Below the pieces are notes generated by a model. The model worked only from the letters and a program-made list of their open reading frames with translations, ran no database searches and was not told the origin of the DNA. The translations under genes and the position numbers were made by a program. From NCBI GenBank assembly GCA_021234155.1, contig JAJEKV010000011.1, positions 1,860,001 to 1,924,000 on the forward strand: DNA of 64,000 nucleotides. Direction: 5' to 3'. The number at the start of each line of letters is the position of its first letter. Positions within the stretch are counted from its first letter, which is position 1. Below, piece by piece: positions 1 to 64,000 of the stretch. Source of the stretch: Isoetes taiwanensis (lineage: Eukaryota; Streptophyta; Lycopodiopsida; Isoetales; Isoetaceae).

Positions 1-600
1 CGTACCCGGTGCCAAAGTAATTTCACATTCCACACCCCTGAAAGGTGGTAGCCGCTGGATGTCATCAGGAAAACGATCATGATATTCCCGAAGAATTGCG
101 GCTATTACCGGAGGTAAGGCATCAAGGGCCTCATCCTGTTTAGGCTTGGCTTCCACTGAAGCAAGTCGGATCATGCCTGTAACTTGTGACTTCCTGAGAG
201 CCCTATGCAATTGGCGTAAGGAAATGCATTGCATAATAGGGTTAACTGGCTTACCTGCTATCGTAACTCGGGCTCCATTGGCCACATTGAAAGTGACTTC
301 TCATTTCTCACAGTCAATGTTGGCTTTAGCAGCGGCCAAGAATTCCATCCCCACAATGAGATCATATCGACCAATATCCATTATTTCCGCCCCGAGAGCA
401 ACTGGTGCTCCTGGTAACTGAATATTCAAATTGATACGCCGACCCCGAGTGTAGCGTATGGCACCACTGGCCAGCGTAACTGGACGTGGCTTAGACTTAA
501 GAGGTGTAGTCTGTAAGACTTCTGCCATTCTAGGAGATGCAAAGTTATGAGTACTACCCGTATCCATAAGAATGACAAAAGGTTTACAATCTATCTGACC
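1..600 (-). mobile_element. Ty3/gypsy pol fragment (retropepsin and start of reverse transcriptase)
   Basis: Read on the minus strand, one frame runs from about 598 to the left edge. It holds an aspartic protease active site (DTGSTHNF, near 567-544), the later protease strand with GMEF, and then the protease-RT linker with the run LPPFRGVECEITLAPGT, which matches the entry into gypsy reverse transcriptase. The frame is broken once, by TGA at 303-301 between DCEK and EVTF; CGA (Arg) would fit there. The element continues beyond the window edge. It ends abruptly at 600, where the tandem duplication starts, so this junction is a rearrangement or a nested insertion. Family assignment as Ty3/gypsy is firm; the clade is not. 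Confidence 0.85.
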
Positions 601-1165
601 CAGGGGTCATACGAGTGTGACCCTCCAGGGGTCATGGAAGGGGTTGGGGATTTAGGCATCCTAGGTGGTAAACTGGGCATGTGGGCATTCCTGATAGGAC
701 GCAATCGTCTGCGGCTATGATGGGACTAAGGCCTTCCTTACGCCGAGATGCATGCAAGCCCTAGCCATGATAGGACCCTTGCATTCATATTTCATTTTCT
801 TTAAGGGGTGGTCCCTTCAACCACATTACTTAACTTAATTCTTAACACACACCGACGTCTTCTGCAGGCCAGTAGCCGGTACCCTTGAGCTACCGAAGAC
901 TAGAGGCCTTGTGTTATGGGCCACAGTGTGTTTTGGATTCGATTTGTTTTTATCCTTGTATTTGGAAGTGGTTTTTGTTTAAACTTGTGTTTTTGAAGTG
1001 GATTTGGTTTTAAACTGTCTTAAAGGAATGCTCTTAATAGGACGTCTTCTTCTATTGTTTATCGAATGTAAACATTCGTACTTTCATAAATAAGTACTTT
1101 TGTTTTTTACTCTTCTCTTCAATAACTCTAATGCTGAGGACATCATTAATTTAAGGGGGGGAGAA

Positions 1166-2728
1166 TGTGACGTTCCAGGCATTTATACGGTATACGTATG
1201 CATGTCGGGACACATCACTGAGATATAAGGGGGTAATTGGCCAAGTGGAAGTCAACCACAATGGTTTTATTTAGCTATGTTAATAAATCCATTGTGGATA
1301 ATTATAAAGTATTTGGCCTAATTACCCTAATTAAGCTAAATTAGTTAATTAGCACCAATAAGGGGGCGCCACCTGGCCCAAATCGATTGGCCAGGGGGGA
1401 CCTTCCATTTTGGTCCTAGGAAAGGGGTCCTGCCCCATTCTGACTCCCCAAATTCGAATTGGGAGCTAAGGAGAAGCAGCAGTTATCAGCCAAGCTTGAG
1501 TTATCATCAACCACCCGCTAGCCTAGTGTGATGGACCCATACCGAGACCATGGCTCCAGCCAGGACACGGGTTAGTGTGTAGATACCTTGGTTTTCTTAG
1601 TTAGTCGTAGGATTAACCCTTGTTTGAGTAGGTGAATGGTTAATCTCTATTTTATGTTCTATTCAAGTTATGGATGGATGGATGGATGTATTAGCTTAGT
1701 TCTTTCCGTTCCTATGGTGTTGTTTGGGCTAAAGGGGTGGGTAGAGACCTAAAGGCCATTTAGTAGTAGAGATGCTCCTAGATAGAACCCCTAAAACCCT
1801 GTACTTGCGGCCTGTGCACAAGAGCCTACCTGGCTGTGGATGCTATGATGTGGTTCAGCACCAAACAACGGGTATGAAGGTGAATCGGGGATGGGGTCCC
1901 ACCTAGCGCGGCTACGGGACTCCTACAGTGTGCTAGACTTATAGCCAGTCACTGTGTGTGGGCTGGGTAAGGGTCTGACACTCCCTGGGCCGGAGGGTGG
2001 GAGCCTCTATGGCCGCCCTGGGCTCGAACGGGTTGGTGAGCTGACCTTTAGATTTAGGGGAGTAGGTCGGGTACGGATGCGGGGGTCACTGAGGGGGCAC
2101 GTGTCCTCTAGCGCACCCAGGGATCCGTCATACCCGGGGAGGGGACGCCTCCCTGACCTGCCTCATCGGACCGGGGAGATGTAACCCAGAGTAGTCCTGA
2201 AGGGTGATTCCTTGGGATTGCGTCTCCGGAGGGCTACAAGCATGTCATAGCATGATACAGCCTATCTGCAAAGTGTGCACAGGAGGGGCGGATGGAGTGG
2301 ACAACCCTAGCCATTGTCTTATGCCAGCCAACGCCATGTTATATCTCCGTCTGTTGATATCTTGAGACCCTGGCTGTCAGTTGATCCCTTGGAGTCTGAG
2401 CCCGGGGTAGTGCCTGTTATTGTGTTGTTTTATGTTGTTATGTATGGATTATCTTTGCCATGTTGATGAGGATGGGCCACCCTTCGTGGTGGTATATTAT
2501 TTGCATTACGACTGGATGCTAACGTATATGTATGCTTCCGCTGTAATAGGATTTCCCCATAGAGGACGTGGGGCGAATGACACCCTCCGTGATCCTCGTC
2601 CGGATACTTGGCCATCCCGAGTAGTCCGAGCATGACGGAGGGCCTTGCCGTGGTGATTTAGTCGCCATGGGAGGGGAAGTCCCGTATCTATACGATGGGA
2701 GCATCGTATGGACTCTGGGAGCGTCACA
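1166..2728 (+). mobile_element. Ty3/gypsy 3' LTR, copy 1
   Basis: The LTR begins TGTGACG and ends CGTCACA, a 7-bp terminal inverted repeat with the canonical TG...CA ends. A polypurine tract (1153-1165, mostly G then GAGAA) lies directly upstream, which marks this as the 3' LTR of a plus-strand element. The sequence downstream (CTTGTGG...) is not a primer binding site, which agrees with a 3' LTR. It contains GC-rich stretches shared with the minus-strand LTR at 13191-14618, so the two belong to related families. Length is 1563 bp. Confidence 0.85.
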
Positions 2729-3046
2729 CTTGTGGTGTCCATATTGTATGCCTTTTTGACATCTGCTAGGGCTCTGTCAACTACCTTTTCCATGATGACT
2801 GATCTGTCATTTTCATGCACTATATAAGTGTATTTGTGTATTTCAAATAATGTTTCACAAATGGAGGCAATTTCCTCCTTGAATGCTTTTCGTTCAAGCA
2901 TTCTGTTAGGTATGTGGTTTAACCCCTTTTTGAACATGCCTCTCAATGTCGTGTTGTGAATAATGCTTAAATCAGTGGTGCAAATATGCCCTGTTTGGCC
3001 ATCCAAAAACCTGCCAAGTGATTGGTTTTGGCATGGGCATTTAACC
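2729..3046 (-). pseudogene. Fragment of an unidentified ORF with a CPC motif, copy 1
   Basis: On the minus strand this encodes about 105 residues starting VKCPCQNQ and ending AYNMDTTS, where the LTR cuts it. The middle contains a GHICTTDLSIIHNTTLR block. From memory, blocks of the form GH(V/I)xTxDLSIIxNxxLRxLxxKG occur upstream of reverse transcriptase in some unusual eukaryotic retroelements, possibly Penelope-like, but I cannot confirm this. The fragment is nearly identical to the one at 5316-5633. Its upstream neighbour differs between copies, so only this part was duplicated. Confidence 0.5.
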
Positions 3047-3168
3047 CATGGGTCCTTGAGGCGGATTTGGATAAGACTTACCCAGACTTTATGAAGGAAT
3101 GCCATGGCCGCACCATCCACGATGACATCATCTCCAACTCAGATGGTAAGCACACCGTTATAGTGTGA
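3047..3168. other. Spacer between the two duplication units
   Basis: This 122-bp stretch has no counterpart after unit 2. A short open stretch is present on both strands, but I recognise no domain. It marks the break point of the duplication. Confidence 0.5.
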
Positions 3169-3733
3169 CAGGGGTCATACGAGTGTGACCCTCCAGGGGT
3201 CATGGAAGGGGTTGGGGATTTAGGCATCCTAGATGGTAAACTGGGCATGTGGGCATTCCTGATAGGACGCAATCGTCTGCGGCTATGATGGGACTAAGGC
3301 CTTCCTTACGCCGAGATGCATGCAAGCCCTAGCCATGATAGGACCCTTGCATTCATATTTCATTTTCTTTAAGGGGGTGGTCCCTTCAACCACATTACTT
3401 AACTTAATTCTTAACACACACCGACGTCTTCTGCAGGCAGTAGCCGGTACCCTTGAGCTGCCGAAGACTAGAGGCCTTGTGTTATAGGCCACAATGTGTT
3501 TTGGATTCGATTTGTTTTTATCCTTGTATTTGGAAGTGGTTTTCGTTTAAACTTGTGTTTTTGAAGTGGATTTGGTTTTAAACTGTCTTAAAGGAATGCT
3601 CTTAATAGGACGTCTTGTCCTATTGTTTATCGAATGTAAACCTTCGTACTTTCATAAATAAGTACTTTTGTTTTTTACTCTTCTCTTCAATAACTCTAAT
3701 GCTGAGGACAGCATTAATTTAAGGGGGGAAGAA

Positions 3734-5315
3734 TGTGACGTTCCAGGCATTTATACGGTATACGTATGCATGTCGGGACACATCATCACTGAGATATAAG
3801 GGGGTAATTGGCCAAGTGGAAGTCAACCACAATGGTTTTATTTAGCTATGTTAATAAATCCATTGTGGATAATTATAAAGTATTTGGCCTAATTACCCTA
3901 ATTAAGCTAAATTAGTTAATTAGCACCAATAAGGGGGGCGCCACCTGGTCCAAATCGATTGGCCAGGGGGGACCTTCCATTTTGGTCCTAGGAAAAGGGG
4001 TCCTGCCCCATTCTGACTCCCAAATTCGAATTGGGAGCTAAGGAGGAGCAGCAGTTATCAGCCAAGCTTGAGTTATCATCAACCACCCGCTAGCCTAGTG
4101 TGATGGACCCATACCGAGACCATGGCTCCAGCCAGGACACGGGTTAGTGTGTAGATACCTTGGTTTTCCTAGTTAGTCGTAGGATTAACCCTTGTTTGAG
4201 TAGGTGAATGGTTAATCTCTATTTTATGTTCTATTCAAGTTATGGATGGATGGATGGATGTATTAGCTTAGTTCTTGCCGTTCCTATGGTGTTGTTTGGG
4301 CTAAAGGGGTGGGTAGAGACGTAAAGGTCATCTAGCAGTAGAGATGCTCCTAGATAGAACCCCTAAAACCCTGTACTTGCGGCCTGTGCACAAGAGCCTA
4401 CCTGGCTGTGGATGCTATGATGTGGTTCAGCACCAAACAACGGGTATGAAGGTGAATCGGGGATGGGGTCCCGCCAGCGGCTTCTACGGGACTCCTACAA
4501 AGGTGCTAGACTTATAGCCGATCCACCGTGTGTGGGCTGGGTATGGGTCTGACACTCCCTGGGCCGGAGGGTGGGAGCCTCTATGGCCGCCCTGGGCTCG
4601 AACGGGTTGGTGAGCTGACCTTTAGATTTAGGGGAGTAGGTCGGGTATGGATGCGGGGGTCACTGGGGGGGGCACGTATCCTCTAGCGCACCCAGGGATC
4701 CATCATACCCGGGGAGGGGACGCCTCCCTGACCTGCCTCCTCATCGGACCGGGAGATGTAACCCCTGAGTAGTCCCCCTCAAGGGTGATTCCTTGGGATT
4801 GCGTCTCCGAGGGCTACAAGCACGCCATAGCATGATACGTGACCCTATCTCGCAAAGTGTGCACAGTGAGGGGCGGATGGAGTGGACAACCCTAGCCATT
4901 GTCTTATGACAGCCAACGCCATGTTATATCTCGGTCTGATTGATATCTTGAGACCCCGGGCCGCCGGGCTGATCCCTTGGAGTCTGAGCCCGGGGTAGTG
5001 CCTGTTATTGTGTTGTTTTATGTTGTTATATATGGATTATCTTTGCCATGTTGATGAGGATGGGCCACCCTTCGTGGTGGTATATTATTTGCATTACGAC
5101 TGGATGCTAACGTATATGTATGCTTCCGCTGTCATAGGATTTTCCCATAGAGGACGTGGGGCGAATGACACCTCCGTGATCCTCGCCCGGATACTTGGCC
5201 ATCCCGAGTAGTCCGAGCATGACGGAGGGCCTTGCCGTGGTGATTTAGTCGCCATGGGAGGGGAAGTCCCGTATCTATACGATGGGAGCATCGTATGGAC
5301 TCTGGGAGCGTCACA
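3734..5315 (+). mobile_element. Ty3/gypsy 3' LTR, copy 2
   Basis: It has the same TGTGACG start and CGTCACA end as copy 1, again preceded by a polypurine tract (about 3721-3733). It is 1582 bp long, 19 bp more than copy 1 because of small indels. The first bases after the LTR (CTTGT) would be one side of the 5-bp target-site duplication; the other side is not in the window. Confidence 0.85.
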
Positions 5316-5633
5316 CTTGTGGTGTCCATATTGTATGCCTTTTTGACATCTGCTAGGGCTCTGTCAACTACCTTTTCCATGATGACTGATCTGTCATTTT
5401 CATGCACTATATAAGTGTATTTGTGTATTTCAAATAATGTTTCACAAATGGAGGCAATTTCCTCCTTGAATGCTTTTCGTTCAAGCATTCTGTTAGGTAT
5501 GTGGTTTAACTCCTTTTTGAACATGCCTCTCAATGTCGTGTTGTGAATAATGCTTAAATCAGTGGTGCAAATATGCCCTGTTTGGCCATCCAAAAACCTG
5601 CCAAGTGATTGGTTTTGGCATGGGCATTTAACC
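5316..5633 (-). pseudogene. Fragment of an unidentified ORF with a CPC motif, copy 2
   Basis: This encodes the same roughly 105-residue minus-strand product as copy 1 (2729-3046), with a Gly-to-Glu change in the block after LRGMFKK. The reading frame is cut by the LTR right after MDTTS. Upstream on the minus strand the frame continues openly to 5674. It may be the 3' portion of the minus-strand transcription unit that starts near 9780, but no splice chain connecting them could be proven. Confidence 0.5.
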
Positions 5634-5676
5634 TCTCGGTCAGTGGCAAAGATAAGATATGGTTTATAGCACATAC

Positions 5677-5882
5677 TTCCAGCTGAACATAGTGTCTACT
5701 ATGATCTTTTTTCTGGTATCTCCGAGTACGGCAATCAAGAAGGCTGAGATGATTTTAGATAAGCAAATCCTATCCAGTATCTTTGATAGGAAAGTGCAAT
5801 GGACAATTTTCTTTTTGTCCTTCTTTCCAATGATTCCTAGATGTAAACGCCCCAAACTATCCTTGCTTAAGACTTTTCTGAA
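5677..5882 (-). CDS. Possible internal exon of unknown gene
   Basis: This minus-strand block is bounded by a good acceptor (TGTGTTGCAG at 5892-5883) and a donor-like GTATGT (5676-5671). It encodes a basic, hydrophobic peptide containing GIIGKKDKKKIVHCTFLSKI and IISAFLIAVLGD. I recognise no family. It lies between the unknown two-exon gene (9780-6166) and the CPC fragment in the same orientation and may belong to either. Short length and the lack of a firm splice partner keep confidence low. Confidence 0.25.
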
Positions 5883-6165
5883 CTGCAACACATAAATAAC
5901 CAGCATCTATTAGATGTTTGACCATTCCAGCTGGTAAACACCAGTGGATCTGATCATGGATTTTATGCCAGCACCATGGCTATTGGTTCATGTGGCCGAA
6001 TGGCACTTTGAGATCATAATGATCTCGTTTTGATTATGCTGTATTTTCAATGTAGTCTTATATTTATCTTAAATTTATACATGTTAGTATCCATGCTCTA
6101 TGTCATTTGCTAGTGCAGAATAAATGTTCAAATACAAATGTCTTAAATATGGGCTAACCTTTTCT

Positions 6166-7713
6166 CTAGGTGTTGAACTCCAGTGCCTGTGCCAGAGCAG
6201 CATCCTTGTGGTCGATAACCGAAACATTTTTAGTGACTGAATGTCCAGCCTGGTCAGGTGTGCATAGACTCTCCACTGTAGCACTTTCACATGCCTTGGT
6301 ACCACCTGCACTTGGGGCAACAGTGAGTCTCGGGGGCTGTGTAACCTTGCTCTGCGAGCTGCTACCAATGCTTGCAAACGTCTTTCTCGTGGACCTGCTA
6401 CGGTTGCTATAAGCTGCTCTTGGTGTTTTCATGAAGGTCACGTGTTTGATAGTTTTTTCACAAATGTCATTCATTTTGTTTCTCGGCTTTGTAATCATGA
6501 AGTCAGCCCATGGATCCTCTGCTAAGAACCTGGTCATATCCAGTAGAGAACTCCTGATTTCAAGATAGGCCAGATATGCCATGATGCTCTTTTTAAAGGT
6601 GGTTTTGAGCATGTTTCTGAAAGAGAACATTTGAACAGCACAAGACATGTTGGGAAATAAGGAATCGAGGTTGTTGAACATGTACCATACCGCGTGATCA
6701 AGCTACGTCATGTTATCCCTGCACCCGTTTTCCTTGGATCTGTTGGCCCTATTTCCTCCTCTTGGTGATTCACAACCGCATTTCAGGTATGAGCACATGG
6801 TCCTCCAAAGCTTTTTGAGGTAAAAGTCATCACGCCTTTCTGTAGGATAGGCCATATGGCTTTTTTGACTGACATATATGAAGGCATCCTTGTTGCATGT
6901 TTTATCAAAGAATTTGCAGTCAATCATGATTTTGATTTTGTCTTTCTTTACTATCTTCTCCATTTTTTCTGCTGCTGCCTTTGTGGCAGCAAGTTGGGCT
7001 GGTGTAATATCTCCCAATATGATCCAGACCTCCTTACTGATTGGGGCAAGGGCGCCAAAGTTCTTTGACCGCCAAATCCCTTGATTGTACAGTTTACTTT
7101 GACATTCAACAAGCCTTTCAGGCATGATCGGATAAAGCATGCATTTATTGAGGGTAAATTGAAACTCATTGTCATTATCCCCAAGCATATTGGCATTGAT
7201 CTTAAGCAATTCCTTATCTTCCTCCGAGAGTAGAGCATCACCAAATGGGTCATCCTCTTTGTTTTCTTGTTCAAATTTTATAATGCTTTCTTCACCATTC
7301 TCCTCCTTTACATCGTTAGCAACTTTCAGTGCCACTACCCCTTTTAAATATTCTGCCTTGCACTTGTCCTCTTCCATGGTCCATTGGTAGATTTTTCCAG
7401 GTAGGGTCTCGTATATGCTGTTGACTATGATACCAATATCCTTGCTGGTAGCCTTGTTAAGGGCCGGAAATATTTTGATCCACTCGCTACACCCCATATG
7501 CGAGACAGCTGAGAACTCTCCAGATTTCCTAAGTGCCTCTTTTTCATGGATAAGTTCGTGTGCATCCATGTTTTTGATGCAGCTGAGAATAGTCTGCACT
7601 GCTTTGTTTGGGCATTCCATTTTGCTGGCTGCATAACCTAGAGCAGTTAGCTCCTTGTTCCAAGTTGGTGGGACAATCTCGAATTCCACTTCATCAATGT
7701 ATTTGTTTTCTTC
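6166..7713 (-). pseudogene. Unknown nuclear-type protein, large exon with one internal TAG
   Basis: A minus-strand frame of about 515 codons starts at a clear acceptor (CTGTATTACAG before GAAGAAAAC at 7713) with EENKYIDEVEFEIVPPTW. It ends at TAG (6168-6166) after LEFNT. It is open except for one TAG at 6705-6703, between DNMT and LDHAVWYMFNNL; the same frame continues on both sides. The protein has an acidic stretch (KEENGEESIIKFEQENKEDD), a Lys/Ala-rich segment (AATKAAAEKMEKIVKKDK), a cysteine pair in YLKCGC, a basic segment and a Ser/Thr-rich tail. No known domain is recognised. The frame is in phase with the exon at 9780-9451, so one gene is likely. Whether the TAG kills it or lies next to an unseen intron is open. 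Confidence 0.55.
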
Positions 7714-9450
7714 CTGTAATACAGGTCAGAACATTAGTAACCATGTTTTAATGTTATCTTCTTTCACATACAGGATCAAGGCTAAGGGATTCCAGCTAGA
7801 CCTAGGATCCTAGGTCTAACATCATCTCTCGGTCAATCCCAAGAAATGTATTATCAATCCTGATTTTGTTTAACGTGAATCCCTGGTACTTATAGTCCCT
7901 TAGCCAAAGACCTCTATGACGATTTCTTAGATAAATATCAAAGTAATACTTATAGACAAGGATTAAACCTATGCCTTTAGGTCTTTAGACAATTTCGAGA
8001 TATAAAGACTTAGATCCTTTACATCTAGCAGTAGATCACATATAATTTTTCTTTTCTCAATTACTTGTTACTAACAAATGTTCCTGTACTATGACTAGAC
8101 AACAAATACTCAACAATTTTCTTATACACATATGTTTCTTCTTTATATAATATGCAGATGTCTTCCACACCGTTTAGAACATTATATCAAGGCTTGTTTA
8201 CACTGTTTTTGGTCTATAACCACTCCGTATTAAGTACTGCAGTGATTAGTCTCAGTCACTCATAGGTTAATACCACATCCAAGTAGAAGCATCATCCCCA
8301 TTCTGCTTGCTTCATAGGTTAATCCAATACTGTGCTGAAGAAGTTAGTGAGCCTTGCCTTGCTTTAAAAGTACATGCTCATGTCTAGTCTATAAATTCTT
8401 ATGTGATGTCAACAGGCTCATCATTACAATGTAGATTCATAAGTTGCATCCAATGGATCTGCATGTCTATGTAATTAATCTGCATGTCTATGCATGTAGT
8501 CACTTAAACCAGTATGTCCCATTTTAACATATTAAACCTAACCATTTCCCCGACTTTACCTTATTTGCATGTTAAACATGCGTAAACTACAGCCATTGCA
8601 TGCATCATTTTATGACATTTTATGATAATCTAAGGCCTTTAGAAGATATCTTTAACTGAACATGCAGAAAAGGCTGCTGTCTAAGCTGCTCCATCTACAA
8701 CCACTTATAGTGGCGAACCATATCTACCATTTCTGCTTGCCTTTTTAAGGGACATCATAGGCATTTATCTTTTAGACCCTTTAGTCATGAATATGAGAGC
8801 TATTACATGAAAGTTTCAAAACCAGCATAATACCCTTTTCAAATCATAAACATCCATAAAATAAATGCATGTATTTGCACAAAAACCTGTTCATTTATGC
8901 TTCCAGCACAAGGATCCCTTACATGTCTACAAAAGTAACAAAGTAGAATGGTAATAAGAGTTGTTTTACCTTCTCTTCTGATACAACTTCTTTCTTTAAA
9001 GTTTTTCCATAATCATACTAAGTACAAAATGACCTGTTTTAAACTTGTGGAAAAGGTCTGATACATTTAAAAACCAGGAGCAACTTCTGCCTGTCTATCT
9101 TCCGAATTTTTGCACAAGTCCATGTCCAGATCTACCAAGTACACCAAACGAAAAGCAAGAATAAATACATGGGTAGGAGAGGTCCGGTACCTGCAGCCAA
9201 ACATCAAAACTTTAGCATAAAAATGGTAAAGATTGAAGGGCCAAAATGTACAATGGAGCCTCTCGGTTTATAGCCGATCAGCCCTTGTATCCTTCTGCCC
9301 TGTTAGTACACTCTAATAGATCTGTGTTTTATTATAAATTACTGTAAACATAAGATACTATGGTTGCTCAAACCAGTTATGCAGTGTACTTACCTTTACA
9401 TAAGGCTTATTTTTAACACTGTTCTTTCAGTGCATTAGGATATCTTATAC
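7714..9450 (-). other. Probable intron of the unknown minus-strand gene
   Basis: This AT-rich interval lies between the donor CAG/GTATAAG (9453-9444) and the acceptor TTACAG (7719-7714). Both ends are phase 0, so the flanking exons join in frame. Additional small exons inside cannot be excluded. No transposon structure was seen. Confidence 0.45.
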
Positions 9451-9780
9451 CTGAATATCGTCTTGATCCGAAGCATAGTCATCAACTAATTGCGTCTCAG
9501 GTAAGCTGGTCTCTCCTTTATCATGATATCCTGAGCTAATGTTATGAGTAGATCTTCCCCCAGACCTTCCTTTTTTGTTTGCCACAGTTCCTCTAATCAT
9601 GCCAGCATCCCTCTTAAGGTTAAAATCTTTTCTCTGATCACTCATTTTGCTGGATATATCAATGCTATCAGCAAGGGATAAGTAAGCTAAGAGTTCACGT
9701 TCCAGCCCTTTTTCATTCAAATGTTCTTCCTCAGAGCTAGAACCACAGGGACGCCTGTCTGAATCGAATTCTCCCTCCAT
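9451..9780 (-). CDS. First coding exon of the unknown minus-strand gene
   Basis: It encodes 110 residues from the first ATG (9780-9778) to a donor after DDIQ (CAG/GTATAAG). The peptide is hydrophilic, with an acidic/serine segment (GSSSEEEHLNEKGLEREL), a basic Gly/Arg stretch (KKGRSGGRS) and an acidic end (DDYASDQDD). It joins in phase to EENKYIDEVEF in the exon starting at 7713. Composition suggests a disordered nuclear N-terminus. No family is recognised, and the start is chosen as the only ATG near the beginning of the open stretch. Confidence 0.5.
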
Positions 9781-10511
9781 AAAAAGGGGAAAGCCTTGTG
9801 TATTTTATCTAAAGTTTTTCAGTAAATCTTGGGTCTGCCACAGCCTGCGTGGGATATCTTTTCTAAAACTAGGAAGTAGTGCTCAAACTACAGCTTTGCC
9901 CTAGAATGTATTAACTTCATATATTTACAGAAAGATTTTTCTTACCTTACACCGTGAGATTTGAATGCCACGATTGCCAATGCTGAAGTACTGTCAGTTT
10001 TTGGCGTTCGAAGTCTAGCATGGCTGCCACAGGTCGCCTTCCATAGCTGCCGGATTCAACTTTGACTGCTGTTTTGCTTTTCCTACGTTCAATTTTACTA
10101 GTATACTAGTATTAATGGATGAATACGTGTATTTCACTATTTAGCCCTCTATGTTTTTTATGGAATAAATGTTAACCAAGTTCATAATATCATAAGATAG
10201 TCTTGCTCTTATTTATGACCATTGACTTCTTATAGCCCTCTATTTCCAAGGGCTGGAGCATAACATCATTCATTTTGGAGATATTCCAAGGTGTAGACAG
10301 GTCTTACAAACCTATGAAGTATGCCACCAACCATTTCAAGTAGATAGCTTTGTCTTTAATGTAATGCATGATTTATTGGCAAAATGGTATTCCTCATACT
10401 ACTATCATATGGAAAGGCTTCATGGTATGGACAAATCTTACCATCTCATGTTATGTTATATTTACCTATACAAATAGACGTCTTTATCATCTAATGCAAT
10501 GTATGGTTAAT

Positions 10512-10542
<31 letters not shown>

Positions 10543-10717
10543 CATTTAGTGCTCCTCGAAATATTGGAGTGTTTTAGAATATAAAATTAGCATTCATTCA
10601 CTAAATCTTTTGAATAAATTTAGATCGATTATATCAAAAGGATTTTCTATTTTTATTAATCCACATTCGGTTTTCGTTGATCAACGGTTTTGCATTTTAC
10701 CAGAATCAAATCGTACC
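9781..10717. other. Intergenic, AT-rich, with a poly-A tract
   Basis: This holds the 5' flank of the minus-strand unknown gene and the 3' flank of the small ORF at 10915-10718. The only distinct structure is a run of about 24 A (10519-10542), possibly a retroposon tail. I see no coding region. Confidence 0.5.
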
Positions 10718-10915
10718 CTATGCATGGGGGAGTTCTACGAATGAAGGGCCTATCTTGGCTTGGAACTTTGTCATGATGTCTTGATAGAATGGTGTGGCGT
10801 TTATGATAGCATCGACACCAATCTCCTTTTGGAAAACAATGAAGACAGAATTGATGTCAACCTCTGCCACACGAGCAGTGGCGCTGTACCATCGCCTGAA
10901 TGAAGAAGTGGTCAT
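10718..10915 (-). CDS. Small ORF with a promoter like that of the H3-like gene
   Basis: This encodes 65 residues from ATG at 10915 to TAG at 10720-10718; a TGA follows four codons later in the same frame. The protein begins MTTSSFRRWYSATARV and contains VFIVFQKEIGVDAIINATPF. I do not recognise a family; a faint resemblance to the first helices of histone H2B is too weak to use. Its main interest is the upstream region: a TATA box, TTAGGG/AACCCTAA motifs and two copies of a 63-bp imperfect palindrome at nearly the same spacing as in front of the H3-like gene at 12683-11554. It could be intact, truncated by the TAG, or a relic. Confidence 0.45.
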   Translation of the reverse strand: MTTSSFRRWYSATARVAEVDINSVFIVFQKEIGVDAIINATPFYQDIMTKFQAKIGPSFVELPHA

Positions 10916-11003
10916 TGCGCTGATGTAGATGGGTTAACAAACAGATATGTAAGCGCCTCTGTGAGCAGGAAAAGCGCCTTGGAGTGAGGAGTGAGAGTGT
11001 AGG

Positions 11004-11064
11004 ATGCAAATGAGGGTGGTGGTCATATTTATAGGCAGAACCCTAATTTGCGAAATTTTTAGGG
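11004..11064 (-). promoter_or_regulatory. Core promoter of the small ORF
   Basis: On the minus strand there is CCTATAAATA (11035-11026), 111 bp before the ATG. Telo-box-like motifs flank it upstream (AACCCTAA at 11064-11058 region and TTAGGG at 11045-11040 region). ATTTGCAT lies just downstream at 11011-11004. The TATA box is followed at 110 bp upstream by the first palindromic element. Confidence 0.55.
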
Positions 11065-11144
11065 TTTGAAAATGTCTATCACTTCAAGGTCCTACTAGGT
11101 ATTTGATAGATAATCTAGAGTTATGACATCTAAAGTACTTCCTA

Positions 11145-11207
11145 CTCACACAGTGCACAAGAGCCACTTTCAAAATTTTTGAAAAGGGTCCTGGCGCACT
11201 CTGTGAG
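11145..11207. repeat. Palindromic promoter element, copy 1
   Basis: This is an imperfect inverted repeat with outer arms CTCACACAGTGC and GCACTCTGTGAG around a core TTTCAAAATTTTTGAAA. It lies 110 bp upstream of the TATA box of the small ORF. Homologous copies are at 11349-11411 and 12909-12966. Confidence 0.75.
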
Positions 11208-11348
11208 GGGTGGGCTCCTATTTGGATCATAGATGACTCTAAAATTTTGGTACGAAGGCAGAATCCTACTTATCTCATGGAGTTAAGCTGGGCTCTGCAC
11301 TTGTTTTCTGATTTTGGATATATCTAGGTATAGATCAGTGGCCAAATA

Positions 11349-11411
11349 CTCACACAGTGCGCGAGTGGCACTTTCAAAATTTTTGAAACGGGTCCTAGTG
11401 CACTCTGTGAG
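11349..11411. repeat. Palindromic promoter element, copy 2
   Basis: It has the same arms and core as copy 1 and starts 204 bp further from the small ORF. The inner arm differs slightly (GCGCGAGTGGC). The two copies sit in otherwise different sequence. Confidence 0.72.
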
Positions 11412-11553
11412 AGGTGGGGGTCTATTCAATCATTTTTTGGCCAAATTAATTAATACAACACATGCCATTAATACAACCATATTAACTACATTATTACACT
11501 TTGCAACTTAATTAAAACACTTTTTATATTTACAAAAATTTATAAGTACATGT

Positions 11554-12683
11554 TTAACAATTTTCTTTCTTTATAAATTTGGCCAGCTTCATATCCCTGG
11601 GCATGCACGTGACTCTTTTCGCATGTAGAGCATATGCTAGAGAGTCTTCAAAATGCTGCATCAGCTTCTGCTCGGCTGTCTCTTGTAATGCAAGCAACAT
11701 GTCGTCTGTTACTCGCTTCTCCTTGTCGAACTCTTGAAATATCTCACCTCTCAATCTTGCAAATGCAGCTCTTGGGATAAGAAGTCCATAGCTCTGCTAG
11801 AAGTGCCAAATCTCCTGAGAAGCTTTAACAAAGTATGAGTCTGTCTTCCGCTTCATGGGCTTCTTTGGTGGTACGGGTCTCGCTGGGGGCGGCTTCAAAG
11901 TGTTCTCTTCTGTTGGCCTTCCTCCTTCCACGTACGTCACCTTATTTTCTTCATAGTACTTGGAGTATGCCTCGTACATCTTCATGTACTCCTTGTACTC
12001 CCGCAGCTTCTTCTTGTACTCTAGCTCATGCTTGAATACATATGACTCCTATGCCGGCTTGACCTTCTTGGGATCTGTTGTTGCCTTTGGCCATGTTGGG
12101 TAGGGAAGTGGTGCTGCAGCTTCTTGGTTCTCAGGATTGGAAGGTCCCGATCCTTCCGTCAGCCGGGGAATCCTCCAAGCATCATTGTCCGACTCTGTTT
12201 CAGATGAAGATGATGACGACCTACCGGGCTCCCGCTCTGTTATTTTGACCCATTTGCTTGGTGTGCTCTTGGTTTTCCTCCGGGATTTCTTCGGCAGCTC
12301 TGGGTCTTTTCCTTTTTTCTCTCTCTATTTCTGGCATTCCACCTTCTCTACAAGTCTCTTTCTTTTGGCTGCCCTCTTCCGCTTGCCGACTTTCTTTTGA
12401 CGATGGCGCAGATCCTCTGTTGCTGCATGGTCCTCTTCATTCTCCTTCTCCTCGTCCCCAAGTTCATGATTCTCCGGGTTCTCTTGCTGATCAGGGTCTT
12501 TTGGTGCTCTTGTTGATCCTGATGTTGCTCGTTGTCCTCCTGGGTGCCATGATTTGGGTTTAAAGTTTCTTCATTTCCGGCTCACTCTCAAGCCTCCCTC
12601 GCCTTCTGTTCTGCATCGAGAACTTGGACGCTTATAGATCCATATGGCATAACCACTCTAGCAGTCTGTTTGGTGCGGGCCAT
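11554..12683 (-). pseudogene. Histone H3-like gene with a very long N-terminal tail, broken
   Basis: The minus strand starts at 12683 with MARTKQTAR, identical to the first residues of canonical H3 after the initiator Met. After a frame change around 12600-12570, a second frame encodes about 285 charged residues: a basic patch (GKRKRAAKRKR), a run of serines next to acidic residues, a Tyr/Lys-rich segment (ELEYKKKLREYKEYMKMY), and a Pro-rich linker. It then ends in an H3 fold: QEIWHF, LLIPRAAF, RLRGEIFQEF, ALQETAEQKL, HFED, ALHAKRVTCMPRDMKLAKFI, stopping at TAA (11556-11554). These align colinearly with H3 αN to α3. In-frame stops are TGA at 12573-12571 and TAG at 12327-12325, 12051-12049 and 11799-11797. 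The last TAG falls where H3 has a conserved Gln (REIRRYQKS). The canonical H3 tail beyond residue 8 is not kept. It is a decayed gene or an unusual one; homology to H3 is very sure. Confidence 0.88.
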
Positions 12684-12775
12684 GTTTTGAAATAACTCGA
12701 TCGCCTTCCAAGCATCTAGAAATCGCCTTCTTGGTTGGAGAACAGCAAGCTGGAGGAGTACGCTGAAAATGAGGA

Positions 12776-12815
12776 ACCCTAAGGGTCTATTTATAGGTCT
12801 GGGAGTGTTAGGGTT
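12776..12815 (-). promoter_or_regulatory. Core promoter of the H3-like gene
   Basis: On the minus strand CCTATAAATA lies at 12797-12788, 105 bp before the ATG. An AACCCTAA telo-box sits just upstream (12813-12808 region), with a second TTAGGG-type motif on the other side. The layout matches the small ORF promoter (TATA 111 bp before its ATG). Confidence 0.6.
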
Positions 12816-12908
12816 CTGACTTGCAATTCCATGCTATGCCATTATTTAAAACATTAGTGTTTGCTGGCTTAAGACATTAGGTTCTTTTAGACAAAAATTA
12901 CTGCTACC

Positions 12909-12966
12909 ATTCACAGCGAGAGGCACTTTTAAAATTTTTGAAAAGGGCCTGGGCACACTCTGTGAG
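12909..12966. repeat. Palindromic promoter element, copy 3
   Basis: This is the third copy of the element at 11145 and 11349, with arms TTCACAGC and CACACTCTGTGAG around TTTTAAAATTTTTGAAAA. It lies 112 bp upstream of the TATA box of the H3-like gene, against 110 bp at the small ORF. Confidence 0.7.
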
Positions 12967-13176
12967 GGGTTACACTCCCTAATGGCCAACTTTTTTCTGG
13001 GTTTCTAATTTTTCTTTCCTAATTAACATTATCTTAATTTATTGTTCTAAGGATTGGAATTTTTTTTCCCAAATTTTGAGGTTCATGCTTGGGTTGTTAT
13101 CCCCAAGACTGAAGGCCTACTGTTAGTCCTATCAGGAGCATTTAGTTAGTGCCCGATCTTAGTCTACCAAGGTCAT

Positions 13177-13190
13177 AGCTCTGATACCAT
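13177..13190 (-). other. Retrotransposon primer binding site (tRNA-iMet type)
   Basis: The minus strand reads TGGTATCAGAGCT immediately after the LTR end, the standard plant retrotransposon site complementary to the 3' end of initiator tRNA-Met. The retroelement leader continues towards lower coordinates, but no gag was found there; within 200 bp the H3-like promoter region begins. Confidence 0.85.
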
Positions 13191-14618
13191 TGTGACATCC
13201 CCTACTTCGTCTACGATGCTCCCATCGTATCGGAAGGCAGAGTTCATCCCCATGGCAGCCAAGCTGACAGAGGCCGTCCACCTAACACCAATCCCTTGGC
13301 AATAAATCGATGAGGAAGAATGGACGGGTCATTTGTCCCTTCTTACCTCGGGACCGTCCTAGTTGTGGAAGCGTAAATAAATATAAACACATGACATCAA
13401 ATATAAATAGAGCCACCTCGAAGGGTAGCTAACCATAACATACATGTATGAGGACATCAATAACATCATCAACAATAGGAGATCCTACCCAAGGCTCAGA
13501 CTTCAGGGGTATGGACTGACGGTTTGTATCTTCAGAAGTCATCGCAGACAGAATTCATGTTAATGGATTGGGCTGGCATAGGAACGTGGTTGTTGGAAAG
13601 TCCTTTCCATCCGCCCCTCTTGTACATACTTTGCAAAATATGTTAAAGAGTCTTAAGGACTGGACCCTAGCCTGCCGAGTGCATAGCCAAGGGGGCTACT
13701 AATGGGTTTCATCTCCCAGCCCCGATGAGGCAGGAGGGGGATCACCCCCTCCAGAGGTACGCATGCCCATCACAGGCGGCTAGAGGGCCACTGCTCGTCT
13801 ACGACTTGAATATCATGGAAGGCGACGCATCACCCAAGAGGTGTCGAGCCCATGCCTTGCCCACACGCAGTGGCAAGCCATTAGGCCTAGCCTGCTAAGA
13901 TTCCTGGTAGGCTTTACACACCAAAGGGATTGATCTGCAATGGGACATGTCCTCCTTATCCATCGGTCTAGCCTCGTCACTCACAACTAGGCAGGCTCTT
14001 ATGCACAGGCCACTTTAATTGGGAATTAATGAGGCTGTCTAGCTACATCATCATTCAAGAACTGAAATACAGAATACCATCTAATCTATCTACCTAAACG
14101 TACATAGTTCGGTTCTTTTGTTAGGGCTTGTGATCTCAAAAACTATAAGGCCGCTAAGGCTAATCTAACATGCTATCCCAGCTCATTGCTAGGCTAACAG
14201 TCGGCATTGTGCAACAGAATCATTGTTTACCTGATCCCTGGCTTGCTCTCACACCTTGAATCGCATCCATGCCTTTGCTTGAGTCGAAGGCAGCTGAACC
14301 TGGAAGATCTGTCGTGCAAAGTTGCTTGACAACGTCTGGCAATGCGGACTAGCAGCTTGGCTTGACTGGAATATCCCAAAGAAACCGAAATGCAAAAATG
14401 GAAAAGGTTTAGGGTTTTCCCTTTTGTTCCTTTTACATGACCTTTTAGGTTTAGGGTTAAAAGGACATATGGGGTTTTGCCATGAGGCAAAGGGGTTAAA
14501 TGCATATGTTTATAGACATGTGCAATATACGAGGTTGCCCCTAGGCGCAACCCTTTACGGTTCCCAAGTACATGTCATCAAGGTGACATATATGCGTGGC
14601 GTGGCAATATAATATACA
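13191..14618 (-). mobile_element. Ty3/gypsy 5' LTR, minus orientation
   Basis: Read on the minus strand, the LTR ends ATGTCACA directly before the primer binding site. Several blocks match the LTRs at 1166 and 3734: GGCCTGTGCA(T/C)AAGAGCCT, the block near GTGTGGGC, CTGCCTCATCGG and AGGGGCGGATGG. It is therefore a diverged relative. The outer boundary at 14618 is placed where a gag fragment is interrupted (CAGCAA then TGTATATTA) and is tentative. No partner 3' LTR is seen in the window. Confidence 0.7.
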
Positions 14619-14729
14619 TTGCTGGCAATACCTCTCAAACTTCACGATATGCTTCAAAGGATCCCGATCATCGAACTTTAAAATCCCCATTGTCTGAAGA
14701 TTCCACACCATCAGTAGTAATACAACCAT
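14619..14729 (-). pseudogene. Ty3/gypsy gag fragment
   Basis: The minus frame includes MGILKFDDRDPLKHIVKFERY, which fits the gag pattern FDGxxDPxxHIxxFExxC. It stops at the inferred outer end of the neighbouring LTR, so the LTR element probably inserted into an older gag sequence. Confidence 0.55.
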
Positions 14730-16616
14730 TTCTGCCTCTTCTTGAGGTTCTTGGAAATGAAAAAATGAAATGAATATCCCTTCAATTTGAAAAACGAAAT
14801 TGGATTATCTTCTAGATTGGTAAATGGAATCAAAACCTCCTGATCTGAGAAGTAAACCCAGATTTGCTCCCAAATTTGATAACGAAATTAAACTTTGATG
14901 TAATTTTGAGTCAAAATACTAGATCAAGGGATCCCTTCTTGTCACGATGGAGCTTGGTAGTATATCCTTTGTACTTCTCTTGGGCATAAAATTAATGCTC
15001 CCCTTGTCGAACTGTACCCTGCAAATCACTTATGGCAAAATCCCCCTCACACAAAGAAATTGCTTCTTGCTCAATGGTGTCATGGTAACAATTCTTTTTC
15101 TAATGGAAATTCTTGCCACTCAATGGTCTGTCGAGCACATGGTCGCCAAATTGTTAGAGCCTAACTCCAAACATCACAAGAAAGCTAAAAACCCAGTGAT
15201 ACCATGACTCAAAATGCAAGATTTATGCAATGCACACACTAAAAATCCCCGTCTCCATAGCTAGATCAAGATATCTGATACACCGTCTCTTTCTCTACTC
15301 AAATTGCACTCTCCCCTGAACCCTCCAAGCACAATGCATACGGGCATATCTCCTCCATGCGTGCATGTGTGTACATACATGTGTATATACCTACCATATA
15401 CGTCCATGTATATGGTCTCTTATACCACCCCAACATATACACAAAGTGTTTTTTACATTTGATTCAATGTGACGATACAATGTGTTTGTTTTCTAATTGG
15501 CATGCCATTACAGAACACACTTGTCTTCATTGTTTGTGAGGGAGCCTACTATACGGAGGGTTCCTGGGAGAGATGTAAATATAATTGAAGCTCCCAACAA
15601 TGGTGATGAGACTTAAGCAAATTGAGAAGCTAAATTTTAATTGATTTAAGTGTAGATCATAAAAATTATTTGAGGAGAACACATTTATGAATTACAAGAA
15701 ATTTATCGCAAACTGTAGCAAAAAAAGATGATGTTGAAACTGTAGCAAAAAAAGATGTTGTTGAAAAAACCAATCTTTACATCTTTTGTTAGGGTAACAG
15801 CGTAAAAGTGTCTGTGATTGCACTAGGCTTGACCCATTACCAAACCAGAGTGTAAACAATTTGCTTGCACTAGGCTTGACCCATTACCAAACCTGAGTGT
15901 AAACAATTTGCTTTTTAAATGTAATTTCTTAACTGACATTCATTTGTTCACACCATATGGAGAATGGGCAAGCCATAATTTCAATGCAAACAGTTGCCGC
16001 CAAAGTTGGATCTATATCTAGCATAATAACAGGGGGTTGGTTTTGTATTTTTGTACTATTTTTCCTATGGTTTTCATATGATTTCGAAAGCGTATTGCAT
16101 GGGAACTACTAATTAGTATATCTAGAGTGCATATACGCCTGCATTAATTTTAGTGTTTTTTGTTCAATGGTTTAGACCCATGGGCCATGTTGTATTTTTT
16201 TTCCAATTAGCTTATTCAAACTCCTTCACATGCAACCCTCGAGCCATTTAGAAATAGAGTTTGCTAGATAGGCACTGTCTGTGGTGCTTCGGTAGGCTAG
16301 AGCAAGGATCGAAAACAAGAAGGTTGGAGCAAGCATCAGAAAAAAATGAATGTTCAGCTTGCAGAAATGGGTGTTTTTTTTGTGTCAGAGATATGATGCG
16401 TCAGGAAATCCGTGGCGGCCTGTTTTGGTATTCTGCAGATAATCGGTCTTTGTAGCTATCCGATTCCTGTTCTTAGTTCTGGTAGGCATTCACCTCCCTT
16501 TCTCTTTTTGCAGTGCTCCGGTATCCTCTTTTTAATTTACCATCACTAATAACCCAGGTACATATAATGCTTTAGACCTAAAGCCATTTTTTATTACCTA
16601 TCTCTATGCTGACTAG
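14730..16616. other. Intergenic with a 47-bp tandem duplication
   Basis: No convincing gene is seen. Two copies of a 47-bp unit lie at 15820-15913 (GCACTAGGCTTGACCC...). Short (AUGUAUAU)-like alternating stretches occur around 15370-15430. The region precedes the orphan ABCC exon and shows no other ABCC exon. Confidence 0.5.
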
Positions 16617-16767
16617 TATCTGTCAGACTGTGAATGCAAATGTATCCTTGAAACGTTTGGAAGGGTTGCTTCTAGCAGAAGAACAGGAAACACTTCCTAA
16701 TCCACCACTTGAAAATGATTCAGCAGCTATCTCAATTAAGAATGGAACTTTTTCATGGGATTCAAAG
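16617..16767 (+). pseudogene. Orphan exon of an ABCC (MRP-type) transporter
   Basis: This 151-nt exon-like block has an acceptor (GACTAG at 16611-16616) and a donor (AAG/GTAAAC at 16765-16773). It encodes VNANVSLKRLEGLLLAEEQ, then LPNPPLENDSAAISIKNGTF and SWDSK. This matches the stretch of plant ABCC1/ABCC2-type vacuolar transporters that links the first transmembrane domain to nucleotide-binding domain 1, just before the Walker A loop. No Walker A or other exons follow within several kb. It is best explained as an isolated fragment moved by duplication or captured by a transposon. Confidence 0.8.
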
Positions 16768-17607
16768 GTAAACTTGCTTTCACAATGTGCACTACTTTTG
16801 GGCATCATTGGAACGGAAGCATCATCAGAACAGAAGCAGAGATTAAGCATCATCGGAACAGAAGCATGGAAATTTCAAGATTGAATCACTTTTGTTTGCT
16901 AGATAGGGTTTGTGAAGATCGAATCAGTTTCCAAACAGCCATGGATAAGGCCTGCATATTTTCTTTTCGACGTCTTCATTGCCAGCAAGGTGAGGAGCAT
17001 GACCAAATTTGAGGATCAGTCTCTCATGGAACATGGCTCTGCTGCCTTCATGCAAGTGCAAGGACATTAGTGAATGCGTGTGAGCTCTAGTCTCTATAAT
17101 TTGTTCAGTTCAAACTAGTATTTGGTTCTTAATTTTTCCATTACAATCAGGTTCCTAAAGGGTGTTCATTTCTGTTGAGATCACAAAGCCAACGTTTCAC
17201 TGATTGCTAAGGACATCAGAAGTTTGACAAATGCGACATCGGCTATTGTGGGGATGGAGCAGGACAGATTTTCTGAGGACCAGTGACCAGTGCAAAGTGT
17301 CTGGGCCCGGGTTGATTCAGGGATTATCGCATTCATGTTTAATCCAAAATCTGTGGTAGAAGCTATGAAGGGGGCATTCAAAGAGCAAACTAAGTTGTGT
17401 GAAATTTGTTGTTGCGTTATGAGCTTCCTGGTTTAAGCCCGTAGCTTGAAGGTGTTTGTACTTGCAAGTTCTCATATACTCCAGCCAACATTTTTCCTTC
17501 TTTCACACTTAATGATGTGCAATGGTAGCGGTTTCATGCAGCTATGCAAGCAGCATCTAGGCAAGCTCTTCCCTTTTAACTTAGTGAACCTTAACTGTAA
17601 TTGTTTT

Positions 17608-17872
17608 CCTATGTTTAGTACAAACGTTTTTCTATGTTTAAATTCTGCTGCGTCAATTTATTTTTTCTTTCCTTGTATCTACTTGCTCTACACGCAGATG
17701 CCATTTTGGAGCATATATTATGAGCATCAAGGCTTCAGCACATGTATTTCTGTTACACAATGTTGTTGTACCTTAAAATGCTATCTTTGCATGTATTTGT
17801 TGTTGTACCTTAAAATGCTATCTTTGGATATCAAGTTGCAATGGATATCAAGTTGCAATGACCATCGAACTT
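17608..17872 (+). repeat. Dispersed repeat, copy 1
   Basis: It is closely similar to 61513-61783 over about 270 bp, including ATGCCATTTTGGAGCATA and GGATATCAAGTTGCAATG repeats. No coding potential is evident despite a chance ORF of 164 codons covering it. Confidence 0.75.
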
Positions 17873-20238
17873 ATCTTCATATGCTTACTTCATCAGACCT
17901 TCTTCGGTCATATATGATTGCGAATTATCTCACATGGTGATACTGGATTGTATTTGTTTACCAATTTCTCAAACATAAACTTGGGTATGCTAGTTTTTCT
18001 TCAAAGTTTACCTATGTTTGCATTTCTCGGGCCCAAATTTTTTTTCTTAATATAACTACCATTAACATTAATTAGTATAATGTAATGTTTTTTGTTCGAG
18101 GCCCCGAAGGGGCCAAAAAATTTTTAGGTCTTCACACAAACCATTACCATTAGATGATCGTGGAGCTCATAGAACGAAGAATACATTGGACATGACGGTC
18201 ATGTCATCCTTACGATAACAACGCATACTGCAAAAGTAATAGATATATTATATCTTGGAGAGAACTTGACCATAGGGTGCAGCCTAGAACTAATGTGTGC
18301 TTTCTATTTTATTTATTTGCAACATGCATGTCTGTTTAATTTGAATTTTTTTTATATGAACCACATGCACGTTTTTATATTATCAACTTGGGCTTATTTA
18401 ACATAGACATTTAACATGCCAACATGTCTTTTGCTAAGTTAACTCACATTGTCAAGATGGAGGCAAAGGCCAAATGGGGGCGAAGCGAAATGTGAACAAA
18501 TGGAGGCAAAGCAAAGCTAAGTTAACTCAAATGGGGGCGGGCCAAATGTAAACACACAAGGGCTTTTAGGAAAGAGATCTCTTAATTATTTTGTTTGTAG
18601 AATGGATTAAGGCGGCATCACGAAGAATGAATGGTCATGGGTCTATTGTGGTGCATATGCTAGCAATAGAAAATACATCTACTTACTCAATTATTGCTTG
18701 TTTATTATCAAGGGGTAAATTTATTGACCGATTCTCAAGAATATAAGGCCGAGAAGAATGTTTCCTTAGTTGCTTGTTCTGCGTACTTTTGCCATGACAT
18801 ATTTAGCCTGGCGCATTGTTTTGAGGCCGATTTTGTAGAGCATTAAGAGCCAAAACGAGGGGCAAAGCTCATACGCATTCAAGAAGCTTGAGGCAAAAGA
18901 GAGCCAGAACGAAGGGCAAAGCTCATACGCATTCAAGAAGCTTGAGGCAAAACGGGTACGGGTCCAAAATAGGTATAGTTGGGCTTGAACCCAGACTTAG
19001 AGTAGCACAGGTCCTGAAACTCTCCCTAAACCAACTTTCCTAACTAAAGATGCTAAATTAAATAATTGAAAGCAGAATAATCTAGGTTTACAATAGGTCT
19101 TTTATTTGCAAGGAATAACTTTTTTTAGGATGAAACGGCGAATGAGCAGAGAGCTTTTCCGAAAAAGGAGGTCGGATCGTGCTGGATTGAGCTGCAGAGG
19201 CCGAAAATTGGCACTTGGAACTTGTGATTGGCGGCATCAGGTGATCAGACTGAATTGTAGCTTGGCCCCTCAGCAGATCAAACAAATTTGCTGAATCCAG
19301 GAGAGCCGTAGCACAAATCCCTCTGTATAAAAAATTTACACAAATCCTTTTGTATGCTTAGGGGTTTCACGAAATGCGAAGCAGACTGGCGAAGCAGCGA
19401 TGGAGCTGGATGGATAAAGGCAGTTTTGCACAGGGAGCCAAATTACATGGGCCTTCCCACAATACAGAGGCAAAATACGATGTGTTTTTTTCGTTTGCAC
19501 AGGGAGCCAGAGCAAATAGGTGCTGAAGAATAGGCATAGAAATAGTCTCAGAAATAATCTAAACTACGAAATTGAAATGATTTTTAAAAAGTCTGTATGA
19601 ATACTTAGCATGAAAGAATCACAAAATCTTAAATTTTACAAATACCTCCTTTGCCCTGAATTCATGATCGCGCTTAAAACCATCTATTTATACATGTCAC
19701 AGAGCATTCTGAATCTGCCATGTATCACACATATGTCTTCACATGCCATGGCTATGTCTGCGGAGAGAAAACGCGTCTGCCTTTCTGTGTGCCCAAGTTT
19801 TGTCTTTATCTGATCGCGTTTATAATTATGATCGTGTCTCTGGTCATAATTCAGAGCTTGCTTTTTACAGCCGAAGAAACCTGATTGATTTCACACGTGT
19901 CGGCTTCAGCTGAGGCAGAACCCAGAAAAATTAGTTAGGGGAAAAAGAAAAATTCAAAATTGGATGTATCATTATATATGGTTTGATGATGGTTGGTAAG
20001 TTCCTTTCATGTAAAATTACCAGTAGCAATTAATCTATGATGTTGACCACTTCATTAAACTATTAGTGGGTGTATAATAGAAAAATGTAAATGATGTTTA
20101 CTAGAAAGCTAAAATAATATCTACACATATATCACAACATATATCCTAATACATTTTTCTATTTTCATTCCTTTTTAGACGTTTCCGAGCCGTTATCAGC
20201 CAGGGCAAAAAGTCTTGGATTTCTTGCCTCTGAAGAAA
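17873..20238. other. Intergenic with small repeats
   Basis: No gene is seen. The stretch contains a GC-rich palindrome (18100-18114, GGCCCCGAAGGGGCC) and two copies of a 54-bp unit (18847-18956, with GGCAAAGCTCATACGCATTC). Confidence 0.5.
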
Positions 20239-20668
20239 GGCTCAGGATAATCTTACCCTGGATTGAGGGATCCCGGAGGTGTGATCCCGGAGGACGGCAT
20301 CCCGGGAGGACGTGTGATCCCGGAGGACGGGATCCCCCTTACTGCGCATTATAGGGAAAATCAGGGAAGTTTTTGTGTGGGTTTTTCTTGCTCGATTCTC
20401 CTCCAAATCGGATGGCGCTTGTGCTAGGGTGGTCGGAATCAGTGGAAGGATAGGATCAGGTATCAGCGGAGGAGGAAGGAGGGCGAGCGCCGTAGCGATG
20501 GCACTGCCCCAAACTTGCCAAAAAATGGCCTACGAACTGCGCAGTAGCCTTTAACTGTGCAGTTAACAGCGGGATCCCGTCCTCCGCGATCACACGTCCT
20601 CCCGGGATGCCGTCCTCCGGGATCACACCTCCGGGATCCCTCAATCCAGGGTAAGATTATCCTGAGCC
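20239..20668. repeat. Foldback element with 98-bp arms
   Basis: The left arm 20239-20336 and right arm 20571-20668 are inverted copies with one mismatch seen (CCGGGATC against CCGCGATC), around a 234-bp loop. The arms contain repeated GATCCCGGAGGACGG modules and are GC-rich unlike their surroundings. The flanks also share CAGGGCAAAAG...TTTGATTTCTT motifs. No transposase is present. It could be a foldback transposon, a MITE or a source of hairpin RNA. Confidence 0.85.
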
Positions 20669-23600
20669 CTGAAGAAATCGTCGGCATGTCAGCCAGGGCA
20701 AAAGCCTTTGATTTCTTCACCAGGGCAAAAGCCTTTGATTTCTTCCCTCTGAAGAAATCGCCGCCTACAATGTATAAATAGCTGATAGAACTCTGCCATC
20801 CTTGACTAGCTGCTCCAGCATACAGTGATGGAGGCGATTTGATTGGGCCCTAAAACCATTGTAAACAAGGTAATTCTTTTGTTGAGTTTAATTCGAAGCT
20901 TCAATTTGAGAGTTAGTTCCGTCAGAACACATATAATCCCTATGTTGGCCCAGCACTCAGTACCGTGGTTCAGCGAACCCAGTTTCCTGCCATGGCTGCG
21001 AGTTGGGATGTTGAAACACAATAGAGATCTGAATGCCCCAGTCGCCCACATGCGTAGGTGCCAGTCACCCAAATGCGCCCATTTTGCAGTTCAAAGACAC
21101 ATAAAAACCTGTTCAGGCTTATGTGCAGCCTTATTTGCGTGACGAAGTTTTCAAAGATCACAGGCATCTTAGAGCAGATATAACTTAGGGCACAAACTAG
21201 AAGCTTGAAAATTTGATGTTTCTTCATCAACGAGCATTTGGGTGTTGATTACTCCGGCATTGCTTGATTCCGGCGATTTTTCTTTTTCAAGATCCAGCAG
21301 AACAGAGGTAAGTAAGGGCAGTGATGTTTTTTCTTTATAACAGCTGTTTTTGGGAACCCTTGTTGTGAGTTTGGCCGGGCACTTCTATATACTTGAACAT
21401 GCAACGATCCTTGTGGTAGTAAATGGAACACAGTGGACGGAACTTCTTATCTACAGCTTGAGTTTAGGAGGCACAGTGACGCCGGACATTCAGAGAATGA
21501 ATCGAAAATGATTCAGTTTCAGAATAATGTGTTCTCTGGGCAGTTAGCAACCATCTTCGGGTTTTTCTCTGGGTGGTAACAACAAATCATGATGTTTCTG
21601 AGATGCCGAATTGTTATAAATGGAGAACATAGAGGGAGCTTTTCTCTCCAAAATCGTGGGCTTCCCACAAAAGGGCAAACGTTAGATTGGGCTCTAAACC
21701 ATCGATTTATAGCATCAATGCGAGACCCTTCGCTTGCCCTGGATGGGTCTACTTTTTTTGTATCAACGTCCTGAGACAAATCTGGCCGCAATAGACCATA
21801 TTCTTTAAGCCTTTTTTGGCCTATCTTGCACATAAAAGAACTGGTTGTCATACTTCTATGTGTACTATATGATAATTTTATAACAAAGTTTTGTGTGGTT
21901 AAAAAATCTAATACCATAAGAGGCGTAAACACATGTGACTGCTAATGCTCGCTGAAAAGAGAGGAGATTATTATTAAGACTGCACAAAAATCAATATGAG
22001 TGTAATAGGCCTGCATTCAATTCAATGGCTTCGTTAAATTATCTCATTATACTTTTAGAACAATGAGAATGATATTAACACGTAGTTCCTTAGTGCTTAC
22101 TCCTTTCACTGAGGAAATCCAATTGCTTTTGGTACTCTCAAGCAATTGCTAATCAAGCACATGTTGATTGTTGCCCCAAATCCAATTGCTTTTGGTACTC
22201 TCAAGCAATTGCTAATCAAGCATATCTAGATCGTTGCCCCTACATGAATAGGAGAGATAGATAAATAGTACTTTTTATGTCATGCCACATTGGCAACATC
22301 CATAGAGGAGATTAAGTTGTTGGTCCAAATATGTTCTTAACTTGCAATAGCATTAATCTGCAATAAATAATAAATATGAGCTTAGCTATAACATTATTTG
22401 TTTCTCATGCCTCATGTTCATAAAATAGGCCAAAAATTGGGTCCAGAGTGTGCTTAGATATTGTTAAGTAGCATTGCACTAGCGGAAATAGAGTATTAAG
22501 CAGATGATGTATTACTAAATGTTTATTAATAGCGGGTCCAACTATGCAAGTTTGGAACAAAGAAATGTTCGCGGCGGCCTTGGCCGCCGCGATAAATTTC
22601 TTGTAATATATAATTCTTTTTACTAAGATTCGATTCTTCTGTGCTCTTATATTATATTGACACGTAGCTATTTTTTTTCCTGGGTACAAATGGGTACAAA
22701 ATACCGGTTAGATTTTTGGGTTGAGTTTTTGAGTTTCCGGGAGAACTTCTTGAGCTGGCATAAGCATGTGCTCCACATGACCGTATTTCAATGCCCGGGT
22801 GAATTCGTGGACATTTTGGGTATAAACAGACAGCAATGAGCGATCTGATCGCAAAAGGATCAAGGCGTCAATTGGAATGATGCGAAATTAAGAAATTAAT
22901 TACTTGTGTAATCTACAGTTGCAAAATCTGATGGAATTTCTCAAATTCAAGAATCTGCCTTCTCAAATTCAAGAATCTGCCTCGGCTTTTCCACATATCT
23001 GTAGAGGCGCCTGAAGAACCCATAGCCATTTATTATTCAAATCCGGGCAACGAGAGCTGTTGGATAGGCATATTCACCCCCTATTCCTTAATCTACACTG
23101 TACGTAAAGTTCCTTGTTTGTGGGGTATGCAAATACAAAATTTGCTATACTGTATAACAAGATTCGCAAAATACTATAAGATTTCAAGCGGAATACTATA
23201 TGGTGTTGATTTCGTACGTGCAAAATACAATTATGAGGGCTCTCGCTGCCCTACGTCACCCCCCGTGTGAATATGCACCCAAACCAAAAGGGGTTTAAGG
23301 GGGATTTTAATTTAAATGTGTTGGACCCAATGGTTGTGTTAATTAATGTCAATGGTAGTTATGTGTTGGTTGTTAATGTCAATGGTTGTTATGTGTTGGG
23401 GGATTTAATTTTTATATGTTGGATGTTAATGGTTTGTGTTGCAATTTTTTTTTTGGCCCCTTCGGGGCCTTAGGGACGCCACCCCCCTCAAGTGTGAATA
23501 TGCACCCAAACCACAGGGGGTTTTAGGGGGGGATTTAATTTTTATATGTTGGATGTTAATGGTTTATGTTGCCAAAAAAAAATTTTGGCCCCTTCGGGGC

Positions 23601-24502
23601 CTTAGGAACGCCACCCCCTCCCGTGTGACAAAAGTTTTAGAATTCAAACCAGAAAAAAAAACTAGAATTCATTTGAGGCTTTATCACCTGTAGCTTTTGA
23701 ATTTGATCACAATAAAACAAATAGAACATAAAGTAAAAGTTACCATACAGATAGAGCAGATTGATCCCATTACTCTGAAAGTCATAAAGTTTGCAACACC
23801 CATACACAAACATTTTTCAACTGGAATTTAACAGCAGCCTTTGGCCTCCATGGATTCTTGTGGTGAGAAACCAAAGTGGGAAACTTTTCTGCTAGTTAGC
23901 ACAAGGATCTAGAAGCCTTGGAATTTGCTTAATAACTGCCTCAAAATCTAAAAATGCATGGTAATTTTTTGCAAGCTTCATTCGGAATGAGCCATAAAAC
24001 AATATCCAATAGCGCAATCCTGTATTAATCAGCTGGTAGGATGTGAAAGCCTACCAAACCCGGCCGAAAAATTGCTGTTTTAGCATATATAACTTAATCA
24101 AACATATCCATATCATACACTATCAAAAAGATCTCGGAGAGAGCTTTCCAACGCAATAAAAATCATCTCAAACAGAGCTCCGGATCAAAAGTTATGATAA
24201 GAAATGTGTTGCCAGTGGGGAAACTGCACTACATGCGCCCTTCAAGCCCTTCAGTGCCCATTATACACCACACACACAAAAAGAGGGCTTTTGTTGTGAG
24301 CCATTGGTTGTTGACCATTGAAAAAAAAAAGGCTAAAATGAATGGCTCAGAAATGGTGCACTCTAGATGTACGCATTAGTACATCCATTTGAATACATCA
24401 CGAAATCATAGGAAAACCTTAGTGAAAAGCGTACAAAAACACAAAAAAAAACCCCTGTTATTTTGCTATATATTGAAGGATAAAGGCAGAAGGGCATAAA
24501 TA
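20669..24502. other. Intergenic with tandem duplications and palindromes
   Basis: No convincing gene is seen. Structures: a 63-bp tandem duplication at 22115-22240 (AAATCCAATTGC...), and two related blocks at 23265-23330 and 23490-23545 starting GTGTGAATATGCACCCAAACC. Two palindromes GGCCCCTTCGGGGCC lie at 23455-23469 and 23587-23601, and a copy in opposite context lies at 18100. Confidence 0.5.
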
Positions 24503-24568
24503 GAAGAGTTTGAGATAAGGGATTAGAAAGACGAATGGAAGAGTTTGAGATAAGGGATTAGAAAGACG
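24503..24568 (+). repeat. 35-bp tandem duplication
   Basis: Two adjacent copies of a 35-bp unit containing GAGATAAGGGATTAGAAAG. It is of simple replication-slippage type. Confidence 0.75.
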
Positions 24569-24890
24569 GAAGCCCTATTGCCGGTTCCTAAGAAACCAAG
24601 TGTTCGGTTCAAAAATCATAATTTTGCATATGCTCAACAGGTCATTTCCCTGATTGTGAGGAAAAGTTATCCTGGTGTATGAACTGCCGCAATAGGCTTG
24701 CTATATAAGAATCGATACCCATGCAAATAAGCCGGCCATGTACAGCGGCAGGCACATGACTCTCTGAACCCTTATAATTTGTATTTGTTCTTGGATGATC
24801 TCAGCTCTCAAAGTTTTGTCTTTGCTATAGATACGCTCTCACAAACGTTATGCCATAGATACAGCCATGCTGCTTTTGATTGACATAAAT

Positions 24891-24962
24891 TAGAGCCTGG
24901 GATTCGAACCCAAGAAAACAAGTCTCTGCCTCCTACTCGACCTCAACAATCACCACTAGACA
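24891..24962 (-). mobile_element. tRNA-derived SINE head or tRNA relic
   Basis: The minus strand reads GTCTAGTGGTGATTG (A-box-like) and, about 35 bp on, GGGTTCGAATCCC (B box). These have the spacing of an internal Pol III promoter. The acceptor stem does not pair, so it is not a functional tRNA. It shares the TCTAGTGGT/GGTCGAG/GGTTCGAATCC pattern with 54072-54140. Confidence 0.55.
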
Positions 24963-25269
24963 ACAATGGATTTCTTCAGGCAAATAAATTGGTGATTCAC
25001 CCCAATAAATAATTTCCGGTTAAGAAAACCAGAGCAACAAGCAGATAACAGAGAACCCAATTTCTGAACCTCAGCAGGCTTCTAGAAATGATAGCAGCAC
25101 TCCAATGCAGCATCCAACTCCTTGCACTTCCGATCCAAACACGAGCTGCAGAATACAAACTCGGTGGACAGTAATCCGATTAGTCTTCACAAATCGGCTC
25201 CAACAACTTGATTTACACGGCTCACTGCAACTTTTCCTGTTGCCTCATATTTTCGGAATCAAAAGAAGG

Positions 25270-26001
25270 TGAACCCAGGCCATGTATCAATTTACTTGGA
25301 GCTGACTTTTCAGATTGCTCGAACCCTCTGTGCGGCAGCTCCTCGCATGTTTCAACTGCAATTGGATTATGAACATGCAGAAGCTTATGCCCAGATGCTC
25401 AAAGATGACTTGGCAGGCATTTTGCAGTACCCTACGCTAGAGCATTAGACAGGCCAGTTGACTGATGTCCTCAGGACTACTGCAAAAAGGTGCTTTTAGA
25501 GAAGCTGCTCTCAATGGCCTCGAAGACTACAACCTTCCAACGTAACCAGTGGTTTGATGCTAAGTGCGAGGAACATAAATGCTGGCTCTGCCAAGTCAGA
25601 GACCCTACTCTACACCCACGCACAACCAGATAATATCGTGTTTTCCTTAAGGCTAAGAAAGCCAAGTACATCGCGGCGCATCAACATAAAATGTTCTGCC
25701 TTTTGAACCGCAATCCATGGCCGTCTGACAATCTATAGGGAACATCACTCCCAAGCATTGGGGGCAATATCTGCAGTAGCTTTACGATCTTCAGGGTGCA
25801 CAAACAACATTAACCCCACAAGAAGGCCCGATATTAGAAATAATAGAGATGGCCTTCCAATCCTTGGACTGACTTATGTCTAGATAATTTAAGTAGCAGA
25901 AAATTACCATTAGCATTATCTTCTTTATACTTTTGCCCCTTTGTTCTTTAGCTCCCATGGCCAATTTGGTCTCGGTGGACGTTAAAATCTATCTATCTAT
26001 C
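25270..26001 (+). mobile_element. Decayed LINE fragment with (ATCT)n tail
   Basis: Plus-strand frames include QWFDAKCEEHK and FLKAKKAKYIAAH, which match the segment between endonuclease and RT in the LINEs at 47-50 kb (WWDLECKEARS...) and 56-61 kb (PWFDVDCKALK, FLKAKKGRYMA). The fragment then jumps to the 3' end motif TTTGGTCTCGGTGGACGTT followed by (ATCT)n at about 25989-26001. The RT itself is deleted. There are many stops. Confidence 0.7.
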
Positions 26002-29000
26002 CAAGGGTTTGCCCGTTGTTCGGGCAACCCAAAAAAAGTATGCAAACAACACTCTTACGACATCTCAGTGCACAATATCTTGCTTTCCCGTAATCTTAGG
26101 GACCTTGAAATTTCCTACAGTTTTAGGTCCTCCCTTTTTTTAAGGGTAACTTTTGGTTCTCAATTTTTGGTGGCGCGGCCAGGGTTTATCTGATAGCAAA
26201 AATCTGCACTCAGGTTTAATACCATCGCAGAGAACAGAGCTTCCACCTACAATCTCCGGAACAGAGCTTTATCTACAATTGCCAGAACAGAGTTTCACTG
26301 TAAAGATCTCATTGGAACAGCTCCAGAACAAGGCCTGTTAAACTAAGTACATATTTTTCCCATTTTCGAAGGCTTTCGGCCAGTTTTGGATCTTAAAATA
26401 AAAGACCAGTCGATTTTAGCTGTAAACTGTTTGTCAGAGAGATGAAGCACACAAGGTCGCTTATAGTATTCTTTAAGGTGCGGCTATAGTGAAGAATCAA
26501 CAGACATAAGCTCGGTCCTTTTAAAATGCGGCTATAGTAAAGAATTGACAGCCACAAGCTCCATCTCTGCATTTTGTCTACAGATTACTTACCTAGTTTA
26601 ATGCTAAAAAATCCATAATTAGATGGATCTGGCCAAAGAAGAAAAGAAAATCTTGTATCACAGATCAAGAACAAGAATAAGGACGAATTTTTTGTACGGA
26701 AAAATGTTGAAGCTTAACTCAAGTTAAGGAAATTTCAAGTCCCATAACCCCGTCGCCAGGCCAGTTTCTTCCGGAACCCCCCTGCTCTCAAAAGTTCTTA
26801 CTTCCAAAAAAACTGCAACTGCAAGCATAAAGAAGGCATTTTTACTGATTAAACAAAATCTAAGGCCCTTTTCCCAGAGCAGTTATAACGGTCACATTTT
26901 TTTAAGACATCCTTTTGGGCCCTATGTCATACATAAGACATGTCTTAGAAAGTTCAGTTTTCCATTACTTTAATATAAGACACGTCTTATTGATATAAGA
27001 CACACCTTATATTCACAGTTTTCCACTACACAATAAAAAAACATGTCTTATTATTAAATTCAAGATAGAAAACCACTATTTGACAGAAAGAAGATGCGAG
27101 GGAATTGGAAGACTACTATTGTTGATAAAAAGAGAAGTGAACATAAATTTCAAGATGACAGAAAGAAGATGCAAGGGAATTGGAAGACTACTATTGTTAA
27201 TAAAAAGAGAAGCCAACATAAATTTCAAGTAGTTTGGAATTGAAATCAAAATATAATCTACAATAGTTGTACAATCTACAATCTACAATCTACATCCTGT
27301 TGCAGGAAACATGTTAACATTACTTGAATAAAACTTGAACAACTTGGCAGCTTCATATAAAAACCGTAGTTCTTTGTCGTAGAAGTTCTGTATCTAATAC
27401 AGTATTATCATAAAAGTTCATATCTTTCCAGTTCATAGCTGTATCATAGAACTTCTATATCAGATTAGGAGAGGATCATTGGGATCTTCAGTAGCCTAAA
27501 ACCGAGTTTTTGAAACCCTACGACAGCTAATTTACTAAGCTTGAGCAAAAAAACCGTCAATTACTTTCTGATCTGCAATAGAGATCTGCAGCGAGCAATC
27601 TGTAATAGCAATCTAGTGATCTGATGCCCACTGTCTGTTGGTGTTTCCAATTCGAAGCGAGGCTCGTTGGTGTTTCAAGTTCAATTGAAATCCAGTCGAT
27701 CTATCTCTGCTTCTACTTTTCATTCTTTTTGCCGACACCAGTAGAAAGCGACAGAGAAGGTCGCTGATAAGATAGAAATCGCTGCCTTATTTTGTTGGGA
27801 GGGGGGTCTCCTGAATAAAATGTGGCTCTAAAGTTTATGATATCTATTTAAGACACATCTTAAAACAAGGTGCTGCACACGGAGGGTTGTCCTCCATGGC
27901 CGGAGGGTGAAGTGTCTTAAATCAAACTTCAAAGTCGTGTTTTCACAATCAAACAAAACTGCTACTTGAAAACAATAAAGTATTTGATACCATGACTCTA
28001 TGAGGATTGGCCTGAAGAGATATTTGGTGCTCAGCATGGAACAAGGATGGTAGAAGCATAAGGACGAGTCTAATAGGGGAGAGTATGGAAATACATGTTT
28101 CGTCAGCATAGAAATGAGAGAACTCCTTGAAGACCTCTAATCGATTTTTTGTCACAGATGGCTTCAAACATCTGAGGAGCAAGTTTTGTAGAGTAGTAAA
28201 GCATTGACGCATAGCCTAACTCCAAACTGCGCAAGAAGAAGTAAAACCCAATGATTGCGGACTCGAAATGCAAGATCGGGATCAATGCAAGGACCAAGAA
28301 TCTCCATCTCCATAGCTAAATATAGATCTCTCTCTTTCTCCCTCCCTCCCTTTCTCCTTCCTGCCCTAGGAATGATAGCGATATATAAGCATTGATGCAG
28401 GGGTCCGGTGGAATTTGTATGTTTTAGGTTTGGACCAGTGAACATACGTTGCATTGTGTGGTCTTGATGAAGGAGTTATGTTGGTGATGATTATGGGTGT
28501 TTGTTTATGCATGCTTTGTTTTAATGATTTTGTTTCATGTAGTTAATGCTTGATTTGAATTCTAGAATTTGGAGTTTGCAGACAATGAGTGAAAGTGAGG
28601 CGTATTTACATTTCTTTCTCCATATGAATAAGTTGGCTTGCCATTGATAAGGCCAATTCAAAAAAAAAGTGGGAGGCATTTTCAACATGCTATATTTCGA
28701 CAATCTCAACAATAAAAGATAACAACCATTCAATATTTTTTGGAAGTGGGATAATCTTATAACTTAACTAAGAAGTCATTAGAGCATAGTTGAGATGCCA
28801 AAAGTACTACTATGCGCTGCATGTTTATACGGGAAGTAGAGGTTTGAACATGGTCTACAGATGTGGTCTTATTTTCAAAAGAATGTTTGGATTATGATAA
28901 AATATGAAATATTCTATCATCATTAGAGTTGCTGGTAATTTGGATAATTGTGCTTCTATAATTTCTATTTGACACTGATAACTACTTTGCTCAAAACCGG

Positions 29001-29023
29001 CACTCAATTATAGCCATAGCGGA
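26002..29023. other. Intergenic
   Basis: No gene is recognised. A 75-bp tandem duplication lies at 27081-27229 (TGACAGAAAGAAGATGC...). Palindromes TAAGACATGTCTTA and ATAAGACACGTCTTAT cluster near 26934-26990, with related AAGACACATCTTAA near 27850 and GTGTCTTAA near 27912, possibly a MITE. Confidence 0.45.
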
Positions 29024-29870
29024 AATCTTTCTTCCGCCCGGTTCTGCTCTAGATTTCTGTCCTAATACACGGTGCAGAGGGTTATAAACAGAGCAGTCAG
29101 TGCATAACTCAAATGAATTATCACAATTCACGGAAATGTGGAATATGGGTCATCGGCAGCCTCGCCACAATGCTTTCAATGGCTTTCATGTCACGGCATG
29201 ATTTAGCAGAGTGCGAAAACACAGGCTGCAAATTATCATCCTTTTGTTTCGACTCGACTCTGTACATCAGAAGCAATCCAAGCACTAAGCGGCCACTCTT
29301 TTTGCCCTGCCTTATGGATTTTATTTTCCCTTCTTTGGCTCTGTTCTTCCACATCACCGCTTTATTTGGGCAACACAAACACAGTATTCTTGGCTTTGCG
29401 AATCCACAGGTCCCCTCTCTCTCCTTACTCATATGTCTGCAGATTGACTGAAGCTTTCCCGGCCCTGTGTGCACAGCTTGGAAATCCGGCAAAGAACGCC
29501 CAAAGGCTTCCATAGATCTTCGCTATAGGCGACCTCTTGCCATGCAGTGCAGGCGCAGGCGCAGGCCGTCATGGCGTATTATTCAAGCAAGGAGTATTAT
29601 TCAAGCAAGGATTTACCTGCGGGATTTTCGAAAGATGTTCCGATGGAGTTTTAAGTCCTCGAACTCCACCACAGATGCAGAGATGCAGATTCCACAGGAT
29701 CTGGCAATGGCTTCTTGTACTGCAAAACAAGACCGGACCATTTCTGTTCTTACCGAGATCATAGATTTGATCATAGTAGGTACGCAGTGGGATTTTTCTT
29801 TCAAGCAAGAAGATAGATCCTGCATCAAGAATGTGGGCTTTTAGATCTGCAAGGAAATGGCAATATCGCC

Positions 29871-30164
29871 ATGGCGGGCTCTGCGACAAGCTCTAGATAT
29901 GAAGCTTCCGTTTCATTTATCAAAAGTTTGAGATCTTTAGCTCAAGAAAGCGAAAGCGAAAAGCTGAGGATGGTTGAAGAAGGATTGCCTGCGAAGCTTG
30001 TTTCCACGCCTATTTCCGGTGAAAGTAGTAAAGCTAATCCGTCAATCAGAGACGCCAAGGCTTGTAAAGGCATAAAAGCTCTGTTAGGTTTGTGCCTTTC
30101 AAAAGAAAACAGAGGCGTAGATGTGAAGGCCGGAGCTGTGGAAGCTGTGAAAACAGAGGCGTAG
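29871..30164 (+). pseudogene. ARM-repeat/U-box E3 ligase-like fragment, copy A
   Basis: A 97-residue frame begins MAGSATSSRYEASVSFIKSL and contains KIRMVEEGLPA-type and IKALLGLCLSKENRG-VDVKAGAVEAV segments. This resembles the armadillo region of plant U-box proteins of the CMPG1/PUB20 type, which have ALxxLCLxKxNRxxAVxAGAV. A 38-bp internal duplication (GTGAAGGCCGGAGCTGTG) truncates it at TAG. No U-box is visible upstream. It is probably a relic exon; the family call is moderate. Confidence 0.45.
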
Positions 30165-30554
30165 CTGTGAAGGCCGGAGCTGTGGTAAGCATGATTTTAA
30201 GCATTTCTGATCGCGAAACAGAGTATGCTGCCGAAAGAAAAAGCTATGGCATACCTGTGCCTTTTTCGATCTAAGGAGAGATTAACAGAGCCGGAGAAGC
30301 AATACTGCGGCTTCAACAACGGCGCTCTTCAACAACGGCTTCGCCATAGCCAGCCACGATTTCGTGAGTGTACCAAATTTCTTCTTCTCAAAAGGTATGT
30401 ACCAAATCTCCCCCCTTTTTAATTTGAAATTTCGCAAAATCTCCCCCCGTTTTCAATTTCAAATTTCTAACTTAAGAGGTGGGAGAAAAAAAAAGCCAAA
30501 TATTAAGAGAAAAAAGCAGAATAATAATAGAGTGTACGTAAGAAAAAAAATACG

Positions 30555-30917
30555 AACAAAGGGCATTTCACCTTGGTTCCGGTTGGCTCCTATGGTCGAT
30601 ATGGGAGCGTCGCAGACACCACATCTTTCAGGGCATTTATTCATCTGCACACAGTGTTATTACAGTGGCCCAGAAAAAGATATTGACAACTTACGAGTGT
30701 TCTTCCCTTGACTCAGAACTGGTGGATCGCATCTGGATTCAGTACCTCCGAATTGATTCTTATCATTAGTCTCCTATTCTGGAGTAAGTACATTGTGCTC
30801 CAGGCTCGTGCTCCTGTGGCATCTTTGTGTGCTTACACAGTTAGATGAGACATGTAAATTTTGTACTTTTTCTCTGATTAATAAACTTTTTGGCTTTCGT
30901 CCTTCAAAAAAAAAAAA
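30555..30917 (+). mobile_element. Poly-A retroposon insertion with target-site duplication
   Basis: This segment is absent from copy B of the repeat. It is flanked by AG-poly(A)-TACG on both sides (30541-30554 and 30918-30932), a roughly 14-15 bp target-site duplication, and ends in poly-A after AATAAACTTTTTGGC...CCTTC. The tail resembles the L1 3' end at 45.55 kb (AATAAA...TCCTTCAAAAAA). It is a 5'-truncated LINE or a SINE, inserted after the duplication. Confidence 0.8.
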
Positions 30918-31229
30918 AGAAAAAAAAATACGGATAGTGGACAATGGGTTATTTTTCTAAGGTTAATGGGTTATTTTTCTAAGGTTAATGGGAAAAAAAA
31001 GCTGGTTACATTAATATATTATAAACACACCATTAATTGGGCTATAATTTTATTAGTGTCGCCCATGTAAATATTTGAATTTTTGTCACAAATTGATAGC
31101 ATGGTTGTGTTTATATGTGTGCTTGTATAATCATACTTTAGACCTTAGGTAAAAATTTAACTTTGTGAAGATCATGATATAATTTACACCTTGTTTAACC
31201 CATTTTGAAGGTTCTTGACACAAAATGGG

Positions 31230-32016
31230 TCCCTGACTTTGGCCAGCTCACACCTTCGGGTCTCTTGCTGTGCTGGGGTCAAGTCCCGGTCAACGTACAG
31301 AGCCGTCCCCTTCAACTTCCGGCCCTGACGCAGGATGGCCACCCGCTCTGGCACGCTCTCAACTGTGAAGATGACCACCCGGGGGCGATCAGGGCGCTGA
31401 ATTCCATGACGACTCGCCTTTCCAATGGTCACAGGTGCTGGGAACATCATTCGGTCTAAGATCTGTGTCTAGAGTCAGGAAGTGAGATGTTCTCTCGACT
31501 CCTTCGTCAGGCCTCGCACTACCACATTGCGGCTCCTGCGTCTCTGTTCCTGGAGTTCGGCGGGGGCCGCACCAGGTGTTGGTTGAGGTGGGTGAGGCAT
31601 AGGTTGTGGCCGGCGCCAGGGTGGTGGCGGCCCGGCGTGATCTGATGTGTCCGCAGCATGTGTTCCAGGTTGACGTCTTGTAGGTTGGTGGGTTCGCGGG
31701 GTTGGTATGTTCTTTGCTGTGGTTTCTGTTCTCCGGAGTCTGGAGCCCAGCTCTTGCAGGACGTTGTCATGTCTTGCCATCTCCCGCGTGCAATAGCGGA
31801 GTTGCTCATGTGCCTCGGCATGGAGTAAGTACAAGAAGAGCGATACTAGGGTACCCTTGCCCAAACATGAGCGAGCACCCACACAGCACATGTACCTATC
31901 TACGACTCATGGGATAAATCTGCCAATGCTATCTACAATGAAAAGGGTCCTTTCACAAACGGCTGCCTTAAACTGCTCCTTCCGAGGAGACGCCAGATAA
32001 GAAGAAGAAGAAGAAG
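31230..32016 (-). mobile_element. LINE ORF1 fragment
   Basis: On the minus strand a helical N-terminal part is followed by a Pro/Arg-rich linker, RRRSRNVVVRGL, and then VVIFTVESVPERVAIL and LKGTALYVDRDLTPAQQ. This is the RNA-binding part of a LINE ORF1 protein, as also seen at 47.1 and 57.6 kb. The frame changes near 31460. The fragment is cut in mid-ORF at 31230, at the exact end of the direct repeat, so the junction is a rearrangement break. An (AAG)n run (about 32001-32015) marks the other end. Confidence 0.75.
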
Positions 32017-33829
32017 AATCTTTCTTTCGCCCGGTTCTGCTCTAGATTTCTGTCCTAATACATGGTGCAGAGGGTTATAAACAGAGCAGTCAGTGCATGA
32101 TAACTCAAATGAATTATCACAATCTCACGGAAATGTGGAATATGGGTCATCGGCAGCCTCGCCACAACGCTTTCAATGGCTTTCATGTCACGGCATGATT
32201 TAGCAGAGTGCGAAAACACAGGCTGCAAATTATCATCCTTTTGTTTCGACTCGACTCTGTACATCAGAAGCAATCCAAGCACTAAGCGACCACTCCTTTT
32301 GCCCTGCCTTATGGATTTTATTTTCCCTTCTTTGGCTCTGTTCTTCCACATCACCGCTTTATTTGGGCAACACAAACACAGTATTCTTGGCTTTGCGAAT
32401 TCACAGGTCCCCTCTCTCTCCTTACTCAAATGTCTGCAGATTGACTGAAGCTTTCCCGGCCCTGTGTGCACAGCTTGGAAATCCGGCAAAGAACGCCCAA
32501 AGGCTTCCATAGATCTTCGCTGTAGGCGACCTCTTGCCATGCAGTGCAGGCGCAGGCGCAGGCCGTCATGGCGTATTATTCAAGCAAGGAGTATTATTCA
32601 AGCAAGGATTTACCTGCAGGATTTTCGGAAGATGTTCCGATGGAGTTCTAAGTCCTCGAACTCCACCACAGATGCAGAGATGCAGATTCCACAGGATCTG
32701 GCAATGGCTTCTTGTACTGCAAAACAAGACCGGACCATTTCTGTTCTTACCGAGATCATAGATTTGATCATAGTAGGTACGCAGTGGATTTTTCTTTCAA
32801 GCAAGAAGATAGATCCTGCATCAAGAATGTGGGCTTTTAGATCTACAAGGAAATTGGCAATATCGCCATGGCGGGCTCTGCGACAAGCTCTAGATATGAA
32901 GCTTCCGTTTCATTTATCAAAAGTTTGAGATCTTTAGCTCAAGAAAGCGCAAGCGAAAAGCTGAGGATGGTTGAAGAAGGATTGTCTGCGAAGCTTGTTT
33001 CCACGCCTATTTTCGGTGAAAGTAGTATAGCTAATCCGTCAATCAGAGACGCCAAGGCTTGTAAAGGCATAAAAGCTCTGTTAGGTTTGTGCCTTTCAAA
33101 AGAAAACAGAGGCATAGATGTGAAGGCCGGAGCTGTGGAAGCCGTGAAAACAGAGGCGTAGCTGTGAAGGCCGGAGCTATGGTAAGCATGAATTTAAGCA
33201 TTTCTGATCGCGAAACAGAGTATGCTGCCGAAAACCTGTGCCTTTTTTGATCTAAGGAGAGATTAACAGAGCCGGAGAAGCAATACTGCGGCTTCAACAA
33301 CGACGCTCTTCAACAACGGCTTCGCCATAGCCAGCCACGATTTCGTAAGTGTACCAAATTTCTTCTTCTCAAAAGGTATGCACCAAATCTCCCCCCTTTT
33401 TAATTTCAAATTTCGAAAATCTCCCCCCGTTTTCAATTTCAAATTTCTAACTTAAGAGGTGGGAGAAAAAAAAAGCCAAATATTAAGAGAAAAAAGCAAA
33501 ATAATAATAGAGTGTACGTAAAAAAAAATACGGATATTGGACAATGGGTTATTTTTCTAAGGTTAATGGGTTATTTTTCTAAGGTTAATGGGAAAAAAAA
33601 GCTGGTTACATTAATATATTATAAACATACCATTAATTGGGCTATAATTTTATTAGTGTCGCCCATGTAAATATTTGAATTTTTGTCGCAAATTGATAGC
33701 ATGGTTGTGTTTATATGTGTGCTTGTATAATCATACTTTAGACCTTAGGTAAAAATTTAACTTTGTGAAGATCATGATATAATTTACACCTTGTTTAACC
33801 CATTTTGAAGGTTCTTGACACAAAATGGG
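32017..33829 (+). repeat. Large direct repeat, copy B
   Basis: This is the second copy of 29024-31229 without the 363-bp retroposon. It shares the same end point ACAAAATGGG, after which copies diverge (GACAAGTAC here, TCCCTGACT in A). Confidence 0.9.
32868..33161 (+). pseudogene. ARM-repeat/U-box E3 ligase-like fragment, copy B
   Basis: This is the same 97-residue frame as at 29871-30164 with a few substitutions (QESAS for QESES, GLSAKL for GLPAKL, GIDVKAG for GVDVKAG). The same internal duplication and stop are present, so truncation preceded the segmental duplication. Confidence 0.45.
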
Positions 33830-34214
33830 GACAAGTACATATTAATATATAGGTCTAATGCTTATTAATAGATTTAATGCATAGGTCTAATAGGCTCTCG
33901 TAGGTTATAATGTGCATTATAGGTGCATATGTTGCTATTTACATGTGCATTAGGCATTACTCTTTACATAGCTAAATATGAGCCCAATGGTCCCCTCTTC
34001 ATATAGCTATATGGTATGGTCCATTAGAAAGGGGGAGGGTCCATTGGATATGTGTCCATTAGATAATACATGGGGAGGGTCTATTTTTTATGGAAAATAC
34101 GTAGGAAATTTATGGGGAGGGTATTTTTTCATAGAAAATACATAGGATGTTTGAAGGTTATTCATTTTCGACCTTCTCGGACTCTGAGCTTTGAAATTGC
34201 CCTTTTATTACTCT
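33830..34214. other. Intergenic, AT-rich
   Basis: Short repeated phrases (GGGGAGGGT, GTCCATTAG) but no gene. Confidence 0.5.
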
Positions 34215-35050
34215 GAGTTGCCTTTTTCGACTTGCGAGTCGAGAAAGGCCCTCAAACACAGGTATTATGGATCAGAAGGCCTTTCTCGACTTGCGAGTCG
34301 AGAAAGGCCTTCTGACCCATAAAACCTCGTTTTATCACTTTCTCGTTCAGAAAGGCCTTCGACTCTTTAAAACTTCTTGTGCATTTTTTTTTCGGCCGCT
34401 TCGACTCGTAGTCAAGAAGTCGAAAGGCCTTCGACCCATAAAACACTGCGTTTTACGGCTTTGAGGCGCCTTTCTCGACTCGCGGTGAAAGACACTTCTG
34501 ACTCCCTAAAACTTGTGTTTAAACTTTTGGTACACCTTTCTTGACTGTAGTCGAGAAAAGGCAACCCATTCCCATAAAACTTTGTGTTTACGGCTTTGGT
34601 GCCTTTCTCGACTGTTGCTTGAGTCGAGAAAGATACTCATTAAAACTTGCATTTTTTAAGCTGTTGCCTTTCGACTCGCCAAGTCGAAAGGCCATCCATT
34701 CCATAAAGCCTATGCGTTTGGCTTTGGTACCTTTCGACTCATGGTGAAGAACCTAAAACTTGTGTTTTACGGCTTTGGTTGCCTTTCTCATTTCTTGAGT
34801 CGAAGAATACTCTGACTATAAACACCGCATTTACGGCTTTGGTACGCCTTTCTCGACTCAGCGAGTCGAAAAGGCCTTCTCCCCATAAAACCTGCGTTTT
34901 TTTTGAGTCGCCTTTCGACTCAAGAAGTCGAAAAGGCCTTCAACCCTAAAACTTGCATTTTTCTTTGAGCTGCCTTTCTCGACTCATGAGTCGAAAAGGC
35001 CTTCTAACCCCTAAAACCTGTGTTTTTCCCTCTGAGCTGCCTTTCTCATG
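34215..35050. repeat. Degenerate palindromic minisatellite
   Basis: About nine to ten units of roughly 90 bp follow one another, each with a hairpin core of the type CTTTCTCGACT(n)AGTCGAGAAAG, then GGCCTTC, then CCATAAAACxTGxGTTTT. Unit length and sequence vary. The core lets each unit fold on itself. No protein coding is implied. Confidence 0.85.
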
Positions 35051-35465
35051 CCTGTATTTTCCAAAAATGGCCCTAAGAACTGTGTTTTATTTTATTTTTT
35101 TTGCATGTAGCATCACTTGACTAATTTGATTTTGTCTCTTGCAATCCTTATCTCGACCAAATAGTACATGCTTGGGAGCAATGAAAAGATCAGTTCATTA
35201 AAGAAAGGTGCCGAGAAGAGGGTGGTGACATCAGTTGGACATACAAGCACGTGGCCCATAAAGGAACTCATACAAATTTCTATCGTCTGTAAGTTGCTCC
35301 GTGACTAGGAGAGAGCTCCACGCGCCCTTTGCACTAGGTGGTTCATGTGTGAAGAGGGTGTAATGATTGTGCCCATACGACCACTATGGTCTCTTCACCC
35401 ACTGTAATATATATTGTAATGAGCCCATTTATAAATATAAGGTATCTCAAAACTAGTATTTTTGG

Positions 35466-35735
35466 CCCGGGGGGTGCACACAGGAAAAACCGTACAAAAC
35501 ATGTGCGTGTACGGTAGGGGGTTTTTTTTGGGCCAAAACCGTACCGTACCGTACCATATAAGTATGGGAGGGGATTTTTTTTGCTTTAATTCCGTATATA
35601 TTTGTAAGGAAATATGGTAGGGGTATATGAAATATAAGGGATATTTTTGTAGGAAAATCCCGTATAAGGGATAATTTCTCTTGACCCTATGCACGCACAT
35701 GCCATATAGACTTCACATTGTGTGCACCCCCCGGG
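35466..35735. mobile_element. MITE with 16-bp inverted ends and 8-bp target duplication
   Basis: The ends are exact inverted repeats (CCCGGGGGGTGCACAC at 35466-35481, GTGTGCACCCCCCGGG at 35720-35735). ATTTTTGG is duplicated directly outside both ends (35458-35465 and 35736-35743). An 8-bp duplication is typical of hAT-type transposons. The 270-bp interior is AT-rich with GTACCGTACCGTACC repeats and has no transposase. Confidence 0.92.
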
Positions 35736-36864
35736 ATTTTTGGGTGATTATGTAAACGATTTGCATAACTTTTGTTGGAATTTGTGATCTATTGTCTACC
35801 CACCTAAGAAAATAGAGCCAAAATGTTCAACTAAGAATCTTTTTCAATTAGAACTTGATAGGTCTAATGCATGTTTGCGTTGCATTCTTCTTGTTCTCGA
35901 CACGCTATCCAAGAAAACTGGAAGAAAAGCTTGGATGCACACTAATAGATAAAAATTCCAATTATGGCCAGTTTTTGGGTCGAGGTGCTTCTTTTTGTGT
36001 AAATTAACAGGGTTCCAAAAAAAAATGGGAATGGATAGATAGATAGATATATAGTATTTTTAAATGGAATGAGTCCCACTTTAATTAAATACGACTTATT
36101 AGTATTTGTAACTACAAGCATATAATGTGGGGCAACAAGCTACAAGAATGCAGGGAATCTGTGAGCCAGGAGTATGTACACAAAGGGCTATGCCAGTTTA
36201 TGTAGGATGCATGGGTAAGTATACAATATTTTTTGCCAAAAGGGAGAGGTGATATCCATCTTCAGAATGATCCGTCTTCATAATGGCTTGTTTCTAAGTT
36301 ACAGGACCTATGTTAACATGTAAATGTATGCTAACATTTTCAAGACATGGTTGTGGGCATAATATTTTGCATATTTGTGACTCCGACTCCCTAGGCTTAG
36401 GACCATGTCTAAGCTCTAGACCATGTGGGTCAAGAAGTAAGTGTGCACTAACATGTTGATTCTAGTGCATATGCATGTGTCGCGATCAACAGGCGTCCAC
36501 ATCGTGACTATATGGAGCCTAGGACCAAAGGTAAATTGCAAAAATAATGCTTGGCATTATTCTGGTAAGCAAGCCTAGGCAAGACCATCTGTACTGGATT
36601 GGACTTTGTACTAGGCAAGACCATGTGTTAATTTGATATATATGAGTTCATTTGACCATGACTTTGTACCTAGGCATGACCATGCATTAAATTTGGATAT
36701 ACTTTAAGTTTGCATGGATTATTTAAATAATATATGAACGAGCTAGTGGACATAGAATTTGTAGTACAAATATTTTAGTTATAGATAATACTCGTTTGAA
36801 AACTAAGTATTGATGTATGATTTTGTAGGTAACATCTTTTGTACAAGCTTCTAAGATATAGAGT
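35736..36864. other. Intergenic
   Basis: AT-rich, with a short (GATA)n run near 36030 and no recognised gene. The last part may be an intron of the downstream gene, because TTTTGTAG/GTAAC (36822-36833) looks like an acceptor. Confidence 0.4.
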
Positions 36865-38421
36865 TTGTTACCCCGCATTGCTGATGGTTATAAGCAGCTC
36901 ATGGAAACGAAGGGGATAATTGTGTCCTCAAGGTTCACAGAGTCATTTAAGAGGTTGTTTTGGCGTGGGGAAGGTTATGAAATAGGTGATTATGTAGTGG
37001 TCAGAATTGACGGTCTGAGACAATATGGTAAAGTCACTGGATTTTTTGTCAAAGAGTCTTGTGGTTTCGAAGTTTATTTTATAGCCACCCATTATCAACA
37101 AGTTGGTGAAGACTTATCTCTCTGACTGCCACTGATCGATAATAGGCAATACAATACAACAATTATGAGTACTGTTACCTCTATTGTTTGCAAATGGTTC
37201 CCCTCCTTTTATGCCACTCCAAACACCTGGCTGGTTAATGAGCTTGAGAGGGTTCTGCATCAAGATATGCTACAGTTTGGTTCACCGGGATTTGTCCCTA
37301 TATTTCCTCAGCAGGGTGACGTGGTTGACATTGGGGATTCCTATGGTGTAGTTAGAATAGTTAATGAGCAAGAGAAGACCTTCAAGATGGCAAAGCTTAG
37401 GGTCACTGATGCAGAGAATAAGATATGGTCTTCTTCTAGAATTGACATTCAATTTAGGAGTTGGTCCTGCATTAGAAAAATCTTAAATTGGTGTGTGATT
37501 GGTTCTAACAGTCGGCCTAATCGTTTCAGAGAACTCTGAGTCCGATATGGTCCCAAACCCGTAAGTTCTCTTTTTTAGTTTTGGGACATTTAGTAATTGA
37601 CATATTTAATAATGGATGAATAACAAATTTTTCTTTTCAGGGCCTTCTCGAAGCATTGTTGAAACCTGGAACACAAAAACTGTGGTGAAGCTAGTAAGGA
37701 TATTGACTAAGACAAATGCGCATGATGAACATATCAAATTACATCGGCTTCATGGAGATACTCTGTTGGAAATGACCCACGACCTTTGGAGGGAAGTTGG
37801 TGTGAAGGATCTACACTCACGCTTGAGTCTCATGAGATGGATTTCAAGAATGAACCAAGAACAACCAATTGCTCTAGTGCAGGCTGGTAAGAGTTCTAGC
37901 AAAAAAAAGTTATGATCATGCAAAAAAAAGTTATGATCATGCATACCTATACCTATGACATATATATGCATGCATGTTAGCTCATCTGGCTAATCCTCTT
38001 TTTCTCTTTCTTGTTATTAATAATGATTTAGCTTCTGGCCTACAATCGCTTTCAAGTCTGCAAAACACTTCGAGTAGTTTGCAACGAACCTCCACTAGTC
38101 AGTCTACATCCTTTCACTTTCAACAAATTGACCAAGAGAAGATAACTCGATCAAGGGAGGTATTGAGAAAGTCTCAAGAGCTAAATGCGTCAATGGATTC
38201 TCCAGCGGTTCAGATTGCTCTCAACAGGACATGGATGCTAAGCCAATATTGAAGCGGATCTGTAACAGGCAATGGATAAAACGACACCATCCTTTGCTTG
38301 AGAAGGCACTGTCTCGAAATTATGCGTTGTATCAGGGATGGTGTTCTCAGCTGTGTGAAGTTCTTCCTATGATATCGCCACATGACAGAAAAACCTATAT
38401 ACTTAGTTTCGTAATGGACAG

Positions 38422-40009
38422 GTCAGCTCACTTATCACCATAATGCATATCTTTATATCTTTATACTTCATGTGTAAGATATAATTGATTGGTCGCACCT
38501 TTCTGGATATGATCCGTTTATCTCTTTTGAGGAATGGAAACTTGGCATATAAACCATTTGAGTCTACCCCTGTGTAATAATGTTTTAGGCTGTTGATCCG
38601 CCCCTTCTCTGTGGTAGGCTTCTGGAATTAGACTAGGGCCGTGCTATTTATTAAAAAATAAATGATCTATTTATGCAGTTGCATTCTATATTAGTTGTTG
38701 CAACAACATGCAAAGGAAAGGGAGTCGTGCTTAAACCTGCGCAACAAAGGGGTAACATTAAGCTAGTGTAAGACATAGTCCTCATCATGGGATGGCTAGT
38801 CTACTCTATGCATGTCTAACAGATCTGAGCCAGAGCATGAACTATTACGAAGGAATAAGCTGCGTGCATTTGGTTCGATACCCTTTAATCTATTTGGTAA
38901 ACATAGCATTAATCTGGCCTGCACCTGGGTTCAGAATCTAGACTAAGGCGTAGGTGTAGAATTTCTGGCCTACGGATCTGGTTTAGATAGGTTGCATGGC
39001 ATGCATAGCTAGATATCTAGCTCCTGGCACTAACATCTTAATGTAAATGACCGACCGAATACTAGAATAATATGGTAGCCTTGGTTGTGGAATCTAATAT
39101 TTAACATTTGATGTAGCCTAATTAGTGTAAAGCATGAAGTAATATCTTTGACAGTGTCTACGAACTGTGCTAATCTTGAGACTTTATTATGGATAAGTAA
39201 TCTCACCTTGTATCTTGATGTAAACCTCCGAGACTACTGGGTCTTCTCGAGGTTTATTATTGAGAGGTGTTATCACAAGACAGCTACATAGGCTCCACTT
39301 GAGCATAGAACATAAAAATACAATAGAATAATCTAATATTGAATTTGGTTTTGCATCCCACTTTTATTCCGAGCTTTTGCATAATATAGTATTGGACCGT
39401 GGCCTTTATGTATATGTTGCTTTATCATTTGAATCAACAGTCGAGAAACAAGAGCATGTCATGGCAACCCACCGCAAAAGCCAATGGTTTAACTTAGATT
39501 GGGCAGGGTCTCTCGTGCCCCCGCAAAGCTAAGGGTAAGGATTCTTTCATCTCTATCACCCTTGGTGGATAGGAGAAGACTAGCTTACGAGATATTGCGA
39601 ACTTCGCCCAAAGATAGCAGTGTAGGTATTTCTCCAGTTAATTGATTTTGTGCTAGATCCCTATGTCATATTTATCACCTGAGTTTGATGGAACTTGTAA
39701 TTATAGATAAATAAGTGTGTGAGATGGAAAACAACTTACAAGGTTTTCAGGTTAGGAAGCTGAGACAATGTTGATGGAATGGGACCAGTTAGCTGGTTAC
39801 TTTAAGCATCGGCCATCGCCACGGTGTAGTAGGAATATTAAGCATCGGACATGCACTAAGTTAATATGGTAAACGGGAAGTAGAATAAACCTTCTGCTAT
39901 TTCAGAATTTCAAAATCAGAATTTCTGCTAGATCATAAACCTTCTGCTGGATAAACATATCCAGTGTCTTTGCTTGTGTATTAACTACTTTCTAATTTCT
40001 ATTTTGTAG
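38422..40009 (+). other. Long intron of the SAM-like gene
   Basis: It runs from donor GACAG/GTCAGC to acceptor TTTTGTAG/ATTTG. The exons join as AG|A (Arg) in frame. It is AT-rich, and no embedded element was identified. Confidence 0.5.
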
Positions 40010-40247
40010 ATTTGAAGATGTGTCGGGCTTTACATTTCCGCCTGGTATAACTGTTTATTGGACTCCCGAGCTTTTATATGAGAAAATTCGGGATAACAAC
40101 AATAGCCAACGGAAGTATAGCAAGCGAAAAATTCAACAGTCGCATGCTGATGACGACGTGATATCTTCATAGCCTCGAGATGAAGACCATGTATTATTTG
40201 CTTTATTATTTGCTTTTTTCTTTTGAGTTTATGCTTTTGTTGCCCAG

Positions 40248-40373
40248 GAAAGGATGATCCATCACTATAGAAGACTATTGAGTCATCAGAAACTCTAGGA
40301 CGAATTTTCAGCAAGCAAGAGTGGCGCATCCAACAGAAAAATACAGATATTGGAGCAGCTAGATGTGTCACAG
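40248..40373 (+). repeat. Duplicated exon a (126 nt) with TAG
   Basis: It has acceptor TTGCCCAG and donor CACAG/GTAAAT. It encodes KDDPSL-stop-KTIESSETLGRIFSKQ and so on; TAG at 40268-40270 corresponds to CAG in exon b. Both exons are 126 nt and phase-symmetric, so the duplication kept the frame. Flanking intron sequence was copied too. Confidence 0.75.
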
Positions 40374-40444
40374 GTAAATATTAGGGTTTGTGATCTACTT
40401 TATTTGCTTTATGTTCTTTTGATTTTATGCTTTTTGTTGAGCAG

Positions 40445-40570
40445 AGAAGTATGGTCCATCACTACAGAAGACTAGCGAGTCATCAAAAACTCTAGGACGA
40501 ATTTTGAGCAAGCAAGACTCGTGCATCCAACATAAAAACACAGAAATTGGAGCAACTAGATGTCTCACAA
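40445..40570 (+). repeat. Duplicated exon b (126 nt), open
   Basis: Acceptor GAGCAG, donor CACAA/GTAAAT. It encodes KYGPSLQKTSESSKTLGRIF and on to RCLT, with CAG at 40465-40467 where exon a has TAG. It joins in frame to the last exon. Confidence 0.75.
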
Positions 40571-40781
40571 GTAAATATTATAGAATGTTGGGTTTGTCTA
40601 TCTTAGGAGTTTAAAGTTCAAGGCTGATGTATATCTAACATTTTTTTTAGATAATCCTCCATTGAAGAGGATAAGGAAAGTGAGTGCAAAGCTTGCGGAA
40701 AATAGAGCTATTCAACAAGAGCTTCGCGCAAAAGGAGTACCACATAAGATGTTTCGATCAAATGCGAACATTTTGGAATAA

Positions 40782-43700
40782 TTTGCAAAAATTTACTTGT
40801 GACTTTGTTTAGTCCAAACAATTTCAGAAATTTAATACTGTTGTTTAAAAATTGAAAAGTTACATACTTTAGTTCAGAAGGTTTTTATAGTTCTGTTTAG
40901 ATCAGAAATTTTCAAAAATGAAATGATGGGGTGAACTTGTTGGAATTGCACAGATAATGGATAGATAATAAAGTAGAAATTGGATAGTGAATTGATGATG
41001 AACATATGGAGAATAGTAGGGGAAATTGTGATGGTAAATTATAGATGAATGAAGGGTGAATTCAGTCCAAAATTCACCATCAAGTCTCCAGGTTTCACTG
41101 CTCATTCTCCATTTTTTAAGGTGAAAAATTTCCATATGGTAAAGGTGATCTCTGGGTGAATACATAGCGAATTGAAGGTAAAATTTCCCTTAATTTCCCA
41201 TTTGGAGAAGCAGAATTTTTTTTGTAGGCAACAGTTAAGAAATGCCATTTGCAAATAGGAATGGGTCTTCATTTGCTAAGCCTGTGATTGTTGACATGGA
41301 ACAGGTCTGAAACTCGGGTCTGATGGTAATGGGGAGCAACCCTGACCACAAAGCATAGGATGGAAGTGCATATGATAAGGAATCATGTACTACAGTACAG
41401 TCCAAATACAAAAACGTCGCATCAAGTACATTATGTCATTGATCAAACTGTCCTGCAAAAATCAGGGCATTCAGATAACATGTGACAATTTCTTAGCTAC
41501 AAAAAGAAAACATCTTTACATGGCCTCCCTGCAAACAGGTTCCTGTGATTCCAGAAAGCTTGTTGGACTACCCTTATATGGAAATGTCCACTGCAAGAAG
41601 CTTGCAGAAGGCAGGCATGTTCTGCAACAACGTTCTATGCAAGTAAAGAAGAGTAACAAAACACAGAATGTGCTTCAAAAGAGCTTCCCGCAGCAAGCTT
41701 GCATCCAAACGAACAAGACGGAAAAAATAAAGCTGAAGCAAGCAAATGCAAGCGCAAGTTTTATTACCTTCACCTGTTATTTTTTATAGTACAAATGGGC
41801 ATCATTACCTACAGCAGCAATAAAATGACTTGACAACTAATTTCCACAAGAATCCCATTCTAAATCAAACCAGACAGAATGTTGAAGCACCAAAATGACA
41901 GAAAGAACCCTTTCATTTTCCTGCAGTACAACAATCGGCCCTCGAAGATAAGCCCTAAAAGATTGACTCGTCAGAATCTTCGGCCTTGCATCAACATAAA
42001 CTTTCACCCTGCATCAACAGAAAATCCGGCCCTGCCGCGGCCGAATCAAGCGGCTGTGGCTATGGCGCAAATCATCCAGCAAACAGCCGCCGAACTTATG
42101 CCACCAGCCCTGCAAAAAAAAAACCTTACGCCTCTACAGCAAAATGCCCCTCTATTTCACAAAAATTATGAAAATGCTTTTATATTTAAAAAATTTATTG
42201 CAATGCCCCTTTGTTCCCTTTTAAATTTATTGAAATGCCCCTTTGTTTCCCTTGTTTTTTCTCACGAAAATCATCTCACTTATCTAGAACAATCCTTTGT
42301 GTTATGGCCTCCAGTTCTTATGGATTCACGGCAGTACAGTGGTGTTGTTCTTCAACATGTTTGTGAAGAATACTTTTCAGTGGTGTTGTTCTTCAACATG
42401 TTTGTGAAGAATACTTTTCAGCAAAGAGATAATTTTGCACTTAATCTTCTGAATTTGGGTGAGGATCTAACCTGGAAGCATGCTTCTTGTCCGAATCTAA
42501 AGTACAATTATGGGGGGTTCAATTCAGTTATATGGGAGACACTTTTGGGTCAAAAATTTCTGCTGGGTTAGAAATTCGTGCAGGATTCACTGCCCTGTTC
42601 CGAGTTAGCAACTTCCGGGGTAGAAAATTCTGAGCTAGAAAGTGAAATTTAATCAGGGGTTTCTTGCATAGCCGGAATGATCCAAGATTTGGCAGAAATT
42701 CTAATTTCAAACCGATGGAACGCAAGAAAGCCGCTTCTTTTTCTTCATAAAAAATCATGGAACCAAGATCGAATTCAGAACAGACGTTCTAATTCTTGAA
42801 AATGCAGAATGAGGCAAGATCTTTCCAGCTGGATCTCTAGAGTTTCTTCGTGGGCGTCTTTAATGTAGGAATACGAACGACATAGGGGCATTTAAATGAA
42901 TTAACAAAATACATGGTTATTTTTATAAATAGCCAGAAATATAATGGCATTTTTGTGATAGTAAAGTTGATGCAATATGTAATATTATTCATGATGGTAT
43001 TAGCAACACATATATACTCATTAATTTGTACTGATAACATTATTGACATATTTATGACGATGTTGATGGCGTTATTGATGTTATGTTGCTCACTATTGAG
43101 TTATTTTGGTAGAGGTTCGAGCGCCCCCGTATTTCATATTCTAAAACCTTAGACGAACTCGTATTTCATAAAATCATAGGCGCCCTCAATCATAAATGAT
43201 CATAAGCGAAACAAGAGGTGCCCAGAGGCTCCAATATACAGTCTGTGTAGGATCGACGGATCCGACAATTATGGTAGTCCAGGATGAACCTTGTCTAGAA
43301 TATATAGCATAATAATAGATCGCATCATAGGTTGCGTCACTAGATCCTGAATATCATTATTTATCATTTAGTATTTTTTGAGATTTTAAGTGATATTAAA
43401 GTGATGATAAATGACTATCCTCTTGTAGTGACATGACGAAAGCATGCACGTATCACAATATTGACAAAAGCGAGATAGACCTAGATATTTATTTTTGTAG
43501 TGGACGATTAAATGTCACACATATATTTGTAACAACTATAATTCTGCATGACAAAAGCATGCACGTGTCATGGTATTGCAGCCACAAAAGGGAGAAAGGG
43601 ATATCCAAAGGATATGGAAATGATATGAAAAGGGATATCCAAATATGGAAATTCAGATACGGGATATCTACATAAAGATTGAACCACACATAAAGATTAA

Positions 43701-43900
43701 TGATAGATGATGTACATAAGAATATGAAAATACAGATTGGGGATACGAAAGTCAAATATAGCCACATAACACTAGTTTTGCAGCACCGACTAAATTGCAC
43801 ACGACATATAATTTGTATTTTGCGTACTATTTATTAGATTGCATTTTCTTCTTAATCATCTCTTTCTTCGTCTTCTACTTCATCCACTCTCTAGTCTAGA
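40782..43900. other. Intergenic with one long open frame of doubtful meaning
   Basis: A 230-codon plus frame (41879-42571) is open but of low complexity. It carries a 41-bp tandem duplication (42337-42420) inside it and has no recognised domain, so I do not call it a gene. Another 134-codon frame (41385-41789) is likewise unrecognised. The 3' part (43430-43680) has short repeated phrases such as AAAGCATGCACGT. Confidence 0.45.
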
Positions 43901-45129
43901 ATGAGCAATTTCCAGCCCCATGATAAAGTTTTAGAAGTGGTTGCTGGATTGCAAGCAAATTTTAAAACGCTTCCCTTTTCTTTTCTTTACAACAAACGGG
44001 GATCGGATTTGTTTGATGAGATTACTACTTTGAAGGAATATTACCTCTTTGAAGCAGAAAAGAAAATGTTGGATGTTCATGCTAATGAAATAGCCTCTTA
44101 TGTCGATCCTGGAAGTGTCATAGTAGAGCTTGGATGTGGATCCGCCCAAAAAACAGCTAGGCTTCTTTCCGCAGTACCTAAGAGGTACGTATTCAGATAT
44201 AAATTTGGAAATTCTTCTTTGCACGATGTTTTCTAATTTATCAACCTTTTAATATGTTCATTCTAGAATGTTATATGCCTCTAATAAAGTGGTGTTTGTA
44301 AATGTAATCTGCAGTTGCACATTTGTTGGAATTGATGTCTCCAAAAGTGCTCTATTACAAGCTAGAAAGAACTTGGAAAGGAATTTCCAAGGTGAGATTG
44401 ATTTCATAGAAGCAGAATATATGGAAGGGTTAAGACAAGTGAAGAAACGATATCCCCACCATGTCTTATGTGTCATTTGGCTTGGAAGTAGCATAGGGAA
44501 CCTTTCTCAAAAAGAAGCAATATCATTTCTTAAAGATATTCGGGTTGTATGTGGTTCTAGATGCCTTCTTTTTCTGTGTACAGGTGATATTTTATCTTCT
44601 AATCTCATCATTCCACTTGCATTCAACAATTTCTTAATTAACTTTTCAACTTGCTGTAGACATTTGGAAAGACTCGCATACCTTAATTTCAGCATACCAT
44701 GATAGCAAAGGTATTACGGAGAATTTCATAAAAAATGGCGTTCAGAATGCTCTAAAGTTCATTGGTTATGACCATAATACTTGTGAGGAGAAATCATGTG
44801 TTTATGAGGTCGAGGTAAACCAAAAATTAAGACAGGTTGAGATGTACATTAAGTTCATGGAAGGCTTAGAGATTGGACAATGGAATATTTGCATTAGGTA
44901 TGCAATTTCTAGGTTTATGCTTGGCTTCACTATTTATTTACATCTTTTGTATTGTTGAATATGTTGCAGGCCTGGAGAGCGTGTTCTAGTTGAAATTTCT
45001 AGAAAATTTACATCGAATGATATCCAATTTTTTGCTAATGAGTCAGGTTTTCGAGTTCAAGCATCATGGCATACATCAACTTATGGTTGCCAGTGGCTAT
45101 TTCCCCTCAATTCCAACAAATTAGGTTAA
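43901..45129 (+). CDS. EgtD-type histidine N-alpha-methyltransferase homologue, four exons
   Basis: Exons 43901-44184, 44315-about 44582, about 44661-44898 and about 44971-45129 join in frame at standard GT-AG introns (donors AG/GTACGT, ACAG/GTGATA, ATTAG/GTATGC; acceptors CTGCAG, CTGTAG, TTGCAG). The roughly 310-residue product is the usual length of free-standing EgtD. Motifs in order: YNKRGSDLFDEIT and EYY; SAM-binding VELGCGSAQKTARLL; GIDVS; IWLGSSIGNLS; AYHDSKGITENF; and C-terminal LVEISRKF. EgtD methylates histidine three times to hercynine with SAM, the first step to ergothioneine. The residues I recall as contacting histidine (two N-terminal Tyr, Asn of GN, Tyr of AYxD, Glu and Ser of ExS) all appear conserved. 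There is no EgtB-like domain. No disruption was seen. The actual substrate in this organism is not shown. Confidence 0.9.
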
Positions 45130-45554
45130 TGATGCATACATAGAGACTCGAAATAATTGATAATCAGATGAACAAAAGTGTTCTGTAAATCTATATGTTA
45201 ACTCCAATGTTTGCAAGTCTTTCAATTTGGAAGATCTTCTACATCATAGATGGCATAAGTTTCGTTGGATATATAAAATACATATCATATATGGTCCTGT
45301 AAAAAGCAAACACCTAAAGTGCCAGCCCCAAATGTAAACTAAGAACAAAAATTCTACTAAGTACTACAAGCTGAAAATGAGCAACACTATGTCTTTACCT
45401 TTCGAGGATAACTGGATAATACAAACTTTGTCTTATTAAATTAAATATATTTTTTTTGAAGGACATGATAAGTCTGGCTTGACCAAGGGTATCCTTGGCT
45501 AGGCTAGATGTCCGAACCTTGTCTTCGTACAGGGCTAGGGCCTGTTAAATATAT
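45130..45554. other. 3' flank of the methyltransferase gene and L1 tail repeats
   Basis: A block of the form TTAAATATATTTTTTTTGAAGGACATGA occurs at about 45435 and again at about 45547, framing 110 bp. It is probably a tail duplication of L1 insertions. Confidence 0.45.
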
Positions 45555-46585
45555 TTTTTTTTGAAGGACATGAGACTCTTTTTATTGACAAGAACAAAGG
45601 CGCAATATACAATGCACAGACAGGAATAAAACCCTAGTGGATAGGCTGATCCAACTAGGCAAAAACACCCGTCTATGCATAAGAAGAACATCGTAAATAC
45701 GTCTACCAAATTATCTCTTTTTTATCATCAGCTAGCTCGAGATGAGCAACGATAAGATTTAGTGATCTCCTGCTGAGCACAACAGAGAAGCTGTTGATCA
45801 GAGATGTGTGCACCTTGGAAAATACACAAATGTCGCCTCTGCCAGATAGACCACAAAATCCAACTAGAAGCAAGATGAAATGCCCACTTACACAAGTTAG
45901 GCCAAACAGAGGGATAAAGTGCAAGTAGGATCTCCTGGCTAGTGAGAGACATACTGAAAAGAGTGAACAACCACGCCCAAGCAAGCCGTAGATGATCGCA
46001 CAAGAAGAAGCAGTGTTCAATAGTTTCAACATGTTAGCCACAGAGAGGGCAACGATATGAGACTCCAGGGTTCATCTTGTGAACCAAGATATTCACTGGA
46101 ACACATCTATGGAGAATTTGCCATCGCAACGCTGACACTTTAGGGTGGAGCAATTTATCCCATGTCCACATCCAAACACTTTTCCACTGTGGTTGAGGAA
46201 CCTGAAGATGCCAGTGCTGGGATGGGGGAAGAGGCTCACAATCTAAAAGTAGCCTGTACGTGGAAGAAACAAACTTTTTTGGCTTAAGACGTGCATCACA
46301 TATCCAAATAGGCACATCAGCCTATGGTTGCTGCACGGTGGATGGCAAAAAATCAGCCACCCCAGCCCAGATTTGCCGATCCCATTTGTATAACAGAAAT
46401 CTCTTCTGAAAAGCCTTGATGACCAGAATCATACCAAGCTGCAATCGTTAAAATCCCAGCTAGCCGCCAACAAAGGGACAGGGTTAGCTGGAACCTCTTT
46501 GAAATGCCAATGTCTATGATGTAGATACACCTCCAAGCAATGAGGGAGTCTGTTCAAAATGGACTGTCAATTTTTCCGATCCATG
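45555..46585 (-). mobile_element. L1-type LINE 3' end (zf-RVT region)
   Basis: Minus-strand frames contain WMWTWDKLLHPKVSALRWQI, then NPGVSYRCPLCG, then ETIEHCFFLC. This is the zinc-binding domain (CPxC...HxxxxC) found after reverse transcriptase in plant L1 elements. The strand ends AATAAAAAGAG...TCCTTC plus poly-A. Stops and frame changes show it is inactive and 5'-truncated. It is a different family from the LINEs at 47-61 kb. Confidence 0.8.
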
Positions 46586-47059
46586 GTTTTTGTTGCACGA
46601 TGATAAAGCTACTGGGTTATGAATTTTATTAATAATAGCCTGTTCAAATATTAAATTTTATAATGGTCAATAGTAAGCTATAAATTCTTGAGCATACACT
46701 CCATTCTTGATTCATATCCACGTCAGCTAAAAAAACAATCAATGACAAAACAAGTACAATGTGCAAATATAAGAGCAGTTATGCTAGTAAATATAAGGTG
46801 TTCAGCATCTAAAATAACAAATTTTGAGACATGAAATCAAAACGATAAGAATATTTTAGTTATAGACCACACATTTAGATAAGCTTTGCAATCCTTTTGC
46901 TCCAAAAATCCGCACATGATTTTATTCTATATGATAGTGCAATTACGAGAAATTTAGGAAAGGACACCATGTCGGCAAGGGGGCTTCATACTGTATTGGC
47001 CATACAATACTAGTGAGTGACCTTTAGAGGGTTTATATTCTTTATGATAACATACATAT
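46586..47059. other. Intergenic
   Basis: AT-rich sequence; no feature recognised. Confidence 0.5.
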
Positions 47060-47338
47060 ACGTCAGGGTTTGTAAATGGCAAACGCCTTGGGCGGCAAAA
47101 TGTTCCAAATAGAGCAATCCTTGTCAAATTTAAGACCACAGAAGCAAAAGAAAGAATCTTGGCAAATAGAAGCGCTCTTAAGGGGCAGAAAATTTGGTTA
47201 GATCATGATCTAACCCAGGCTCAACAGGAGCTCAGAAGAAAAGAATGGGAAAAAGTAAAAGCTGCTAGAGATTCTGGCATAATAGCTTATTTGGATAGAG
47301 CAGGGAAGGCAGTAATCACAAAAAGGCAGAAAGCATAG
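47060..47338 (+). CDS. LINE ORF1 C-terminal part
   Basis: An open frame encodes GRQNVPNRAILVKFKTTEAK, ALKGQKIWLDHDLTQAQQEL, and ends RQKA at TAG (47336-47338). It matches the ORF1 nucleic-acid-binding C-terminus (LxxDLTxxQQxxR) seen in the fragments at 31.3 and 57.6 kb. ORF2 starts 13 nt later. The upstream part of ORF1 is missing or decayed. Confidence 0.75.
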   Translation, partial: TSGFVNGKRLGRQNVPNRAILVKFKTTEAKERILANRSALKGQKIWLDHDLTQAQQELRRKEWEKVKAARDSGIIAYLDRAGKAVITKRQKA

Positions 47339-47350
47339 GGAACCCGAACC

Positions 47351-49012
47351 TTGAAGGTTCTTGTATGGAATGTCAGAGGAGCAAATGAGGCGAGGTTACA
47401 TGCATCAAATGAAATCTCGAAAAATCAAGATCTTGTGCTAATGTGTGAGACATGGCAACACCAATTCAATTCGTTACCACAAATGGATAATTTCCAATTA
47501 ATTGGCGCAGCATGGAACGAAAAGACTACAACAAAAGGAAGAGGTCATGGAGGCTTAGCAGCATACATCAGAAAGGATCTTGCACATCTGGTTAGTTTGC
47601 AGTCTAAGCATGAGTTTAACAGTTACTTATGGATCAAACTCTCATTGCATCAACACCATGTGTATATAGCTGTATGTTACCTGCCGCCTGCACCAGTAAA
47701 AAGCAACATAAAGCAGAAGCATGACAGTGAAAGCGTCTTTAGCTCACTAAGTAACGATATCAGAGCATATCAAGCGCTGGGTGAGATCCTTTTGGTTGGA
47801 GATTTCAATGCAAGAACAGCTAATATGCAATCAGTGACCTATGACACATCGAATGATCTCTTTCTGGACGAATCACATGATGTCTCCTTCACACGTAACT
47901 CGGCAGACCTTGGTACCAATCAGCAAGGCTCACAGTTGTTAGAACTTGGAACAGTATGCGATCTAAAGATCCTAAATGGGATAGCAAAGTATCCAAACTC
48001 AGCTGCAAACACTTGCTTTACATATACAGGAGCTTCGGCAGTAGACTATGCTCTTGCCAAAGACCCAAACATAATTCACTCTTTTGCAATTGGAGAGAAG
48101 GCACCAGAATCAGACCACGCTCCATTGCTCTTGGAGATTCAGATGCAAAACCATGAGAAGCCAGATGCATTTAAAAGACAGCCCAGATTCAAAATAGATT
48201 ATAAGAAGAGCGAAGCATACAAAAAGCGTTTAGACGAGAAGCTAGAAGACGCCGATTGGCAGGATAACGTTGAGCAAGACTCAAGGCTCATATCAGGTTT
48301 TATTGCAGCAGCAGCACATGAAATTTTTGGCCAAACAAAGAGCACTTGTAGGCGAAAACCATGTAATAGCTGGTGGGATTTGGAATGCAAAGAAGCGAGA
48401 TCAAAGCTTCCACAAGGATGCATTAAGAAGCCACGATGGTACAAGAATTTGCTAAGAAGCAAAAAGAGAGCCTTCATGCATAAGAAACAGGAAGATTTAA
48501 GTAAAAGGCTATCGGAAAATCCCAAAGCCTTTTGGAATACGATCCAGAAGAAACCAGCTCAACATAGTCTAAATATGGATGACCTTGCACAACTAGTTAA
48601 TTCAGTATATAATTGCCCAGAAGCAAACAGCATGGCAGCAGTAGAATGTAAAGAGGACATCTTCACAGTAGAAGATATCAGTTTTGCTCTTAAACACATG
48701 GCTAATGGGAAGGCACCCGATTTGGAGGGCATATGTATAGAGTTATTGAAATGGAGCAGCAAGAAGACATTGCAAATAGTAACAGACATGTTGAATCAGG
48801 CAGTAAAGAATGGTCTTCCAGAGGCTTGGAAACTAAATAGGGTCCACCCGATCCATAAATCAGGAGACAAAATGAATGCAAGCAATTATAGGCCCATCCT
48901 AATAGGAAGCACCTTTTCCAAGTTGTTAGGATCACTCCTGGAGAAAAAGTTGAGCGCATATACAGAATGGCTTAAGATCACTGTACCAGGCTGGTTTCAG
49001 GCAGAACCATAG
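47351..49012 (+). CDS. LINE ORF2, endonuclease and start of reverse transcriptase
   Basis: This 553-codon frame begins KVLVWNVRGANEARL. The endonuclease/exonuclease/phosphatase fold is marked by CETW, LLVGDFNAR (about residues 140-150) and SDHAPLL (about 255). Then come WWDLECKEARS and an RT start (MANGKAPDLEG, NRVHPIHKSGDKMNASNYRP). It ends by a frame change after the SKLL...EKKL segment; the RT continues in another frame at 49010. Confidence 0.9.
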   Translation: MKVLVWNVRGANEARLHASNEISKNQDLVLMCETWQHQFNSLPQMDNFQLIGAAWNEKTTTKGRGHGGLAAYIRKDLAHLVSLQSKHEFNSYLWIKLSLHQHHVYIAVCYLPPAPVKSNIKQKHDSESVFSSLSNDIRAYQALGEILLVGDFNARTANMQSVTYDTSNDLFLDESHDVSFTRNSADLGTNQQGSQLLELGTVCDLKILNGIAKYPNSAANTCFTYTGASAVDYALAKDPNIIHSFAIGEKAPESDHAPLLLEIQMQNHEKPDAFKRQPRFKIDYKKSEAYKKRLDEKLEDADWQDNVEQDSRLISGFIAAAAHEIFGQTKSTCRRKPCNSWWDLECKEARSKLPQGCIKKPRWYKNLLRSKKRAFMHKKQEDLSKRLSENPKAFWNTIQKKPAQHSLNMDDLAQLVNSVYNCPEANSMAAVECKEDIFTVEDISFALKHMANGKAPDLEGICIELLKWSSKKTLQIVTDMLNQAVKNGLPEAWKLNRVHPIHKSGDKMNASNYRPILIGSTFSKLLGSLLEKKLSAYTEWLKITVPGWFQAEP

Positions 49013-49571
49013 CACATTAGACCATGCTCTTGCATTGAGGGTCTTGATTGAAAGGGCTAAAAGGCCAAGGAATGCATTGTTTCTGGGATTCATAGATTTT
49101 ACAAAAGCATTCGATAAAGTGCCCAGAAAAGATTTAAGAGAAAGAATGGAGCAGTTGAATATCCCTCAATCAATCAGAGGGGCAGTATCCAAACTATATG
49201 CGGAAGTAAAAGTGAAATTATCCAGGGATATGGACTTGGAAATTCCCAGCACCATAGGAGTCCGTCAAGGATGTCCATTATCTCCTACTCTCTTCGGATT
49301 GTATATTGATGAACTTGATGCATGGCTAAAAGAGAATAACAGGGCAGGCACCCGGTTGGGAGATTATGTAGTCCAGTTACTACTGTATGCTGATGACGTA
49401 GTACTCATTGCAGATAAAAAGGAAGGGCTGCAAGCACATCTCGACAGAGTGGCACTCTTTTGCAAAGCAAGGCATATGCAGGTTAATTTGACAAAATCAA
49501 AAATCATGGTTGTAGGCATTTATGACAGGCCAACTTTTTTCTATCAAGGAGAGGAGCTCGAGACAGTTTAA
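49010..49571 (+). pseudogene. LINE ORF2, reverse transcriptase core
   Basis: This contains GFIDFTKAFDKVPR, GVRQGCPLSPTLFGLYIDEL and the catalytic LLLYADDVVLIA, the RT motifs A, B and C of non-LTR elements. Catalytic aspartates are present. It lies one frame off from the segment before and after, so two single-base indels separate the parts. Confidence 0.9.
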
Positions 49572-50514
49572 GTATTTGGGCATTGATTTTTTAGCCAAGT
49601 ACTCATGGACAGAATGCATTAAAAGACGTGTAACAGGAGGCAAGGCGGCTCTTTTCAGCATGCTTTCGAAGTGTTATAATACATCTCTTCAGCAATGGGG
49701 GCTTAAAAAACTCTTATTTAAAACTTTGGTGCAGACAGTAGTGCTCTATGGAGCACTGATTTGGGGGCCGGGCGCAACAAGCAAGCATTGGCAACAGATA
49801 GAGCAAGTGTTAAAGCTATTCATAAGAGAGGAGCTGGGCGTTAAGGCAGAAACACCATATGCAATCTTATTGGCAGAAACAGGGTTAATTCCACTAGAGG
49901 CAGAAGCCCTCTTCCAGACTATAAACTTTGTAAATCGGGTGTGGCAGCAGAATGATGAGAGGCTTTCAAAGCAAGCATTGCTGCATTCTATGGACTCAGG
50001 GTGGTATAAGGATGTGCTGAATTGGGCACGACGTTGGGGGATAGATCTAGCGAGCTAGCCTGACACGGAAGCGGGTGCTAGAGATCTCATACAACAAAAG
50101 GCACTGGAACGAATATGGCTAAAAAAAGGTACCAGAATGACCTTTTATTCCGCTGAAATAAATCCGATGCTCACATATACGGATCAGCAGTATGTAAGAT
50201 TGCATATTCCCCTGTTCTTGAGAAAAATAATAGCACGCTATAGAACATGCTCACATCATTTAAATATTGAGACAGGGAGATGGGCTTCGGTGGCACGAGA
50301 AGAAAGAATATGTACTTTATGTGACTGGCACGAGGTTGAAGTTGAGCAGCACGTCTTATTGGATTGTTCAGCATACCAAGACATTAGAGCAAAATTTCAC
50401 ATAGATGCAAACAATCTATATATGTTGTTCGATATGGATCCATCAAGTTTAGGTCCATATCTTAAATCGGTAGAATCACATCGAGATTTATTGATAAAAG
50501 TAAATACTCTGTAA
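49525..50514 (+). pseudogene. LINE ORF2, thumb and C-terminal Cys-rich region
   Basis: It starts at FKYLGIDFLAKYSW, then runs to KTLVQTVVLYGALIWGP and ends with ARYRTCSHHLNIETGRW and ERICTLCDWHEVEVEQHVLL plus DCSAY, a CxxC...HxxxxC knuckle typical of LINE C-termini. One TAG (50056-50058) interrupts the frame between GIDLAS and PDTEAGARD. The end is TAA at 50512-50514. Confidence 0.85.
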
Positions 50515-50580
50515 TTATGGCTCCATAACCTTCAAGGTTCGACGGAGCATGATCAATACAATACAATACAATATACAAGT

Positions 50581-51959
50581 ATGGTTTTTGTGCATTTCAT
50601 ACCATACAAGGTCGTGAGGGGGATGTTGGCAGGAGGACAATAAAATATATGTATATGGAAGAGCTTCTTTTAATCTTCGGATGCGAAGAGAGGTTATTAG
50701 ATTTGGGCTTCTACACTGTTAGATATATTTCCTAGTACATTTGAAATAAATACATAGATGGGATATATATATCTTCCACTAACAAAAATGCTTGTACAAG
50801 TATGGTATGGGTGCAAAATTTATTACAATATAAAACCCTATGGTGGGGGTTTTCTACAAGGAGAAGTGTATACATGGAGTTTCCTCTAACATTGTGCACG
50901 CAGATGACGTGTCCCCTATAGCTTAGGTGCATCCCCTGCGCATGTCAACACCTATAAAGAATGTAATCAGAAAAGAGTTGGACGAAAAGGAGAGCATGTC
51001 AAGAATAGCATTGCATCTCTCCCAGTGGAAAGCTTTTTCTCTGACAAATAATCTATTTAAAATTGTCAAGAAAAGCAGACTTGTTGAAAACCTATGATAG
51101 ACATGTCATAGAGAATTTGTACAAGACTTTCTATCTCCCACGGTTGTCGCCTATAAATAAGACACATGCAACTTCAAAACCTCTCAGTAGCTATAGCATA
51201 TCAACCAGAGAACAACTATTGTGCCGAAATCCCTCAACAAATGCAACGCAATTGCTTCAAAAGTCTTGAATGGTAGAGGATCGTTTACCACCAAGTTAGC
51301 ATGCATAGCCACTATATAATATAAAGAAGGCCGAATGAAATAAGAGGATAATCAGTTTAGCGTAAACTTATGAAATTCATAACTCGTACCTGTGTCCAGA
51401 TTTTTACCACCAAATTCATCTTCTTAAAACTCTTAGACAACAATGGCCAGAGGAGGCAAACGATGAATCAACCTTGACTTTGGAGACCTCTTATCAAGAT
51501 CCAGACGAATAACCAAAATCCCTCCATCGTCTTCAGAACGACCACGATCTGCACAGGAGCATAAGCCATCGAATCCTGGGCAAAAAGAAAAAATGTATTT
51601 AATATTGAACCTACACATGATTCATATCCATTTTTTTAAAAACCCTCAAATATAGCATATTAGTGAATATTAACAGAAACCCTGGTTGAAGTTGTGTACT
51701 GTGCATGCATTCATCTTAGAATAGGATCATGGATAGGATGCATGATAGGAAATCACCCGGAGCCTATGGCCATTATGGAGGAGAGGCTATCCCCTAACCA
51801 AGGGTGACAAAGTGTGTAGGCATTAGACATGCATTCATCTTAAGCATGATAGAACATATTCCCCATGGCCATCATGGGAGAAGCATCCTCTCCATATGCG
51901 AGGGAAATGCAAGGGGAAATGTTGTATCTATATAGGTTAAATTAGTTAAGGGGTTCCCC
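50581..51959. other. Intergenic
   Basis: AT-rich sequence. A phrase containing GCATTCATCTTA and CATGGCCATCATGG recurs near 51705-51890. No gene is recognised. Confidence 0.45.
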
Positions 51960-53155
51960 TCCTCGCTCTGTTGGGAGGCGTCCATCCGCTTGCGGGTGAC
52001 AGTAGGCTAGAAAGCACTTTATGCCATGCAGAACAACAGTCATCAGGCAGAGCTCTATGATCGGGGCCATCAGTCACATCTGTTTCGGGTGCTGGTCGAG
52101 CCTGTCCTTTTGTACGGGGTCGAGGTTTGGGGTCCGGTCGTCTCTTTGGCGACCTGGAATGACTTGGAGCAGGTGCAGAAGGCATTTTTGGCACGGGCCC
52201 TTGGGGTGAAACCTTCACCCCTATCGATTCATTCGCTGGAAAATCGGATTCTTGCCGCTTGTGGCAGCCCTTGATAGACACATCGCCTATTTTCGAAAAG
52301 TGGTTAATATGGATGATGCTCTGGTTCGCGACTGCTTACGCCAGGCAATGGGCCCCTTGATGGCTCAGGGCCTGTTGGAGGGGTAAGAGAGATCAGTGGT
52401 TTGCCAGATGGAATGTGCAGGAGCACAGATGCGTGTAGGTGGACACAGAGGCCGATCGTGACAAGCGGGAGTACCTGGACGCTTGCTTCCTTGGCAAGCT
52501 CTGGGATCCCGACGCTCTAGAGCAGGTCAAGACGGCCCATTACAAGGAGCACATCAACCCCGCATTGGCCCGAGGCCCGCAGCTCTACCTGCGTTCCTAG
52601 CTGCCCCTGAAAAATTGCAGACTCATTGCCTCCATTCGCACAGGTGCCCACCATCTTCGCATCGAGACGGGCAGGTGGATTGGGGAGCCCCGCCAGATAG
52701 GCTCTGTCTGTCTTTGTCAAACGGGTGCCATTGAGGATGAGTCTCACACTTTCCGAGTTGCCCAAAGATTCGGTCCAGTCTGGGCGGATATGTTCCCTTA
52801 GTGCGGCCGAACTTGCCCCTTTACATTTGCCGATGAACACACCGTCGAGACGCGCTCGGGTCGTGACATTCGAGGTACCGGATCTCGAGCCCACCTTTGC
52901 CCCTCACCGGCCGCCTCACCGATCGGGCACTACTGGTCACGGTACATGAGTGTATATATTTGTGTGTTTTTGCATTTCATGTATTGGAACAGTTTGTCCG
53001 CAGGCTGATTGCTGCCACGGTTTTTCCCTCAAAAACCCTTCGGGGTGGGGGTTTTTTAATCAATGTAGTAATCTGCTTGCTGCGCTTTTGTATTGGGTCC
53101 CATAGACCGATTGGTCTCCGTGGACGATAAAAATACCTTCCTTCCTTCCTTCCTT
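51960..53155 (+). mobile_element. Decayed LINE 3' part with (TTCC)n tail
   Basis: Plus-strand frames include LFRVLVEPVLLYGVEVWGP and EQVQKAFLARALGVK (post-RT region), then TGAHHLRIETGRW and a Cys-rich segment, as in the 50 kb LINE. It ends with TTGGTCTCCGTGGACGATAAAA followed by (CTTC)n (53136-53155). The RT core is missing. It has multiple stops. Confidence 0.8.
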
Positions 53156-54071
53156 AAAACCACAATTTATCACTTAAACTAACGTGATGTGCTACTTGTA
53201 GGCCAATAGAGGAAGGGCATCAAGTGAAGAGAGCACATCATGGGAGAAATAGGAGTTATGGTTTGTCTTTAATGTAACTCCTAAGTATGTTGTTATGTGA
53301 CTAGGATACTATAATCATAAACTTGTTGAGGCTATATAATTTTGTATGAATATGTAAGTATAGTCTTCATATATATCGATATATCGATACAAGAAAATTA
53401 ATACGTCCTACGGCACATTGTTCCAATTTTAGCATGTTCTTACGGTGTACGGCCCTGTAGTGCTCTAGATAACCAATGATTCTACTGAGATTCTCTTGTG
53501 ATTCCTCTACATTCTTCAACATTCTATGTATTACATTTAGCATTCATGAAGATTCCCCTAAATTCTCTTAGAATTTTCTATTTTGATTAAGGTGCTTACC
53601 CATGAGCATTTAAAATCTTCCAAAATAATCTATTTTGGATCTGTGCAATATTTTTAAAACATTTTTTATTCCTAGACTGAGGCGCTTGCCCTGAGCATCT
53701 AGAGTATTTTTTTTTCAAGATTTATATTGTATACCTTTATTATGAAACATTTTAGAACATTCTATAGTCGCTTTTTGCAAAATCTTAAAAAAACTCTAAG
53801 ATTTCATCAAGATTTTCTTAGATTCCCCGAGATATTATGAAGATTCCGTTAGACTTGTATATTTTCCTAGATTCTCTTACAATTTATGAGATTTCCTTAT
53901 ATTCCCTTTAATTCTCCTGGGTTCCCTTACATTCTAGAAATTTCTAGAACATTTTAGAACTTTCTGGAATAGTTTGAAACTTTCAAAACATCCTAGAATA
54001 TTATAGTCTATTTTATCTTAATTAGAACATTACCCTTAAGTACATTTGAAACATATTATCCATAGAATTAA
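53156..54071. other. Intergenic, TTC/GAA-rich low-complexity region
   Basis: From about 53490 to 54010 the sequence is built of degenerate ATTCT/TTCTAGAA/AGATT phrases. A short arrangement at 53933-53965 forms textbook heat-shock element patterns (separate entry). There is no gene. Confidence 0.5.
53933..53965. promoter_or_regulatory. Cluster of heat-shock-element-like motifs
   Basis: TTCTAGAAATTTCTAGAA forms four perfectly alternating TTC/GAA pentamers. Then GAACTTTCTGGAA forms three more, the pattern bound by heat-shock factors. GAAACTTTC follows. The surrounding region is rich in such words, so chance is possible, and no adjacent gene was identified. Confidence 0.4.
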
Positions 54072-54140
54072 TGCTTGGTCTAGTGGTTAGAGTGGGGGGT
54101 TTGGGGGGTCGAGGACCAGGGTTCGAATCCCCCCAATAAC
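54072..54140 (+). mobile_element. tRNA-derived SINE head or tRNA relic
   Basis: TGGTCTAGTGGTTAGAG (A box) and GGTTCGAATCC (B box) at Pol III spacing, followed by AT-rich sequence. The anticodon arm is GC-rich and the acceptor stem does not close well, so a true tRNA is unlikely. It is related in pattern to 24891-24962 (minus). Confidence 0.55.
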
Positions 54141-54179
54141 ATAAAAAATTTAAAAAGCCTTTCCTTAAGGAAGAGCATT

Positions 54180-54480
54180 CAATATGAGCCTTAGGATCTT
54201 AGACTCGATCAACGATCAAGATCTCACCATATAAAAGCAATATGAGTCGTAGGATCTATTACATATAATTCCCAAAGCCACGTGGACCGTAGGATGTGTC
54301 CTCAAGCCACGTGAGCCGTCGGATCTCGGACCGACGGTCAGGATCAGATCAATCTGGACGTAGGACCGCGGTACACATATTATATGTAAACTCCCAGGCC
54401 ATCTGGGCCGTAGGATACGTCCCAAACCCACGTGAGCCGTCGGATCTCGAACGGACGGTCGGATAAGCGCGACAAACATA
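54180..54480. repeat. Short direct repeats of CGGATC/GACGGTC type
   Basis: The phrase CCACGTGAGCCGTCGGATCTC occurs at about 54307 and 54430, each followed by a GACGGTC block, and GTAGGATC phrases recur at 54190-54410. Such repeats are common at ends of plant transposons. No boundary was found. Confidence 0.5.
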
Positions 54481-54954
54481 AGAACATATATAGAGTAGAT
54501 AGATATCGATTTTGAGGCTATATCGATATAACTGAATGGTTGCTGCCACATTTTGACAGCATAGAAGAGCCATGTACATGATTTACACCTTTGGCTAACA
54601 TCTGGATTGACACATATATGCATGATCTAATCAAGCAACAAGATTGAAGACATCCATCTTTGAAGACTCGTAGAAGACATTTGTAATGAAGAGCCAAGGG
54701 AGGACATTGACTGGGCATCATATAAGCATTGCAAGGAGGTTAAGATTCAAGCAGAGCATCTGTGAAGGATTTGAGTTTAAACATGAAGACCCCTTTTGTC
54801 AAAGTTTGGAAGACCTCTCAACCCTCATTGGTATGTTGCTAGATCCAAGTCCTATTGGCATGAATTCCATTTATAAAGCTTGTCTCAAAATTTCCTAGGC
54901 TCTACCATCTTCATTCCATTCATAAGATATCTCTCACATCTCATTCTTCCTCCT

Positions 54955-55000
54955 ATTGGTCTCCGTGGACGTTAAAAAAAACTATTCTATTCTATTCCTA
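54955..55000 (+). mobile_element. Bare LINE 3' tail with (TATTC)n
   Basis: ATTGGTCTCCGTGGACGTTAAA is followed by (CTATT)n. It is the same 3' end motif as the LINEs ending at 26.0, 53.15 and 61.5 kb, but almost no LINE body precedes it, so this is an extremely 5'-truncated insertion. Confidence 0.65.
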
Positions 55001-56779
55001 AGCTAAAAGTTGGCAAAGTTTTTTTTTTTCTAGTCAAAACACACCATACACCTATCATTCATTCATCATTTATAAGAAAATGCCAAAAATTCCATCAAAT
55101 TTGGCTATTCCTAAGGTCTAGGACCATATTCGCTCTCTAAAAAACTAGAGAGAGAAAGTCCACATTTATTGCCATACATTTTGAAAAGGCAAGAACTCGC
55201 CAAAGTGATGCAAAAAACCTAATGTTTTTGTGCAGAAATGCCAAATGCCATGTCAAACCATCCACATGATCATCTAATATCTAGAATAATAACAGGGGGT
55301 TTCTTTTGTGTTTTAGTACGATATTTACTAAGGTTTTTCTATGATTTTGTTGCCGTATTCAACTAGGTGTACTAAATAGTATTTCTAGAGTGCTCCATTT
55401 TTTGGCCGTTGAGTTTTGATGAGAGATAGAATTGTATGGCCGTGATTAAATTTATTATATGTCACAGGCTGACCACAATGCTTTTTTATATCCGAGTTGG
55501 ACTACAATGTTTTTTTTATATCCTAGTTATGAACCCTAAAATGCAGACTTCGTTCATTGTGAAGAAACCAGGGCATGGACATACCGGAAGAGGATGGAGA
55601 TGGCGACGATGTCTTGCATGATACAGAAGCTTGGTAGAGGGCTTATGCAGACGACCATTCCTGGGAATACATTGTGGAAGATGAATCTGGCCTGCTCAAG
55701 TCCGTCTGCAGTTTCATCTTGAAATACGATCTCTTGAATGTCAGAGCATTGAAGTACTGGAAGGGAAACGCGAGCAGTATTTAAAGAGGTACCTCTTGAA
55801 TCCTTTACATGAAGGGCACTGTGTTGATTTGAGCAGAGGCATAGTAAACAACAAAAAGATTTGGAATTTTACAAGCAGCAGGCAAAATCTATATTCAAGA
55901 AATTTTCTCAAGGTCTTCATGAACCATCCCGTATGACTGTTGAAACGGGTCCATATGTTTTTCAGTATCCCTTTTGCTATGTTGCCCGATCTGTCTTTAA
56001 GTTGTTGCTATTTATCATGTATAACTCCAAATGTTCTTGCAGATGCCTTGCACTAAGACTTGTTTCTACGCTTGATCTTAAGGCTCCTACGTTTTATTGA
56101 CATCTGCAACAGCTTGCAGGAAACTCCGCTAAACAATGGACCATTAAATAATTTGCCACATTTGAACACAACTACTATTGGCAGTGATGGTGGCAAGACG
56201 TAGACAACTACTCTTGGCAGTGATGGTGACTACTAAAAGGCCATAGTTGCACTGTGCATGGGCCAATCTTGCCATGGTCTTATAGATTAGTGCAAAATAT
56301 ATAAGGAAGTTCACTTTAGTCCTCTTGGACTATGCTGAGAGCTTTAAAAGTGCTCAGATCTTGGGCAGATTTGAGAGCGGTTGGAAGAATTAATAAGTTA
56401 ATTGATTAGGATTTTCAGATGATAGGTACATGGAGCTAATTGAGTGGACACTGCCATTGAGTGCTATAATATCTTCTCATTCTCCTACTGGGACATGCTG
56501 CTCTTCATTGGACACTTGTGGATCCCACTCTTTAAATCAGGTGAATCATATACTGCTCTAAATGAATGGGATTATTCTCATTACATTTTGACAGGGTATA
56601 CTTACCTTAACTATGATTGTGTTCTTGGGCTCGTTGGAAAGCTTATCGAACGCGCTTTCTGTCGGTGTATGATTTGTATGGTGTTTCCTCTGTTTTAGTC
56701 GACGGAATCCACCAGACAGTCCCGGCCCTCTATGGCCACCCCTGACAGCATGCATGTGTTGAAGAAAAGAGCCCGCAAT
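55001..56779. other. Intergenic
   Basis: No gene is recognised. A phrase with AATAACAGGGGGTTTCTTTTGT (55289 on) recalls 16028-16060 (AACAGGGGGTTGGTTTTGT), a small dispersed repeat. Confidence 0.45.
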
Positions 56780-57095
56780 TTGGATACCTCGTCCCCATCA
56801 GAGCAGACCTGTATCACAGGCTGAGGCAATCAGGGTTGTACAGGAACAGGCCGGTTCCCTCCGTGCTGGCGGCAAGCTTGGAGGCATCACGACCATCTCG
56901 CCGGGCTGCGCTCAGAAGCGGCTTCTCCAACAGAAGGAGCGAATTTCCTTTGTGGAAGTTCGGCTTGGGGATTATGATTGCAGGGGAGCCCAAAAGGCTG
57001 ATGACCAGATAAGAGGGGAGATACAAGCAACAACGCAGCTAGTCATGGAGATGGGGCACCGCTTGGATAAGGTCCACCAGTAGTGGATAGAAGAC

Positions 57096-57790
57096 ATGGC
57101 GCAAGCACGGGCTGACATGAAGGGGTTGCTCCAGCAGATTGTACAAGTCACAAGCATGGCTGGTCAGATAGATGCCAAGGAAAAGGATGTGGAAGCGGTG
57201 TGGGGCATGCTCCAATTCCTTGATGAAGCAAAGGCGCATTGTGCAGAGATGTCGAAGATGCTCACATATAGAGAACCATATGGCCCACTTACAGCAAGAG
57301 ATGCAGGACCTCCGAATGGAGGTGCAACGAGTCCGGAGTGCACCACAGTCGTCTGCACCAGCACCCCCCATACCAGAGGCCGAGGTGGCTCAGGGAATCA
57401 AAGCGGTACCGTGGAGGAGCAAGACATCCAGGCACGCCGCCTCAACCTTATTGTGCGGGGATTGGCGGAGGAGCAAAGCGAGGATTTGCCAGGTAAGCTT
57501 ACCACCCTGGTACTTGCAAAGCTCCAATTACAGTATTTGGTTATCAAGAGTCCAATCAGGGTCGGTGGACCGAGCATGAGACCCTCGCTAGTTAAGTTTG
57601 CGCCTTGGATTGGGAGGCAAAATCTTTGTTGTTGCAACGCACCAGTTGCTTGAAAGGTACGTCCATATACCTGGATCTGGATCTCACGCCACTGCAACAA
57701 CGGGAAAGAAGCCAAGAGTTGGTCAAGATAAGAGAGATTCGGCAAGCTGGAGGGGCTGCTAGTTTGGTTAATGGCAAGATGAAGGTATAT
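57096..57790 (+). pseudogene. LINE ORF1 (split over two frames)
   Basis: The first part has a helical segment (MAGQIDAKEKDVEAV) and ARRLNLIVRGLAEEQSEDLP. The second frame carries CLKGTSIYLDLDLTPLQQRE followed by IREIRQAGGAASLVNGKMKV. This is the LINE ORF1 layout: coiled coil, RRM-like part and basic C-terminal domain. One frame change near 57600 splits it. Confidence 0.75.
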
Positions 57791-58199
57791 GTGCCTCCTC
57801 GTCAAAACAGCTTGGGAGGCAAAGACTCCACTTGGCAGGCGTGGTCGCAGGGGCAGAGCGGTCCAGGGGGCATCGAGCCGTGCAGGCCAGGAGAGGGGCG
57901 GATTGAGGCCTTCCACAACTGCAAAGACATCCATCGTGGTCCCGTGAGCAGGCTGCCCAAGTTATTCCAACCACGCCAGCGTCCCTCGGGCACTCGATGG
58001 GTCCACAAACGCAATCGGCATATAGGGAAAGTGCCCGAATTGTAGGGGCTTCCCGTGGGCGTAAGGGCGCGGCTTGAATGGGATCGCGACAAACATGGAC
58101 ATCGCCTTCCCCGTAGGAGACATGGGAGTATGAAGGGCATCGATTGCCGGACATTCGAGGATATCCATTTGTCACTTGCTAATGGCTAATGAGCCATGG

Positions 58200-59260
58200 C
58201 GACGCTGGCGATGGAGTGGCTTGCTACTTTAGGGACGCCTTTAGCATGCAAGATCACACTTCGTAAGTCCGATGCATTTAACCGCTACATGTGGGTAATG
58301 GTATTAGAGCCTGGTCATGTCCCATTGTTTCTTGCTAGCTGCTACATTCCCCATGCGAGGCTCTAAGTTCTACCAGTACATGATGCGCATTACGGATGTC
58401 CGAATGCCGATAGGAACCGTATGATGACATAGACCGCTATAGACAGCGGGGACATGTGTTTTTGCTTGGAGATTTCAATGCTCGTGATCTGGCCAGATTC
58501 GCGGTCGGTGACCTTCCAAGGTGACGATAATGCTGATCCGCTTTGGCTTGAGACAGCCGCTATTCAAAGATACACGGCATGGTGGCTAGACCATTTGGCG
58601 GCGATGGTCCAGCTCTGCGCGAGTTTTGACATGGTAATTTTAATGGTATGCAAGCCACACTCAAGGGGTGTTACTTGCGGGAGTGATAGGTAGGATGGGG
58701 GAGCTAGTGTGTTGGATTACCTTCTCGCCCCGTAGCGACCTTGACATGGTTACACACTTCTCCATTGGCACAAGCACGGGGGATGAGGAGGTTTTGTCGG
58801 ATCACTACCCACTTTATGTCAATACCGAATTGGGAGCACTCAATAGTGGAGACACCGCAAAGGGGCGTGGAGGGTTACCATACATCCCACGCCATCGAAG
58901 CGTGGACAGATGAATCTGTGTTGGTGCGGGAGTTGAGGGGGTTTGATAGCTTCTACACACTACAAGACAGTGTGCATGGTCGGTGAGGGCGCCGCTTTGC
59001 AGTACCGCCGAGGCTTCCTTTGTAAAGGAAGGGCCCTCCAAGGAGGGACACCGCCAAGATTTTCCCGAGAACCCGTGGTTTGATGTTGATTGCAAGGCTC
59101 TAAAGAGCCAGGCTGCGCTTGGTCATAGATCCACGCTTCGCGCCCCAGCCCCGCAAGACTATAAGCTCTTCCTAAAAGCCAAGAAGGGGAGATACATGGC
59201 GAAAACCCGTGAGCGCATGTTTGACATGCTCATGGCGAGCCAAAAGCTTTTGGTGTAAGG
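58200..59260 (+). pseudogene. LINE endonuclease remnant
   Basis: Recognisable pieces are CYIPHARL, HVFLLGDFNARD (58451-58490), a SDHYPLYV block after several frame changes (58797 on), then NPWFDVDCKALK (59078 on) and YKLFLKAKKGRYMA (59160 on). They follow the order of the 47-48 kb ORF2. Non-functional. Confidence 0.7.
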
Positions 59261-59599
59261 TGTTATACAAGAAGCGCCCGGTGGCTGGTAATGTAAGTGT
59301 GGAGCAATGGATGCACCGCTTGCGGGAGTTATATGATCCCCGTAAGCTAATGCCGGGTCTCGGATCGGTAGAAGAGGTGTTGCAGCTCACGCGGAGGATG
59401 TCCAAACAGGTCTCGTGCATCCGGCGAATGGCAAGGCAAAGGATTTTACGGGGGCTGCAGGCCGAAATTTGAAATGGGGTGGCCCATCGCTGGTAGGGCC
59501 CCGACGGTGATTATTAACCGTGCTCGAGCGAGGGCTCCCCGAGAGTGGATGGTTAGTAAGGTTGTTCCCTGCTCATAAAGCCGGGTAATACCTGGATGA

Positions 59600-61212
59600 G
59601 CCGGCGAATTACCGGATGATTATGGTAAGCTCACCGTTTGCAAAGCTCCCGGGCAGGGGTGGTGGAGAAGAAACTCACTAAGTGGGCCGAGGAGGCAGGG
59701 TGCGGCAATTGGCCAGGCAAAGCTTTAGCCCGGCTCACTCCACGGCACGACCATATCTTCACTTTGAGAGTGTTGATGGAGGCAAGCCTAATGCGCCGAC
59801 AGACTTGTATTGTTTTTGTAGATTTTAAGACGCATATGATACCGCCCCCGAGACATGTTGTGGCGAGGTTGCAAGAATTGCGAGTTCCACGAGTTGCGCG
59901 AATGTGGTGCACCAGCCTTTATGATGGGATTTATGCCGCGACCGCCTTTATGAAGATCGGCGGGTAGCTAGCACTATGGGAGTTAAGCGAGGGGCTGCCC
60001 GCTGTCTCCAACGCTTTTGGGTTGTACATTGATAGCTTGGAGACGTGGATGCAAAGACCATGGGGAGCCGGGTGCAATTATCCGATCGCGACCTCTTTGA
60101 GCCGCCATCGTGTATCTGCGATGATGTAGCTTTGCTAGCCCACACGACCAGCAAAGATGCAGCAGCATTTGGATGCCCTCGATGGGTTTTGTGGAGCAAC
60201 GGGAATGACAAGGTGCTTTGCACAAAACTAAGCTTCTCAGCGATCCCGTCCTCGCAATACCCTATCCCTGAAAGTTATATTACGGGGGACGAAGTGGAGA
60301 TGGTGCGGAGCTTCAAGTATCGGGAATTGATTTCACTACTAACATGCCGTGTGGGATGAGTGTGTGGAGAGGAGAGCCGGTCAGGCCGGAAGGCTTTATA
60401 TGCAAAGAAAAAAAAACGCGGTTGCCTGGATAGATCTCTGCGGATCGGGCGAGGAGAGCACACCGCTTAGGGCTTTGGTCGAGCCGGTGCTGCTATATGG
60501 GGGTGGAGGTTTGGGGCCCAAAGAGCTTAGCAAAAATACGTGGGATAGGTTGGAAAGGGTGCGTAAAAGCTTTCTTGACATATAGCTTAGGAGTGAAGGA
60601 CACCGCATCGTGACGATTTTGTTGTATGAGACGGGGTTCTAGCCTTTTACAAAGATTCGCTATGCGCAGCATCTTACTTTAAGTCCATAAGGTGGATGGG
60701 ATGGATGAGCATTGCTTGCCCCCGCAGGCCATGTTGTTAACGCAGGGGACCCCGGGCCGGAAGAGGGTATGGCACGAGCAGCAATGTAAGGGATGGTTTA
60801 GGAGGTGGTCTATGGATTACCAACGATGGTGGTGGCCGGGCGCATTCGATCGGATGAGAATGGGCAACCGGATGCGGGCTATGCCGCCACCCCGTGGGAT
60901 GCCTCTACTCTTGCAAAGCCCAAGACAGAGCACTATCACGCCGATTAATCCCCGACCTTGAGCATGGACCCCATCCCGGTGCTTGAAAGCACACATCTCT
61001 CGTGGAAGAAACGGAGAGCTATTGCTGCCATAAGGACGGGTTCCCATTACCTCAGAATTGAAACAGGTCGTTGGGGGGTGAATGGTGGGCACGGGATCCC
61101 CAGGGAGGAGAGGATATGTCAGTGTTGTGAGATGCACGTGATAGAGGATGAGCACCATGCCCTCCGCCATTACTCAAAGATATGCCCATGTCCGAAAGCA
61201 AAGGCACATTGA
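59600..61212 (+). pseudogene. LINE RT and C-terminal remnants
   Basis: Pieces include RRQTCIVFVDFK (RT motif A region, about 59793-59830), ALVEPVLLYGGG (60472 on) and the C-terminal GSHYLRIETGRW plus ERICQCCEMHVIEDEHHALR. The YADD box reads as a decayed DDVALLAH. Frames change repeatedly. Confidence 0.65.
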
Positions 61213-61512
61213 TCTTAGATGCTCGACACGCCGCTACATCGCTTACTTCGCATCACCTCGGTAGCCGACCGGGAGCTTACATCCCGCAGATTTCGGCCCG
61301 TCGGACTTGCTCTTCCGGGCATGGTATTTGAGAGCCCTCTTGTAGGGTTTTTCCTCCCAAGTGGGGGTTTTTTCATCCCGGTAGTAGGGTTCTACTGTAC
61401 AATTACATTGTTTGTTTTTGGTGTTGAGGTTTTTGGCTTTTTTGCCTGTTCTCTGCATGTACCGTCGGCCTCCGTGGACGTTAAAATAAACTTCCTTCCT
61501 TCCTTCCTTCCT

Positions 61513-61783
61513 ATGTTTAGTGCAATCTTTTTGTATGTTTAAATTTTGCTATGTCAATTCATTTTTTCTTTCCTTGTATTTACTTGCTCTACTTACAGAT
61601 GCCATTTTGGAGCATACATTATGAGCATCAAGGCGTCAGGACATCTATTTCTCATCTATTTCTGTTACACAATGCTTTTGTATCTTAAAATGCTATCTTT
61701 GGACATAAAGTTGAAAAAGGAGCCCTTATCTTTGGATATCAAGTTGCAATGGATATCAAGTTGCAATGACCATCGAACTTATT
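61513..61783 (+). repeat. Dispersed repeat, copy 2
   Basis: Close match to 17608-17872. It is cut at CGAACTTAT by the LTR that begins at 61783, and lies directly after the (TTCC)n tail of the LINE, so several insertions are nested here. Confidence 0.75.
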
Positions 61784-62467
61784 GTTAGTCCTGTGCCTCC
61801 TGGTACAGGACTATTCATGCATACGACAGACCAGGTCAAGCTCAAGGATCCTCAGTCAGCCACGGGTCAGCCATCAAAGGCTCAGCAGAAGACCAAGCAG
61901 CAGACCACACGCAATCAAAGCTGCGTCCCCACCACAACAAGAGGCGCCGCTCGACAAGTGATGACCCGCCCCCCGGTCGGCGTCCGGTAGCGATTCTAGG
62001 CATTTAAAGAGGCACCGCCAACATTCCTGCAAATCGGGCCTCCTTCCGTCGAGTCGCACCCAGATCAGTCAGAGTGTCTATATTGGGCCCAAGGCCATTG
62101 TACTATATATATGAGTAGAGCTAGCATATGATGGCTAGATGAGTTTTGAGTCTTGTCTCCTTTCAGTTTTTCTCTCTATTGCGAGAGCTCATGTATGTTC
62201 ATCATTGATATCAAGGAAGCTTATCATTTTCCTCTCATTTGTTCTGTTTTCTTCTTCTTCTTCTCTTCTTGCAAATCCCGCGTGACATAGTCCCCCGGAC
62301 TCTCCCCGATCCACGGGTCCTCACAGGGCTGTCTTCCAGGGAGTTCCCCGAACCCGGACCCCAAACACCGCCGCCGCTGCGGGTCGATTCCATCCTACTT
62401 TCTTACGTAGCCATGTTCGGTCCGAAATTTCACGCCCGGAAGAACTCCTTTCTCGAGACGACCTCTT
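61783..62467 (+). mobile_element. LTR of a gypsy element (5' LTR), 3' boundary approximate
   Basis: It starts TGTTAGTCCTGTGCC at the break in the dispersed repeat. It contains a TATA-like ACTATATATATGAG (62101 on), consistent with an LTR promoter, and extends to just before the primer-site-like sequence at 62468. A clear CA end was not seen, so the right border is uncertain. Confidence 0.6.
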
Positions 62468-62487
62468 TGGGCGCCATCGGTGGGGAA
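62468..62487 (+). other. Primer binding site, tRNA-Asp-like
   Basis: TGGGCGCCATCGGTGGGGAA resembles the TGGCGCCGTTGCCGGGGA site used by many plant gypsy elements, with one inserted G and a few changes. It differs from the tRNA-iMet site at 13177. Confidence 0.65.
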
Positions 62488-62499
62488 CCGTTTCATGAC

Positions 62500-63990
62500 A
62501 TGTATGGATCTGCTTATGACATAGAGGGAGGCCATCTTCGGTCTAGGGCTCAGTCAGCGCCACCAACCCCTCGTGTCCTGTCTCGTCCCAGTTCCCCGCC
62601 CCAAGCGTGCAAACATTGCTCACAACCTCAGTCCCCTCATCACTATCAGGAGCCTTATCAGGCTCAACCTTCTCAACCGTACTTTCATACCCCTGAACAT
62701 GCCTACATCCATCATTCTTCAGGCCATACGCCTCTTCCTTCACAACCATCATCTCCCCCGGGTGGGCAAGGATATCCACACGTCTCCTTTGCGCCTACCG
62801 GGAATATCCTTTCCCCTCGTTTCCCCATTTGCCCTTCCTGTTTACAACCTTACGGATCTCAAAACCAATGCTCCGGCTACTTGGTTTCTCAACCGCGATC
62901 ACCCCTTCATCGGGGTCCTTGGGGCACCATGCCACATCCAACTCAACCTCAATATCCTCACTATCTTTGTTCTGTCCCGCCCAAGCACTTTCACATCTAC
63001 CTTTGGACTAAACGGACTTATCCCACCTTTGGCAACATGAAAAGGCAAACCCTTAGACCAAAGTGCTCGGGCCCACATGGAAGAATTTGAGGCTCTAGCT
63101 GTCCTAAATGGTCATGCGCAACCTCAACTGAAATTCCACATCTTTTCCACCACCACCTGCGTGGCTCTCCTCATCAATGGCTCATGTCCAACAAAAGCCA
63201 TTGGAAACAAGATCGGGTCGAAATGAGAACGCTTTTACGTCTCATTATGGGACCACGGATGATGATCAACTTCATCTCAAGCAACTCAATGAACTTCAAC
63301 AAGAGCCCACGAGAGTGCGAGGGATTTTTGCGGATCGACTTCACATTCGCTAAGTAAGCTCAAGGAGTACCCCACCTGAGCCGATTTTTGGTCCGGTTTC
63401 TCCAAGGACTTCCTCCGGCTATTCGACTCATGATCAATACACTGCGTCCCAAGACTTTGGAGCAGGCTATCGACCTTGTCAATCACTCGATCAATGTTTC
63501 CCCCGAGGCTCTTCAAGAGCTCCCCGTTCATTCCACTGTCATGGTTCCACAAACGGCATTTCGGCCTCAACACGCTAATCCACAGTAGCGATCGGATCTG
63601 GTGCCATATTTGCAAATACCAAGGCCATTTGGCAAATGAGTGCAACTCCACCAATGGCCCGCCTCATTGCAAGCGATGCAACATGTGCAATCATGCCCGC
63701 GGAAGAGTGCACTCGCACTCATCCCACACCGTTCCGCAACAAAATGGTTTATCAAGTGCAAACCACACCTCAGCAACAATCGCTATCAGCGACCACCACT
63801 TCGGGTGCAACCCACTCAACTCTATCGACCAGGAGCAACAACGGGATCCAACCCACGTCCTCCTTTTGATCCTTCTAAAGCTCGGTGTTATCACCGTCAA
63901 GAATGGGGTCATACCACCACGGTGTGTCCTCAACTTCCACAAGTTCAGTGCGACTTCCCGGCACAAATCAGACCACATCGGTCCCCTCAC
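62500..63990 (+). pseudogene. Ty3/gypsy gag (frameshifted, runs to the window edge)
   Basis: From ATG at 62500 a Pro/Ser/Gln-rich N-terminus runs to about 62900. A change of frame gives the conserved capsid start (TWFLNRDHPFIG, FSTTTCVALLINGS), then a further frame carries RFLQGLPPAIRLMINTLRPK and LEQAIDLVNHSI. A CCHC zinc knuckle, CHICKYQGHLANEC (63602-63643), follows. This is the gag of a gypsy-type element. At least three frame changes make it non-functional. Pol would lie beyond the right edge. Confidence 0.75.
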
Positions 63991-64000
63991 GGCTTATCAA

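Follow-up and report, generated by a model that had tools for sequence, protein, structure and literature searches.

A Ty3/gypsy chromovirus of Isoetes taiwanensis carries a long-tailed histone H3 gene under purifying selection

Introduction

Core histones are usually regarded as the property of the host. DNA viruses with histones include polydnaviruses, Marseillevirus and Medusavirus; the case described here shares with them a genetic parasite equipped with a core histone and differs in that the parasite is an LTR retrotransposon. LTR elements with extra open reading frames (ORFs) are covered, in the portion of the text accessible to us, by a review (PMC7264820). Plant chromoviruses, as presented in the accessible part of Neumann et al. 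2019 (PMC6317226), have LTRs, a tRNA-type primer site, gag, RT-RNaseH-integrase and a chromodomain at the end of pol in common with the Isoetes element, which differs by adding three ORFs before gag, the first of them encoding a long-tailed H3. In that same part, the word 'histone' occurs once, as the target of chromodomains. Gypsy elements of Phalaenopsis carry an ORF for an AlkB-type 2-ODD and resemble the Isoetes element in that a host-type gene was captured, kept over many copies and is apparently useful; the product is an RNA demethylase there and a core histone here (PMC9289625, accessible part). The extra domains listed in the accessible part of that article for 121 angiosperm genomes are PMD, G-patch, AIR1, DUF1409, YgdH, KOW, B3, ArgoL2 and 2-ODD; no histone is named, and lycophytes lay outside the screen. 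The literature searched, in which coverage of subscription journals and bioRxiv was thin, yielded no report of a retrotransposon-encoded histone, and 'histone' is absent from the main text, as far as accessible, of the genome papers on I. taiwanensis (PMC8566536) and I. sinensis (PMC10541799).

Results

A decayed element copy with a broken long-tailed H3 gene

The window, i.e., the entire stretch of 64,000 nucleotides of I. taiwanensis DNA analyzed here (contig JAJEKV010000011.1, positions 1,860,001 to 1,924,000), contains the features compiled in Table 1. ORF1 starts with MARTKQTAR, continues with a long charged middle and ends with an H3 histone fold, its frame closing with ..KKENC at 11557. 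An exact H3 N-terminus, a long inserted tail, an H3 fold and a length of about 375 residues had all been claimed in a sequence-only reading, and each of these points was borne out. With X at the stops, the histone frame matched PF00125 in Pfam with 57.2 bits (E 2.5e-15). The last 80 residues, which are free of stops, gave 54.8 bits (E 1.5e-14) on their own and an E value of about 1e-13 against solved H3 chains. Structure prediction for these 80 residues from the single sequence returned one long helix (mean pLDDT 77.2, pTM 0.41) and was uninformative, and the two pieces of the histone gene had no match in PHROGs.

As had also been noticed, the gene is broken: its N-terminal part and the segment between about 12501 and 11557 are read in different frames, the former interrupted by two TGA stops, the latter by three TAG stops. 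Stops of these types would be compatible with a decay of methylated cytosines. Locus L036 contains one uninterrupted relative of this ORF, of which residues 1-136 match window positions 12683-12264 with 33% identity and residues 62-385 match positions 12501-11557 with 65%. Because this open ORF matches both parts, the window ORF1 was formerly a single ORF and not a chance junction. K9 and K27, reported as lost in the sequence-only reading, are indeed absent from it.

Table 1 Features of the element copy in the window
Feature	Position in window	Strand	Remark
5' LTR of element copy	13192..14575	-	matches L043/L030 at 77-84%; outer end approximate
Primer-binding site TGGTATCAGAGC	13178..13189	-	same site before H3 fold at other loci
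Hairpin repeat D1 upstream of ORF1	12902..12981	-	folding z-score only -1.37
TATA-like box before ORF1	12788..12797	-	such a box also in 9/12 D relatives
ORF1, long-tailed H3 gene	11554..12683	-	broken: one frame change and five stops
MARTKQTAR	12657..12683	-	start of ORF1, first residue at 12683
H3 histone fold with alpha-N part, PF00125 stretch	11581..11889	-	Pfam and solved H3 chains
Hairpin repeat D1 after ORF1	11347..11426	-	folding z -3.69
Hairpin repeat D1 after ORF1, second copy	11143..11222	-	folding z -3.71
TATA-like box before ORF2	11026..11035	-	leader similar to ORF1 leader
ORF2 start, truncated	10718..10915	-	78% over 51 residues to L054, E 6.8e-22

The gene was originally taken for a plant H3 variant; its surroundings assign it to an LTR retrotransposon instead, as documented by LTR, primer site and the gag and pol context of its relatives. 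The inner end of the LTR (..TGTCACA) immediately precedes the primer site, which we take to be the complement of the tRNA-Met 3' end; the outer LTR end was set from the start of the alignment (14558) and is inexact. Compared with loci L043 and L030, identity is 77-84% for the LTR and 5' region and 69% for the ORF1 region. The two D1 copies after ORF1 are imperfect palindromes, the folding of which beats all 200 shuffles (z about -3.7). When the leaders of ORF1 and ORF2 were aligned, a score of 41 was obtained against a mean of 22.0 (sd 4.1) for 500 shuffles, at least one of which also reached 41. The L054 match of ORF2 is the ORF that follows the H3 gene of that locus. A likeness to the ORF2 of subfamily A (see below) was noted by eye and homology was not found on alignment; PHROGs gave weak matches for the window ORF2 (best E 0.025). 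Neither Rfam families nor tRNAs were found on scanning the window. The window copy retains the 5' LTR and the primer site but no second LTR, stops inside ORF2 and is followed by neither gag nor pol: it represents a Ty3/gypsy chromovirus of subfamily D in truncated and decayed form.

An endogenous giant virus, considered on account of the repeated promoter and hairpin, was rejected once LTR, primer site, gag and pol had been found. Scans of viral contigs with the fold, with ORF2 and with the D1 pattern brought up no relative.

Architecture of the complete element

One copy, composed of locus L018 and the neighboring L029, could be read from LTR to LTR. Over about 13.2 kb it comprises LTR, primer site, H3 ORF, ORF2, ORF3, gag, pol with chromodomain and LTR. 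Its two LTRs are 91.6% identical and flanked by ACTGC and ACCGC, which agree in four of five bases and constitute a candidate target-site duplication. The gag gene encodes a Ty3_capsid domain (E 3.5e-17). In pol, RVT_1 (E 1.3e-38) is accompanied by RNaseH and integrase parts, among which rve, with 30.6 bits, stays slightly below its cut-off of 32.6 and the others exceed theirs, and by a chromodomain (PF00385, 37 bits, E 3.3e-9). The two ORFs between the H3 ORF and gag (L018:5017-5909 and 6612-7130) are conserved in L016 and L023, as judged by eye, and had no match in Pfam. Elements of subfamily D possess a gag with 54-55% identity to that of subfamily A, and the integrase-chromodomain region of the D locus L054, which is broken by stops and contains a nested LTR-like piece (by eye and tblastn), is 50% identical to its A counterpart. 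With paired LTRs, primer site, the order of gag and RT-RNaseH-integrase, and a chromodomain, the element is a Ty3/gypsy chromovirus. Placement with Tat/Ogre was considered and dropped because pol carries a chromodomain.

By eye, the chromodomain (L029:330-3176) retains the central Trp and seemingly lacks the first and third cage residues, a loss that the accessible part of PMC6317226 describes for type II chromodomains. Direct reading of H3K9 methylation by the element is doubtful, because two of the three aromatic-cage residues seem to be missing.

The H3 gene recurs between primer-binding site and gag

The genome (1,658,258,908 bases in 1110 contigs) was searched in six frames with PF00125, and the best 150 of 8705 candidates were scored, all above cut-off. 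Judged by score (164-165 bits), the first 15 of these are canonical H3, with frames of 139-232 codons; eight were read. The other 135 reached 144.5-154.7 bits, 36 of them in frames of at least 400 codons. Searching with the window fold, for which the best 150 of 7431 candidates were scored, returned the window itself and 149 others with 70-84% identity, many of them containing stops. The genome contains many dispersed long-tailed H3 frames and not a lone plant gene. Intact relatives had been anticipated in the sequence-only reading, and open long-tailed H3 ORFs were found in the same genome, with PF00125 in all four that were scanned.

These searches bear on the notion that a single host H3 gene came to lie by chance beside an LTR and was broken later. 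Although the window copy, with neither gag nor pol behind it, could be read in this way, its LTR, 5' region, ORF1 and ORF2 align in order with other copies, and its 149 relatives among the best 150 of 7431 are dispersed. Because the LTR-ORF1-ORF2 order is common to other copies, a lone host gene is refuted, and we grant it next to no probability.

Twenty stretches of 9 kb were read around long frames picked from the PF00125 search. The fold resides within a frame of 288-494 codons in all 20, and the primer site TGGTATCAGAGC precedes it in 16 (15 exact, one with a mismatch) and was not found in four. As the loci were chosen for long open frames, intact copies are over-represented. For an approach from the opposite side, 117 gag places, the best of 15214 candidates, were scored. 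With the 137 H3-fold places from the PF00125 search (two canonical by score), at least 15 of the 117 are preceded by a fold on the same strand at no more than 6 kb, and in 14 cases the distance is 2.6-2.8 kb; shifted gag places gave a mean of 0.055 links and a maximum of two in 200 trials. A list of 135 places from a search with a CENH3 query linked at least 25 of the 117, 22 of them at 2.67-2.77 kb (shifted control: mean 0.04, maximum 1). The union of both lists amounts to at least 37 gag places with an upstream H3 fold, and to at least 44 when the loci read are added.

Gag places were also sampled at even steps of rank, and 10 of the 15 were read. ORF1 homology is present upstream of gag in nine: it extends to the fold in eight, five of which match in several frames, and is confined to the N-domain of ORF1 in L047. 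No ORF1 was found upstream of gag in L048. Half of the ten show decay, through matches in several frames or in another way. Two of the remaining five places are linked to a fold by the lists. Within this lineage of elements, the H3 ORF is repeatedly found at the same position, which lies between the primer-binding site and gag.

Different forms of ORF1

ORF1 occurs in at least two forms, which start with MPRFKLT or MSRFKLT in subfamily A, ME..KQVY in B, MANTK in C (represented by one locus) and MARTKQTAR in D. Subfamilies A-C combine an N-domain, shared with about 42-44% identity between them, with a nearly canonical fold that is 84-89% identical to H3 (PF00125, 141-144 bits for one ORF each of A, B and C). 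In the D form, to which the window copy belongs, MARTKQTAR is followed by a charged tail and a fold that has diverged to 47-55% identity with H3 (65.9-76.3 bits for the four scanned ORFs); its N-terminal region gave no match to the A-C N-domain.

Twelve D relatives were picked from the window-fold search, mostly by long frames. MARTKQTAR is exact in seven and differs by one or two changes in four (one of them a stop); no such start was found in the twelfth. Among the first nine codons of the eleven and the window, 21 of 108 deviate synonymously and five non-synonymously. Five D loci are open from the start to the end of the fold, and the four scanned ORFs have 378-414 residues, three beginning with MARTKQTAR and one with MARTKQTTR. 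In 9/12 relatives, the ATG is preceded at 110-113 bp by a TATA-like box, one mismatch being allowed, and D1-like repeats are located before ORF1 in 9/12 and after the fold in 12/12. Box and repeats hint at a separate ORF1 transcript in D.

The canonical H3 tail with K4, K9 and K27 is whole in none of the subfamilies. D keeps K4 only; A-C are devoid of the K4 peptide, and A and B keep a K14-like TGGK or TAGK. Residues R49, R63, R69, R72, R83, D106, C110, H113, R116 and T118 presumably touch DNA or the second H3. Nearly all H3 contact residues are retained in A-C. In the D relatives, R49, R69, D106 and R116 are kept in 12/12, R83, C110 and H113 in 11/12, and R72 and T118 in 10/12; R63 is lost in all twelve.

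Purifying selection on ORF1

ORF1 is under purifying selection. Median pairwise dN/dS for the fold is 0.042 in A (90 pairs), 0.016 in B (10 pairs) and 0.078 in D (39 pairs), compared with 0.011 for host H3 (20 pairs); pairs are not independent, those with very low or saturated dS were left out and copies with open frames were chosen. When the sequences were recut, the fold gave 0.044 in A, 0.015 in B and 0.074 in D, and the other parts of the A protein gave 0.109 (N-domain), 0.234 (linker) and 0.150 (basic tail). Values are higher between forms (A-D 0.203, D-H3 0.170). Within subfamily A, to which this comparison is limited, the fold (0.044) is as constrained as gag (0.060, seven loci).

These values also speak to the idea of a captured passenger histone that is amplified by the element and useless to it. 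Such a fate would be in line with the statement, in the accessible part of PMC6317226, that the eORFs found in plant LTR elements are for the most part heterogeneous and functionally uncharacterized. With dN/dS far below 1 in three subfamilies and ORF1 at nine of ten sampled gag places, a passenger is already disfavored and appears very improbable to us.

Relation of subfamily D to CENH3

In phylogenetic trees, A-C were placed beside host H3 and D beside plant CENH3, the latter grouping with support values of 96/88, 88/91, 96/98 and 92/95, based on provisional reference sequences and with long branches. Forcing A-D into one clade gave p values of 0.039, 0.073, 0.043 and 0.199 in the AU test. 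Because of the provisional references and the long branches, two captures, of H3 in A-C and of CENH3 in D, are suggested rather than shown. H53-F54, P63 and T85 of D are also present in the Arabidopsis CENH3 reference (likewise provisional); H53-F54 are not shared with the maize reference. D further differs from plant CENH3 in lacking the GTVAL stretch and in residing in a mobile element. Its loop 1 has H3 length in the alignment and not the greater length seen in CENH3, which argues against D as a CENH3. D is tentatively regarded as CENH3-like. A host CENH3 was not recognized among the best 150 places of the CENH3-query search, the top 15 of which are canonical H3 by score and place.

Other features of the window

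Positions 601-3054 and 3169-5641 form a direct repeat of about 2.5 kb (96.7%) containing stretches similar to the D LTR, and a piece at 3049-3150 resembles the pol end of the element (E 1.7e-6). The two repeat units are perhaps the LTRs of a related element minus its inside. Another direct repeat, of 1.5 kb (96.7%), occupies 29024-30554 and 32017-33532, with an additional 310-bp repeat pair at 30920 and 33520. On the plus strand, an ORF at 44253-44702, perhaps a host exon, encodes a histidine-specific methyltransferase domain (PF10017, E 3.7e-14, EgtD-like), and broken LINE-like ORFs at 47339-50514 encode an endonuclease domain (PF03372, E 1.3e-7) and, by eye, a reverse-transcriptase-like part further on.

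Discussion

The best explanation as a whole, with a probability of roughly 0.7, is a chromovirus with a selected long-tailed H3 as ORF1, the product of which would have a role in chromatin. Because A-C, and for the most part D, preserve the residues that contact DNA and H3', we infer that this product would be a nucleosome-competent, element-made H3. It would then pair with H4 and enter nucleosomes. The replaced tail, which in D has neither K9 nor K27, might shelter the chromatin of the element from H3K9/K27 silencing or, alternatively, give integration a chromatin address, and the exposed ARTKQTAR end of D may draw H3K4 writers or readers; judged from the mostly synonymous deviations in its first nine codons, K4 mimicry by the D ORF1 is possible. 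For this proposed mechanism as a whole, we consider the odds to be somewhat short of even. Counting against a role in nucleosomes, D has lost R63 in 12/12 relatives and its fold retains only 47-55% identity with H3. A farther-reaching version, in which histones were taken up twice (H3 in A-C, CENH3 in D), the nucleosomes that the elements build from them resist silencing and steer integration, and ARTKQTAR serves as H3K4 bait, is in our view unlikely.

Instead, the H3 protein could act in the particle or the pre-integration complex and leave host nucleosomes without lasting change, either by compacting the cDNA or by providing nuclear import or chromatin docking via H4 or histone chaperones. 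Histones carry nuclear import signals, ORF1 adjoins gag and is under similar constraint, and its tails are long and charged, all of which would suit such a function. On the other hand, hardly any nucleosomal contact residue has been lost in A-C, a degree of conservation that a docking peptide should not require, and the TATA box of D hints at separate expression. We regard a role confined to the particle as a rather unlikely, yet serious, competitor to the chromatin role of the element-made H3.

An element equipped with its own H3 and a chromodomain would bring a building block of chromatin as well as a domain of the reader type. With it, one can directly test whether mobile elements modify nucleosomes so as to evade silencing or select sites. 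For annotation, there is a risk that element ORFs of this kind are mistaken for 'H3 variants' in lycophyte genomes.
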